The position numbers and the translations under genes were made by a program. Shown here piece by piece: positions 1 through 42,154 of a stretch of DNA of 42,154 bases. The notes beneath the pieces were generated by a model. That model saw only the letters and a list, made by a program, of their open reading frames with translations. It was not told the DNA's origin and made no database searches. The stretch's first letter is position 1. Every line of letters begins with the position of its first letter. The DNA is from a virus. The stretch lies in the IMG/VR virus record IMGVR_UViG_3300031718_000019, positions 1 through 42,154 of that record; one strand, 5' to 3'.

Positions 1-159
1 ACGGTGTCCACACACCCCCGTAAGGGTGATGTTAAGTGGCCCCGCGATGCTGCCAATAAGCCTGTACAGATTGTGGCGTGCCCAGGTTGTTCTGATAAAG
101 GGTATGGTAGGGAAGAGATCGTAAGGTTTCGGGCGCCTGAGAAGGCTGTCTCAGCATAG
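1..159 (+). CDS. C-terminal end of an unknown protein (partial)
   Basis: An open frame runs from the first base of the window to a TAG at 157-159, so only the last 52 residues are visible and the start lies outside. The visible part has a CPGC pair (in the context IVACPGCSDKGYG) and several charged residues, which could be half of a zinc-binding knuckle, but no family is recognised. It reads in the same direction as the DNA polymerase gene downstream. Its function cannot be assigned from this fragment. Confidence 0.55.
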   Translation, partial: TVSTHPRKGDVKWPRDAANKPVQIVACPGCSDKGYGREEIVRFRAPEKAVSA

Positions 160-318
160 GCCCAAGGTCTTAGGGTAAGCCGGAAAGAGAAGTCGCGAGC
201 AACTCCATCTAAGCTACACCTAAGTGGTGCGCCGGACCCAGTCTAACTGGGTACGGGGGCTGTAGGGGCGCTTGGTCCAGAAGCCGGGCGCCCTTCACAT
301 TTACTATTGGAGGTAACC
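160..318 (+). other. Intergenic region with two GC-rich hairpins
   Basis: No convincing gene is seen here. Two inverted repeats are visible: ACCCAG at 236-241 with CTGGGT at 247-252 (5-base loop), and GGGCGC at 266-271 with GCGCCC at 288-293. A GGACC/GGTCC pair could enclose the first hairpin. No run of T follows either stem, so neither looks like a standard intrinsic terminator. The region may be a structured leader for the gene starting at 319, or an RNA processing site. Confidence 0.35.
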
Positions 319-579
319 GTGAAAGCCACACTGCGTCTAAAGTTTGACCTCGTGATCGAGCCTGTGGACATGGAAGGCTCTAACGAGGCTGAGCTGCACA
401 TGTCCCCTGCCCTTGAGAAGACCGTTAAGGACATGACCATCACGTTTGCGCGCATTATTGGCAGCACACTGGCTGAGAGTGATGTTGTAGGGGGCCAGCT
501 GGAAGTGATGGTACGCCCCTTTGATCCATCCAAGCCTAGCATTACGCCACCCTTGGTTGATAATAAGCCTGCTAACTGA
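319..579 (+). CDS. Small hypothetical protein upstream of the polymerase
   Basis: This is an 86-residue protein starting at a GTG five bases after a strong GGAGG (310-314). A TTG in the same frame at 307 is less likely because it overlaps that ribosome-binding site. The protein is soluble and mixed alpha/beta in appearance, with an early stretch of alternating hydrophobic residues (ATLRLKFDLVIEP). No signal peptide, membrane segment or metal motif is seen. It lies four bases before the UDG/polymerase gene and is probably co-transcribed, so an accessory role in replication is possible. That is inference from position only. Confidence 0.6.
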   Translation: MKATLRLKFDLVIEPVDMEGSNEAELHMSPALEKTVKDMTITFARIIGSTLAESDVVGGQLEVMVRPFDPSKPSITPPLVDNKPAN

Positions 580-582
580 CCT

Positions 583-3222
583 ATGGTCACCGGGCCTCAC
601 TGTGAAAATTGCCCTCAGCAACCCTACGGTCAAGCCCTAGTCACCTTCAGCGGTACTAGTACTAGTGGGATAATGTGCATCGGCGAGTCTCCTTGGTACG
701 ATGAGATTGCTGCCGGTGTGCCCTTTGCAGGGGCTGCAGGGTCAGTGTTTGACAGGCTCCTACAGCGTGTAGACCTGGACCGCCGGGATGTGATCGTAAC
801 CAACAGTGCCTGGTGCAAGGCGCCTAGACTGGGCTTCTACGATAGTCGTGACCCTAACGCTGCGATGGCCATGGCTCAGTGCAGGCCCTACCTGGACGCA
901 CTCATTGACCGTATGAAGCCCAAGGTGCTGGTGCCTATGGGTAACGTGGCATTGAGGCGGGTGTGCGGCGTCAGCGGCATCGAGAGTTATGCAGGCTACG
1001 TACTCGATACAGTGTATGGTATCCCCGCAGTACCCACATTCCACCCCAGTTACATTATGCAGGGCAACCAGAAGTTAAGTCCAGTAGTGATCTACGCACT
1101 CGACCGTGCGAAGGAGATTGCACGCCATGGCTTTAAACGCCCTACGCCTACTCTGTATTGCGATCCTTCTGTTAGCGAGCTTACCGCTTATGTTCTTCGC
1201 CATATACGGGATAGTCATGCTATGGGTGGAAATGTTCCGTCTCTATTTATCGACCTGGAGACACCTGAAAGCGCTAACCTTGACGAGGAGGAAGTAGATG
1301 AAAAAGGTACGTCGTGGCAAATTATCAGGGCATCGTTCGCCATTGAAGACGGTGTCGCCGTCAGCTTCCCCTGGACCCCTGTCTTCATTGGTATCCTGCA
1401 AGAACTACTGGACCGAAGTGACGAGACTGTCGAATGGGCAACTAACCATTTCGATACAAGGCGACTGGCTGCCGCCGGGCTGCGGCTACCTAAGCGTTGT
1501 GTTAGCGCCCTGTGGGCCTGGCATTGGCTACAAAGCGATCTCCGTAAAGGTCTCGAATATGTAGCGCCCTTTTTCGGTGCATGCACGCCCTGGAAGCACA
1601 AGAACATTAGTGATCCTGCATTCTACTCCGCAATGGATAGCTTAGAGGGCCGCAGGTGTTACCAAGGTACGATGGCTGCGCTCAAGGCGTATGGACGCTG
1701 GGACAGCTTTGAGAAACATTGCGTGGCCGCAGACCCTATCCTACAGACCATGGGCCGCACTGGCATCCTGATTGACCCCACTGAGCGTGAACATTTTATG
1801 TCTACCCTCAAGTCTGAACACGATGCCGACTTTGCTGAGCTACAAGGTCTCGTGCCAGACTCTGTCAAAAATGTTAAGTACTGGAAACGCCCGCCCAAGG
1901 ATATGACGGGTGTGGTTGAGCTATCGCCCGTACACAGAGGAGATAGCCGTGTCAACGGCCTATCTCCGACCAGAGGAGATGAAGCACCACTCTGGGATAC
2001 GCAGCGTGAAGTAGCCCACGGAGGCACAATGCTTGCTGAGGTGCTTCCCGCTGAGCGTGCTCAAGTGTGGCTAGCTGCTGCCTCGGGTTACCAATACTAC
2101 AAGGTGCTCCCATTCCTACCGTCGTCGTGGGAGCAGGTACAGAAGCTGGCCACGCACTTGAAGGTCAAGCTGCCTAAAAAGCGTGATGCTGAAGACGACG
2201 ATGACGTGTCCACAGAGGACAAGTTTTTGGCGGCGCCATCGCGTAAGCATAGAGAGTTCTATCTAGTGCGTAGCTGCCGTAAGTCATCTAAGCTGCTGAC
2301 CACATACCAATGGCCGCTCAACGAGCATGGCCGCGCCACAACCATATTTGGTTGGGGACCAAGTACCCTACGCAAGGACTCCAGATCGGTTAACCTGATG
2401 AACGTGCCCAAACGGTCTAAGCTGGCCAAGAAGTTTCGCAGGATGATCGTTGCGGCCCCTGGGCACATGCTAGTCGAGGCAGACTACAGCGCTATCGAAG
2501 CTGTACTGGTGGGCTGGTTCGCAGGTAGCCCACGCTACATTAAGCTGGCCAAGGCTGGTGTCCATGGCTGGCTCACTGCAGCTTATCACGGTAAGGTGTA
2601 CTCTATAGATGATCCCGACCTTGCAGCATTGGCGAGCGAATCTAAGCTCGCCTGGCCCGACGACTACGAAAAGTGTAAGCGCATCGTCCACCTCAGCAAC
2701 TATAAAGGTACGCCTATCCGCATCGCTGAAGAGTACCCTGAAGAGTTCCCTACGGTGGCTGCAGCCCGCAAACTCCAGTCATTCTACTTTGAAACTGAGC
2801 CTGGCCAGGACGTTCGTAAGTGGCAAGACACCATCTGCATCCGTGCCGCCCACGACTGCTACCTAGACAACTCCTTCGGCTACCGGCACTGGTTCTACGA
2901 GGTATCGCATTACGATAAACGTAGGGACAAGTTTATCCCTGGCGACGACGCCAAGCGAGCCATCGCATTCCTGCCCCAGTCCACAGCTTCAGCTATTCAA
3001 AGTGAGGTCTTACTGAGGCTGGCTAAGTGTGAGCAAATGAGCAAGTGGCTCAGGCTCATAATCCACGACAGCTTCCTGTGTGAGCCCCCCGAGGCTGACG
3101 CTCTAGCGTGTGCAGCTATGCTGCGCGACGAAATGCTAGCTCCCATACCTGAGTTAGGTGGCCTCACGATAGGAGTTGAGGTCAGCATAGGCCAAAACTG
3201 GGGCGAGATGCACAAAGTTTGA
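583..3222 (+). CDS. Uracil-DNA glycosylase (family 4-like) fused to family A DNA polymerase
   Basis: This 879-residue protein is the only recognisable replicase in the window. Residues 1-185 match family 4 uracil-DNA glycosylases. They have Cys7, Cys10, Cys78 and Cys100 spaced as Fe-S ligands, the GESPWYDEIAAGVPFAG motif from 34, and a late HPSYIM at 154. A 3'-5' exonuclease domain follows with all three expected motifs: Asp224/Glu226 (DLE), NHFD ending at Asp291, and Tyr348...Asp352. The polymerase part has motif A DYSAIE (Asp634), a motif B-like KCKRIVHLSNYKG near 697-709, and motif C HDS at 828-830 with the catalytic Asp829. A charged insertion lies at about 430-560. The start has little ribosome-binding signal, and translation may be coupled to the gene ending at 579. 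Family A identity is clear. The glycosylase assignment is strong from the cysteine and motif pattern, but activity is untested. Confidence 0.93.
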   Translation: MVTGPHCENCPQQPYGQALVTFSGTSTSGIMCIGESPWYDEIAAGVPFAGAAGSVFDRLLQRVDLDRRDVIVTNSAWCKAPRLGFYDSRDPNAAMAMAQCRPYLDALIDRMKPKVLVPMGNVALRRVCGVSGIESYAGYVLDTVYGIPAVPTFHPSYIMQGNQKLSPVVIYALDRAKEIARHGFKRPTPTLYCDPSVSELTAYVLRHIRDSHAMGGNVPSLFIDLETPESANLDEEEVDEKGTSWQIIRASFAIEDGVAVSFPWTPVFIGILQELLDRSDETVEWATNHFDTRRLAAAGLRLPKRCVSALWAWHWLQSDLRKGLEYVAPFFGACTPWKHKNISDPAFYSAMDSLEGRRCYQGTMAALKAYGRWDSFEKHCVAADPILQTMGRTGILIDPTEREHFMSTLKSEHDADFAELQGLVPDSVKNVKYWKRPPKDMTGVVELSPVHRGDSRVNGLSPTRGDEAPLWDTQREVAHGGTMLAEVLPAERAQVWLAAASGYQYYKVLPFLPSSWEQVQKLATHLKVKLPKKRDAEDDDDVSTEDKFLAAPSRKHREFYLVRSCRKSSKLLTTYQWPLNEHGRATTIFGWGPSTLRKDSRSVNLMNVPKRSKLAKKFRRMIVAAPGHMLVEADYSAIEAVLVGWFAGSPRYIKLAKAGVHGWLTAAYHGKVYSIDDPDLAALASESKLAWPDDYEKCKRIVHLSNYKGTPIRIAEEYPEEFPTVAAARKLQSFYFETEPGQDVRKWQDTICIRAAHDCYLDNSFGYRHWFYEVSHYDKRRDKFIPGDDAKRAIAFLPQSTASAIQSEVLLRLAKCEQMSKWLRLIIHDSFLCEPPEADALACAAMLRDEMLAPIPELGGLTIGVEVSIGQNWGEMHKV

Positions 3223-3223
3223 C

Positions 3224-3252
3224 TTGACTTTACCTAGCAGTAGTAGTATAAA
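3224..3252 (+). promoter_or_regulatory. Sigma70-type promoter
   Basis: TTGACT at 3224-3229 and TATAAA at 3247-3252 are separated by exactly 17 bases. The site starts two bases after the polymerase stop codon and precedes the gene at 3275. A second TTGAC overlaps just upstream, giving TTTGACTTGAC. The same doubled -35-like element recurs on the minus strand near 36371. Confidence 0.7.
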
Positions 3253-3274
3253 CTAACGTAAGGGAGGATGTACA

Positions 3275-3751
3275 ATGTCTAAGCACGTTGGCACTAAGCA
3301 CAAAGTACCTAAGGCGCTACACAATGTTCGTAAGTTTTTTCCCAAAGTCACCCGCGTAACTGATGCCACCAAGGGCCTGGAGATCGAAGTCACCAAGCAG
3401 GATGACAAAGTCTCCAGGCGCAACGACCATGCAGGTTGTGCCATGGCCGTCGCCTGTAAGCGTGAGCTTAAGCTGGACGGGGTCATCATCGCCCGTACAG
3501 TGGCTTATCTTGTCAAAGGGGACGAGGCCATCAGGTACTATGTACCAGAAGCCACCACACGTGAGGTTGTGTCGTTTGATCGTGGGGGCGGGTTTGAGCC
3601 AGGTACTTACGGGCTGACCAAGCCTGTATATAAGTTGGGCCACAGTCATGGTTCAGGTGGGACCAGTAAAGACGCCAATGGCAGTATGGCCAAGCGCTTC
3701 CACCACTTGACCAATAATGTACGCACTGTGCTGGGCTCCAGGGAAGCCTAG
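3275..3751 (+). CDS. Hypothetical protein, 158 residues
   Basis: The gene begins at an ATG preceded by AGGGAGG with suitable spacing, downstream of a good promoter (3224-3252). The protein is basic, especially in its first 30 residues (several Lys/His/Arg) and near the C-terminus, and is otherwise soluble. No signal peptide, membrane helix or known motif is recognised. The basic N-terminus and position after the polymerase would suit a nucleic-acid-binding protein, but no fold can be named. Having its own promoter suggests that it is expressed strongly or separately from the polymerase. Confidence 0.65.
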   Translation: MSKHVGTKHKVPKALHNVRKFFPKVTRVTDATKGLEIEVTKQDDKVSRRNDHAGCAMAVACKRELKLDGVIIARTVAYLVKGDEAIRYYVPEATTREVVSFDRGGGFEPGTYGLTKPVYKLGHSHGSGGTSKDANGSMAKRFHHLTNNVRTVLGSREA

Positions 3752-3758
3752 TTATAGC

Positions 3759-3787
3759 TTGACCAACGGGGGAGCTACTGCTACCAT
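3759..3787 (+). promoter_or_regulatory. Possible sigma70-type promoter before the lipoprotein gene
   Basis: TTGACC at 3759-3764 and TACCAT at 3782-3787 are 17 bases apart, in the short gap before the gene at 3828. The -10 element matches the consensus at only four of six positions. An inverted GGGAG/CTCCC pair overlaps it, so the same stretch may instead be a terminator for the gene ending at 3751. Confidence 0.4.
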
Positions 3788-3827
3788 GCTCTCCCAGCAG
3801 TCTGATCACATTCAAAACGGAGGCACT

Positions 3828-4331
3828 ATGAAACGATACATATTAGCAGTAGCCCTATCGTCTACCCTGCTCATGTCCGGTTGCAGCGCTCAGTCCACCG
3901 CCCAAAGCGTCAGCAACATAATTGTAGGCATCCTGAACATTGTGCAGGCTGAGATACCCCAGCTGCCCCCCAGCGACCAGGCCGCCGTACAGTCGTTCAT
4001 CACCCTGGGCTTCAACCTGGACAGCCAAGCGAATATCTGTATCGCTAGCGCTGGCAACACCAAGGCCAAACTGGCCACCTGCCTGACCACGTTTGCATCT
4101 GGCCTGCTGAGTCCCACCGAACTAACCCAGCTACGCATCCTAGGGTCAGCAGCCCAAAAGAACGTCCAGCTTGGAGCTACCGCCGCGATCATCGCCATCA
4201 ACGGCATACTGACGCAATGGGGCCAGCCCATTGTACCTAACCCGGCCATAGCGTCTATTCAACCAACACCTGCTGAGTTGCACAGCCTCAGCGCACAGCT
4301 GCAGGCAGAAAGGTATCAGGTGTACCAATGA
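3828..4331 (+). CDS. Predicted lipoprotein
   Basis: This is a 167-residue protein starting at an ATG after ACGGAGG. The frame extends upstream, but only this start gives a classic lipoprotein signal: MKRYILAVALSS, a hydrophobic core and the lipobox LMSGC with the acylated Cys at residue 19. The mature part is alanine-rich and probably mostly helical, with a Cys pair that could form a disulfide. It would sit in the cell envelope of the infected host. Candidate roles are an outer-membrane spanin or a superinfection-exclusion lipoprotein. It is longer than most outer spanins, and no coiled-coil inner partner lies beside it. It overlaps the next gene by ATGA. Confidence 0.7.
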   Translation: MKRYILAVALSSTLLMSGCSAQSTAQSVSNIIVGILNIVQAEIPQLPPSDQAAVQSFITLGFNLDSQANICIASAGNTKAKLATCLTTFASGLLSPTELTQLRILGSAAQKNVQLGATAAIIAINGILTQWGQPIVPNPAIASIQPTPAELHSLSAQLQAERYQVYQ

Positions 4332-4516
4332 CACCCGCAGAAATACAGGCCGCAATCCAAGCGTTCGAGCTGCTTGAGCCTCAAGCCCAGAAGGGCATAG
4401 CAGCTCTAATCCACCTTATCCATCACACTAAAAACGCCCAAGACTACATTGCTGAGGCACAGGCCCTTCTAGATAAACTGCCGCCGCCTCCAGTAGTTCC
4501 CACACAAGGAGCATAA
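4328..4516 (+). CDS. Small helical hypothetical protein
   Basis: This 62-residue gene starts in an ATGA overlap with the lipoprotein stop, so the two are almost certainly translationally coupled. The product is predicted to be two or three amphipathic helices, followed by a short proline-rich tail (LPPPPVVP). It has no signal peptide or membrane segment and no recognised family. Coupling to the lipoprotein suggests a shared process, such as a cytoplasmic partner, but nothing in the sequence proves it. Confidence 0.6.
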   Translation: MTPAEIQAAIQAFELLEPQAQKGIAALIHLIHHTKNAQDYIAEAQALLDKLPPPPVVPTQGA

Positions 4517-4518
4517 CA

Positions 4519-4941
4519 ATGAGATACATCTACATAACATTAGTTATGATGTCACTTGTGGCCCCAGCATGGGCACAGCACGATAAGCCGAATACCACCA
4601 CTGCTGCTACCAGCACATCTGAGTCACGGGTATCGGCACCAGCTACAGCTACTCAAAGTATCGTTGACCAATCTGTTAATCCCCGCCAGGCTCCAAGTGT
4701 GTGGCCCCCAGAAGCCTCCACAACATCATCATGTCGTAATGGGTACTCGGGTGGAGGGTCATTCCTCACTGGTGGGGCAGTGATCGGGTTCACACGCACC
4801 GACAAGGAGTGTGAGAAACGAGCTGCTGCCGATGCTTTCTCAAAGCTGGGTCATAACGAGGACGCATTTCTGCTGCTGTGCGAATTGAAGGTAGCTCGTC
4901 ACTTGAACGACTGTAAGCCTAAACGCATAGAAAGAAAGTAA
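4519..4941 (+). CDS. Exported hypothetical protein
   Basis: This 140-residue protein starts two bases after the preceding stop, with AAGGAG nearby. Residues 1-20 form a signal peptide ending in PAWA before Gln-His-Asp. A Ser/Thr/Ala-rich linker follows up to about residue 70. The C-terminal domain has Cys at four positions and a Gly-rich turn (SGGGSFLTGG). From memory, similar small exported proteins with a C-terminal Cys-containing segment occur in many phages of Gram-negative hosts, but I know of no assigned function. It is placed between a lipoprotein and an HNH gene in the same operon. A role in envelope modification or lysis is plausible. Confidence 0.65.
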   Translation: MRYIYITLVMMSLVAPAWAQHDKPNTTTAATSTSESRVSAPATATQSIVDQSVNPRQAPSVWPPEASTTSSCRNGYSGGGSFLTGGAVIGFTRTDKECEKRAAADAFSKLGHNEDAFLLLCELKVARHLNDCKPKRIERK

Positions 4942-4960
4942 CCTAACCGGGAGGCGCACT

Positions 4961-5290
4961 ATGACAGAGACGTGCTTCTATTGCGGCTTAATAGTGCGCC
5001 ACCTGTCTGTAGCTGGCAGGCAGCACACTCCACAGCACCACCGCACCCGTGACCACAAAGTGCCCAAGGCCCGTGGCGGTCTGAAGTCACCTGACAATAT
5101 CGTCACAGCCTGCCTAAAGTGTAACACTGACAAAGGTACGCTTACTGTTGAGGAATATAGGCTAGTGCTAGCCCACCGCAGGGGTATGGTACAGTCTACT
5201 AATCTAGTGGTGTTCCCAGGTGAAAATAGGGGGCACACAAATGGCGCCCCCACCGAGACAACTGTGTTCCCGCTTCACCAACCTACGTAG
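4961..5290 (+). CDS. HNH endonuclease
   Basis: A good ribosome-binding site (GGGAGG) precedes the ATG. The 109-residue protein has a complete HNH/McrA-type fold: Cys5 and Cys8, Asp31-His32, Asn46, then Cys51 and Cys54 as the second zinc pair, with Asn55 after it. It would cut double-stranded DNA with a metal in the HNH site. It is the last plus-strand gene before the convergent junction. It could be a free-standing homing endonuclease or a packaging-associated HNH nuclease. Being far from the terminase argues for the homing type. The last 30 residues look unstructured. Confidence 0.85.
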   Translation: MTETCFYCGLIVRHLSVAGRQHTPQHHRTRDHKVPKARGGLKSPDNIVTACLKCNTDKGTLTVEEYRLVLAHRRGMVQSTNLVVFPGENRGHTNGAPTETTVFPLHQPT

Positions 5291-5330
5291 AGGCACTCGA
5301 ATACCACAGGCTCATGGCCCATGGATACCG
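5291..5330. other. Convergent gene junction
   Basis: The plus-strand arm ends at 5290 and the minus-strand late operon ends at 5331, leaving 40 bases. A short CATGGCCCATGG palindrome is present, but there is no GC-rich stem followed by a T run. No intrinsic terminator can be called with confidence, and read-through or a factor-dependent stop must be assumed. Confidence 0.5.
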
Positions 5331-5753
5331 TTACGTTGCAATGTCAGGGTCCGTTACGACCATGGATGGCTGGGGCACATAGTTCGCCACCACATTAAGC
5401 TGCCTGTCGCCACTCTGCCAGATCGCTTCCCGTGTGGGGCGCCCTAAAATAATACAACCTTCCGAGGCCATGTGTTGGCCAGGATGTGCGATCTCGTCGC
5501 CGTGCACCATGAAGTCTGAGCGATTGAACATTTGGTTAGCAGCATCAGGCGTTAGCGGCAGTGCATACGGCCCATGTTTAATAGTGTCACGGGGCTCGCC
5601 AATCAAGTAGAGGCCCTCAGGCAGCGGCCCCACAAAAGGTTCAGACTGCAGCTCAGGTTCGTTTAAGCCTATGCCCACCCCAGCATACCCGACAGCCATA
5701 AGCACACCCTGGGGGTCTAGCCACCTGCCTGTGGACTGTTCGTATACGTGCAT
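5331..5753 (-). CDS. DUF2778 (L,D-transpeptidase-like) cell-wall enzyme
   Basis: This 140-residue protein matches the DUF2778 family, which is related to L,D-transpeptidases and includes type VI secretion Tlde1 effectors. Key features are the start MHVYEQSTGRW, the VGPLPEG turn at 41-47, HGPYALPLTPD at 60-70, and the active-site segment MVHGDEIAHPG followed by SEGC with His84, Asp86 and Cys100. Such proteins act on peptidoglycan peptides in the periplasm. It has no signal peptide. It is the last gene of the late operon and follows two small membrane proteins, the place expected for a lysis cassette. It may be the endolysin or a wall-modifying enzyme. The start overlaps the previous stop (TAATG). 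Confidence 0.85.
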   Translation of the reverse strand: MHVYEQSTGRWLDPQGVLMAVGYAGVGIGLNEPELQSEPFVGPLPEGLYLIGEPRDTIKHGPYALPLTPDAANQMFNRSDFMVHGDEIAHPGQHMASEGCIILGRPTREAIWQSGDRQLNVVANYVPQPSMVVTDPDIAT

Positions 5754-5950
5754 TATGCTTTAGCTGCAGGCGGTATAGGCGTACCTGCAGGAGTATAGTA
5801 GTGATTGAAAAGTGCCAGGCTTCCCTGCGCCAGGCTGATCACTGCAGCCGCTATGGGCTTATACTTATCCGGCACTATATTAGATGCCAGGTTACCATAC
5901 TGTAGCACAAACATGATCACCTGCAGGACCGCATGAGTGACTACGTTCAT
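5753..5950 (-). CDS. Small membrane protein, holin candidate
   Basis: This is a 65-residue protein. The chosen ATG at 5950 overlaps the upstream stop (TAATG) and has GGAGGAG nine bases before it. An in-frame start 29 codons earlier would lie inside the upstream gene and has no comparable site. Two hydrophobic segments are seen, at about residues 3-22 and 27-48, with a loop containing Pro-Asp-Lys-Tyr-Lys between them and a short Pro-rich tail. Size, topology and position next to the DUF2778 wall enzyme fit a class II holin. Holins share little sequence, so this is inference from topology and neighbours. Confidence 0.6.
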   Translation of the reverse strand: MNVVTHAVLQVIMFVLQYGNLASNIVPDKYKPIAAAVISLAQGSLALFNHYYTPAGTPIPPAAKA

Positions 5951-6153
5951 TATTTTGCTCCTCCGTGTGGAATTAACAACACTCCAATAGCTCCCAGGGC
6001 CAGTATCCATCCTATCACAGCAGACACATAAAGCCAAGTGTGACTAACTTCATGTGTTAGTGCCAGTGCCTCCTTAGCCGCCTGCAGCTGCACCTTAAGT
6101 GTGGCCACGTCTATACGCAGCTGGGTCACCTCTTCCTGTAGTGACTTGGTCAC
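5950..6153 (-). CDS. Coiled-coil protein with C-terminal membrane helix
   Basis: The GTG at 6153 overlaps the previous gene's stop as GTGA and gives 67 residues. A GTG at 6207 in the same frame would add 18 residues but overlaps the upstream gene by 58 bases. Residues 3-32 form a heptad-like helix (SLQEEVTQLRIDVATLKVQL). A single transmembrane helix spans about 38-60. This layout is seen in small phage lysis-region proteins such as XhlA-type haemolysin-associated proteins and some holin partners. With the adjacent holin candidate and wall enzyme it probably forms the lysis cassette. The choice of start is uncertain. Confidence 0.55.
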   Translation of the reverse strand: MTKSLQEEVTQLRIDVATLKVQLQAAKEALALTHEVSHTWLYVSAVIGWILALGAIGVLLIPHGGAK

Positions 6154-8378
6154 AGTCGTGGCTGCCTGGCATTCATCAAGGCCGGGATGGCCGACCCAGT
6201 GTAACACGTGTTGGCATTGAACAACTTTATAGCGTTAACTTTGGCAGCTCCCCCACTGCCTGCCGTCCCTAGGCCAGCTGTAGCCGTGAATGTGATCGTT
6301 GTGCCCGACACTGTAGCCAGCTGCCATAGACGATTGTAGCCCCCAACAGGCGACCCTGTGATCCAGAACGAATTGTACTGCGAGAACTTGAGGGCACCAA
6401 GCGGTGCCGTGGTCACCAGGGCCGCTGACGCAGTAGTACCGCTCTCGGTGATCCCAGTGATCCCATCGCTGACTGTATAAAATGTGTCATACGCACTGTT
6501 ATTGAAGCATGCCTGGGCAGGAGTAATGTTGGTAAGCCCTCCAGGCCCTATACCAGTCACGTCAGGCCCGATGGCTGGGTAAGGTATGGACGTGTGCCCG
6601 ATCCCATCCACATACCACGATGGCTTACTTGAATAGTAGAACGATGCAGGTAGAGTGTGACTTGATGGCACCGGCTGTGGGTACGATCCCAGCCCGCTGG
6701 GCACCTCTGCATTGACAAAGCGCACCGCAGCGTTTACCGTGTCATAGTTACCCCACAGGTAAATAAAGGGGCTAACGTTTGTGTCATTGTACACAATGGA
6801 AAAGTTACACCCCGAGCCCCCAGCCCATCCCAGGGCATATATAGTAACGTTACCTGTAGTACCACACCCAGTGTTGTCCACGTTCGAGGAGGGGACATCC
6901 TTATAGGTAGTATGATAGCCTACCTCACCAAGCACGTTACCTATCAGGTTGAAATAGCGTGCATAAGCTTCGTTGTCCACAACCATGGTGCTCTGAATTT
7001 TGAACGGCCCATCACGTCCAGTCCAGTAATTACGGAACATCGTAGACATCCAACTGGTCCCATGGATGTCATCAGCGGCCATCTTGGCGCCCACGTTGCC
7101 CTCGAACAGGTTAAAGTACGATCCATCTTGATGGCTAGGGTATGAGTCGGACTGCTCAAAGTTAGCCGCTGTGCCACTGGCCGTATAAAAGTTATCCACC
7201 GCATAATTATAAGCGAACACATTGCCTTCCCCACCATTCATCAATTCAGGGGACGACACATGCTGATAGATATTATTCGCCACAAGATTGTCGCTGGACA
7301 TGAACGAGATTTCATGCCCATAGCTCAAGCTCGAACCGTTCGAGCCGTAAGCATAGTTACTTTGAATAGTCAGGTGCGCCGACTGGTAGGCCCAGATGTT
7401 GTTTCTGTAAGAAGGCGTTGCATTATTGATCGTACGGACGCCCGTGACCCAACAGTTACTGGCCCATCCAAAGAATATGAGCGTCCCAGCACTTCCAGGA
7501 CTGTCGGTAGTAAGTGATGCGTCCAGCGTAAGGTTCTCAACGCCATCATTCGTAACGGGTAAGTGACTAGGCCACCCTGCCATGGGCGTGAACCCCGACC
7601 CCCAGATAGGTGAATATATCCCAGGCGTAATTCCTACTTCATGTCCATTAACGTCTACGCTTATAGAAGTCACGGTTACAGTTTGGGTCTGGCTATTGCC
7701 TACAGGGCCATTCTGGCCACCCTGCTCTGAACAGTCACCTAGCGCTCCGGTGTTCTGGCAATTCCAGATTGTCCCTGGATCAGTCGCCTGATCGGCTTGC
7801 CACAGAATCATCAAGTCGCCCACCTGTAGGTTAGTAACGTTTGCTAAGGTAACCACCATAGAACCTTTCGGGTATACCCCAGGAGAGCCTACACCTGTCC
7901 AGGCCGCTGTGTTAGGTAACCCGCTGCGTGCATCTTGGATGTCGCCATTGATAATGCATACCCCGCCACCCAGCCCCTGACAGCCCGTGCCTGGGCCAGC
8001 TGTGAATATTATAATGGTCTGGTTAGCCCCCAGGCCCCTAAGCACCACGTTAGACTTAGACGCAAAGTCAATCTTGGCATTCAGCACAAAAGTGCCTGCT
8101 CCCAGCAACACAAATTGGTTAGTGCCACAAGCAGCTATGGCACTGTTAATCGTCGCAGGTGACCCCGGCGATCCCACTGTACCATAAGCCGCAATGGTCG
8201 AGCCGCACTGTGGCCAGGCTGCATCGGGTATGCCCCCCACAACGCCAGCAGCCGACCAGTCAATGGCACGCCCAGCCGATATCACACCCGACCATGCCTG
8301 GGCCATACACAGTCCAGGTATCAGCATAAGCACAACCAGCTTGAGCACCCTATATAGGACGTGCTGGCGCACCATCAA
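6150..8378 (-). CDS. Exported right-handed beta-helix protein (pectate-lyase-like)
   Basis: This 742-residue protein starts in an ATGA overlap with the preceding gene. It has a signal peptide at 1-26 (basic start, hydrophobic LVVLMLIPGLC, then MAQA). Residues 60-560 have a strong beta-helix signature: GAGTFVLN, VVLRGLGANQTII, and many Asn/Gly/Ser-rich short strands with repeated N-x-Y/F turns. A C-terminal region from about 600 has Thr/Gly-rich strands like other phage fibre ends. In the pectate-lyase superfamily such folds bind or cut polysaccharide, and phage tailspikes often use this fold. An N-terminal signal peptide is unusual for a tailspike, so it may be secreted or surface-anchored from the host cell. 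No catalytic triad can be assigned by eye. Confidence 0.75.
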   Translation of the reverse strand: MMVRQHVLYRVLKLVVLMLIPGLCMAQAWSGVISAGRAIDWSAAGVVGGIPDAAWPQCGSTIAAYGTVGSPGSPATINSAIAACGTNQFVLLGAGTFVLNAKIDFASKSNVVLRGLGANQTIIIFTAGPGTGCQGLGGGVCIINGDIQDARSGLPNTAAWTGVGSPGVYPKGSMVVTLANVTNLQVGDLMILWQADQATDPGTIWNCQNTGALGDCSEQGGQNGPVGNSQTQTVTVTSISVDVNGHEVGITPGIYSPIWGSGFTPMAGWPSHLPVTNDGVENLTLDASLTTDSPGSAGTLIFFGWASNCWVTGVRTINNATPSYRNNIWAYQSAHLTIQSNYAYGSNGSSLSYGHEISFMSSDNLVANNIYQHVSSPELMNGGEGNVFAYNYAVDNFYTASGTAANFEQSDSYPSHQDGSYFNLFEGNVGAKMAADDIHGTSWMSTMFRNYWTGRDGPFKIQSTMVVDNEAYARYFNLIGNVLGEVGYHTTYKDVPSSNVDNTGCGTTGNVTIYALGWAGGSGCNFSIVYNDTNVSPFIYLWGNYDTVNAAVRFVNAEVPSGLGSYPQPVPSSHTLPASFYYSSKPSWYVDGIGHTSIPYPAIGPDVTGIGPGGLTNITPAQACFNNSAYDTFYTVSDGITGITESGTTASAALVTTAPLGALKFSQYNSFWITGSPVGGYNRLWQLATVSGTTITFTATAGLGTAGSGGAAKVNAIKLFNANTCYTGSAIPALMNARQPRL

Positions 8379-9115
8379 AACACCCCACCTGGATGTCTAG
8401 GCACCACAGTCACGCCCCCACTTGAAGTCTCCTGGAACGCTATGGCATAGTCCACTAGGTTACCGCTAGCAGACATAGTCCAGGTTGCTGGTGCCGTCAG
8501 CGATCCCGTGGTGATACCGTTCCCAAAGCAGTCGCCAAATAAGTTAGAGTTATCCAGTGTGAAGCCCGTTCCAGTCAGCCCCGTAACCTGCTGAGTGCCC
8601 CCGGCCAGCACAATAATAAAGTCACTGTTACCCGACAGCGTCAATGGCACACCCGCGCAAGACACACACCCACTCCCAGTGCCGCTGGACGCCCTCACGG
8701 CCCCAGTGTCTAGCGCAAACAATGCCAGTGTAGGTGTGGCCTCCCACACCCCTACGTCAGCAGTCCCAGCACTGATCGTAATAGGCTGACTTATCGACGT
8801 GATGCCACTTACCGACTGTAGACAGTAATAGGCATCGAGCGAGTTACCGGTAGCCCCAGAGCTTACTGGCATACTAGGTGCATGGACCCATGCAACGTTA
8901 CAAGCCCCAGCCGGTGGCGACCCTAGCGACGTATTGAACGCGTTGGCAGTGAGTGCTATCCCCAAAAAGTGGTTAGCTCCCGTGGAGGTCAACGCCACCA
9001 CACAAGGACTAGATGTACACCCACCCGCTATGTGTGCAAACTGAGTCTCCGTCCATGCTTGCGCTCGCAAAGCCGAGCACAATAAGATAACCGTAATTAA
9101 GCCTAAACGGATCAT
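8375..9115 (-). CDS. Exported hypothetical protein, fibre-region
   Basis: This is a 246-residue protein with a signal peptide (MIRLGLITVILLCSALRAQA, probable cleavage after Ala20). It overlaps both neighbours by four bases. The mature part is rich in Gly, Ser, Thr and Cys, with about nine cysteines. Alternating beta-strand segments suggest a jelly-roll or beta-sandwich domain such as those found in bacterial surface proteins and phage receptor-binding proteins. No specific family is recognised. It belongs to the run of signal-peptide-bearing genes between the large fibre and the lysis genes. Confidence 0.65.
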   Translation of the reverse strand: MIRLGLITVILLCSALRAQAWTETQFAHIAGGCTSSPCVVALTSTGANHFLGIALTANAFNTSLGSPPAGACNVAWVHAPSMPVSSGATGNSLDAYYCLQSVSGITSISQPITISAGTADVGVWEATPTLALFALDTGAVRASSGTGSGCVSCAGVPLTLSGNSDFIIVLAGGTQQVTGLTGTGFTLDNSNLFGDCFGNGITTGSLTAPATWTMSASGNLVDYAIAFQETSSGGVTVVPRHPGGVF

Positions 9116-10170
9116 TGTGTTAACGATACTAACCAGGTGGTCTGCTTGGCCACGCCATCGGCCACAAAAGTGAACTTGAGGTAGTCACCCGCTCCAAGCA
9201 CCCCCGAGCCTGACAGCGTTCCTGCGTTCCATGAACTAGTACACGTTATTGGCCCTGCCAGCACTGTGCCCAACGCAAACCCCACAACATTCAACGTCGA
9301 TGTGCCCGCATCGGTATAACACTTGACCCCGGTGATCTGCCAATTATTAGACGTATCGTTGTAGCACGATGACTGTAAGTATGTCCCAGCAGGGATCACA
9401 TTGAGTCCATCACCCAGGCCCCCTATGCACCTTAACTGTTTATACTGAGGTGCGAGCCCGGCAGCCCCACATGCCGTCGCCTGCGGGTTGAGCAGCTGCA
9501 GCTCAGTGCCATCGTCCACTACAATCATAATAGTCTTAGGCGATGTCAGTGGCCAGTCGTTGGCCAGCAGCACCACGCCATTACACTTGGTCACGTTCCA
9601 GACGCCCCCGCCAATATTAAGTGTCATGGCCCCAGTGTTAGCCACCCCTGCTAGTACGTTATAAGCCGCCCCAGGCACATGGCCCGTCACGGGGGGCGTG
9701 ATCGTCACGGTCTGAACGTTAGCGGTGCCAGCCGTCACAGGCAGCCCAGGACACCCGCTCACAGGATTCTGCAAATTAAGTACAACGTTAATGGCATCGT
9801 ATTGAGCATAAGCAGTAGGGCTAGCCTGAATGTCCCCGTTCACAAGGGGCAGCGTGCCACACTTAGTTATGGTCACAGCCGCCAGGCCATCAGCCGTGAG
9901 CGTAGTGCCGGGGCCAGTGTTCGCCCCCACCGGCGCCCAGCTGATCCACTGTCCATTGGTCCACGACGTGATGTTCGGCACAGTGGTCACAGTCTGTACC
10001 TGTACAGTGCCCCCACCTATACCAAAGGGTATGCCCGCACCCCCACCACCCCCCACACCACCTCTAACTTGGGTGGGATCAATCTGTGTGTTCTGCGCCC
10101 TGCTAATAGAGGGCCAGCACAACAGAGCTAGTGATAGTAAACATAATGAATGCAGATTGGTTGGTTTCAT
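9112..10170 (-). CDS. Exported Gly/Thr-rich beta protein, fibre-region
   Basis: This is a 352-residue protein. Residues 1-25 are a signal peptide (basic start, LCLLSLALLCW core, ending SRAQ). A Gly-rich linker (GGVGGGGGAG) follows at about 39-48. The rest is beta-rich, with repeated Val-Thr-Ile strands, NIGGGVWNVTKCNGV, and paired Cys residues that suggest disulfides. The layout of signal, Gly linker and beta domains resembles phage fibre or tail proteins apart from the signal. It overlaps both neighbours by four bases. The function is probably surface binding, but this is inferred from fold style and position. Confidence 0.65.
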   Translation of the reverse strand: MKPTNLHSLCLLSLALLCWPSISRAQNTQIDPTQVRGGVGGGGGAGIPFGIGGGTVQVQTVTTVPNITSWTNGQWISWAPVGANTGPGTTLTADGLAAVTITKCGTLPLVNGDIQASPTAYAQYDAINVVLNLQNPVSGCPGLPVTAGTANVQTVTITPPVTGHVPGAAYNVLAGVANTGAMTLNIGGGVWNVTKCNGVVLLANDWPLTSPKTIMIVVDDGTELQLLNPQATACGAAGLAPQYKQLRCIGGLGDGLNVIPAGTYLQSSCYNDTSNNWQITGVKCYTDAGTSTLNVVGFALGTVLAGPITCTSSWNAGTLSGSGVLGAGDYLKFTFVADGVAKQTTWLVSLTQ

Positions 10171-10640
10171 ATGGTAAGCTCACGCCTATTTCTGGCTCGA
10201 ATGAGCACTGGCCTTATACTTAGCATCTCTTCGTAGCTAAGGAAAGTGTGCTTGATTGCATTACAAGGCCAACAGCAGAGCACTATGTTGCCAATCGTAT
10301 ACCCAAGGTTACTGTCCTTGCGATCTAAACCTAGATTTGGGCCGATTAAGCCCCCGCAATAATGACACTCCCTGTCCTTGATAGCTGCTTCAAACTCCTC
10401 AAAACTTAAAGTGCAGGTAATACCACGCCGCCTAGAAGAAGACTTCAGCAGATTCCACTTGCCGCGAGGCTGCTTAGCGTACATAGCGCTACGTTCGTTC
10501 GCACGCAGCCTGTTAGCTTCCCGATATCTGCGGTGATATTCCTTATAGGCTTCAGTGTCCTTATGGGCCTTATAGTAGTTACTAGAATATTCAGGGTGCC
10601 TAAGCCTATATCGCCGCTGACTTAATACGTTTCTGTTCAT
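10167..10640 (-). CDS. HNH homing-type endonuclease
   Basis: This 157-residue protein has a basic, Tyr/Arg-rich N-terminal DNA-binding region (residues 1-75) and a C-terminal HNH domain. The domain shows CHYC at 92-95, LDRKDSNLGY at 105-114 (the DR variant that replaces the first His), GN at 117-118 and a second zinc knuckle CCWPC at 122-126. This arrangement is typical of phage free-standing HNH endonucleases. It is inserted in the same direction between two fibre-region genes, overlapping the downstream one by four bases. It probably entered as a selfish element, and whether it disrupts an older gene is discussed in the findings. Confidence 0.85.
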   Translation of the reverse strand: MNRNVLSQRRYRLRHPEYSSNYYKAHKDTEAYKEYHRRYREANRLRANERSAMYAKQPRGKWNLLKSSSRRRGITCTLSFEEFEAAIKDRECHYCGGLIGPNLGLDRKDSNLGYTIGNIVLCCWPCNAIKHTFLSYEEMLSIRPVLIRARNRRELTI

Positions 10641-10641
10641 G

Positions 10642-11280
10642 TTAGTATAGGGCTAATACCACACTACTGGTTATTGGAGCCACGGTAAACGTGATCGTGT
10701 TGCCCGAAAGCGTGTAGTCATTGCCTCCCCCAGGGTTCTGCACAAGCCCATTCAGGAACACCAGCACAAACTGATTAGCCACCGGCGTTATCGCCAGTGT
10801 GAATACCTTGTTGACACTATTAACCGTCCCTGTGACCGCATGCAGCCCAATATTCTCAAGTGTCGTGGTGCCCGTAAAAGTGTTATGGCCTGTGAACACA
10901 TTGTTGCCTCCCAGAGTTGCACTTCCGCCCCCGCCTCCGGGGAAAGGTGCCGCAGCCGCTTGTACTGCCGCCGAGATATTGTTGAACGATCCCGATATCG
11001 TCAACTTAAGGCTGAACGCAGGTGGCGCTCCCAGCCCCAACGGGCTAGACTGTGCCGCAAACGTAAATAGCCACTGTGTGTTGATGGCTCCCGACTGTGC
11101 CCCGATCACAACGTTATCGGGCAAGTCCACCGTGAAGAACGCAAAGCTGTCCATATCTCCAGCGTACACCCGTGTGATAATGCTGGCGTTGATCAGCGGT
11201 GTCTTGCCGGGCGTGCCTGGGTCTATAAAATTAGCCGTCCACGTCCCGTTAGCGTATGGAACGCCATTAGGGTCTAGCAC
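10642..11280 (-). CDS. Tail fibre/appendage-type protein
   Basis: From the GTG at 11280 the protein has 212 residues. It has an N-terminal beta domain beginning LDPNGVPYANGTWTANF, a Gly-rich linker (GGGGGSATLGGNNVFTG), and a C-terminal domain of the common phage-tail type containing FVLVFLNGLVQNPGG and DYTLSGNTITF. The start is uncertain. The frame stays open upstream of the GTG with coding-like residues (GPGFTTVQAN). A strong GGGAGGG lies 5' of that stretch, eight bases before an ATC at 11316, and no ATG, GTG or TTG lies between. Unlike its neighbours it lacks a signal peptide. It probably forms part of the host-recognition apparatus. Confidence 0.7.
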   Translation of the reverse strand: MLDPNGVPYANGTWTANFIDPGTPGKTPLINASIITRVYAGDMDSFAFFTVDLPDNVVIGAQSGAINTQWLFTFAAQSSPLGLGAPPAFSLKLTISGSFNNISAAVQAAAAPFPGGGGGSATLGGNNVFTGHNTFTGTTTLENIGLHAVTGTVNSVNKVFTLAITPVANQFVLVFLNGLVQNPGGGNDYTLSGNTITFTVAPITSSVVLALY

Positions 11281-11337
11281 ATTGGCTTGTACAGTGGTGA
11301 ACCCTGGGCCTGCGATATAGCTACCCTCCCTCTAAGT

Positions 11338-11481
11338 TTAGTAACGTCCCTTCCCCTTGTGTGCCTTGCGCCCCTTACCACGCTTGCCGGAGCGCCCACG
11401 GCCCTTGCGCCCTCCAAAGTTCATCTCACTGCCCTTGCCGAATAAGTCACGGTCGGTCTCTTCTAACGACGGCTTAGCCAT
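11338..11481 (-). CDS. Tiny Gly/Arg/Lys-rich protein (47 residues)
   Basis: The ATG at 11481 follows a clear GGAGG (CCAGGAGGCACT). The first 20 residues are acidic to neutral (SLEETDRDLFG). Residues 23-47 contain twelve Arg/Lys and many Gly, with no acidic residue, ending KGKGRY. The size is close to that of known packaged basic peptides such as microvirus protein J, but no homology is claimed. It sits alone between two fibre-region genes. Similar tiny basic proteins occur at 17982, 29890, 30018, 30363 and 33806. A role in binding DNA or RNA is likely from charge alone. Confidence 0.65.
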   Translation of the reverse strand: MAKPSLEETDRDLFGKGSEMNFGGRKGRGRSGKRGKGRKAHKGKGRY

Positions 11482-11506
11482 AGTGCCTCCTGGTTAGTAT
11501 GTAAAT

Positions 11507-13531
11507 TTACTGATGTACAGACTGTCCACCCATGATCATTGCGCCGCCACGGACGCCTACCACATTTCCCAGATTTGCAGGCAACTCTACTAAGTAGACA
11601 TCATCGACACCTGCATTGATGCGCCAGTTTGAGGTCCAGATGATCTTGGTCATGTTCCTGTTGGCCACAGGTCTAGGCTGTGCAAAGTAATCCGATGCCC
11701 AGATACTCTGTGCATGGGCGATTCTCCGATTTTCATTGGAACTATCTAACTTAGCCGCCCATATTTCCGTGTTTCCCAAACGGATCGGAGGGGCCGTATC
11801 TACAGTTTGTCCGTCGTAAGTGCTCACGATAGCCCAGCCAGGAAGTCCTCCCGCCCCATAACTTCCCCGCCCCGAAGCGTGCCACGAGCCGTTATTAGTC
11901 TTGAAATCCACGGTGAAGTAAGTGTCTTTGGTTGTTCCATCAGAGGCTTTAATTGCAGTGAGCCGGTTGAAGTCCTCACTCACTGTGACGAAGATCGGCC
12001 CGTAATAAGCCTCGCTTCCATCAGCCAAAAACACCGAATCGTTGTGCGAGCTGGCATCGTCAATGCTGTTGCGCCGGATAAACGCACCGGTAGTCGAATT
12101 GAACTCTTCTTGTCCCCAGTGAGTTTTGTCATAGACGACTCGATAGTTTCCGCTATTGGTGACCGTCTCTGTGACCAATAGACTCATGGGATCAGACACC
12201 GTAGCTACATTGCTGGCAATGGAAGAAACAGTGAAAAAGTTATTATTCCCCGAATTGACGAAGCCGCCCAAAAGAACGAAATCTCCCGAGATTACACTGT
12301 TCCACGGACCGGAAATTCCAGTGATGGTGATTGTTTTGGCTATCGCATCTATAGCAATCGTTCCTCCGTAATGCACAGGCCGGAAGTTATCCCACGTGTT
12401 CCAGTTAGACCAGCCGACGTAGACGCTATTGGTCGGGCCAATACAGCTTCCCCCAGGCAATTTCTTGCTCGGGGCAAGGCGCACAACCATATCCCCCGGA
12501 GAGGTTATTTTGTGGAACCAAACAAGCGAAGCACTCGCCATTGAGATATTAGTTTGGATCACGCCGAATCCGTAAACCGCTTCATTCGAGTCCACGAGCT
12601 TGAATGAGAAGCGGTCTGACGTGTCGATGTCGCAGTAAACGTAGGGATAGATGAAGCATTGCCCTCCACCGCAACCGTTAGACATGGTGATGCTGTTAGA
12701 CGCTGTGTCCGTTAGTGTTGTGGGCGCGAAGATGGTTGTCCGTGTGTCGCTCGTGCAAACATTAACCATCCGCACTTGAGCTTGATAGGTCGTGAAGAAG
12801 TAACAATCGTTTGTGTTGCTCCAGCTTGTGTAAGGCTGTTCTACCGTGGTCACGGCATCGTACTGGATGACGCTTGGCTGGGCGAACGTACGGATGAAGG
12901 CGTAAGGCTCGGTTCCGTGATAGAGGCCGATGTTTCCTCCGGCCTGCGTAATCATTAGATACGTGCCGTTGAGACTCCATGCTTGAATCGTGTCATTCGT
13001 TGTGGCATCTCCACCTACACCCAGAGTCTCTGTGGTCTGCGGAGTCAGTCTCTTGATAGTCGTTCCGAAGATGGGATCAATGTAGATCGTTGAAGCGGTC
13101 CCGTCATAGACCGCTGGCTGTACCGCTCCTCCGCTTGACGCCCCCCCGCCTGGACACGATCCAACACCATAAGAAAACGTGGTGGCCGTCGGGCTTGGTG
13201 AAGCTAACACCGTAAACGGGCTACCGAACGGAAACGCGCTATTAAACGCAGTGTTCGTCACGCCGATGATTAGGATTTTCTTGCCAGAAGGAAAGCTGAC
13301 GTGAGTATCACTGTTGTTTGCCATCGTGACGGCTACGACGTTGGCTGAGCAGGAAATTGCCGTGATGTCGTATTGAGGGCTGGAGTAAACCGAACAATCC
13401 CCCGTATAAGTCTCGGAAGCACCAGGATTGTTGATGATGCACGATTTCAGTGAGGAAAACTGTGAAGGTGTCTGAGCATGAGACAAAAGTGCAAACAAAC
13501 CAAAGCACACCGCTAGTAATGTAGTTTTCAT
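11507..13531 (-). CDS. Exported beta-propeller-like protein with FCCH-like domains
   Basis: The ATG at 13531 overlaps the upstream stop as ATGA and starts a clear signal peptide (MKTTLLAVCFGLFALLSHAQ). An in-frame extension of 27 codons lies inside the upstream gene and is rejected. The protein has 674 residues. Residues 30-120 and about 410-470 look like the short FCCH-like beta domain common in phage and secreted proteins (a V-x-V strand, FPSGKKILIIG, later FTVLASPSPTATTFSY). The central part has repeated strand patterns with Trp/Asp turns, like TolB or oligogalacturonate-lyase beta-propellers. It has lower CTAG content than the surrounding phage genes, suggesting recent acquisition. It is probably an adhesin or carbohydrate-active protein. 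Confidence 0.65.
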   Translation of the reverse strand: MKTTLLAVCFGLFALLSHAQTPSQFSSLKSCIINNPGASETYTGDCSVYSSPQYDITAISCSANVVAVTMANNSDTHVSFPSGKKILIIGVTNTAFNSAFPFGSPFTVLASPSPTATTFSYGVGSCPGGGASSGGAVQPAVYDGTASTIYIDPIFGTTIKRLTPQTTETLGVGGDATTNDTIQAWSLNGTYLMITQAGGNIGLYHGTEPYAFIRTFAQPSVIQYDAVTTVEQPYTSWSNTNDCYFFTTYQAQVRMVNVCTSDTRTTIFAPTTLTDTASNSITMSNGCGGGQCFIYPYVYCDIDTSDRFSFKLVDSNEAVYGFGVIQTNISMASASLVWFHKITSPGDMVVRLAPSKKLPGGSCIGPTNSVYVGWSNWNTWDNFRPVHYGGTIAIDAIAKTITITGISGPWNSVISGDFVLLGGFVNSGNNNFFTVSSIASNVATVSDPMSLLVTETVTNSGNYRVVYDKTHWGQEEFNSTTGAFIRRNSIDDASSHNDSVFLADGSEAYYGPIFVTVSEDFNRLTAIKASDGTTKDTYFTVDFKTNNGSWHASGRGSYGAGGLPGWAIVSTYDGQTVDTAPPIRLGNTEIWAAKLDSSNENRRIAHAQSIWASDYFAQPRPVANRNMTKIIWTSNWRINAGVDDVYLVELPANLGNVVGVRGGAMIMGGQSVHQ

Positions 13532-14157
13532 TGCATTGAAATCCCGGCAGTGTTGAATCCAGCCGTATCGGCTGGAATAGTGATACTGGCCGGTAGTGCT
13601 CCGCTTGTACAAGATGTTGCACTGGCCTGCAATTCAAACGGATGGTTGTGATTTACGCTTCCATTGATTTGCAACGTGGTCGCTGCTGAACACATGGCGA
13701 TATAGTATTTCCCTCCAGTAAGCGTCGCCGAGCAAGCAGGTGTTTTTTGGCCAGTGGCGTACGTCGCTCCCCCGACATGACATTGCTGAGTGCCGCTAGA
13801 GTTATAGATTCCGAAGTCGCTATTGTTTACCGTGTCCTGTGTCTGAACATAAAACACAAGTTTGGCAATCGTATCCGTCCCGGCTGGCATGATGAAGCCT
13901 TCGGTTTGAATCTGATTCGCAACACCGCTGACTGTGGTGGACTGAGCTGAATCAGTAATGAAGCCTGGATACCAGCCCGTGAAACTTCCGCCTTGTGCTT
14001 GTGCACCTCCACCTAGACCAAATAAACCGCCGAAACCGGATTTTCCACCTGCGCCTTGGTAAGCAGCAGTTCCGATTGCCAAAACTCCGATAGCTAATAT
14101 CGCAACGAGTAATGCCTGTGCCGAAACCTTTAGGAAACATAAAGTCACACGCTTCAT
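13528..14157 (-). CDS. Membrane-anchored or exported receptor-binding-type protein
   Basis: The ATG at 14157 is preceded by CGGAGGG at ideal spacing. A 27-codon upstream extension is rejected because of this. The 209-residue protein begins MKRVTLCFLK followed by a hydrophobic stretch (about 10-33), either a long signal peptide or an anchor. A Gly-rich linker (GKSGFGGLFGLGGGAQAQGG) comes next, then a beta-rich domain with GIYNSSGTQQC and four Cys. The last domain resembles jelly-roll modules at the tips of phage fibres. It lies directly downstream of the large fibre gene and is in the compositionally distinct block. Confidence 0.65.
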   Translation of the reverse strand: MKRVTLCFLKVSAQALLVAILAIGVLAIGTAAYQGAGGKSGFGGLFGLGGGAQAQGGSFTGWYPGFITDSAQSTTVSGVANQIQTEGFIMPAGTDTIAKLVFYVQTQDTVNNSDFGIYNSSGTQQCHVGGATYATGQKTPACSATLTGGKYYIAMCSAATTLQINGSVNHNHPFELQASATSCTSGALPASITIPADTAGFNTAGISMQ

Positions 14158-14188
14158 ACGATCCCTCCGAGAGTGAGAAGTGAGCGTC

Positions 14189-17100
14189 TCATCTTTCTGC
14201 CCCAAGCATCTGTGTATATGAGTTGCTCGCACCCGCAACTGACTGGGCTACCGTAAAGTCGATGAAGAGCGCTGCCGTTAAGTCAATTGTCCCCGACACG
14301 GCGATATTGGAATCCGCAATCACCACATCTGGCGTTGAAACTAAGGCTCCCGTGTCGAGCGTCAGGTTCCCCTTAAGCGCGAGAGTGCCAGTCGCTCCGG
14401 TTGCGGAGGTCACTGCCGTAGTGCTTATGTTGTAAGTCGCATTGGTGATCGCAGTTGTATTCAGGGCCGGAGTGATCCAGCTGCCTAGAGTCACGACCGT
14501 GCCTGAACCGCATCCGCTGATCGTGCAAAGCTTGATCTTGAACGTAAGCACTGGAGAAGAAGCTGCCGTAGAGGAATAGATTCCCCCGCCGTTGATCTCG
14601 AATGGCTGACTCAAAGTGTTGAGGCACCCTGCAGGAATGGATAACTGAATAAGGTTCTGATCGACGTTGATCGTTGGATTCGAACTGGTAACAGCTACCG
14701 CGCTGGCGACTGGCGCACAACTGCCGTTTAGCTTAGCTGGAAGATCAGTGGCCGCAATCGCCCTGGTAGTCAAAACGCCACCTGTCGCGGTGGCTGCAGC
14801 AAAATGAGTAGTCGTAGTATCTGTAGCGCTAAGGAAAGGCAAGCTTACTGCTGCTCCAGGATCGTTTAACGTCACGACGCGTTGAGCTGCCGTCGCTGCC
14901 GGAGCGAACTTAAAATTATTCGTTGCTGCTGTGCCGAGCCAGAGATTAGGAAATGGCAATGCGGTTGAGCCGATGTCGCCTACTCCAGCGGCATTCGGAG
15001 TCAGCGCATTGATGCCCGTGACGGCGTTATTGTTCATCCCTAGAGTGCTCGTCATGGTCACGCCGCCCCAGACGATATTCTGCGTAGGACCGGCCATCGG
15101 CGTATTGCCCCACACCCACGTGTTGCCGGTGTTCCCGTTGTTCAGCGTGCCCGTAACGTTGTTTTCGAGGTGGTTGTGCTCGATGAGAAGGACGTCGGCG
15201 TTCACAGCCGCCACGTTGATCCCGTATTTTTGCCCGCCGCCCGAATCGAGTTCGTTTCCGATATGACTATCGGTGATGGAAACATTCGTGCATCCGGTCA
15301 GGATATTAATGCCGTGCCCTGCCGCGTTCGCGTTGACGTTGTTTGCGGTGATCCAAGCGCTTGAAATCTTGATGTAGTTGCAGGCGGCTGATGGATTGAT
15401 GAGCACACCGTCGTTGGCATTCCTTCTGGCCTTACCCATGAAGGTGATGCCGTTGCCGCCGTAGATGCCTACTCCGTTCGCCGTCGTGGTTACGACCGTA
15501 CCGGCTGCATTTAAGCCAGCGGCAGAGCACCAGGAGGTTGAGTCGAATTGAGCATCGACAGGATTGTTGCCGAGGGTCGAATCGAACTTGCAGGCGTCGC
15601 CGCCGTCTATCGTGTCGAAGAACGCGGTAACAAAGCGCAGGAACAGAGGGCCGTTGTTATAAGCTGCGGGAGCTCCGACATTGTTCAGAACTTTCTGCAC
15701 CATCAGGCCGTTGAGTCCGTAGCCCACAGAGAGGCCATTCACATACAGGCCGCTCGTGCCCGTATCGACCAGCAAATCCTGAGTCGTGGTGTTGTCGGCT
15801 GCACCGAAGCCCTCAATGGAATCTAAGTAGGTATCGACGGCATGGTCTACCTGGATGCCGATAGAGCTATAACCTGAGACATTCACGTTCTGGATGCGGG
15901 TCTTGAAGGACCGCACATAAGACGAAGCGCCCGAGCCGGTCACGTTGATCGCGGTTCCGAATCCGTTCACCGTGCTATTAAGGAATTTGTTATTCGTACC
16001 GCACATGGAAACGCCGGTGCCGGTCGTGTTGGCTGTGGTGATCTGCACATATTCGAGCGTGGCGTTTGTCGTGCACCCGAAACTGACGGCAGTATTTGAA
16101 GCTGATCCCGTGTAGGTCAGGATTGTCGCCCCTTCTCCGGCTCCAATCAGATGCACTCCGTTCGAGGCGCCCACGGCCATATTGATCGGCGTCGAATAAC
16201 TGAGCGTTCCTTGATCCGGCAGCCAGATGCGGCAATTCGAGGGACAGGAAGTGATCGCTGCCTGCGTCTTCGCTCCAACATCCGCACCCGGAAACCAGGA
16301 GGCGTAAACCGACATGAAAGCCGTGGGAACGGAAACAGTTCCCAATCCGGTAAATATCTGAGCGCCTGTAGGTGCTTGAATTTGCCCGTTAACCGTCAGT
16401 GTAATTCCGGTTGAAACCGATAGAAGGCCGCCGCTCTCAGAAATCAATGTAACCGTAGAGCCGATAGCTGCATTGGTCCCGACGACATAAGTACCGGGGT
16501 CGATTGAGATGCAACCGGGAGAACTTACCGCTGCAAGCGCCGCCGCAAAACTCTGGCTGGCGTTGACGTGCTGGCAGCCATCAAGTTGCGTGGCCGTGAG
16601 CACGCCCGTGCTAGTCTGATTGCCGGTAACGGAGAAATTCCCCGAAAGCGTTCCCCCAAAGGCCCAAGTACCCGTGGTGGGCAGATCACCAACTACTATG
16701 GGGGTGATGGTCTCGGTTATAACGTTCGCAGCATTGACGTAGTGAGGTATACCGGTGCTGGCTGCCCCTGCCAAGTTAATCAGGTAGCTAGTGACTGCCG
16801 TAGGAGCTTGGAAACAGATACTGTTCGCGGTGTTGCAGGGAGCTACAGCCCCACTGGTCGTGCCCTGTGCGAAGTCCATGAAACCGGCGGTTGCTCCGTT
16901 GGCTGTGAATACAGGAGCGACGTAACCACCTGTGTCGGTGGTAGTTACGTTAGTGCCATTGTCAGTTATTGAAGAGTTTACTAGCCCCTGGGCACCGTTA
17001 CCCTTAGGCAGCACGTTATTCGTGATGGCACCGGCAGAGATTATACAGGTGGGGCAGTCGGCGCCTACGATGGCACTAATCGTTTCTGTAATTGTAGGCG

Positions 17101-17977
17101 CTGAGTAACTGTAGTGTGGGATACCTGTTGAAGGAGTGACCGCATAAAGGCCGTGGTAACTTGTAACGCCTGCCGCAGGCGCTTCCCAACATACGCTGCC
17201 TGCAGGCTGCTTCGCTACACAGTTGTCAGCACCTTGTACGAGAGCGTCGAAGCCTGCGCCCGTGCCCGTACCTACGAAACCTGGTGCTGCAATGCCGCTT
17301 GTGTCTGTGCAGGTTAAGGTGTTAGCTGTGGTGATGCCCTCGTCGCATAGGGAGTTGACAACCGTGGTGGCGCTGCCTGCCTTAGTAAGCGATCCTGTGG
17401 TTAGGCCGGTTATACTGGTGTCGGCAACGGTTATAGTGTTACCTGCTGGAGTGAGCGATATGTTTGTACCTGCCGCTAAGGTTACTGCACCTGTTAGGGC
17501 ATTTAGGCTGGCTACCCCTGCGCCACCACCACCGCCCCCGCCAGCACGCGCGGAGACGGTGGCCTTACGGATGGTGGCAGTGATTGTACCAGAGCTGTAA
17601 GTAGTGGCCACCATACATACGTTTGTATAAGCTGCTACGTTAACTTGCCACACTCCAGCTGCGGTGGCTGTGGTCACTGGAGTTGTGCTGTTGGATGGGA
17701 ATACGTTTAAGGGTTGCCACGTTACAGCACCATCCCCAGACCCGAAGAAGCTTACAGTCCCAGAGAAGGCTGAGGCTCCGATGGTGAATGTGGCTCCACC
17801 ATAGTTCACGGTAGCGAGTGTCAGGGCGGATGTTGACTGGGACACTTGGCCAGGGCTGACTGGGCATGCAGCTGCTTGGGCAGTCAGTGGCCCCACAACG
17901 AAGTCTTGCTGAGCACGCACTAACCGTGGGATGCCAAACAGCAGCAGGCCAAGGAGTAATATACGTATACGCACCAT
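14189..17977 (-). CDS. Large tail fibre/tailspike with beta-helix and signal-like N-terminus
   Basis: This is a 1262-residue protein whose ATG follows AGGAGGTGATCAC. Residues 1-23 look like a signal peptide (RIRILLLGLLLFG...VRAQ). A beta domain reaches about residue 150 and is followed by a Gly run (AGGGGGGGAG). Two imperfect repeats carrying STGIPHY and TETI follow at about 230-430. The middle, about 460-1010, contains a pectin-lyase-like beta-helix (SIDPGTYVVG, many Asn-rich turns such as NKFLNSTVNGFG). The C-terminal 150 residues are a beta-sandwich like fibre tips. Its place after the internal virion proteins matches the T7 fibre gene. Word usage changes near 16600, inside the gene, as if the C-terminal two thirds were swapped. 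Confidence 0.8.
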   Translation of the reverse strand: MVRIRILLLGLLLFGIPRLVRAQQDFVVGPLTAQAAACPVSPGQVSQSTSALTLATVNYGGATFTIGASAFSGTVSFFGSGDGAVTWQPLNVFPSNSTTPVTTATAAGVWQVNVAAYTNVCMVATTYSSGTITATIRKATVSARAGGGGGGGAGVASLNALTGAVTLAAGTNISLTPAGNTITVADTSITGLTTGSLTKAGSATTVVNSLCDEGITTANTLTCTDTSGIAAPGFVGTGTGAGFDALVQGADNCVAKQPAGSVCWEAPAAGVTSYHGLYAVTPSTGIPHYSYSAPTITETISAIVGADCPTCIISAGAITNNVLPKGNGAQGLVNSSITDNGTNVTTTDTGGYVAPVFTANGATAGFMDFAQGTTSGAVAPCNTANSICFQAPTAVTSYLINLAGAASTGIPHYVNAANVITETITPIVVGDLPTTGTWAFGGTLSGNFSVTGNQTSTGVLTATQLDGCQHVNASQSFAAALAAVSSPGCISIDPGTYVVGTNAAIGSTVTLISESGGLLSVSTGITLTVNGQIQAPTGAQIFTGLGTVSVPTAFMSVYASWFPGADVGAKTQAAITSCPSNCRIWLPDQGTLSYSTPINMAVGASNGVHLIGAGEGATILTYTGSASNTAVSFGCTTNATLEYVQITTANTTGTGVSMCGTNNKFLNSTVNGFGTAINVTGSGASSYVRSFKTRIQNVNVSGYSSIGIQVDHAVDTYLDSIEGFGAADNTTTQDLLVDTGTSGLYVNGLSVGYGLNGLMVQKVLNNVGAPAAYNNGPLFLRFVTAFFDTIDGGDACKFDSTLGNNPVDAQFDSTSWCSAAGLNAAGTVVTTTANGVGIYGGNGITFMGKARRNANDGVLINPSAACNYIKISSAWITANNVNANAAGHGINILTGCTNVSITDSHIGNELDSGGGQKYGINVAAVNADVLLIEHNHLENNVTGTLNNGNTGNTWVWGNTPMAGPTQNIVWGGVTMTSTLGMNNNAVTGINALTPNAAGVGDIGSTALPFPNLWLGTAATNNFKFAPAATAAQRVVTLNDPGAAVSLPFLSATDTTTTHFAAATATGGVLTTRAIAATDLPAKLNGSCAPVASAVAVTSSNPTINVDQNLIQLSIPAGCLNTLSQPFEINGGGIYSSTAASSPVLTFKIKLCTISGCGSGTVVTLGSWITPALNTTAITNATYNISTTAVTSATGATGTLALKGNLTLDTGALVSTPDVVIADSNIAVSGTIDLTAALFIDFTVAQSVAGASNSYTQMLGAER

Positions 17978-17981
17978 GTGA

Positions 17982-18158
17982 TCACCTCCTCGTTTTGCGG
18001 CTGCCTTTGCGAACGTATCTACCGCCAGACTTTAACCTGCCTTCGCGCTCCATTCCATATGCCGCACCAGCAGCTTCAGAGGCTGACTTACCTTCTCGAC
18101 GCAATACGGCGATCTTATCTGAAATTCTATGCTGGGACGCTTTGCGCTTATTTGACAT
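17982..18158 (-). CDS. Tiny basic protein (58 residues)
   Basis: This frame runs from an ATG at 18158 to a TGA embedded in the ribosome-binding site of the fibre gene. It has 58 residues, 18 of them Arg or Lys against five acidic, ending GSRKTRR. Residues 12-38 (ISDKIAVLRREG followed by SASEAAGAAYGMERE) could form two helices. The C-terminal 18 residues are strongly basic and Gly-containing. GAGGG lies about 13 bases upstream, so initiation is moderate. The codon pattern and its tight fit between two genes (17 bases before, 4 after) support it being real. It is one of the set of small basic proteins in this operon. Confidence 0.6.
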   Translation of the reverse strand: MSNKRKASQHRISDKIAVLRREGKSASEAAGAAYGMEREGRLKSGGRYVRKGSRKTRR

Positions 18159-18175
18159 GTGACCGTATGTGCCCT

Positions 18176-20245
18176 CTACAGGGGGCCCACTTTACCTTGG
18201 CCGCCTAGGCGCTTGACTAAGTTTTCAAACTCTTGGCGCTGGGCGTTCTCGCGCATGGCCTTCAACAGGGGGCCTATGGCCCAGGGAGGCACTGAAGTTG
18301 GGCTAGGCGCAGGTGGGCCTGCCGCTGGGGGAGCGGGGGGTGCTGAAGGAGGTGGGGCAGCAGTAGGGGGACTAGCTGCTGAGGGGGCCGAAGGCCGTCC
18401 TCCCCCACCCCCTCCTGTTGGGGGAACCTGTGCTGGTGCGGCTCTGGGCGCCTTAGGTTCAGGGCCAGCAAGCCACTCACGGAAGCCTGGTCTATCTAGT
18501 AAGGCTGCGCTACCACGCATCAGGGCTGTGCGCCCACCGGTTAGGCTCCAGGGGCTAGCGTCGTAGGCACGGGCGCGACTCCAGTTTTCCCTGGTCTTAA
18601 GTAGCTCACTCATGCGCCAGTCTCTAGGGTTGAACGTCTTAGCTTCAGGTGCAGTAGGTTCCTGCGTAATGTTAACCTTGGCCTCTGTGGGCTTGCTACC
18701 TAGTGCCTTGCGAGCGGCCTCAGTAGGTAGCTCAGGTGCCTGCGGAGTGCTGCCAGGCATGCCTTCTAGCTGGCCACGCAATGACCTTACTCGGCCAGCC
18801 AAACTTGCGTCCCCACCAAACTGTTGGTAGCGTCCAAGGGTCTGTGCAATCAGGTTACTGTTATCAGATGCTAATTGCTGTATGCGTCCTTGTGACTGCT
18901 GCTGGCCAATTAGCTTACGTGTGGGTGAGTCTGGATTGTAGAAGTCGTCCATGAACTTAGACCAGCTGGAGCGTAGGTCCTTAGCGAACTGTTCGGCGCC
19001 CACGGCCCTGTGGTTCTCGGTCATCTGATCGCCTATGGCTTCACGCACGTGGTTGATTGCTCTCCACACATCACCAGGCAGCTCAGCGCTGCCGTACATT
19101 TTAGTGCCTAGCTCAGTGTAATAACCTTGAGCGTCACGATAGGGTATCTGCGTAGAGCTGACCACGGCAGGTGTAGCGCCAGCTTCAGTGTCAATAAAGT
19201 CTTTGGCGCCGCCTTCGTTGAGAATGTTGTTAAATACCTTCAGGGACTCAGGGGAGCCAGCAAGCATGTTCTTGCGGGCATCGAGTACAGCCTGCTGTAC
19301 GGGTGTCCAGTTGGTTTGGGCGTCTTTGCCAACCATTGTGCGCAGCTGGTCCCACTGTTTATTGAACGCTGCACGGGCGGCATCACGTGCTTTGACAGCA
19401 TTGGTGGCTACACTGTCAGCCATACTTGATAGGCGCTGAAACACTGGTCCAGACTTGACAGTGCCTGTGACACCTTTCTTAGCTTCGGCGGCAGACTCTT
19501 GGGCTGAGGCTTGCTTACGTTCGCTGATGGCGTCCTGGTAAGATTTGCGGGATGCGTCTACCCTGGACTGATAGGCTTCTTCGGCCTTGCGGGCATCGTC
19601 CATGGCAGCGGCGCGGTTGCCAGCGTTTTTGGTGCGAGCGGTTTCAAGGTCAGCTTGGTACTGTTTACGGGCTTCACCGGCTTCACGAGTGAAGTTCTCA
19701 AGGGCAGCATGTTCGGCGGCTTTACCTACACCGAATATGGCACGGGCTGGCATGCGGGCTACGGACTTGGCGGTCCTGCCCCCTAGCGTGGAGGTGTCTG
19801 CGCCCATTTCTACTGCAGCAAGTGAGCCTAGTTCTTCCCCTACATTAGGGGGCTTTAGCCCAAACTTTTGCGCTTCGAGCAGCGGCCTAAGTATGCTCTT
19901 ATCGAATCTACCTGCTATGCCAGAGGCAGCAGCATTCAGTGGGTCGATTAAGTGTGCAGGGTCTTTTAGGGTGTTGAGTGCCCAGTGCCCAAAGCCGCTT
20001 GCGGATTCGCGTAACAGCTCGTCGCCCATGTTACCTAGTCGGCTGCGGCCAGGTGTTGCAGGTGTCTCAGAAGCCTCGAACACTTTCTGGGGATCAAAGC
20101 CTGCGCCCTTGGTAACGTCCATGGCTAGTCTGTCGGTGCCAGTGCTAGGTATAGGTACCCAGCCGTGATTGGGGTCGCCGTCCCAGCCAATGCGGCGCCC
20201 GTCAGGGGCCTCAGCTACGGACTTCCATTGAGTATCTTGGGGCAT
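18176..20245 (-). CDS. Large internal virion-type protein with coiled coil and Pro-rich tail
   Basis: This is a 689-residue protein starting in a TAATG overlap with the previous gene. Its N-terminus (WKSVAEAPDGRRIGWDGDPNHGWVPIP) is a small beta domain. Residues about 185-300 are a long charged coiled coil (repeated Ala/Lys/Glu/Arg). A helical domain reaches about 560, and the last 100 residues are rich in Pro, Ala and Gly. There is no signal peptide or recognised enzyme motif. In the T7 gene order this position corresponds to the large internal core protein that enters the host with the DNA. The sequence does not show the T7 transglycosylase motif, so the function is inferred from synteny. 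Confidence 0.6.
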   Translation of the reverse strand: MPQDTQWKSVAEAPDGRRIGWDGDPNHGWVPIPSTGTDRLAMDVTKGAGFDPQKVFEASETPATPGRSRLGNMGDELLRESASGFGHWALNTLKDPAHLIDPLNAAASGIAGRFDKSILRPLLEAQKFGLKPPNVGEELGSLAAVEMGADTSTLGGRTAKSVARMPARAIFGVGKAAEHAALENFTREAGEARKQYQADLETARTKNAGNRAAAMDDARKAEEAYQSRVDASRKSYQDAISERKQASAQESAAEAKKGVTGTVKSGPVFQRLSSMADSVATNAVKARDAARAAFNKQWDQLRTMVGKDAQTNWTPVQQAVLDARKNMLAGSPESLKVFNNILNEGGAKDFIDTEAGATPAVVSSTQIPYRDAQGYYTELGTKMYGSAELPGDVWRAINHVREAIGDQMTENHRAVGAEQFAKDLRSSWSKFMDDFYNPDSPTRKLIGQQQSQGRIQQLASDNSNLIAQTLGRYQQFGGDASLAGRVRSLRGQLEGMPGSTPQAPELPTEAARKALGSKPTEAKVNITQEPTAPEAKTFNPRDWRMSELLKTRENWSRARAYDASPWSLTGGRTALMRGSAALLDRPGFREWLAGPEPKAPRAAPAQVPPTGGGGGGRPSAPSAASPPTAAPPPSAPPAPPAAGPPAPSPTSVPPWAIGPLLKAMRENAQRQEFENLVKRLGGQGKVGPL

Positions 20246-21189
20246 TAGGGTGCCACCGGTCTAAAGCCTCCAGGTAGTGGAGGTGGGCCACCACCTGCCG
20301 GTCCCCCACTACCTAGGGCTCCTGGAGGTGCAGTAATACCTTGATTAGGTGAAGGCACCGGCATATCGTATAGCGCCCTGATCATCTCCATCTGGCGCAT
20401 GTCCTGCTCGATCTGCTCGTAGAGCTGCTTCTTCTGGTCTACCAGGGACTGGCGCTGATCGTCGCTCATCTCTTTACTGTCGAATGTGCCCAGTAAGCCA
20501 GTGCGGGCGGTGGGGTTCTTACCAGCAGTGAGCTGCTTGTCTATGTTCGCAAGCTCCTGCTTCTTCAGCTGCATATCGTTGAAGGCATCCTGGCGGCGTG
20601 GGTCTTGCATAAACTTAAAGCGCATCTGGGCGTCCATACCTTTGGTGTCGGCCAGCCTGGCTGCACGCTGGTTCATGGCGTTCTCGCGGGCGTTGAGCAG
20701 GGCCATGTCACTTTGGAACCTAGCCTTGGCTGCGAGCTGCTTGGCGAGTTCGGTCTCCTTTTGACGGGCAGCAGTGTCTGCATCTTGTTGCTTGCGCCGC
20801 TCCATAGCGGCTGCGTCGGTGTCTTCCTTCTCTACGACCGCCGAGGGCTTACCGGAAGGGAACGAACGCGTCTCCTTTGTGTACGGATTACGTATAGTAA
20901 ATAGCCAATTGCCGTGATCGTCTTGTTCATACTGGCCTCGGTCTGTGTCCCAGCCAGCGGTCTTCAAGTTCTGCTGGAGCACCTGATTTTTTAAGTCATT
21001 GTTGCGCTCCGTGGCAGACTGCGCTGCCTGCGCCAGTTGATCAGAGAGCATCTGGCTCTTGATGCGTTGAGCGATCTCAGCACGGGACGCAGCATTGTTG
21101 GCCAGCTCTTCGCTGGTCTGCTGGTTAGTCTGGCGCTGCGATGCCCAGTCGTTTGCGATCTGTCCTGCGACTCTGCCAAAGGCCCCCAA
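20245..21189 (-). CDS. Coiled-coil internal virion-type protein
   Basis: The start is a TTG at 21189, five bases after AAGGAGG. The ATG inside that spacer is in another frame. The 314-residue protein begins GAFGRVAGQIAND and is then almost entirely charged helix, with heptad-like patterns over about 20-75 and 125-250. It has a Gly/Pro-rich tail (GSGGPAGGGPPPLPGGF). There is no signal, membrane helix or enzyme motif. Between the Gln-rich and the large internal-type proteins it is probably another internal core or ejection protein. The use of TTG with a near-perfect ribosome-binding site is clear in the sequence. Confidence 0.6.
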   Translation of the reverse strand: MGAFGRVAGQIANDWASQRQTNQQTSEELANNAASRAEIAQRIKSQMLSDQLAQAAQSATERNNDLKNQVLQQNLKTAGWDTDRGQYEQDDHGNWLFTIRNPYTKETRSFPSGKPSAVVEKEDTDAAAMERRKQQDADTAARQKETELAKQLAAKARFQSDMALLNARENAMNQRAARLADTKGMDAQMRFKFMQDPRRQDAFNDMQLKKQELANIDKQLTAGKNPTARTGLLGTFDSKEMSDDQRQSLVDQKKQLYEQIEQDMRQMEMIRALYDMPVPSPNQGITAPPGALGSGGPAGGGPPPLPGGFRPVAP

Positions 21190-21199
21190 TGCATCCTCC

Positions 21200-21952
21200 T
21201 TATGCCTGCGCCAGCCCAGCCATCCAGGGAGGCTGAGCTACGCCAGGGTCCATATAATAGCTGGGATCGACTAGGCCACCTAAGCCTTGGCTGGATTGGG
21301 GCTGTAGTGTTCCAGGCTGCGGTGTACCGAATGAGCCTGGCGGAAATGGATTAGGGTACAGTGGAGACTGTGGCGCTCGTGGCTGGTTCATCAACAGTGA
21401 CGCTATGCCACCAAAGCCAGCGGTCTGCGGAAAGTTCACGCCTGGAGGAGCACCAGGTTGAGGGGCGTAGAATGGTAGTTGGTTAAGTGCCTGCCAGCTC
21501 TGAGAGGCCAACTGTTGGTTCTGCTGCTCGTAGGGTGCTAGGCCCTGAGCTATGGCCTGGGCTTGGATGCCTGGGGCCTGTGACAGGCCACGCTCGGCTA
21601 GGTATGCCTGCGTAGGGTTAGTCACAGAGTCTATAAGCTGCTGGTTGAGGGGCTGCGTCATGGAGTTGATTTGGCTGGCTGCTTGCTGAGGCGTGGTGTT
21701 CGTTATGCGCTGCAGTGCTTGGTTTTCTAGGCCTGCGTATTGGCCTTCCTGTTGCTGATACTGATTGTTCAAGTTGAGCATGGTCTGCAGGTACTGGTTC
21801 TGCTGGCCAGCCTGCTGCATTTGGCTGATCAGTGAGGGAACGGCTAGGCCGATGCCAACACCACGGGTGAGCCCTTGGCCCAGGTTGCCGCCGCCTAGGC
21901 CCTTGAATACGCTACTTAGAATGCCCCCGAGACCGCTAAATATCTGGCTCAT
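21200..21952 (-). CDS. Gln-rich internal virion/ejection-type protein
   Basis: This is a 250-residue protein with a Gly-rich hydrophobic N-terminus (SGLGGILSSVFKGLGGGNLGQG, then AVPSLISQ). A strongly Gln/Asn-rich helical region covers about residues 40-165, and the C-terminal part is Pro/Gly-rich with short repeats of PQPG type. The amphipathic Gly-rich start could insert in a membrane. Its position just downstream of another Gly-zipper protein fits a DNA-ejection role, as proposed for T7 gp14/gp15. No family motif is recognised. The ribosome-binding site is modest. Confidence 0.6.
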   Translation of the reverse strand: MSQIFSGLGGILSSVFKGLGGGNLGQGLTRGVGIGLAVPSLISQMQQAGQQNQYLQTMLNLNNQYQQQEGQYAGLENQALQRITNTTPQQAASQINSMTQPLNQQLIDSVTNPTQAYLAERGLSQAPGIQAQAIAQGLAPYEQQNQQLASQSWQALNQLPFYAPQPGAPPGVNFPQTAGFGGIASLLMNQPRAPQSPLYPNPFPPGSFGTPQPGTLQPQSSQGLGGLVDPSYYMDPGVAQPPWMAGLAQA

Positions 21953-21953
21953 G

Positions 21954-22511
21954 CTATGCTCCTTGGCCGAAGAACTGGCTGACGGCCTGGTTCACAAGCT
22001 GGTTCTGGTCGGGCACGCCGCCACCATAGTTTTGGCTGAATAGTTGGTTAGTCAGCTGGTCGGCGTACCCTGGACTTAGGCTGCCGCCCATTTGACCTTG
22101 AGACGTGGCTAGTTGACCCGACGCATTTGCTAAGAACTGTTGCTGTTGTTGCTGCCCCAGGGGCGCTGGAGTAGTAGACGTAGCGCCCGTTGTGGGTGAC
22201 TGGGTCATGGAGGGCGAGGTGCCGCTCTGTTGGCCTTGGCTGATCTGGCCCATGATGTCGCTCAGGGATGGCTGGCTAACCTGGCCTGCGATGTTTAAGC
22301 CTGTGGAAGCTAGGCCACCAAGAGTGCTGGCGCCTGCAAGGGCTGATCCTCCACCGATGGCACCTAAAGCTGGCCCAAGGGTGTTGGCGCCTGCGATGCC
22401 GAGGGCCTCGAAGGGTGTGGCTACGGCTGAGCCTATGGTGCCTAGCACTGGAGCTATAGCACTGCCTGCTGTGGCCAGGGCGCTGCCGATGGCCCCAAAT
22501 ATTGGGATCAT
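21954..22511 (-). CDS. Glycine-zipper membrane-active virion-type protein
   Basis: The ATG at 22511 overlaps the previous stop as ATGA. An in-frame extension of 23 codons would lie inside the upstream gene and is not used here. The 185-residue protein opens with about 70 residues of Gly/Ala-rich hydrophobic sequence with repeated GxxxG/AxxxG spacing (IFGAIGSALATAGSAIAPVL). A Gln/Ser/Thr-rich region with a poly-Gln run (QQQQQQ) and an Asn/Gln-rich C-terminus follow. Glycine zippers pack helices in membranes, and internal phage proteins that form the ejection channel have similar segments. By T7 order this sits at the gp14 position. Function is inferred. Confidence 0.6.
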   Translation of the reverse strand: MIPIFGAIGSALATAGSAIAPVLGTIGSAVATPFEALGIAGANTLGPALGAIGGGSALAGASTLGGLASTGLNIAGQVSQPSLSDIMGQISQGQQSGTSPSMTQSPTTGATSTTPAPLGQQQQQQFLANASGQLATSQGQMGGSLSPGYADQLTNQLFSQNYGGGVPDQNQLVNQAVSQFFGQGA

Positions 22512-22924
22512 GAAGGGCACTGGGCTACCCTCCTGCTTTTGTGTGTCAGGCCCACTACGACTACTGCGGGTGTCGGCCACTGCTCACCACCCCACATACG
22601 GGCTAGGCGGTAGATTTCGCGCTCAGCGTCTGTGGTGGGATCGAGCACGGTGGCCCACAGATGGTATCCACGCCTGGATAGCTCTCTCAGTGACCATCCC
22701 AGTAGCCTACGTAGGGTCGTGACTGGTGCGTCTTTAAGCATTTGGCAGCGCATTAGGATCACTAGGCCGTGGGCGGGGGCGGTCATCAGGATGCCCTGTA
22801 CGTGATCACTGTCTTCCACTACAAACACCCAGTCGTGCTGGATAAACTGGCGCGGCATGCTCTCGAAGCCAGTTATCAGGCCACTGGGCCACTGTTCGTT
22901 TTCTCTGAATAGGCGTACGTTCAT
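22508..22924 (-). CDS. GNAT-like internal virion-type protein
   Basis: The ATG at 22924 forms a TAATG with the nozzle stop. The longer in-frame form would overlap that gene by about 50 bases. The 138-residue protein has the alternation of an acetyltransferase-like fold: HDWVFVVEDSDHVQGILMTAP, GLVILMRCQM, then helix LRRLLGWSLRELSRRGYHLWATV and a late helix with the IYRLARMWGG end. A classical acetyl-CoA loop (Q/RxxGxG/A) is not obvious, so catalysis is doubtful. The position directly after the nozzle equals that of T7 gp13, where GNAT-like folds are known to me from related podoviruses. Assignment rests on weak pattern plus synteny. Confidence 0.5.
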   Translation of the reverse strand: MNVRLFRENEQWPSGLITGFESMPRQFIQHDWVFVVEDSDHVQGILMTAPAHGLVILMRCQMLKDAPVTTLRRLLGWSLRELSRRGYHLWATVLDPTTDAEREIYRLARMWGGEQWPTPAVVVVGLTHKSRRVAQCPS

Positions 22925-25332
22925 TAGCTTATTGTGATCGGCCTGCCAGTGGGGCGAGGCACGATCATCCAATCGAAACTGTCTAGCTCTACCCTGCCGC
23001 TGCCAGTGATGATGCAGGCGGCTGACGTGGCCACCCTAAGGGGCCGCATGCCTACGTCCAGTTGGAACTCTTGTCCGGGGCCGCCTAGGCCTGGATTAGG
23101 GTAGGTGCGCATCAGTGCCGTTACAGGGGGCAGCTGAGACACTCTATCTAGCACTGGCAGCACTGTAGGTAGCGTAAAGTTAGTAGGCACAATGGCATTG
23201 TTGGTGCCCCTTACAAGTAGGCGCCGCAACATGAACCTGTCTGTGGGGCTCTTGCCGATGACCTCTGCGGTACGTACGCTCCACTGCACAGGCAGTGATC
23301 CCGAATGAGCGGCCCAGTTTTCGTCACCAGCCTGCCAGCGCTGGATGTTTCCGAAGTTGTCGGCTAGCAGTGTTACGGGCAGGGAGCCTTCGGGGCGTAA
23401 CATAATCATGGCGTTGACCAGGTCGCCTACACCGTTGAACCAGCTAATGGTTGTCCAGGCCCGTAGGGTTAGGTCGAAATTGAAGGCTGTGTTCATGTTA
23501 CCTATGCCACCGAAGTTGTTGATCGTGGGGTAGGTGGCTACGTAGGTTGCGGGCGCTACGGTCTGGCAGGCCCAGCAGCGGTAGGCGTAGCCCCAGTCAA
23601 GTGGATTGATGTCGGTGTTCAGGGAGTTGCCGTCGAGTGTCTGCTGAGACTGGTCGAAGAATATAAATGGGCGCAGCTCTTCGCTCAGCAACCTGTCGCG
23701 GACACCATCAAACACTGCCCACCCTAGGTGAGTCAACCTGACTATGCCGAAGCCCGGTACAAACTGTATGGTGCGGGGAGCGATGCAGCCCATGTCGGTC
23801 TGGGCTTGTTGGATCGTGAAGTTGGTGGCCCCGAACACGCCTGTGATCTGGTAGGTGCTGAAGTCTTTGAACACCACCAGTGAACCTGTAGGGATGATTC
23901 CGCTCTCAGCTATCGTAAATACGGCCATGCCAGTGATTTCGCTACCGTCGCCGCGCCCCAAGAAGGCACTGTTCACGTTGGTCCAACTGTTTGGGTTGTT
24001 ACTGTTGGACATGCGTAGGGCTGAGGGGCCATTTATGCCGTCGGGCAGGTCGTAGGGGGCTGTGTTGCCTACCCACAGGGAGCCTGCATACACGATACCG
24101 GCGGCAGCTCCTGACGGGGCGGTACCTGAGCCACCTGTCAGGGGTGTAAGTTTAGTGCCGTCGAACTGCATGGGCGGGTAACCATTGCCTAATATTAATA
24201 TCTGCTTGTCCAGGAGCTGGATCATGTACGAAATTGGCATGATCGTGCCCTGCACGCCCCCGTAGGGAGTCCAGATTATGTTCACACCTGTGAAAAAGTA
24301 GTCGCCGTCGTACTGACCTGGGTAGGGTTGGATGCTGTGGAAGGCTGTAGCAGGCAGGTCGGCTATGGCCTGACCTGTGCCGTAGGAGTTAGCTGTGCCA
24401 GTACCGGTCATGGAGTAAAATGTAGTGGTGGTGGTTGTGTTGGACGTTGGGGGAGCTATGCTGGGGAACGGTAGTGTGTAGCCTAAGTCCCACAGGGTTA
24501 CCAGGCCGCCAGGGTTAGTGTTGGGTACGAAGCCGCTTACGAGTTTCTCGGTGCCCGTGGTGGTGGAGCGGTACAGTAGGAAGCCTGCTGCTGACAGTGG
24601 AGCGTTGGCAATAGTTATTAGCGTCTGGTTGTTGGAACCACCAGGGGTCAGGGATATTTCGTTGGACGGTAAAGTGGTGCCTGCTGTGATCAATCCAATG
24701 CTCATTAGCTCAGGGGTGTCAATGGGCTTGTCTACGGCGACGACTTTGTAGAAGTAGGTTGAGGCTGGGAGCAGGCTGCCGGGGGATACGCTACCTCCAG
24801 TGGACGACGCGTTGGGACCTATTTGAGTTACTGTGAACGTAGTCGTAGAGGGGATGGTAAGGATTATAAAGTTGCCGTTGAACGTGGTGTCTGCGAAGCC
24901 GGTTATGTTTACCAGGGTGCCTACGACGGTTAGGCTGTGGACACCGCCGGTTGTGTAGGTGGTTGTGCCATACGAGCCACCTACGCCTGAGGTAGGATTA
25001 ATGCGGACGGCTGTGACGCCACCTACACCAGCGTAGATTGCTGAGCTGCCGCCGATTACGGGGGCAACACCTTGGCGCCCCGTAGTCTGCCCCAGACCTG
25101 TTACGTATATGGCTGATGTTGAGGGCTGGTAGGAGCCTATGGAGAAGAACTGATTTGTGATGCCTGAGGGGCTGAATACGTCTGCTGAGCCGTGACAGGT
25201 TACGAGGCTACCACGGTGCGTCAGGAGCATGTTGGATAGTCTGGCTACGCTGCCCTTAGGTTGCAGGGTGTGGGACGTGCTGGCGTTCATGCCCCTAATG
25301 AAGCCAGACTGTGAGATGGGTTGGATGGCCAT
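22924..25332 (-). CDS. Tail nozzle-like protein (T7 gp12-like position)
   Basis: This 802-residue protein is about the size of the T7 nozzle (gp12). It is beta-rich throughout with no membrane or signal segment. Early segments such as GFIRGMNASTSHTLQPKGSVARLSNMLLTHRGSL are typical of the first blade of podovirus nozzle/tubular proteins. The segment about 480-560 (VVFKDFSTYQITGVFG...DMGCIAPRTI...HLGWAVFDGVRDR) looks like propeller blades. An FCCH-like insertion occurs at about 110-185 (NITGFADTTFNGNFIILTIPSTTTFTV). It follows the adaptor-like gene and precedes internal virion-type genes. It would form the DNA exit tube at the tail end. No clear ribosome-binding site is seen before the ATG. Confidence 0.75.
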   Translation of the reverse strand: MAIQPISQSGFIRGMNASTSHTLQPKGSVARLSNMLLTHRGSLVTCHGSADVFSPSGITNQFFSIGSYQPSTSAIYVTGLGQTTGRQGVAPVIGGSSAIYAGVGGVTAVRINPTSGVGGSYGTTTYTTGGVHSLTVVGTLVNITGFADTTFNGNFIILTIPSTTTFTVTQIGPNASSTGGSVSPGSLLPASTYFYKVVAVDKPIDTPELMSIGLITAGTTLPSNEISLTPGGSNNQTLITIANAPLSAAGFLLYRSTTTGTEKLVSGFVPNTNPGGLVTLWDLGYTLPFPSIAPPTSNTTTTTTFYSMTGTGTANSYGTGQAIADLPATAFHSIQPYPGQYDGDYFFTGVNIIWTPYGGVQGTIMPISYMIQLLDKQILILGNGYPPMQFDGTKLTPLTGGSGTAPSGAAAGIVYAGSLWVGNTAPYDLPDGINGPSALRMSNSNNPNSWTNVNSAFLGRGDGSEITGMAVFTIAESGIIPTGSLVVFKDFSTYQITGVFGATNFTIQQAQTDMGCIAPRTIQFVPGFGIVRLTHLGWAVFDGVRDRLLSEELRPFIFFDQSQQTLDGNSLNTDINPLDWGYAYRCWACQTVAPATYVATYPTINNFGGIGNMNTAFNFDLTLRAWTTISWFNGVGDLVNAMIMLRPEGSLPVTLLADNFGNIQRWQAGDENWAAHSGSLPVQWSVRTAEVIGKSPTDRFMLRRLLVRGTNNAIVPTNFTLPTVLPVLDRVSQLPPVTALMRTYPNPGLGGPGQEFQLDVGMRPLRVATSAACIITGSGRVELDSFDWMIVPRPTGRPITIS

Positions 25333-25355
25333 TTATGCACGTAACATATTGATTC

Positions 25356-26609
25356 TTAAGGAATTACGAAGCGTCCAAATTGGCTTCCACCAAAAACAGT
25401 AAACTCCCCACCATGTTGGCTGATCTGCACTGGGCCAGCTAGCTGGCGATTAGTGCGTGCCCACATTTGTACTTGGGCCTGGTATGCCTGCATGGCTTGC
25501 TGGCTGCCTTGGGCGTCGCCCTCTGCGGCCCTGGCACGGGCGAGCATGTACCAGCTGAGCATGCTGTCCCACCCTGACGGTATGGGCAGTAAGCTAGTAC
25601 TAGTACCTGGGGTATACTGTGTGGTCACAATTAGGCTACCGTGGAATGTTAAATTAAGCTCGGTAACCACGGTGCCGCTGGGCCACCCTTGAGCAAGGGT
25701 CCCGCTAAGGCTGCGTACCAAGCCGCCTATGGAGGTGCCAGCTAAGTTTGAATAGCTGACGATCTCGTTGCCGATCTGAGCTAGGCCGAATGGGAGTAGC
25801 CACCCGGCTGTGCTGGCTACGGGGGCTATGATGTCGGTTGCGGCCATGCCTGCGGTTAGGGTTGTGGAGCCGCCGGTGCGGGCGGGCTGGGGCCAGTTTT
25901 CAATTATGATCCGGTTGTCCATTACAGCCAAGGTAGCGGCGTCCAGTACGCTAGACTGAACAGTGTTACGCTTGAAGAAGCCCTGGCGGTTGCCTAGGGT
26001 CATGGGCCATCCGTCGTACCAGATGTCGGTGATCTTGTTCCACTCGCCCTGGACGACGTAATTAGGTTGGCCGAGCACGCTTTGGACGCCACTGTAGTTT
26101 GGCAGGCCGCCTACGGTCTGGCTGATTTCACGTAGGCCCAATGTGAGCCATCTGAACAGTGTGCCTGCTGCAAACGTTTGGCCATCTTGGTCGGGCACGT
26201 AGGCTGTTGAGCGTACAGGGGGAACACCGGGGGTGCCCAAGGCCGATATGATCACATAGCCAGGTAGGCCAAGGGTGGTGGCGTAGAGGGCTGATGTCCA
26301 GTAGCTCTCGCTGCCGGAGGCACCGTTTGGGCCAGTGATGTAGATGCGCATGCCGGTGGCGCCCGGCAGGGGAGTGGTCACAGCCTGGATACCCTGGTTA
26401 GTGCTTACCACGAGGCCGGTGACTTCAGCCGACTGGATTGTTTCACCGGCTGCTGTGGTCTGGGTGACTACGGTGGCGTAGGTACCTGAGGGCATTGTTG
26501 ACCCTGACACTGGGACTACTGTGGAGGTGTTTGTGGGAACCTGCGTCAGCAATGGAGCTGGATCGGGGATCAGCTCCCTCACGGTTATGATGATGTCCCC
26601 CACTAACAT
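25356..26609 (-). CDS. Head-tail adaptor-like protein
   Basis: This is a 417-residue protein starting LVGDIIITVRELIPDP, an opening that resembles gp11-like tail adaptors of podoviruses (a helix before a D-P turn). The middle has beta segments with Gly/Thr-rich strands. The C-terminal quarter (SGWDSMLSWYMLARARAAEGDAQGSQQAMQAY...) is helical, as expected for the part that docks on the portal. The protein is about twice the length of T7 gp11, owing to an inserted beta domain at about 20-130. The ATG follows GGGGGATTAC. It lies between the capsid genes and the nozzle, the usual place for the adaptor. Confidence 0.65.
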   Translation of the reverse strand: MLVGDIIITVRELIPDPAPLLTQVPTNTSTVVPVSGSTMPSGTYATVVTQTTAAGETIQSAEVTGLVVSTNQGIQAVTTPLPGATGMRIYITGPNGASGSESYWTSALYATTLGLPGYVIISALGTPGVPPVRSTAYVPDQDGQTFAAGTLFRWLTLGLREISQTVGGLPNYSGVQSVLGQPNYVVQGEWNKITDIWYDGWPMTLGNRQGFFKRNTVQSSVLDAATLAVMDNRIIIENWPQPARTGGSTTLTAGMAATDIIAPVASTAGWLLPFGLAQIGNEIVSYSNLAGTSIGGLVRSLSGTLAQGWPSGTVVTELNLTFHGSLIVTTQYTPGTSTSLLPIPSGWDSMLSWYMLARARAAEGDAQGSQQAMQAYQAQVQMWARTNRQLAGPVQISQHGGEFTVFGGSQFGRFVIP

Positions 26610-26630
26610 GTAATCCCCCTAAAACTAAGT

Positions 26631-26687
26631 GGGGAGCAGGAGCCGTACCACACTCACCGGCTGCCAGCTCCCCGTTTGGTGCTCCCC
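26631..26687 (-). other. Structured intergenic hairpin with alternative pairing
   Basis: On the minus strand two copies of GGGGAGC (26687-26681 and 26673-26667) precede one GCTCCCC (26637-26631). The inner arms AGCCG and CGGCT can stack inside the closer pair, so either copy, but not both, can form the stem. It lies between the 26698 gene and the adaptor-like gene, where it could act as a transcript end, attenuator or processing stem. There is no long T run directly after it. Confidence 0.5.
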
Positions 26688-26697
26688 TTGTAAGGAA

Positions 26698-27126
26698 CTA
26701 AGTTGTGTACACGACCTCGAAGTCGCCCACGGCTACTGGTAAGGTGCCCCCCAGCGTGGTGATAAAGTTAATGGTCACTAAGCCAGTGGTCACGGTGCCC
26801 ATCAGTTCTACGCAGAATGGGTGGCACCAGTCTACGTATACTGTGGATGCAGTCAGGCCGACCGCCACCGCTGGTGAGAACTCTGCAAACGTGACCGTGT
26901 TGGTGCCGTCTCCACCAGTGACTGTGAGAGATACGAACGTAGGCGTGGTGCCAGTGTAGGGACCGTAGATGCGTGCCCGCACATAGCCTTTGGTCGCGGT
27001 GCCAGACGTGAGTGTGATCGTAGTCGTCTGGGCCGCAGTACCTGATAGGGCGTTGGCCAGCGACTGGGCCAGGAACCCGCTGCCTAGGCCGGGAGAGATT
27101 TTAGTGACGCTATTGTTAATGGCCAT
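26698..27126 (-). CDS. Head decoration-type or minor head protein
   Basis: This is a 142-residue protein with GGAG seven bases before the ATG. It is rich in Thr, Val and Gly with alternating short strands (TTTITLTSGTATKGYVRARIYG, VSLTVTGGDGTNTVTFAEF), so probably a beta-sandwich. There is no signal peptide, and only the region around WCHPFC contains Cys. It comes right after the major capsid gene, the usual place for a decoration or head-completion protein. No family is recognised. Alternative roles include a small tail-connector protein. Confidence 0.55.
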   Translation of the reverse strand: MAINNSVTKISPGLGSGFLAQSLANALSGTAAQTTTITLTSGTATKGYVRARIYGPYTGTTPTFVSLTVTGGDGTNTVTFAEFSPAVAVGLTASTVYVDWCHPFCVELMGTVTTGLVTINFITTLGGTLPVAVGDFEVVYTT

Positions 27127-27153
27127 CTGTATGCTCCTTGTACCGTAAGTTCT

Positions 27154-28134
27154 TTAGGCTAAACCGGTTATGGCGCGATTCATCCTTGGTGAGTTGCATC
27201 CGATTTGCCAAGTTAAAAATATTTGCGAAACCACAACCCTTTGGTTGGAAGGACGAATCCATGGATCAACCTTAAAGTAGTCGTTAGCGTTGAAGATTGG
27301 CCAGATATATTTGCTGTTCAGGATGAACGCAGTCTGCGCGGGGCAGAACGGATCGGCGATCACGACGGCATTGTTGTAAATAAAGTGGTAGCGGAAGCCT
27401 GCTTGGAGGGCTTCTTTGTCCTGGACCATCTGGCTGAAGCGCACTAGGGGTGTGAACTGATTCTTGAAGCCTGCGTAACGCGTGTTGTCCATGGCGATGA
27501 TGTCTGGTTCGTCGTAGCCTAGTACGACGCCCTGGTAAGCGGTCTCGGCGTTGGCGGGCGTTAGAGGTGTGCCACCACCGGGGAAGTTGGCCGTCGGGTT
27601 CCAGAATGTGCTGGTTGACCTGTTGATGCCTGCGATAGTGTTGTTGGTGGTCTGTACCCAGGCGACGATGTTGTCTACGTCTATCGCGCTGTTAAAGGGA
27701 GACACGCCCCACAGGGCGTTAGAGAGCATGTCTAGCATGGAGCCAGCGGCTACCTGGAGCATGCTCTTCACGAGGTCCATACCAATCGGGCCGCCGCGCC
27801 CCAGGATGATATCGGTTACTGGGAGTGATAGGTTCTGGTAATATGGACGCCACACTTGATTAGCGGGCTGAATGGGGTCGATGATGGTGGTCTGCAAGAG
27901 CTGGTCGCCCCAGTACGGCCCTCTGGTCGAGAGCACAGTGGTGATCAGGGGGTACACAACTTCAGCACCCCAGTCGAACTTGCGGCCTCGGCGGAAGAGT
28001 GCCCACAGCAATGGGCTGGGTCTGAAGACGACATCTCCAAACTTACCGTCAATGTACTTTGTGGAGATGGCGTCAAGTGTGTTCTGCAGTTGCGCCGTCG
28101 GTTGTTGGACTCCAGTACCTACAACACCAGCCAT
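27154..28134 (-). CDS. Major capsid protein
   Basis: This 326-residue protein has GGAGG seven bases before its ATG. Its features fit an HK97-fold major capsid protein of a podovirus: an N-terminal arm (GVQQPTAQLQNTLDAISTKYIDGKFGDVVFRPSPLLWALF), beta segments around FDWGAEVVYPLITTV, a central helix (GMDLVKSMLQVAAGSMLDMLSNALWG), and a C-terminal region with VVIADPFCPAQTAFILNSKYIWP. It sits immediately after the scaffold-like gene and before a decoration-type gene. The capsid role is inferred from order, size and fold signs. The exact coat family could not be named by eye. Confidence 0.8.
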   Translation of the reverse strand: MAGVVGTGVQQPTAQLQNTLDAISTKYIDGKFGDVVFRPSPLLWALFRRGRKFDWGAEVVYPLITTVLSTRGPYWGDQLLQTTIIDPIQPANQVWRPYYQNLSLPVTDIILGRGGPIGMDLVKSMLQVAAGSMLDMLSNALWGVSPFNSAIDVDNIVAWVQTTNNTIAGINRSTSTFWNPTANFPGGGTPLTPANAETAYQGVVLGYDEPDIIAMDNTRYAGFKNQFTPLVRFSQMVQDKEALQAGFRYHFIYNNAVVIADPFCPAQTAFILNSKYIWPIFNANDYFKVDPWIRPSNQRVVVSQIFLTWQIGCNSPRMNRAITGLA

Positions 28135-28153
28135 GATATGCCTCCGTTAAACT

Positions 28154-28933
28154 CTATTGGACCGAACCACCGGTCATCAACTTTTGAATGTCTTGGTCGC
28201 CGAACGCATCGTCCAGCAGGTCGTTGACCTCGCTATACACCTTGTCGCCCTTCGGCCTGGTCGGTATGACCTGGCTGGTTCCGGGACGAGGAACCTGGGT
28301 GGCAGCGGCAACCTTCTTGCCCTCTTCGATGCCACGGTTGTATTCGGCTAGCTTGAGTGCGGCCAACCTGTCTTCCTTAGTGGACTCTTCGTAGGCTTTG
28401 ATCGGGTCAGGCAGGCCCCACTGATCGTTAATTTTGTTGTCCTGGGCGACCTTTAAGTAATCCTTCCAGGACTTGTCGGCGGGCTTGTTGGGCAGGCCGT
28501 TCCAGCGCTGCTCGTAGTCGCGTGTCACGACATAGTTGAAGCCCTGTGCTAGAGCCGCTTTGTGATCCTCCAGCGCTTTGTCGTACTTGGCCTGCTGGTC
28601 GGCAAGCTGCTTAGAGATTTTCTGCATGGCCTTGCCCACTTTGGCGAGCCAGGGGTCTTCGGCCCAGGCCATGTCGTCGTCATCGTGCTTGGGCTCGGCG
28701 GTCCTGGGAGGGGGCGCGTCCTTCATCTGGTTCCATAGCTTCAGGGCGTCCTCGGCTAGCTTGTTGACCTTTTCGCGTTCTACGTCTACGGCCTTGGCAC
28801 GCTTAGCAATGTCGTCGGTCTGTGCTGAGCGCCACTTGCGCACGTCGCCAAGTTTAATTTTGGTGTCGCCCATGGCCAGTTCGAGGTCGTCGGCCAGTTT
28901 GCTGTCAGCAATCAGTTCATCGAGAGTGGGCAT
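28154..28933 (-). CDS. Scaffolding protein
   Basis: This 259-residue protein starts at an ATG after GGAG. It is highly charged and mostly helical, with a coiled coil over about 30-150 (Lys/Glu/Asp/Ala heptads), an acidic patch (EPKHDDDDMAWAEDP) and a basic or mixed C-terminus. The last 30 residues (EVNDLLDDAFGDQDIQKLM) could be the capsid-binding helix seen in many scaffolds. Being directly upstream of the capsid gene and composed mainly of charged helices are the standard marks of phage scaffolds. No protease domain is visible. Confidence 0.75.
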   Translation of the reverse strand: MPTLDELIADSKLADDLELAMGDTKIKLGDVRKWRSAQTDDIAKRAKAVDVEREKVNKLAEDALKLWNQMKDAPPPRTAEPKHDDDDMAWAEDPWLAKVGKAMQKISKQLADQQAKYDKALEDHKAALAQGFNYVVTRDYEQRWNGLPNKPADKSWKDYLKVAQDNKINDQWGLPDPIKAYEESTKEDRLAALKLAEYNRGIEEGKKVAAATQVPRPGTSQVIPTRPKGDKVYSEVNDLLDDAFGDQDIQKLMTGGSVQ

Positions 28934-28941
28934 CTATGCTC

Positions 28942-29385
28942 CTATGCTACCGATGGCGGTGTGCTGGGGCCGCCTCCCGCTTGAGTTGCCGCTGGTGCGC
29001 CCGTGGCGGCGCTGAATCCTAGGGGTGGTCGGACAGCGCCCTCGGTTGACTGGGCTGACTGCAGCTCTTTGAGTGCCTTGTCCAGGGCCTTTACAGTTTG
29101 GCTTAGGTGCCCAGACACGTTAGGCAGGCGCATGCCGCTTTGGACGAATGCAGCCATCAGGGCGGCTTTCACACTTTGTAGGGTGCGCATCAGGAAGGCT
29201 GGGTCGGCGCCGTGGAGTTCGCTTGACATCTGGCTGACCTGACTGCCTGCGTCAGAGGAGCCTTCACCTGGGACACCTCCACCGCCTGGACCACCGGGGC
29301 CACCCGCACCACCACCCGCTCCTGCCGATAATGAAGTGAGGGCTGGGCCGAGCAGGGAGGCCAACGGATTTGACGGACTCGCCAC
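28942..29385 (-). CDS. Gly/Ala-rich hypothetical head-region protein
   Basis: This is a 147-residue protein beginning at a GTG that overlaps the previous stop (TAGTG). It has a Gly/Pro-rich low-complexity stretch at about 20-45, a helical middle (LMRTLQSVKAALMAAFVQSGMRL and HLSQTVKALDKALKELQSAQ) and a low-complexity Ala/Thr/Pro tail. No family is recognised. Its place between the portal-side genes and the scaffold suggests a capsid-assembly role, but the sequence alone does not show one. Confidence 0.55.
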   Translation of the reverse strand: MASPSNPLASLLGPALTSLSAGAGGGAGGPGGPGGGGVPGEGSSDAGSQVSQMSSELHGADPAFLMRTLQSVKAALMAAFVQSGMRLPNVSGHLSQTVKALDKALKELQSAQSTEGAVRPPLGFSAATGAPAATQAGGGPSTPPSVA

Positions 29386-29627
29386 TATCGTTTCTTACCC
29401 TTTTTGCCCATCTCTAGGTGCGCTACAAAGTTGTTCGGGTCAGGCGGTTCGCCGCCGGTGTCCCAGGGGTCGATCAGATCGAGCACGTCGGGGCCGGGTT
29501 CAGCTGCGGCCTTCATGACGTTTAGAGGCGTGTTGAAGTCGGGGAAGTCTACGTTCTCGCGCACGCCTTCTCTGTCGTCGCTCGCTGGATCGTAACGCTT
29601 GGCTGCGGGACCGGATTTCTGTGCCAT
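29385..29627 (-). CDS. Hypothetical protein with basic C-terminus (80 residues)
   Basis: The ATG has AAGGAG nine bases upstream. The protein has a polar first half (DPASDDREGVRENVDFPDFN), an acidic middle (DVLDLIDPWDTGGEPPDPNN) and a short basic end (GKKGKKR) that recalls the tiny basic proteins elsewhere in this operon. There is no membrane or signal segment and no recognised family. It lies within a run of small genes between portal and scaffold. Confidence 0.55.
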   Translation of the reverse strand: MAQKSGPAAKRYDPASDDREGVRENVDFPDFNTPLNVMKAAAEPGPDVLDLIDPWDTGGEPPDPNNFVAHLEMGKKGKKR

Positions 29628-29629
29628 GG

Positions 29630-29827
29630 CTATTTCTCCTTACCCTTGCTGGATTTAGCTGAGTCGCCTGCTGGAGCGTAATTCATGGGATCGGCGGGCA
29701 TCACAGTGTTAATGTCGTCGTCTACCATCGGCGTGTCGGTTTCGTAGGGGTAGCTGTCGTGGTCGTTTACGGGTGACCACAGTGTTGGAGTGCGTTTAAT
29801 GCCTCGGTTATCGTATCGCGTTGTCAC
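29630..29827 (-). CDS. Small acidic hypothetical protein (65 residues)
   Basis: The start is a GTG with GGAG five bases before it, and no ATG is available. The product is acidic in the centre (TDTPMVDDDINTVMPADP), rich in Pro/Asp/Tyr, and ends in a short basic stretch (SSKGKEK). It is probably disordered. No motif is recognised. It sits between the tiny basic proteins and the other small head-region genes. Confidence 0.5.
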   Translation of the reverse strand: MTTRYDNRGIKRTPTLWSPVNDHDSYPYETDTPMVDDDINTVMPADPMNYAPAGDSAKSSKGKEK

Positions 29828-29889
29828 GCTGGCTCCTTGAGACTACGGGGAGAGCCGCAGCCCTCCCCCCTGAGTTTGCTTAGGTGCTG

Positions 29890-29946
29890 CTATTTCCGCT
29901 TTCCCTTACGACCACGGTGTCTCCGATCAACGAAGGTCACGCGCAT
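29890..29946 (-). CDS. Tiny basic peptide (18 residues)
   Basis: An ATG at 29946 follows GGAG (GGAGACCAAA) and opens an 18-residue frame ending at TAG. Nine of the 18 residues are Arg or Lys, with RGRKGKRK at the end. An in-frame ATG at 29994 would give 34 residues but has no ribosome-binding site. The strong site, the charge pattern and two like neighbours within 500 bases make this likely to be expressed, though such a short frame can occur by chance. Confidence 0.5.
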   Translation of the reverse strand: MRVTFVDRRHRGRKGKRK

Positions 29947-30017
29947 TTTGGTCTCCTTTTCTCCATGCTCACCCCTGGAAGGGGAGACCCGCATGGGGGG
30001 TACTACGAGTAAAATTG

Positions 30018-30107
30018 TTAGCGGCGTCTGCCACCCTTGCGGCCACCTTTACGGCCACCCTTGCCACCGCCCTTGAAGATTGATCCGCCTGTCAGTACGT
30101 TTGACAT
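30018..30107 (-). CDS. Tiny Gly/Lys/Arg repeat protein (29 residues)
   Basis: The ATG at 30107 has GGAG six bases upstream. The 29-residue product begins SNVLTGGSIF, then repeats a KGG-type unit (GGKGGRKGGRKGG) and ends in RRR. It has nine Arg/Lys, eleven Gly and no acidic residue. It lies one base after the gene ending at 30109, so it is packed into the operon. The repeat could bind nucleic acid through charge and flexibility. This is one of six tiny basic frames found in the late operon. Confidence 0.6.
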   Translation of the reverse strand: MSNVLTGGSIFKGGGKGGRKGGRKGGRRR

Positions 30108-30108
30108 G

Positions 30109-30348
30109 TCACACTCCAAATACTACGAGGGATGCAGCTGCGTCCGATGCACTACACGCAAAAGTCAATGTGCCCCCGGAGATCGTGGCTCCCAGCGTAG
30201 CTTGAGCCGATGAGTCCAGGGAGAAAGAGTCGATCATGCCGAAACCGGTTGCGAGGGTGTTCGTGTTGGCCACGCTAATGTTGGCACAGTACATGCGCCG
30301 GTTACCGCTGTAGCAGTACACATAACTGTTAACAGTTGCAGCTGCCAT
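30109..30348 (-). CDS. Hypothetical small beta-rich head-region protein
   Basis: This 79-residue protein has a strong AGGAGGAGGGC before its ATG. It is Ala/Ser/Thr-rich with several short strands (TVNSYVYCYSGNRRMYCANISV, QATLGATISGGTLTFACSAS) and three Cys. It shows no signal, membrane or enzyme motif. The size and composition would suit a small capsid decoration or head-stabilising protein, but no family is recognised. It sits between the two shortest basic frames. Confidence 0.55.
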   Translation of the reverse strand: MAAATVNSYVYCYSGNRRMYCANISVANTNTLATGFGMIDSFSLDSSAQATLGATISGGTLTFACSASDAAASLVVFGV

Positions 30349-30362
30349 GTGCCCTCCTCCTG

Positions 30363-30440
30363 CTAACGACTGCGACGCACGTAATTACGCATGCTAGGAC
30401 GCCTAAGAGTGTGGCGGCGATTTCTGCGCCCGCGTGCCAC
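30363..30440 (-). CDS. Tiny Arg-rich protein (25 residues)
   Basis: A GTG at 30440, immediately after the TAA of the upstream gene, opens 25 codons to a TAG at 30363. Eleven of the 25 residues are Arg, with one His and no acidic residue (VARGRRNRRHTLRRPSMRNY, ending RRSR). The upstream GGCGGA is a weak ribosome-binding site, and start/stop adjacency may allow reinitiation. A shorter in-frame ATG gives nine residues. The Arg density is far above that of its neighbours and resembles packaged basic peptides such as microvirus J, without claimed homology. Confidence 0.5.
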   Translation of the reverse strand: MARGRRNRRHTLRRPSMRNYVRRSR

Positions 30441-30752
30441 TTAATTGATCCGCCATTCTGGGTGAGCAAGCCATGATTGCCAAGCGCTGATAGCGGAACG
30501 CTCCACATATTCCCAGAATGATTCGCTGCCGAACTTATAGCGTGCGTCTTCTTGGATACTTTTGTGGATCAACAGTGGAACGTGGGTGCCATCGACAACG
30601 TATTCGGCGTCCCAATATTCTCCACGGTCGTGCCAGCTTATACGTGAAATGTCGTGGCCGTTTAACATTACGCTGTAAGGGTGGGGGGTGCCTGAGGGGA
30701 TTACAAGGAGGGCTGGGCCGTATGCTCCGTACTGGGCATGCCGATTAACCAT
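30441..30752 (-). CDS. Hypothetical protein (103 residues)
   Basis: This is a soluble protein with no signal or membrane segment. It has a beta-rich first half (GPALLVIPSGTPHPYSVMLNG, DISRISWHDRGEYWDAEYVVDGTHVPLLI) and a helical end rich in Trp (SFWEYVERSAISAWQSWLAHPEW). The chosen ATG overlaps the upstream HTH gene by about 50 bases. An internal ATG at 30668 would avoid that overlap, but neither has a good ribosome-binding site. No family is recognised. Confidence 0.5.
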   Translation of the reverse strand: MVNRHAQYGAYGPALLVIPSGTPHPYSVMLNGHDISRISWHDRGEYWDAEYVVDGTHVPLLIHKSIQEDARYKFGSESFWEYVERSAISAWQSWLAHPEWRIN

Positions 30753-30931
30753 TGCTTACCACGGCTCTTAGGGCCACGGTAGATAGCGCAGCCTGCGTCT
30801 ACCAGGGTGCCGTCTACACACCACTTGCGGACGGTGCGTGGAGCTATGCCGTAGAACTCAGCGGCCTCAATTGTGTCGTACCAGTTGTATTGAGGGTGAG
30901 TGCGTTTGAAGTGTTCACGGGTGGTTGGCAT
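30701..30931 (-). CDS. Small helix-turn-helix DNA-binding protein
   Basis: This 76-residue protein starts in a TAATG overlap with the portal stop. Residues 18-50 form a winged-helix/excisionase-type HTH (YDTIEAAEFYGIAPRTVRKW...DGTL) followed by a wing-like stretch (AIYRGPKSRGKQWLIG). This is the MerR/Xis-like helix-turn-helix group. It would bind DNA, perhaps regulating its own operon. It is unusual to find such a gene inside the structural block. Confidence 0.7.
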   Translation of the reverse strand: MPTTREHFKRTHPQYNWYDTIEAAEFYGIAPRTVRKWCVDGTLVDAGCAIYRGPKSRGKQWLIGMPSTEHTAQPSL

Positions 30932-32619
30932 TATCGGGGCCTCTTGAGTTTGCTGAGGGCGGCTAGCTGGAGTTCTTCTCGCTGAGCGGAAGCCACTTCG
31001 GCGGCGTCCGGGAAGTCAAGTGCCTCAAGGGCATATTGTAATGGAAGGTGGCCTTCCTTCAATAGACCCATCACGAGTGAGCGCATGGCGGCTGCTGACA
31101 TGGGCCTTATGGATGTGTGGTCTAAGTAAACGTCGTAGTCTTCGATGGGGCCTAGTTCGGGCCACGCCGTCAGTTTTACGTCGCCACTATCTTGGCTGAC
31201 AAATTGTGTGCCCTGTTTCAAGTTGCGCATGGTCCAGAACACCAGTTCGGCGGTGCGCTGGACGCTCTCGGCCATCATACGAGCACGCATGCGGGTCAGG
31301 AATTGTGATTGGAATATCGACGCGTCGTTCAGGTCGGCGCCTACGTTGCCGGGGGCCTGTTGGCCCGCTCTGGCTGGAGTGAATCCTTGTAGCTCTTTCT
31401 GCAACGTGAGTAACTGTTGGGGCGCTTGGGTCATGTGGGCGGGCATGGCTTGGGGATATTTACATTCGGGCACAGGACTGTTGGCGTTGATGATGCATAC
31501 TTGGGCGGGGATGCCGCCAAACTCTTCGGCACGCAGGCCGGTGCGTTCGTCTATGAACCAGATCATGTTGTTGGTGCGGACGGCGTTCTCGAAGTTCTGG
31601 GTCAGGTGGCGTTCGGCTAGCTCCTGTAGACCCTTTGTGTAGCGTACGGGCGGTGGGCACCAGAAGCTGCCCAGGGTAGGCATGGCGTGGTAGGGGATGA
31701 TTGGCCAGCTGCGGAATGGATAAGGGTTGTCGCCGTCGGCCAGAACGATGCCGTCGCACTCTACGATCCAGCGTCCGTTGGGCCATCGCAGCTTGCGTTG
31801 GGGGGCGGGGATCAGTGCTCCTAATTGGGACTGGATTCGTTCAACGTCTTCCTTGGGGATGTCCATGGCGGTGTAGTCGCGGATGTACAGGTGTCTTACG
31901 GTAAGGCGCCCGTCGCCACTAGGCTTTATTGTGGGTATGCCACCGCTGATGCTCATGGGCCCGTCGGGTAACTTTAAGCCAATGTCGAAGCCGTCGGGGG
32001 GTGCAGACGCTCGCCCTAGTACGTTGCGTGGATGGACTCGGTAACCGTTCTCGGGCCACAGGCGTTGGATTTCGTCAATGTACATGCGGTCTTTGAGGAT
32101 GACGTAGACCCACTGTTCGGGGTCCGCTGATCCAGGGTCGGGGAACACTGTGCTGGGGTCGCGGACTTCCATCCACACTTCGCCCTGGCCGCGCTTGGCC
32201 TCGGGGTCGAAGCCTACTTGGATAAAGCCGGTGCCACAATAGAGGCCCCACAGTTCGGCCAGGAATATTTTGTTGTTGAAGTACTGCTGACGCCAGTGCT
32301 CGGTGAAGCCGTCTTCGGCGGCACGGTCGCGCTTGCCGTCTTTCATGATGAATATTTTGGGCTGCTGATCGCTGAGGTCGGTGGCTTCGTTCAGCATCAG
32401 GGTTTGGAGCTGCGGCACCACTACCCTAGGTCTAAAGGTGGGGGATGCGGGGAACCTACCTGTCAAACTGTGAAAGTCGCGGACCTCTTGGAACCAGTCA
32501 TCGCCGAGGGTGTTGTCACGTTCGTCTTGACTCAGCCGTTCCAACTCATCCATTTGTCTGGTGATAGTTAAGTCAGGGCTCTCTTGAGCTGATTCTCTTT
32601 TTATATTGGTGATAGGCAT
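30931..32619 (-). CDS. Portal protein
   Basis: This 562-residue protein carries features of podovirus portals: FTEHWRQQYFNNKIFLAELWGLYCGTGFIQVGFDPEAKRGQGEVWMEVRDPSTVFPDPGSADPEQW, where the G-T-G-F-x-x-V/G-F-D motif and the D-P-S-x-V-F-P-D motif are the usual portal signature, then AGQQAPG and a helical C-terminus with conserved Trp/Arg. It forms the ring through which DNA enters and leaves the head. It is encoded downstream of the terminase and upstream of the scaffold and capsid, the expected order. The gene is separated from its upstream neighbours only by an inserted LAGLIDADG gene. Confidence 0.85.
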   Translation of the reverse strand: MPITNIKRESAQESPDLTITRQMDELERLSQDERDNTLGDDWFQEVRDFHSLTGRFPASPTFRPRVVVPQLQTLMLNEATDLSDQQPKIFIMKDGKRDRAAEDGFTEHWRQQYFNNKIFLAELWGLYCGTGFIQVGFDPEAKRGQGEVWMEVRDPSTVFPDPGSADPEQWVYVILKDRMYIDEIQRLWPENGYRVHPRNVLGRASAPPDGFDIGLKLPDGPMSISGGIPTIKPSGDGRLTVRHLYIRDYTAMDIPKEDVERIQSQLGALIPAPQRKLRWPNGRWIVECDGIVLADGDNPYPFRSWPIIPYHAMPTLGSFWCPPPVRYTKGLQELAERHLTQNFENAVRTNNMIWFIDERTGLRAEEFGGIPAQVCIINANSPVPECKYPQAMPAHMTQAPQQLLTLQKELQGFTPARAGQQAPGNVGADLNDASIFQSQFLTRMRARMMAESVQRTAELVFWTMRNLKQGTQFVSQDSGDVKLTAWPELGPIEDYDVYLDHTSIRPMSAAAMRSLVMGLLKEGHLPLQYALEALDFPDAAEVASAQREELQLAALSKLKRPR

Positions 32620-32620
32620 A

Positions 32621-33160
32621 CTAGGCTACCTTTGCTTGACGCAACTTTTCATAATAAGCATGTCGCGTAGCTTTCCGACATATCCTACAAGTGCGCCCAC
32701 CTTCTGGATACCAAATAGTATTCTCTTCAGTCCATGGATGGCCATTGCGACAAGTCTCTTTCGCTCTGACTGCAGGGTACAAAAGGTGGTGTAGTTTAGA
32801 CGAGTTCAAGCGAGGATACATTGTACAGAATCGCAGAACATCCTGGGCAGCTAGCTTTTTGACAATTAAGTATGGAAGAAGCAGCCGTAGACATTTTTCT
32901 ACGTCAACCCGCTTAGCCACACGCAAGTTCAACGATGGTTGTGTTCCACGTATCCTATGCGCCCAGTGAGCTTTATTTATATAAGAAGCTATCCCCTGCC
33001 GCTTCAAAAACTCTTGTATTACATATAGGACACCAGCTTGGCGCTCCGTTTGTCCAACAGTGATACTAGGACTTATGTGATTTGTTCCTTGAGCAATTCG
33101 TATACACCCTTCACCGTCTACAAACCCAGCCACGTAAGCCCACATTTTATCGTCAGTCAC
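32621..33160 (-). CDS. LAGLIDADG homing endonuclease with C-terminal Cys/His module
   Basis: The start is a GTG overlapping the upstream TAG. The 179-residue protein opens with the LAGLIDADG motif YVAGFVDGEGC (residues 9-19). A beta-alpha-beta core follows with a helix near 90-112 (KCLRLLLPYLIVKKLAAQDVLR), as in single-motif homing enzymes that dimerise. From about 133 the C-terminus has CRNGHPWTEENT and CRICRKATRHAYYEKLR (Cys137, His141, Cys158, Cys161), a zinc-binding tail of the kind normally found at the end of HNH proteins. It sits between the portal and terminase genes and is probably a selfish insertion. Confidence 0.85.
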   Translation of the reverse strand: MTDDKMWAYVAGFVDGEGCIRIAQGTNHISPSITVGQTERQAGVLYVIQEFLKRQGIASYINKAHWAHRIRGTQPSLNLRVAKRVDVEKCLRLLLPYLIVKKLAAQDVLRFCTMYPRLNSSKLHHLLYPAVRAKETCRNGHPWTEENTIWYPEGGRTCRICRKATRHAYYEKLRQAKVA

Positions 33161-33576
33161 TATTGCACCTTAGGTTTAGCCAGCAGAGTGTCGTCGCCGT
33201 TCAGGTAGCTGCGCAGGGCGGCGATGGGGTCTTCACTTTTTACGCCCTCTTCAGTGCGCATGAAGTCCTCGATGGCGATTCCAACTTTTATCCATCCCTC
33301 TAGCGTCATCACGTTTGGGACCAGTATTTGTGGGTTGCCCATGATTTTGCTCTGCAGGTCGGCCCATGCCGTCATGCGTCCAGTGCGCCGGTTACGTTTG
33401 AACGCCTGGCCAATGTCCTTTAGGATGTCGGTGGCCGAGGCGTATTCATGCTCTGGCGGCGCTGGTTCGCTCGGCGCAGTAACCCGGCTTCGATCTCCGC
33501 TAGGTCGCTGTCGGTCGGGACGGCCATTTTCGATACCTTCGCTGCCTGCTCCTGAATGCGTTCGGGTCTTATCCAT
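33160..33576 (-). CDS. Hypothetical protein overlapping its upstream neighbour
   Basis: The longest frame gives 138 residues. Its first 52 residues overlap the next gene upstream by 157 bases and look like off-frame sequence (Arg/Ser/Pro-rich). The conserved-looking part begins about YASATDILKDIGQAFKRNRRTG and continues to a helical end. No start codon other than ATG 33576 or ATG 33375 is available, and neither has a good ribosome-binding site. Either this gene is translated from inside its neighbour, or the pair is a single protein joined by frameshifting. The product family is unknown. Confidence 0.45.
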   Translation of the reverse strand: MDKTRTHSGAGSEGIENGRPDRQRPSGDRSRVTAPSEPAPPEHEYASATDILKDIGQAFKRNRRTGRMTAWADLQSKIMGNPQILVPNVMTLEGWIKVGIAIEDFMRTEEGVKSEDPIAALRSYLNGDDTLLAKPKVQ

Positions 33577-33806
33577 TCGGCGGCCTCTGGATTAATTATC
33601 ATCATCTCTGCAAACTGACTGCCTGCCCTGAGCACTAGCTCACCGCTGCCGGGATCGTAGTCTGTGTAGAGTATGGCCCTCTCGTTCAGGGCGTCGATAT
33701 CGCTGCATTTGACGCGCAGTTCGCCACCTTCCCTGCGGGCCAACGCGAGCAAGATGCGGGTGTAGTACGATAAGGGGTCTTGTTTGCCTCGTGTGTGGCT
33801 GGGCAT
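33420..33806 (-). CDS. Hypothetical protein, terminase-adjacent
   Basis: This is a 128-residue protein whose ATG overlaps the upstream TAA (TAATG). It is helical with alternating charge (LSYYTRILLALARREGGELRVKC, IDALNERAILYTDYDPGSGELVL). The last third is basic (GLLRRANQRRQSMNTPRPP). No family is recognised. Close to the large terminase, it could be a small packaging protein, but it has no visible helix-turn-helix. It shares 157 bases with the 33160 gene in another frame. Confidence 0.5.
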   Translation of the reverse strand: MPSHTRGKQDPLSYYTRILLALARREGGELRVKCSDIDALNERAILYTDYDPGSGELVLRAGSQFAEMMIINPEAAEWIRPERIQEQAAKVSKMAVPTDSDLAEIEAGLLRRANQRRQSMNTPRPPTS

Positions 33807-33979
33807 TAGCGCCTACCCCGGCCCCTGTGTCTACCATATTTAGCATCGGACTGTTCAGACCTCAGCCTAGATACCTTGGCGCCACGCTTTTCACTGACGC
33901 CCTGGGATGGGATGAAGCCGCCGGTGGGTTCGCCATGCATGTGGCGGCCTTTCATACGGCCTTTTGTGCTGCGTGCCAT
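33806..33979 (-). CDS. Tiny basic protein (57 residues)
   Basis: The ATG at 33979 follows GAGGG eight bases upstream, just after the terminase stop. Of 57 residues, 11 are Arg and 5 Lys, concentrated at both ends (ARSTKGRMKGRH and GRHRGRGRR). The centre is more mixed (GEPTGGFIPSQGVSEKRG). It overlaps the next start by TAATG. Size, charge and packing mirror the other tiny basic proteins of this operon. A longer in-frame start upstream is inside the terminase gene and is not used. Confidence 0.6.
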   Translation of the reverse strand: MARSTKGRMKGRHMHGEPTGGFIPSQGVSEKRGAKVSRLRSEQSDAKYGRHRGRGRR

Positions 33980-33980
33980 G

Positions 33981-35723
33981 TTAGATACCCTCCAGTCCAT
34001 GTCCTAGTATCGGCTTACTGCTACCTTTTGACGATGACATAACCTTTTTGAAGTGGCGCTGCAGGCTGAACTCCAGGTCGTCTTGCCACTTTGGGAGCTT
34101 TTCGCGCAGCTGTTCGTCTTCGGAGCCCATCACGAAGGGGTCGCGCCACACACGCTTGCCGAGTACCTTGGGGGGCGGGTTCTGTACGTACGCGATGGCT
34201 GCGAGCATAGCTGACATTAAGATGTCGTCGTGGCCGTACTCGACTTCCCACCTGCCGCTCTCGACTAGGGTAGCCTGATCAAGTTGTTCGAGGCAGGCTT
34301 CGTCGCGGACTGTCAAGGTGGGGAACTCTTCGCCGCGCATGCGCCCTCGGATGCAGGTACGGAAGTTATCGAACAGTTTGCGCCGCGAGTATGTGGTGGT
34401 TTCCCAGCCGATCAGTGTGGAAGGCTTGCGGCCCCACTTGTCGTCCTTGCCCTTCCACAGGGCGAAGTTGGGGTACATAAGCTGGTCGCGCAGGATGCGG
34501 ATGGTCTCGCGGCCACTGTTACCGGTGAGTTCGACGTTGAGCATGGCCTTGTTGTACCAGCGGCCCGCCACGTTGAGGTACTGGGCTAGGATGTCTGGGG
34601 TGATGCGTTCACTGTAGCGAGCTACGATTGCGCCCACTGTGCCGTCAATGACCGTGAATGCTGCGAAGTCGCCCTCTTCTACGCCTACGGCTGCGTCGGC
34701 GCCTATGTAGTATGTGTGGCCAGTTTTAGGCTCTTCCCACAGTAACATGGAGCCCTGGGTGGTCTTTTCAAAGCGGGGGTGGTCGGCGTCCCAGTGTAGG
34801 TGGCCTTTGGCGACTGGGGTGACTACGCACTGGCGCACGAACTTTACTTCGTCAGATGGGAATGCTGGGTCACCTGATGCAACGAACGCGATTTCCGGTG
34901 TCCAAGGGAACTCTTGCATGAAGCGGGGCAGCATGCCTTGACATTTATTTTCTAGAGTGTAGCGCATCCAAGCGATCTGCGCTTTGTTGGCATTGAATGG
35001 TGTAGCCATCAGCTCGCGCTCTAAGTCGTTGGCAGGTGCGTCTTCTGCATCCTCTGGATCACCTACGCAGATTGGATCATCTAGGAATCCGATGAACACT
35101 GGCACGTAGCCGTTGTGGCCTGCGACTGCGGATTTCCAGAACTCGTAGAACACTTTACCTGGGCCTACTCTGCCGAAGGCGGTGGATTCGATGACGACCA
35201 TCGTATCAGGACCTTCGCTGACGGCTGGCAATAGTGACAGGAAGCTTCCCTCACCAGGGAATTGGCTGGCTTCACTTAGGTGTAAAGCAGACAGTGTTAA
35301 TCCGCGCCCACCGCCTAATGAGCCTGCGGTGGCGATGTCCAAGATGCTGTCGCCGCCTTTGTGCTTAACGACAATGTGTTTGGTGAAGATGTCGCCCACT
35401 TTTACGGGGAGTGCCTTAGCGAGATCGCGGGGGACTCTGAATAAACCTTCAGCGGTGTCGTTCAGGTGCGCTACGATTTTTGCGTGGGCCTGTTCGCGGG
35501 CCAGGCAGTGTAGCAGCAGCAGAGCGTCTACTTCACTTGATATGCCCACGCGGCGTGACTTCAACACGATGGCACGGACTCGGTCAGTTTCTGCGTACTG
35601 CGCTGTGATCTTATCGGTAAATATCTGCTGCGATGGACGTAACTTAAAAGGTACAGTGCGGCCAGTCTGGATGTCCTTGATAGGCAGCTTTTCAAGAAGG
35701 TCTACGGAGCGTTGGATGTTCAC
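33981..35723 (-). CDS. terL: Terminase large subunit
   Basis: The GTG at 35723 makes a GTGA overlap with the upstream stop. An in-frame start 23 codons earlier is inside that gene. The 580-residue ATPase/nuclease packages DNA into the head. The Walker A region is KSRRVGIS (Lys55 before the loop, as in lambda GpA-like terminases, not the usual GKS/T). Walker B is the LHLSEA at 147-152 and the coupling motif is VVIESTAFG. The nuclease has Asp343 (GADAAVG), Glu398 (LNVELTG) and Asp499/Asp500 (YGHDDIL). All three catalytic acids are present. This is the most secure structural gene of the window. Confidence 0.95.
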   Translation of the reverse strand: MNIQRSVDLLEKLPIKDIQTGRTVPFKLRPSQQIFTDKITAQYAETDRVRAIVLKSRRVGISSEVDALLLLHCLAREQAHAKIVAHLNDTAEGLFRVPRDLAKALPVKVGDIFTKHIVVKHKGGDSILDIATAGSLGGGRGLTLSALHLSEASQFPGEGSFLSLLPAVSEGPDTMVVIESTAFGRVGPGKVFYEFWKSAVAGHNGYVPVFIGFLDDPICVGDPEDAEDAPANDLERELMATPFNANKAQIAWMRYTLENKCQGMLPRFMQEFPWTPEIAFVASGDPAFPSDEVKFVRQCVVTPVAKGHLHWDADHPRFEKTTQGSMLLWEEPKTGHTYYIGADAAVGVEEGDFAAFTVIDGTVGAIVARYSERITPDILAQYLNVAGRWYNKAMLNVELTGNSGRETIRILRDQLMYPNFALWKGKDDKWGRKPSTLIGWETTTYSRRKLFDNFRTCIRGRMRGEEFPTLTVRDEACLEQLDQATLVESGRWEVEYGHDDILMSAMLAAIAYVQNPPPKVLGKRVWRDPFVMGSEDEQLREKLPKWQDDLEFSLQRHFKKVMSSSKGSSKPILGHGLEGI

Positions 35724-36091
35724 CGGGTGCGCTCCCTTCCGTTTGGACTTACTGACCTGAACATGCCACCCATGGCCGCTTTCATGTGACACCCTTGGCT
35801 GCAGATAGATTCGCGCTCCACCACGCCAGTTTTAACGTTCATGCGGGCCTGCGTGTACACTGGGCTATAAATATTGCGCCCGTGCTCAACGCGGGTGGGC
35901 AGCTCGTGGTGGCACACGATGCAGTACTCTTTCTTCTGCTGGGAGTTGCGCTGGCTGTATATGCGTGTACCGGCGTCGGCACTGGCTCTGACTTCGGCGA
36001 GCAGCTTTTCGTAGTTGGTTAGCGACAAACTGTTCCAGTCGGTCTCGGTGGGGACGTTAAATTGATTGACAGCCAGGCTAGACTTCGGCAT
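35720..36091 (-). CDS. Cys-containing protein upstream of terminase
   Basis: This is a 123-residue protein with AGGGAGGG before the ATG. Its middle and end hold a Cys/His set (CIVCHHE around residue 57 and CSQGCHMK near 100) that could bind one zinc. Before it is a helix (SLTNYEKLLAEVRASADAGTR). No small-terminase HTH is obvious, yet the position directly before terL, with a four-base overlap, makes a packaging role or a small-terminase function possible. This is inference from position. Confidence 0.5.
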   Translation of the reverse strand: MPKSSLAVNQFNVPTETDWNSLSLTNYEKLLAEVRASADAGTRIYSQRNSQQKKEYCIVCHHELPTRVEHGRNIYSPVYTQARMNVKTGVVERESICSQGCHMKAAMGGMFRSVSPNGRERTR

Positions 36092-36335
36092 TCCACCCTC
36101 CCTGGGGCGCTATGAAGAACACATGCCTGTCACGGTTAGTGAGTTGAAGCTCGCGGCGCCGGTTCATTTCGAGTTTCCACTGCGCCCTGGCTTTGCCATG
36201 GGGGGTGGTGAACACGTAGCCACAGCGGCATGTGCGGCAGCCAAACTGATAGTATTCGTCGTCTTGAGCTAAGATTACTGGGTCACTGCGCTCACACGTG
36301 CCCTTTTTGTGGTTCGGGCAGACTGGGGCGTCCAT
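36078..36335 (-). CDS. Small zinc-binding protein
   Basis: This is an 85-residue protein with Cys6, Cys14, Cys33, Cys36 and Cys38 (CPNH...GTC and CRTCRC), consistent with a zinc ribbon. Its second half is basic and could contact nucleic acid (KARAQWKLEMNRRRELQLTNRDR). It overlaps the following gene by 14 bases. It follows a candidate promoter (TTGACA near 36371). No exact family is recognised. Confidence 0.55.
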   Translation of the reverse strand: MDAPVCPNHKKGTCERSDPVILAQDDEYYQFGCRTCRCGYVFTTPHGKARAQWKLEMNRRRELQLTNRDRHVFFIAPQGGWNAEV

Positions 36336-36342
36336 GGGTCTA

Positions 36343-36376
36343 GTACTACTATTACCTTAAACGCCTGTCAAGTCAA
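36343..36376 (-). promoter_or_regulatory. Candidate late promoter with doubled -35
   Basis: On the minus strand TTGACT (36376-36371) overlaps TTGACA (36371-36366), with TAGTAC 17 bases after the latter. The -10 is weak. The doubled TTTGACTTGAC and a nearby TAGTAGTA are shared with the promoter at 3224, both at the 3' end of a gene, so they may be a phage-specific promoter element. Confidence 0.4.
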
Positions 36377-36794
36377 ATGTTGTGCGGGCGTCTTTGGGGT
36401 CGCGGCGGGCCTCGGGTGGCGCCATCGTTTGGTGGAGGTAGCATTTGAACAGGTAGGTGCGTATCTGCCAGCGGTGCATCCAGTTTATGTAGCGGCGGCT
36501 GCCTCGGGCGTAGATGGCGATGTAGGCGGCGTTGGCCATCATGGAGCCGATCTTTTGCTGGGTGATGGGCTTGCCTTCGCGGACGGCCTTGTCATATAGC
36601 CTGTTGTATTCGGCCCAGGCGGTGTCGCGGAGGTGTGGGGGGACGTGTCTAAAGGGCTTGGCGCCGCCACCGTGTTTGCGGTTATCTTTGGCGTAATTGT
36701 TGAGGGTGGGCTTTTGCGAGCGGCGGGCGTCCACCTCTTTGAAATATTGCAGGGTGTTGTCGATGGCCTTCTGGCTGAGCTTTCGCATGGCCAC
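36357..36794 (-). CDS. Hypothetical basic protein, first gene of the late operon
   Basis: This is a protein of up to 145 residues. The start is either a GTG at 36794 or an ATG six bases inside, and neither has a clear ribosome-binding site. It is mainly helical and basic (LSQKAIDNTLQYFKEVDARRSQK, LRDTAWAEYNRLYDKAVREGKPI), with Trp/Tyr-rich helices near the end (YINWMHRWQIRTYLFKCYLHQ). No fold is recognised. It lies first in the long minus operon, divergent from the basic gene at 36865. It could be a regulator or packaging factor, which the sequence cannot settle. Confidence 0.5.
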   Translation of the reverse strand: MAMRKLSQKAIDNTLQYFKEVDARRSQKPTLNNYAKDNRKHGGGAKPFRHVPPHLRDTAWAEYNRLYDKAVREGKPITQQKIGSMMANAAYIAIYARGSRRYINWMHRWQIRTYLFKCYLHQTMAPPEARRDPKDARTTFDLTGV

Positions 36795-36816
36795 AGAGTA
36801 CCATTAAAATTAGTAC

Positions 36817-36845
36817 TTGCATAGCCACTTTTAGTGTGGTATTCA
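36817..36845 (+). promoter_or_regulatory. Candidate promoter for the right plus-strand arm
   Basis: TTGCAT (36817-36822) and TATTCA (36840-36845) are 17 bases apart, 20 bases before the ATG at 36865. It lies between divergent operons, where a start for the rightward arm is expected. The elements match the consensus only partly. Confidence 0.45.
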
Positions 36846-36864
36846 ATGCCTAAGGAGGTTCACA

Positions 36865-37164
36865 ATGTCTAAAGGTACGGCGTTGTCGAGGTCCATTAGT
36901 TTCTTCCGCGAGGCTGATAGCGATACGGCTCGCGTGGCGTATCAGCTGGTTACCGAAATCATGCAGGAGCGAATTACGCATCCTAGTAAGGCTAAGGTGG
37001 CCACACCCAAAGTGAAGCGGCACCGGCGCACTAAGGCGCAGATGGCTGAAGCTATGGCGCATGCACGAGCGGCTAAGGCAGCTAGGGCTTCTAGTGGTGC
37101 GGTGGCCGCATCAGGGGGAGCGCTGGCTGAGTTGTATGAAGATGGCAAGGGTGCGGGGGCATAG
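36865..37164 (+). CDS. Basic Ala/Lys-rich protein, possible DNA-binding
   Basis: The ATG follows TAAGGAGGTTCAC. The 99-residue product has a polar helix (READSDTARVAYQLVTEIMQERI), a highly basic middle (VKRHRRTKAQMAEA at about 50-63), an Ala-rich stretch and a short acidic end. The organisation recalls small nucleoid-type or recombination-accessory proteins, but no family is recognised. It opens the right plus-strand arm and is divergent from the late operon. Confidence 0.55.
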   Translation: MSKGTALSRSISFFREADSDTARVAYQLVTEIMQERITHPSKAKVATPKVKRHRRTKAQMAEAMAHARAAKAARASSGAVAASGGALAELYEDGKGAGA

Positions 37165-37166
37165 GC

Positions 37167-37511
37167 GTGGCTACACAAATTATCTGGGACGAAGACACAC
37201 CTACCTCACCTGAACCAGCAGAGGAGCTAGTCCCATCTCCAACGTCGCCCACAATGGTGCCACTAGAAGTCTACCGTTCTATGTTCTTGGGCACCGTGGA
37301 TACTCACGAACTGATTGCTGAGCTTAATAAGCGCGGCATGATGGTGACCGCACGTACCAGTGGGTATATGACTATACCTACTACTACCAGTGCTACGACC
37401 CAACTCGATTTTCAACACGTTACTTATGGAGGGCTACAGCAGGCAGCTTTAAGTGGTGGCATATATCAACAGTCATTGGGAGCGGTGGATGCCGCCAAAA
37501 ACAAGTGGTGA
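37167..37511 (+). CDS. Hypothetical protein (114 residues)
   Basis: The start is a GTG two bases after the preceding stop. The protein begins acidic and Pro/Ser-rich (DEDTPTSPEPAEELVPSPTSP), then has a helix (YRSMFLGTVDTHELIAELNKRG) and a short beta-rich C-terminus. No signal, membrane or enzyme motif is seen. No family is recognised. It overlaps the next gene by 23 bases. Confidence 0.5.
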   Translation: MATQIIWDEDTPTSPEPAEELVPSPTSPTMVPLEVYRSMFLGTVDTHELIAELNKRGMMVTARTSGYMTIPTTTSATTQLDFQHVTYGGLQQAALSGGIYQQSLGAVDAAKNKW

Positions 37512-37671
37512 GGTGTTTGAGTACCTGAGCAGAATTGGTAAGATGGGTGGCGCCTCCAAGTCACCTAAGAAGCGGGCTGCGTCCAAGAGGAATGCCGACA
37601 AGGCGTGGAGGGCTAGGTGGCGTGACAGACCACAACGTGAGCCTGATCCGGCCACTGAAGAGGTGCTATGA
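37489..37671 (+). CDS. Small basic KGG-type protein
   Basis: The ATG at 37489 is preceded by GGGAG at good spacing. An earlier GTG gives 12 more residues but overlaps the previous gene more. The 60-residue product has the pattern GKMGGASKSPKKRAASKRNADKA around residues 18-40, which resembles many short phage and plasmid proteins with a Gly-Gly turn between basic helices, of no assigned function that I know. Its end is acidic. It overlaps the HNH gene downstream by ATGA. Confidence 0.55.
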   Translation: MPPKTSGEVFEYLSRIGKMGGASKSPKKRAASKRNADKAWRARWRDRPQREPDPATEEVL

Positions 37672-37970
37672 GGGGTGTGCCCAATACGCTAGAAGACTTC
37701 TGGCGGTTTGTCAACCCAGATGGACCGCTCCCTAGAGAATGCCCACAACTAGGTCTATGTTGGCGGTGGCTAGGAGCAATTACTGGCCATGGTTATGGCT
37801 CTATGCGCTTACAAGGTAAAAGTGTGGGCGCCCATCAAGTTGGGTATAAGCTACTACGTGGAGACGTGCCTAATGGCTTAGAGCTAGATCATCTATGCCG
37901 TAATCGTGCCTGTGTTAATCCATACCACCTTGAAGCAGTTACACCCAAAGTAAATAAGCTAAGAGGGTAG
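37668..37970 (+). CDS. HNH endonuclease, N-terminal part (probably frameshifted)
   Basis: This is a 100-residue protein that begins in an ATGA overlap. It has the HNH_3-type motif LELDHLCRNRACVNPYHLEAVT (Asp74, His75, Cys77, Cys82, Asn84, His87), with a preceding AHQVGYKLLRGDVP region common in such enzymes. It stops at a TAG just after VNKLRG. Right after this, in another frame, lies a matching zinc tail (37982). Together they would make the full-length enzyme, so this is probably a broken gene. The HNH core is intact. Confidence 0.75.
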   Translation: MRGVPNTLEDFWRFVNPDGPLPRECPQLGLCWRWLGAITGHGYGSMRLQGKSVGAHQVGYKLLRGDVPNGLELDHLCRNRACVNPYHLEAVTPKVNKLRG

Positions 37971-37981
37971 GGTTCGCAGCG

Positions 37982-38137
37982 ATGCAAGCCCGCAAGACTT
38001 ACTGCAAACATGGCCACCCATTTAGTGGTGACAACCTAATGCTGCGTAATAATCGTGGTAGGGACTGCCGAATATGCCACCGTATACAAGGCCGTAAAGC
38101 GGCTGCGAGATTACATGCCAGAACGAGCAGTAGCTAG
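37982..38137 (+). pseudogene. C-terminal zinc tail of the frameshifted HNH gene
   Basis: A 51-codon frame in the -1 frame relative to the HNH gene encodes a tail with CKHGHPFSGDN and CRICHRIQGRK. This is the zinc-binding end that normally follows the core in HNH_3-type phage endonucleases. Joining the two frames near 37964-37975 would restore a continuous product of about 150 residues. There is no strong ribosome-binding site for it as a separate gene. No typical slippery heptamer is seen, so mutation is more likely than programmed shifting. Confidence 0.6.
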
Positions 38138-38444
38138 AGGAGTAACGTTTGATTGTTCTGCAGACCGGCATCACATGTGCCAGGATAGTAAGTGTGCTTG
38201 TATATGTCATCTGCCTGCGAGGGATGTCGTACAGAAGACTGATCCACCCATCATGGAGGCACCTCCTGAAGGGCCTACAGTCACTGGGTCAGTATGCCCT
38301 AAATGTAATACCCAGCCTAGGCCAGGCGATAAGTTCTGCAGGTGGGACGGTAGCAGGTTAATGGAAGGCGGGTTCTGTGGAGCCTGTCAAGCGGTGACCT
38401 TACTGGCAGATCACTATTGCTGGAGCTGCAGTGCCAAACTCTAA
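38115..38444 (+). CDS. Double zinc-ribbon protein
   Basis: The ATG at 38115 gives 109 residues. An upstream in-frame start would lie mostly within the HNH tail, so this one is preferred, although its ribosome-binding site is weak. The first part has a dense Cys/His cluster (HHMCQDSKCACICH at 19-32). The second part has CPKC...FC at 61-75 and CGAC...CWSC at 88-105, a double zinc ribbon. Proteins like this often bridge nucleic acid or proteins. No enzymatic domain is present. It overlaps the next gene by 14 bases. Confidence 0.6.
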   Translation: MPERAVARGVTFDCSADRHHMCQDSKCACICHLPARDVVQKTDPPIMEAPPEGPTVTGSVCPKCNTQPRPGDKFCRWDGSRLMEGGFCGACQAVTLLADHYCWSCSAKL

Positions 38445-38706
38445 GCTGGCTACACTGGAACAGTACTACACCATGATGGACCGGCGCCCGGACAAGTTTA
38501 CCCCTGAGCAGGTACAGTTTCAGAAGGATGCCGATGGCTACCCATGTTGTGCCTGTGTGCATTGGTTCTGGAACCCACTGACAGGGAGTATGGTGTGTGA
38601 AGTGATGCGCCCAGACAGTGAAGATGAGATCGTACCGGCTGACTGGACGTGCCAATTTTTTACCCGAGACTATGAGACATTCCCTAAAATGGAGGAACCT
38701 AAATGA
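38431..38706 (+). CDS. Small Cys-containing hypothetical protein
   Basis: This is a 91-residue protein starting at a GTG inside the previous gene's end. It has a CCAC around residue 39 and two more Cys before residue 75 (MVCEVMRP, WTCQFF), which could make a zinc site. Its first part is helical and charged (TLEQYYTMMDRRPDKFTPEQVQFQ). No family is recognised. It overlaps the next gene by ATGA, so these small genes are probably read as one coupled unit. Confidence 0.5.
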   Translation: MPNSKLATLEQYYTMMDRRPDKFTPEQVQFQKDADGYPCCACVHWFWNPLTGSMVCEVMRPDSEDEIVPADWTCQFFTRDYETFPKMEEPK

Positions 38707-39071
38707 CTAGCTACCATAGTTGGAGCCAGGCCATGTACCCGTGGGACCTAGCGAAGTGTGGTTGCTGTATGTTGATGCATGCAGACGTTGTTGAGAACGT
38801 TAGTAAGTTCTGCAAAGACCAAGCGGCCCACGAAGAGATGCGGGATGTGATCACTGAGCAGGGACTGGGGGAGTTTTACAAGGCTCGTATCCAGGACTGG
38901 CGTAATGGCTACCACGGCCCTGAGTCACCTGAGGCCACTAAGTTTCTAGCAGATAACCTGGAGCGGGCTGTGGCCATCCGGGAACTGTTCCGGGACGAGT
39001 ATGCCAATAACCCTGCGCCACCTGAGCAGATGGAGTTAGCGCTTGAGCCAGTGGCTGCACCAGAGGTATAG
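38703..39071 (+). CDS. Hypothetical helical protein (122 residues)
   Basis: The start overlaps the previous stop (ATGA). The protein has a short Cys cluster (KCGCC at 18-22), then long helices (NVSKFCKDQAAHEEMRDVITEQ and ATKFLADNLERAVAIRELFRDEY). No family is recognised. It overlaps the SprT-like gene by 29 bases, suggesting co-translation. Confidence 0.5.
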   Translation: MTSYHSWSQAMYPWDLAKCGCCMLMHADVVENVSKFCKDQAAHEEMRDVITEQGLGEFYKARIQDWRNGYHGPESPEATKFLADNLERAVAIRELFRDEYANNPAPPEQMELALEPVAAPEV

Positions 39072-39351
39072 CACTTTTAACCGGATGTATTTTGGGGGCA
39101 GGCTGCCACGTGACACTGTGCTGATGTGGACCACCCGGTTGCCTCCTAAGGTGTGTGCGCGTAAATATAAGTTAGAGAGTGGCCCACAGCTTATATTGTT
39201 CAATCACAAGTTGGAGCCCTGGCAGGACGTGATTGAGATGAGCTTGCTCCATGAGATGGCCCACATGGCCACGGTTAACAACCATGGCCGCAGGTGGCAA
39301 TCTGAAATGCTGCGCCTCGCCAAGGCAGGCGCCTTCCGCGATAGGTGGTGA
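39043..39351 (+). CDS. SprT-like zinc metallopeptidase
   Basis: The start is a TTG at 39043 with GGAG seven bases before it, and it is needed to include YSTFNRMYFGGRLP, the usual SprT opening. The 102-residue protein has the zinc motif HEMAH (His70, Glu71, His74) and the later NNHGRRW with His81 as third ligand. SprT/Spartan proteases degrade proteins crosslinked to DNA. A phage copy could protect replicating DNA, or counter a host defence that traps proteins on DNA. It is shorter than typical SprT and lacks a visible C-terminal zinc ribbon. Confidence 0.85.
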   Translation: MSQWLHQRYSTFNRMYFGGRLPRDTVLMWTTRLPPKVCARKYKLESGPQLILFNHKLEPWQDVIEMSLLHEMAHMATVNNHGRRWQSEMLRLAKAGAFRDRW

Positions 39352-39433
39352 CCTCCCATGTGCTACTAACTTGCCTGCCGTAGTGGCAGAGGTCTGTTAC
39401 GCTGTATTCCATAATATGGCGATTGGAGACACT

Positions 39434-39547
39434 ATGCACAAGATGGTTAGCTGGCTAGACCTGAACTACCGCATGGTCATGTTAATTTTAATGGCCTACG
39501 AGGTGATCATGCTGACTGTGCTCGTTGTAGTGGAAGTGGCCAAGTGA
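39434..39547 (+). CDS. Tiny single-pass membrane protein
   Basis: The ATG at 39434 has GGAG five bases before it. An in-frame extension of 61 codons upstream is off-frame sequence over the SprT gene and is rejected. The 37-residue product is almost all one hydrophobic helix (RMVMLILMAYEVIMLTVLVVV) with a charged N-terminus. Similar small proteins act as holins, antiholins or membrane regulators, but size alone cannot decide. It overlaps the glycosyltransferase by GTGA. Confidence 0.55.
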   Translation: MHKMVSWLDLNYRMVMLILMAYEVIMLTVLVVVEVAK

Positions 39548-40161
39548 TTGATGTATACCTGAGATGTGCGCCGCAGAACTGGATTCGTGGAGGCATGGCT
39601 ATAACGTGTATAGCTTGGTGGCGCGATCAGCTGGATGTAAAGCTACATATTATTGCAGCCGAGGGATCATGCCTTGAAGAAGTAAGTTTAGATTGCCTTG
39701 AGGAGGTAAGTGTAGCTAGAGCTAAAGTGCTGCCACTGGACAACTTTCACTGGGCCTCACGCGCTTATGCGGATACCCAGGCACAGTCAACACCCTATGT
39801 GCTGACCGATGACGACCGGCTGCCGATAGGTGGGAAGTGGCTGGAGCGGGCACTGGCACTGTGGAATAGGCACAGTGACTACACAATGTTGTGCCCAGTA
39901 AGTTATATTCCGGTGGAGCGTCCCCCTGAGCATGTTGGGGCAGACGAGGTAGTCGGTGCCAACAATTCGTGTGGGGCGCCATACTTTGCTGCCCCCCACC
40001 AGATTCCCTATGATACGTTCGCTGGGCCAGCTAACCAGCAAGATCAGATTGTGTGTGCATGGATGCGCCAGCACAACGTGAAGCACGGCTGGATGAGGGA
40101 TGTCTATAATTTGCACCTGGGTTTTGGGCACAGTCAAGTAGGTCCCACAGGAGTATACTAA
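39544..40161 (+). CDS. GT2-like glycosyltransferase
   Basis: The GTG start overlaps the previous stop (GTGA). The 205-residue protein has a GT-A-like layout: an N-terminal beta-alpha part (MAITCIAWWRDQLDVKLHIIAAEG), then YVLTDDDRLP at 85-94 with the Asp triad (89-91) expected to bind the metal-sugar nucleotide. A later segment with conserved His/Trp (QDQIVCAWMRQHNVKHGWMRD) fits the acceptor side. The target could be phage DNA bases, or host surface glycans changed to block other phages. It lacks a membrane anchor. A 24-base tandem repeat lies in the N-terminal half. Confidence 0.7.
   Translation: MIDVYLRCAPQNWIRGGMAITCIAWWRDQLDVKLHIIAAEGSCLEEVSLDCLEEVSVARAKVLPLDNFHWASRAYADTQAQSTPYVLTDDDRLPIGGKWLERALALWNRHSDYTMLCPVSYIPVERPPEHVGADEVVGANNSCGAPYFAAPHQIPYDTFAGPANQQDQIVCAWMRQHNVKHGWMRDVYNLHLGFGHSQVGPTGVY
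39671..39718 (+). repeat. 24-base imperfect tandem repeat inside the glycosyltransferase
   Basis: Two copies of a 24-base unit (39671-39694 and 39695-39718) encode CLEEVSLD and CLEEVSVA. They differ at a few bases, are in frame, and so lengthen the protein without breaking it. The duplication is probably recent. Confidence 0.8.
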
Positions 40162-40164
40162 CCT

Positions 40165-40485
40165 GTGAACACTGTAACTTATGAACGTTCTGGACCGCTG
40201 AGCATGGCACTATTGCAAGACGCTTACTATGTGCTGGTATGGGGCTACACTGAGCCTGACACCATTAAATGTTCCCGAGCCACCAAAGCTAAACTGATTA
40301 CCGACCTATTCCCTGACGCTCACCTGGATAACGATAGAGTAATCCGGTTCTGCAACGCCACCCTTGAGTACGATGACACCCTGGACGACCACACTATTAT
40401 AATCTGCTATACCGAGCCCCCTGAATATTTCAAACAGCACAAGTGTGCCTATCAAGTACGGGTAACACTTACTGAACCTGGTTGA
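40165..40485 (+). CDS. Hypothetical protein (106 residues)
   Basis: The GTG start lies three bases after the glycosyltransferase stop, with AGGAG further upstream at about 11 bases. The protein has a helix (PLSMALLQDAYYVLVWGY), then mixed strands with Asp/Glu patches (DAHLDNDRVIRFCNATLEYDDTLDDHTIII). There is no membrane or signal segment. No family is recognised. It is the last gene before a 480-base stretch without a clear gene. Confidence 0.5.
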   Translation: MNTVTYERSGPLSMALLQDAYYVLVWGYTEPDTIKCSRATKAKLITDLFPDAHLDNDRVIRFCNATLEYDDTLDDHTIIICYTEPPEYFKQHKCAYQVRVTLTEPG

Positions 40486-40968
40486 GCATAATTTACCCAC
40501 TAATTTTTACGCCTACTAAGGCATAGACATCCACGCGCACAGCGTAGATATAGACACGTAGCTCGACCTACGAGAGATGGGGTACCCGTAGTAGTAGCAC
40601 GTGGCGCGTGACACGTAACGCTAACGTAACTATGCCTATCGCTAACGTATCTGGCCATCTACTACACGTGTAGGACCGTGTGCGTGCGGCTGCGGCAACG
40701 TATATATGTGCGAGCGTGTAACGATTACGCGTACAGTGTAATTACTACTACTGCTACGACTGCTACGGATGCGCAAGGTGTTGATAACAAAGGGTTGGCG
40801 CATGTGGCCATGCGTGTGCACTACGCAATGTGCCGTTTGAGAGAAAACAAGCGGCAGACTCAGGCGAGCCTCAGTTAGTAACGCATGTACGTACACGGTG
40901 TTAACAGCATCGGAAGCGTATGAGTCAACCACTGAGGATATCTAGAGTGTACGGTGTGGGGGTGACAC
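40486..40968. other. Gene-poor region with CGTA/ACGT-rich repeats
   Basis: Nothing convincing is coded here. A 66-codon GTG-start frame at 40678-40878 exists but has no good ribosome-binding site. The 483 bases are enriched in CGTA, TACG and ACGT words. CGCTAACGTA occurs twice (40619-40628 and 40640-40649, 21 bases apart), and short palindromes such as ACACGTGT, GTAATTAC and GTACGTAC are present. This may be a replication origin, an operator region or an early promoter area. Confidence 0.55.
40619..40649 (+). repeat. Pair of CGCTAACGTA direct repeats, 21 bases apart
   Basis: Two perfect 10-base copies start 21 bases apart, about two turns of the DNA helix, which would put both copies on one face. 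GTAACG words flank them. Such spacing is typical of dimer-binding operators or iterons, but no binding protein can be named. Confidence 0.6.
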
Positions 40969-41349
40969 ATGCCACATCGTAAACATGATAGCGCGTGGAA
41001 ACAGTTTGAAACGTTTGGGGTTACGGTACGTCGAGAACGTCCCCTGAGGGATGCCGATGGACACGTGAGCAAACGTTACGAATTGCCAGCGACGGCGGCA
41101 GAGCGGGCCTTGGGACGTGGTCCTAGGTTCACACTGGCACCGCAGCACAAGGGTTCACGCGGTATCAAGCGGGATTCGCCTATCGGTGAGTTACAGTTGC
41201 CACACGTGCATACGGGTGAACGTCTACTCTCACAAGAGGAAACGTATTCACAAGCGCAGTGTACGTGCGGTAAACCGGCAGATAAGAACAGTATGTTTTG
41301 TGGAGACTGTAACTCAGCGACTAGGCGTTACTTAGCGAAGTTTAGCTAA
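40969..41349 (+). CDS. Basic protein with C-terminal zinc ribbon
   Basis: This is a 126-residue protein with a GGGGGTGAC before the ATG. It is basic through its first 70 residues (several Arg/Lys/His clusters). It ends in a compact zinc-ribbon motif CTCGKPADKNSMFCGDC (Cys98, Cys100, Cys111, Cys114). The fold suggests binding to nucleic acid. It lies between two gene-poor regions, as if it acts on them. No exact family is recognised. Confidence 0.55.
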   Translation: MPHRKHDSAWKQFETFGVTVRRERPLRDADGHVSKRYELPATAAERALGRGPRFTLAPQHKGSRGIKRDSPIGELQLPHVHTGERLLSQEETYSQAQCTCGKPADKNSMFCGDCNSATRRYLAKFS

Positions 41350-41373
41350 GTGTGCGGGTAGTCACTCGCACAC
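41350..41373 (+). terminator. Hairpin just after the zinc-ribbon gene
   Basis: GTGTGCG (41350-41356) pairs with CGCACAC (41367-41373) around a ten-base loop, directly after the stop codon at 41347-41349. It may end the transcript, but no T run follows, so termination is uncertain. Confidence 0.4.
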
Positions 41374-41832
41374 CGTACATTCTGGGTTCGCTTCCCATAC
41401 GTTGGGTGAACATAGGGCATTGCCCATGTGCACATTAGTTCGCAACCGTGTGCATGGTAATTCGTGCAATGATAACCGCGCCTATGTGTGGGAGTCACTA
41501 TCTTGGCACACTGCGCACCAATTAGCCATTTTGGCGCACGTGGTACCATTCCGCGCATTGCGAGCGGAGCAATCGTGCTACGTGTTACGGGTAAGCCGCA
41601 GAGAAAGTGTGGGATAGTGTGGGGAATCCGATTCGCGTATTGTCCGCGAGAGTATTGCTTTGCTGTATGTGCGTTCCGACGCACCGCTAGCGAGAGAAAA
41701 CGCTATGTGCGGTTCGCCTTCACAAACGTATGCAGAGAGAGCCAATACCGGCGCTGTGGTCAGGTGCCAGCGGCAATAAAACGGCGGTCTGTCCGTAGCG
41801 TGGCTACGGTACACTGTGGGAGGGTTACGTAT
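41374..41832. other. Second gene-poor, palindrome-rich region
   Basis: This region of about 460 bases contains no gene I can support. A long frame (41488 to 41943) exists, but its residues before 41833 are not protein-like and it has no ribosome-binding site there. Small stems are visible, for example ATTGC/GCAAT near 41555, TAGCG/CGCTA near 41690 and CCGTAGC/GCTACGG near 41800. Like 40486-40968, it may hold regulatory signals or a small untranslated RNA. Confidence 0.5.
41801..41828 (+). repeat. Leader motif copy 1
   Basis: TGGCTACGGTAC (41801-41812), a five-base spacer and GGGAGGGTTAC (41818-41828) precede the gene at 41833. The same two blocks recur before 41999 (copy 2). Confidence 0.75.
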
Positions 41833-41943
41833 ATGCTTGATATCATTGGATATACGCTGCTTTGGATGCTGTTCTTTGCGGTAGTAGCAGTCATCCAAGA
41901 GCGTGAAGAGCGCGAGCGCAGGCGTAACTGTAAGCGTGAGTGA
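41833..41943 (+). CDS. Tiny membrane protein with charged tail (36 residues)
   Basis: The ATG at 41833 follows the GGGAGGG of the repeated leader. A hydrophobic helix (IIGYTLLWMLFFAVVAVI) covers residues 4-21 and is followed by a strongly charged Glu/Arg tail (QEREERERRRN). Small single-pass proteins like this can be lysis regulators or exclusion proteins. The tail would lie in the cytoplasm. No family is recognised. Confidence 0.6.
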   Translation: MLDIIGYTLLWMLFFAVVAVIQEREERERRRNCKRE

Positions 41944-41971
41944 CCCTCGCGCAGTGTACCGTACGTCACAG

Positions 41972-41994
41972 TGGCTACGGTACGGGAGGGTTAC
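41972..41994 (+). repeat. Leader motif copy 2
   Basis: TGGCTACGGTAC (41972-41983) and GGGAGGGTTAC (41984-41994) repeat the leader before 41833, here with no spacer, in front of the gene at 41999. Confidence 0.75.
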
Positions 41995-41998
41995 AAAC

Positions 41999-42154
41999 AT
42001 GACAAATGATGCACAAGCAGGTAAGTCAGTATCGGGTCAGTTCACTGAGGCCGTCAAGGGGCAGACTGGCCCTGACGCGCAAGCGTCGTTAGGGCGTCCT
42101 GTTGGTAAGCCCATGATTGCGCTCCTGATTCTGTTCGCTGTGTTGGATGCTATC
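41999..42154 (+). CDS. Partial small membrane protein
   Basis: An ATG after the repeated GGGAGGGTTAC leader opens 52 codons and runs off the end. The first 35 residues are polar (Gln/Gly/Ser/Ala). A hydrophobic segment (PMIALLILFAVLDAI) begins near residue 38, so a membrane helix is likely. The rest and the function are unknown because of the truncation. Confidence 0.6.
   Translation, partial: MTNDAQAGKSVSGQFTEAVKGQTGPDAQASLGRPVGKPMIALLILFAVLDAI

Follow-up and report, generated by a model that had tools for sequence, protein, structure and literature searches.

Minute arginine- and lysine-rich genes between the portal and scaffold genes of two tailed-phage clades

Do three minute, strongly basic reading frames in the head-gene block of an uncultured virus encode peptides and, if so, what could such peptides do? 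The stretch of DNA analysed here, referred to as the window, is a record of an uncultured virus that comprises 42,154 bases. The original prediction placed three arginine- and lysine-rich frames between a portal and a scaffold gene of the window, and its account of their coordinates, lengths, basic residue counts and single acidic residue (Asp7 of the 18-aa peptide) is borne out in full (Table 1). The ordinary gene that it noted between the frames is the 79-aa ORF, read from 30348 to 30109, the two good ribosome-binding sites belong to the 18-aa and 29-aa frames, and the flanking genes are as named, the portal by a family match and the scaffold by its position only.

Table 1. Features of the head-gene block of the window
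Feature	Position	Strand	Details
Major capsid protein	27154-28134	-	HK97 fold; PHROG 9953, E 1e-21; anchor of the comparisons
Putative scaffold, 259 aa	28154-28933	-	Assigned by position only, directly before the capsid gene; gene order same in all relatives
80-aa protein	29385-29627	-	Basic C-terminal tail ..GKKGKKR
65-aa protein	29630-29827	-	Basic C-terminal tail ..KGKEK
Hairpin directly behind the 18-aa gene	29846-29872	-	34-nt fold; -18.7 kcal/mol here, -18.5 in a relative
18-aa peptide MRVTFVDRRHRGRKGKRK	29890-29946	-	ATG; AAGGAG 6 nt upstream; 9 K/R; 'class C'
29-aa Gly/Lys/Arg peptide MSNVLTGGSIFKGGGKGGRKGGRKGGRRR	30018-30107	-	ATG; GGAG 6 nt upstream; 9 K/R; 'class B' position
79-aa ordinary gene between the peptide genes	30109-30348	-	pS 0.54, pN 0.095 against a ~14%-diverged relative
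25-aa Arg-rich peptide MARGRRNRRHTLRRPSMRNYVRRSR	30363-30440	-	GTG start; 11 K/R; 'class A' position
103-aa gene	30441-30752	-	Stop immediately precedes the 25-aa peptide gene; pN/pS ~0.27 against a ~14%-diverged relative
Portal	30931-32619	-	PHROG 156, E 2e-15; basic C-terminus LKRPR
Large terminase	33981-35792		PHROG match

Three basic frames in a head-gene block

The 25-aa frame lacks a strong Shine-Dalgarno (SD) sequence and is probably translationally coupled to the 103-aa gene, because its GTG directly follows the TAA of that gene. The most useful comparison within the region is with a relative that is about 14% diverged there (contig 3300020579_000029; L003/L005), since two further loci (L001, L002) are identical to the window here and hence uninformative. 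Against this relative the 29-aa frame carries six synonymous and no nonsynonymous changes, and the other two frames over the same gene contain stops and show nonsynonymous changes only. The 25-aa frame has four synonymous and two nonsynonymous changes, the latter both in one codon, and its GTG start is ATG in the relative. A 59-aa frame with a membrane-segment-like stretch, which overlaps the 25-aa gene, was ruled out by two synonymous versus ten nonsynonymous changes over its length. The 18-aa frame shows no substitution in 57 nt and by itself gives no synonymous evidence. Comparison with relatives was the check put forward with the original prediction, and it could have failed; start, frame and basic character proved to be conserved, with change biased towards synonymous sites.

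The stretch without substitutions extends beyond the 18-aa gene and spans about 100 nt (29846-29946), including the hairpin behind it; because of this length, the segment may additionally be constrained as nucleic acid.

The surrounding genes are those of a tailed phage. An AlphaFold model of the capsid protein (pLDDT 76) retrieved HK97-fold shells in Foldseek with a best E of 5.6e-10; it was built with 51 sequences, a first model having been poor (pLDDT 50), and is usable for the fold only. For the 79-aa ORF, searches of PHROG and Pfam gave no match. A further small gene (33806-33979, minus strand), immediately following the large terminase gene, encodes a 57-aa basic protein, MARSTKGRMKGRHMHG..GRHRGRGRR, which is conserved in L005. 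Some relatives (L008, L010, L021 and others) carry additional ORFs of 105-180 aa between scaffold and capsid, possibly homing-endonuclease-like insertions.

Peptide genes in two phage clades

All relatives used are metagenomic. The first clade comprises 84 capsid-anchored loci whose capsids are 45-65% identical to that of the window, several of them near-identical, so that the counts given here are not all independent. A strict filter (11-50 codons, an SD sequence, at least 40% Lys plus Arg and no more than two Asp or Glu) recovered 116 coding-strand ORFs of 11-37 aa between portal and scaffold in 74 of the 84 loci, the corresponding counts being one for the reverse strand, 2.3 for Markov-shuffled sequence and three for the 383 kb examined downstream of the capsid. 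In the window itself the 18-aa frame is the sole match on both strands; this 'class C' peptide is nearly universal, 9-24 aa long with a C-terminus that is usually -R-K, and has a counterpart in the same place in most of the 84 relatives. Among the ten loci that failed the strict filter, seven are positive under relaxed limits and two have a 47-62-aa protein with a similar basic tail; in L106 a peptide ORF is seemingly absent under both sets of limits. Every clade 1 gene map made by hand has at least one such ORF between portal and scaffold, and the portal-capsid interval accounts for 11 of the 13 forward-strand strict matches in nine large genomes. A 34-aa basic ORF with AAGGAGG, MHRMSRHKGMRMGGRKSYAKQRIVKRAPRRRGRR, was seen behind the capsid gene in G011 (at about 48893 in the oriented sequence) and in L046-L048.

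It is important to point out that the strict filter was chosen after a first set of peptides had been viewed; three checks that do not depend on it were therefore made, namely a composition-blind count, the survey of a second clade and scans of DNA patterns. The composition-blind count of ATG ORFs with a strong SD sequence and a length of 9-30 aa gave 120 on the forward strand versus seven on the reverse, and 99 of the 120 contain at least 40% Lys plus Arg.

The capsid of the second clade is only about 18% identical to that of the window, and its genes are arranged in the order terminase, a protein of ~160 aa, portal, micro-ORF(s), a Pro/Gly-rich protein, a protein of ~70 aa, a scaffold-like protein and capsid. 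Peptide ORFs are present in 62 of the 63 loci with sufficient upstream DNA, 105 in total, with one on the reverse strand, 1.5 in shuffled sequence and none in 226 kb downstream. They are often paired (e.g. MRKAHKKSRKSRR with MARKARKGRKSRK), and the shortest has nine codons (MRRSRRHKR). Behind the 11-aa peptide of L138 two more small ORFs with a GGGGR-ARR motif were noticed (positions 2981-3140; MATPARPPQRGGGGRVARRHQRR and MCEVLPAGKRGGGGRYARRKQRRTVTP), and small ORFs resembling them occur in L208, L209 and L216.

The first DNA pattern combined an SD sequence with M-A-(R-like)-(R-like)...K-(R-like)-K-stop and placed no constraint on the frame in between. It found 50 stretches in 2.9 million viral contigs; 48 of the 49 checked are in frame without a stop, at 11-16 aa, and 39 are linked, in the expected order, to genes related to the terminase, portal, scaffold or capsid of the window. 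The same pattern matched bacterial and archaeal genomes (257 Gb) only three times, each time out of frame. A second pattern (..R-K-x-R-K-stop) yielded at least 37 in-frame basic matches among 80 loci examined, at least 34 of which are linked to clade 2 head genes; repeat-bearing peptides such as MRKGRKGRKGRK also occur in this set.

Taken together, peptide genes of 9-45 codons, mostly 10-20, lie between portal and scaffold in two clades of HK97-fold tailed phages. They do not form one conserved sequence. The shared position makes it likely that the peptides of the two clades are homologous; at ten residues sequence cannot show homology, which is unproven both among the classes and between the clades.

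Searches outside these clades returned little. As the original prediction held for standard gene sets, none of ten representative peptides matches a PHROG or Pfam family, the best weak match having an E of 0.16, with peptides below 20 aa too short to be judged. The window portal had no match in 50,697 phage records, and the capsid matched only distant Mx8-, BUCT555- and ppBjS10J-1-like phages, whose portal-capsid intervals contain no such peptides. Directly after the portal of Stenotrophomonas phage BUCT555 (L027, 6543-6701) there is a 52-aa basic protein that matches PHROG 16759 and also the first 50 residues of two head-and-packaging virion families, PHROGs 22033 and 25121; it represents, in a distant cultured phage, a basic head protein of greater length in the same place. 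Roseobacter phage CRP-7 and Hydrogenobaculum phage 1 (terminase only) provided no lead, and neither did a Limnohabitans phage. Cellular genomes contained no relative of the capsid and only out-of-frame pattern matches, and no tRNA clue to the host was found.

No published report of such peptides was found in the literature searched, which lay mostly outside subscription journals. Conserved genes as short as 9-20 codons are below what ordinary gene finders accept, and a component that is nearly universal in these phages has thus been overlooked. The GenBank genomes MW202753 and MW202825 each have two unannotated 13-aa ORFs at this place, where opposite-strand ORFs are annotated instead. The annotated hypotheticals UOF81572, UOF81573 and UOF82412 lie over the tiny ORFs (L184:2741-3039 and L185:3184-3444) and are probably false gene calls.

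Selection and composition

For an estimate of selection, independent pairs of loci were picked by capsid divergence alone (4-30%) and the ORFs were projected by DNA alignment. Over these syntenic pairs pN/pS is 0.33; 20 projected ORFs are intact, three are interrupted, 20 carry indels that keep the frame and seven carry indels that break it, several of the latter altering the C-terminus only, and 28 projections were excluded for poor alignment. This supersedes an estimate from 31 pairs (ratio 0.35) that had been picked by peptide identity and was biased. Third-position changes among identical peptides are synonymous by construction and show only that different DNA encodes identical peptides. 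Charge is kept while the sequence drifts, as in MARRRGRHSKRK and MARRKGRHGRRK, which differ at 14 nt.

Substitution patterns such as these show purifying selection on frame, length class and basic composition, and strongly support the view that the frames are real, translated and selected genes. ORFs that arise by chance in purine-rich intergenic sequence could be as short as these and equally missing from all annotation; strand, frame, start and synonymous bias all oppose such an origin, and it is contradicted outright by the 48 of 49 in-frame pattern matches and by the pN/pS, which leaves it highly improbable.

The peptides have a median length of 17 aa and consist of 34% Arg, 21% Lys, 12% Gly and 6% His. 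With 60% Lys, Arg or His, 3% Asp or Glu and 6% Ile, Leu, Val, Phe, Trp, Tyr or Met, there is little in them that could fold or enter a membrane. Their C-terminal -R-K is near-invariant (penultimate Arg in 97 of 105, final Lys in 79 of 105), which hints at something more specific than charge.

Does translation of the tiny frames matter rather than the product? In leader peptides, translation and the hairpins that follow would regulate the scaffold and capsid genes and the peptide would be discarded. The arrangement of tiny SD-led ORFs followed by stable hairpins fits, in that 50% of peptide genes versus 27% of other gaps have a hairpin more stable than shuffled sequence by 4 kcal/mol or more; this enrichment is modest, however, and hairpins also occur elsewhere. 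Arg and Lys are encoded by common codons (AAG, CGC, CGT) with free synonymous change, and each phage has one to four copies, whose distance from the following gene varies. Such free codon choice and multiplication of copies make regulation in this manner improbable.

Possible roles of the peptides

A free-drifting sequence with its charge kept, a location in the head block only and a composition with nothing to fold suit a polyelectrolyte role on nucleic acid or an acidic surface while heads are assembled and filled. Together with the near absence of hydrophobic residues they also favour, as an inference, the original prediction's suggestion of packaged peptides that neutralise DNA or line the head. 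The reading that we favour, at even odds, is that the peptides have a DNA-binding role in the virion or in packaging. A bolder version is that two clades of tailed dsDNA phages organise their packaged genome with virus-encoded, protamine-like micro-peptides, each translated separately; we put its probability at roughly 0.35. According to the favoured reading, the peptides would be made late, alongside the head proteins (a timing suggested by gene order), and would enter the procapsid either free or held by head proteins. There they would act as polycations on the packaged DNA or between DNA and shell, and would ease packing and stabilise the filled head. The basic C-termini of the portal and of neighbouring head-block proteins might have the same effect while remaining part of their proteins. 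Bulk charge neutralisation is unlikely, since at +9 each, and with a few hundred copies at most, the peptides would balance only a few percent of the phosphates in genomes of 35-58 kb, for instance of 50 kb (a figure from arithmetic, not measurement); a local or capsid-bound role is equally good.

The conserved C-terminus and the basic tails shared with other head proteins leave room for a specific docking role. All eight portals examined have at least three Lys or Arg in their final six residues, and a basic C-terminus is found in 13 of 37 head-block proteins versus 49 of 585 elsewhere (p 1.5e-5, from rough gene calls). Together with the -R-K ending, the constant placement within the portal-scaffold interval and the N-terminal extension of some class C members (e.g. 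MFGFGEVKNRR), these tails would fit peptides that act as short linear motifs, dock into acidic grooves on the shell, portal or scaffold and serve head assembly, while binding DNA secondarily or not at all. Yet the free drift of the sequences speaks against a tight protein interface, many members consist solely of Lys, Arg, His, Ala, Gly and Ser, and the strong acidity sought in the scaffolds was not seen (48 D/E vs 16% K/R in 259 aa), so that a role confined to protein binding appears rather unlikely.

Could the products instead be directed at the host? Short Arg-rich motifs can bind RNA, and peptides of this kind might act like antiterminators or bind ribosome or polymerase, with their location in the head block being incidental. 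Phage takeover genes are usually early and situated away from head genes; the peptide genes, by contrast, are in strict synteny with head genes, and no folded domain accompanies the basic stretch. Such host-directed or RNA-binding effectors are quite unlikely.

A DNA-binding role of the peptides, as favoured above, would have functional precedents of different origin. Baculovirus P6.9 is longer than the present peptides, regulated by phosphorylation, from a eukaryotic virus and without homology to them. P6.9 is a small, basic, protamine-like protein that condenses the DNA of a dsDNA virus (PMC5899202). The J protein of phiX174 and other microviruses is a DNA-binding protein that guides the genome within the shell (PMC13386984). 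Like J, the present peptides are very short, strongly basic and encoded among structural genes; unlike them, J belongs to ssDNA phages with a T=1 jelly-roll capsid, whereas here there are an HK97-fold capsid, a portal and a large terminase with terminase-driven packaging, and the peptides are sometimes half the length of J or less and come from one to four different genes. Ten representatives showed no demonstrable homology with either J or the DNA-binding peptide families of PHROG, members below 20 aa being too short to be scanned. Adenovirus X/mu is a tiny, highly arginine-rich late peptide that condenses the genome of a dsDNA virus (PMC7998265); it resembles the present peptides in its arginine content, its length of about 20 residues and its dsDNA genome. 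However, mu belongs to a eukaryotic virus, whose protease releases it from a longer precursor, whereas each peptide here has its own start, SD sequence and stop. The T4 internal proteins IPI, IPII and IPIII are basic, bind DNA and are present at about 300 copies each in the head, with an exact role that has long been unclear (PMC9026906). They share the basic composition of the present peptides, which may likewise be packaged, but measure 8-20 kDa rather than about 1-5 kDa and carry cleaved N-terminal capsid-targeting sequences; no such propeptide was recognised here, and many members, at 9-13 aa and all basic, have no room for one. By analogy, the peptides may work like microvirus J or adenovirus mu and be of different origin, not homologous to either; if they do bind DNA, they would be a new variant among small basic viral DNA-binding peptides.

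If found in the virion, the peptides would be the tailed-phage counterpart of J and mu, and a simple system for the effects of basic peptides on tightly packed DNA, a question that is open for the T4 internal proteins. A genome organised by micro-peptides would depart from the customary view that the DNA inside tailed-phage heads is essentially naked, and micro-peptide genes of 9-20 codons would be among the shortest conserved genes known. For metagenomes, the succession of portal, SD-led Arg/Lys micro-ORF and scaffold offers a sequence mark. Outside the head block of the window, a small ORF for 47 aa (11338-11481, minus strand) also has a basic tail, ending in RGKGRKAHKGKGRY.
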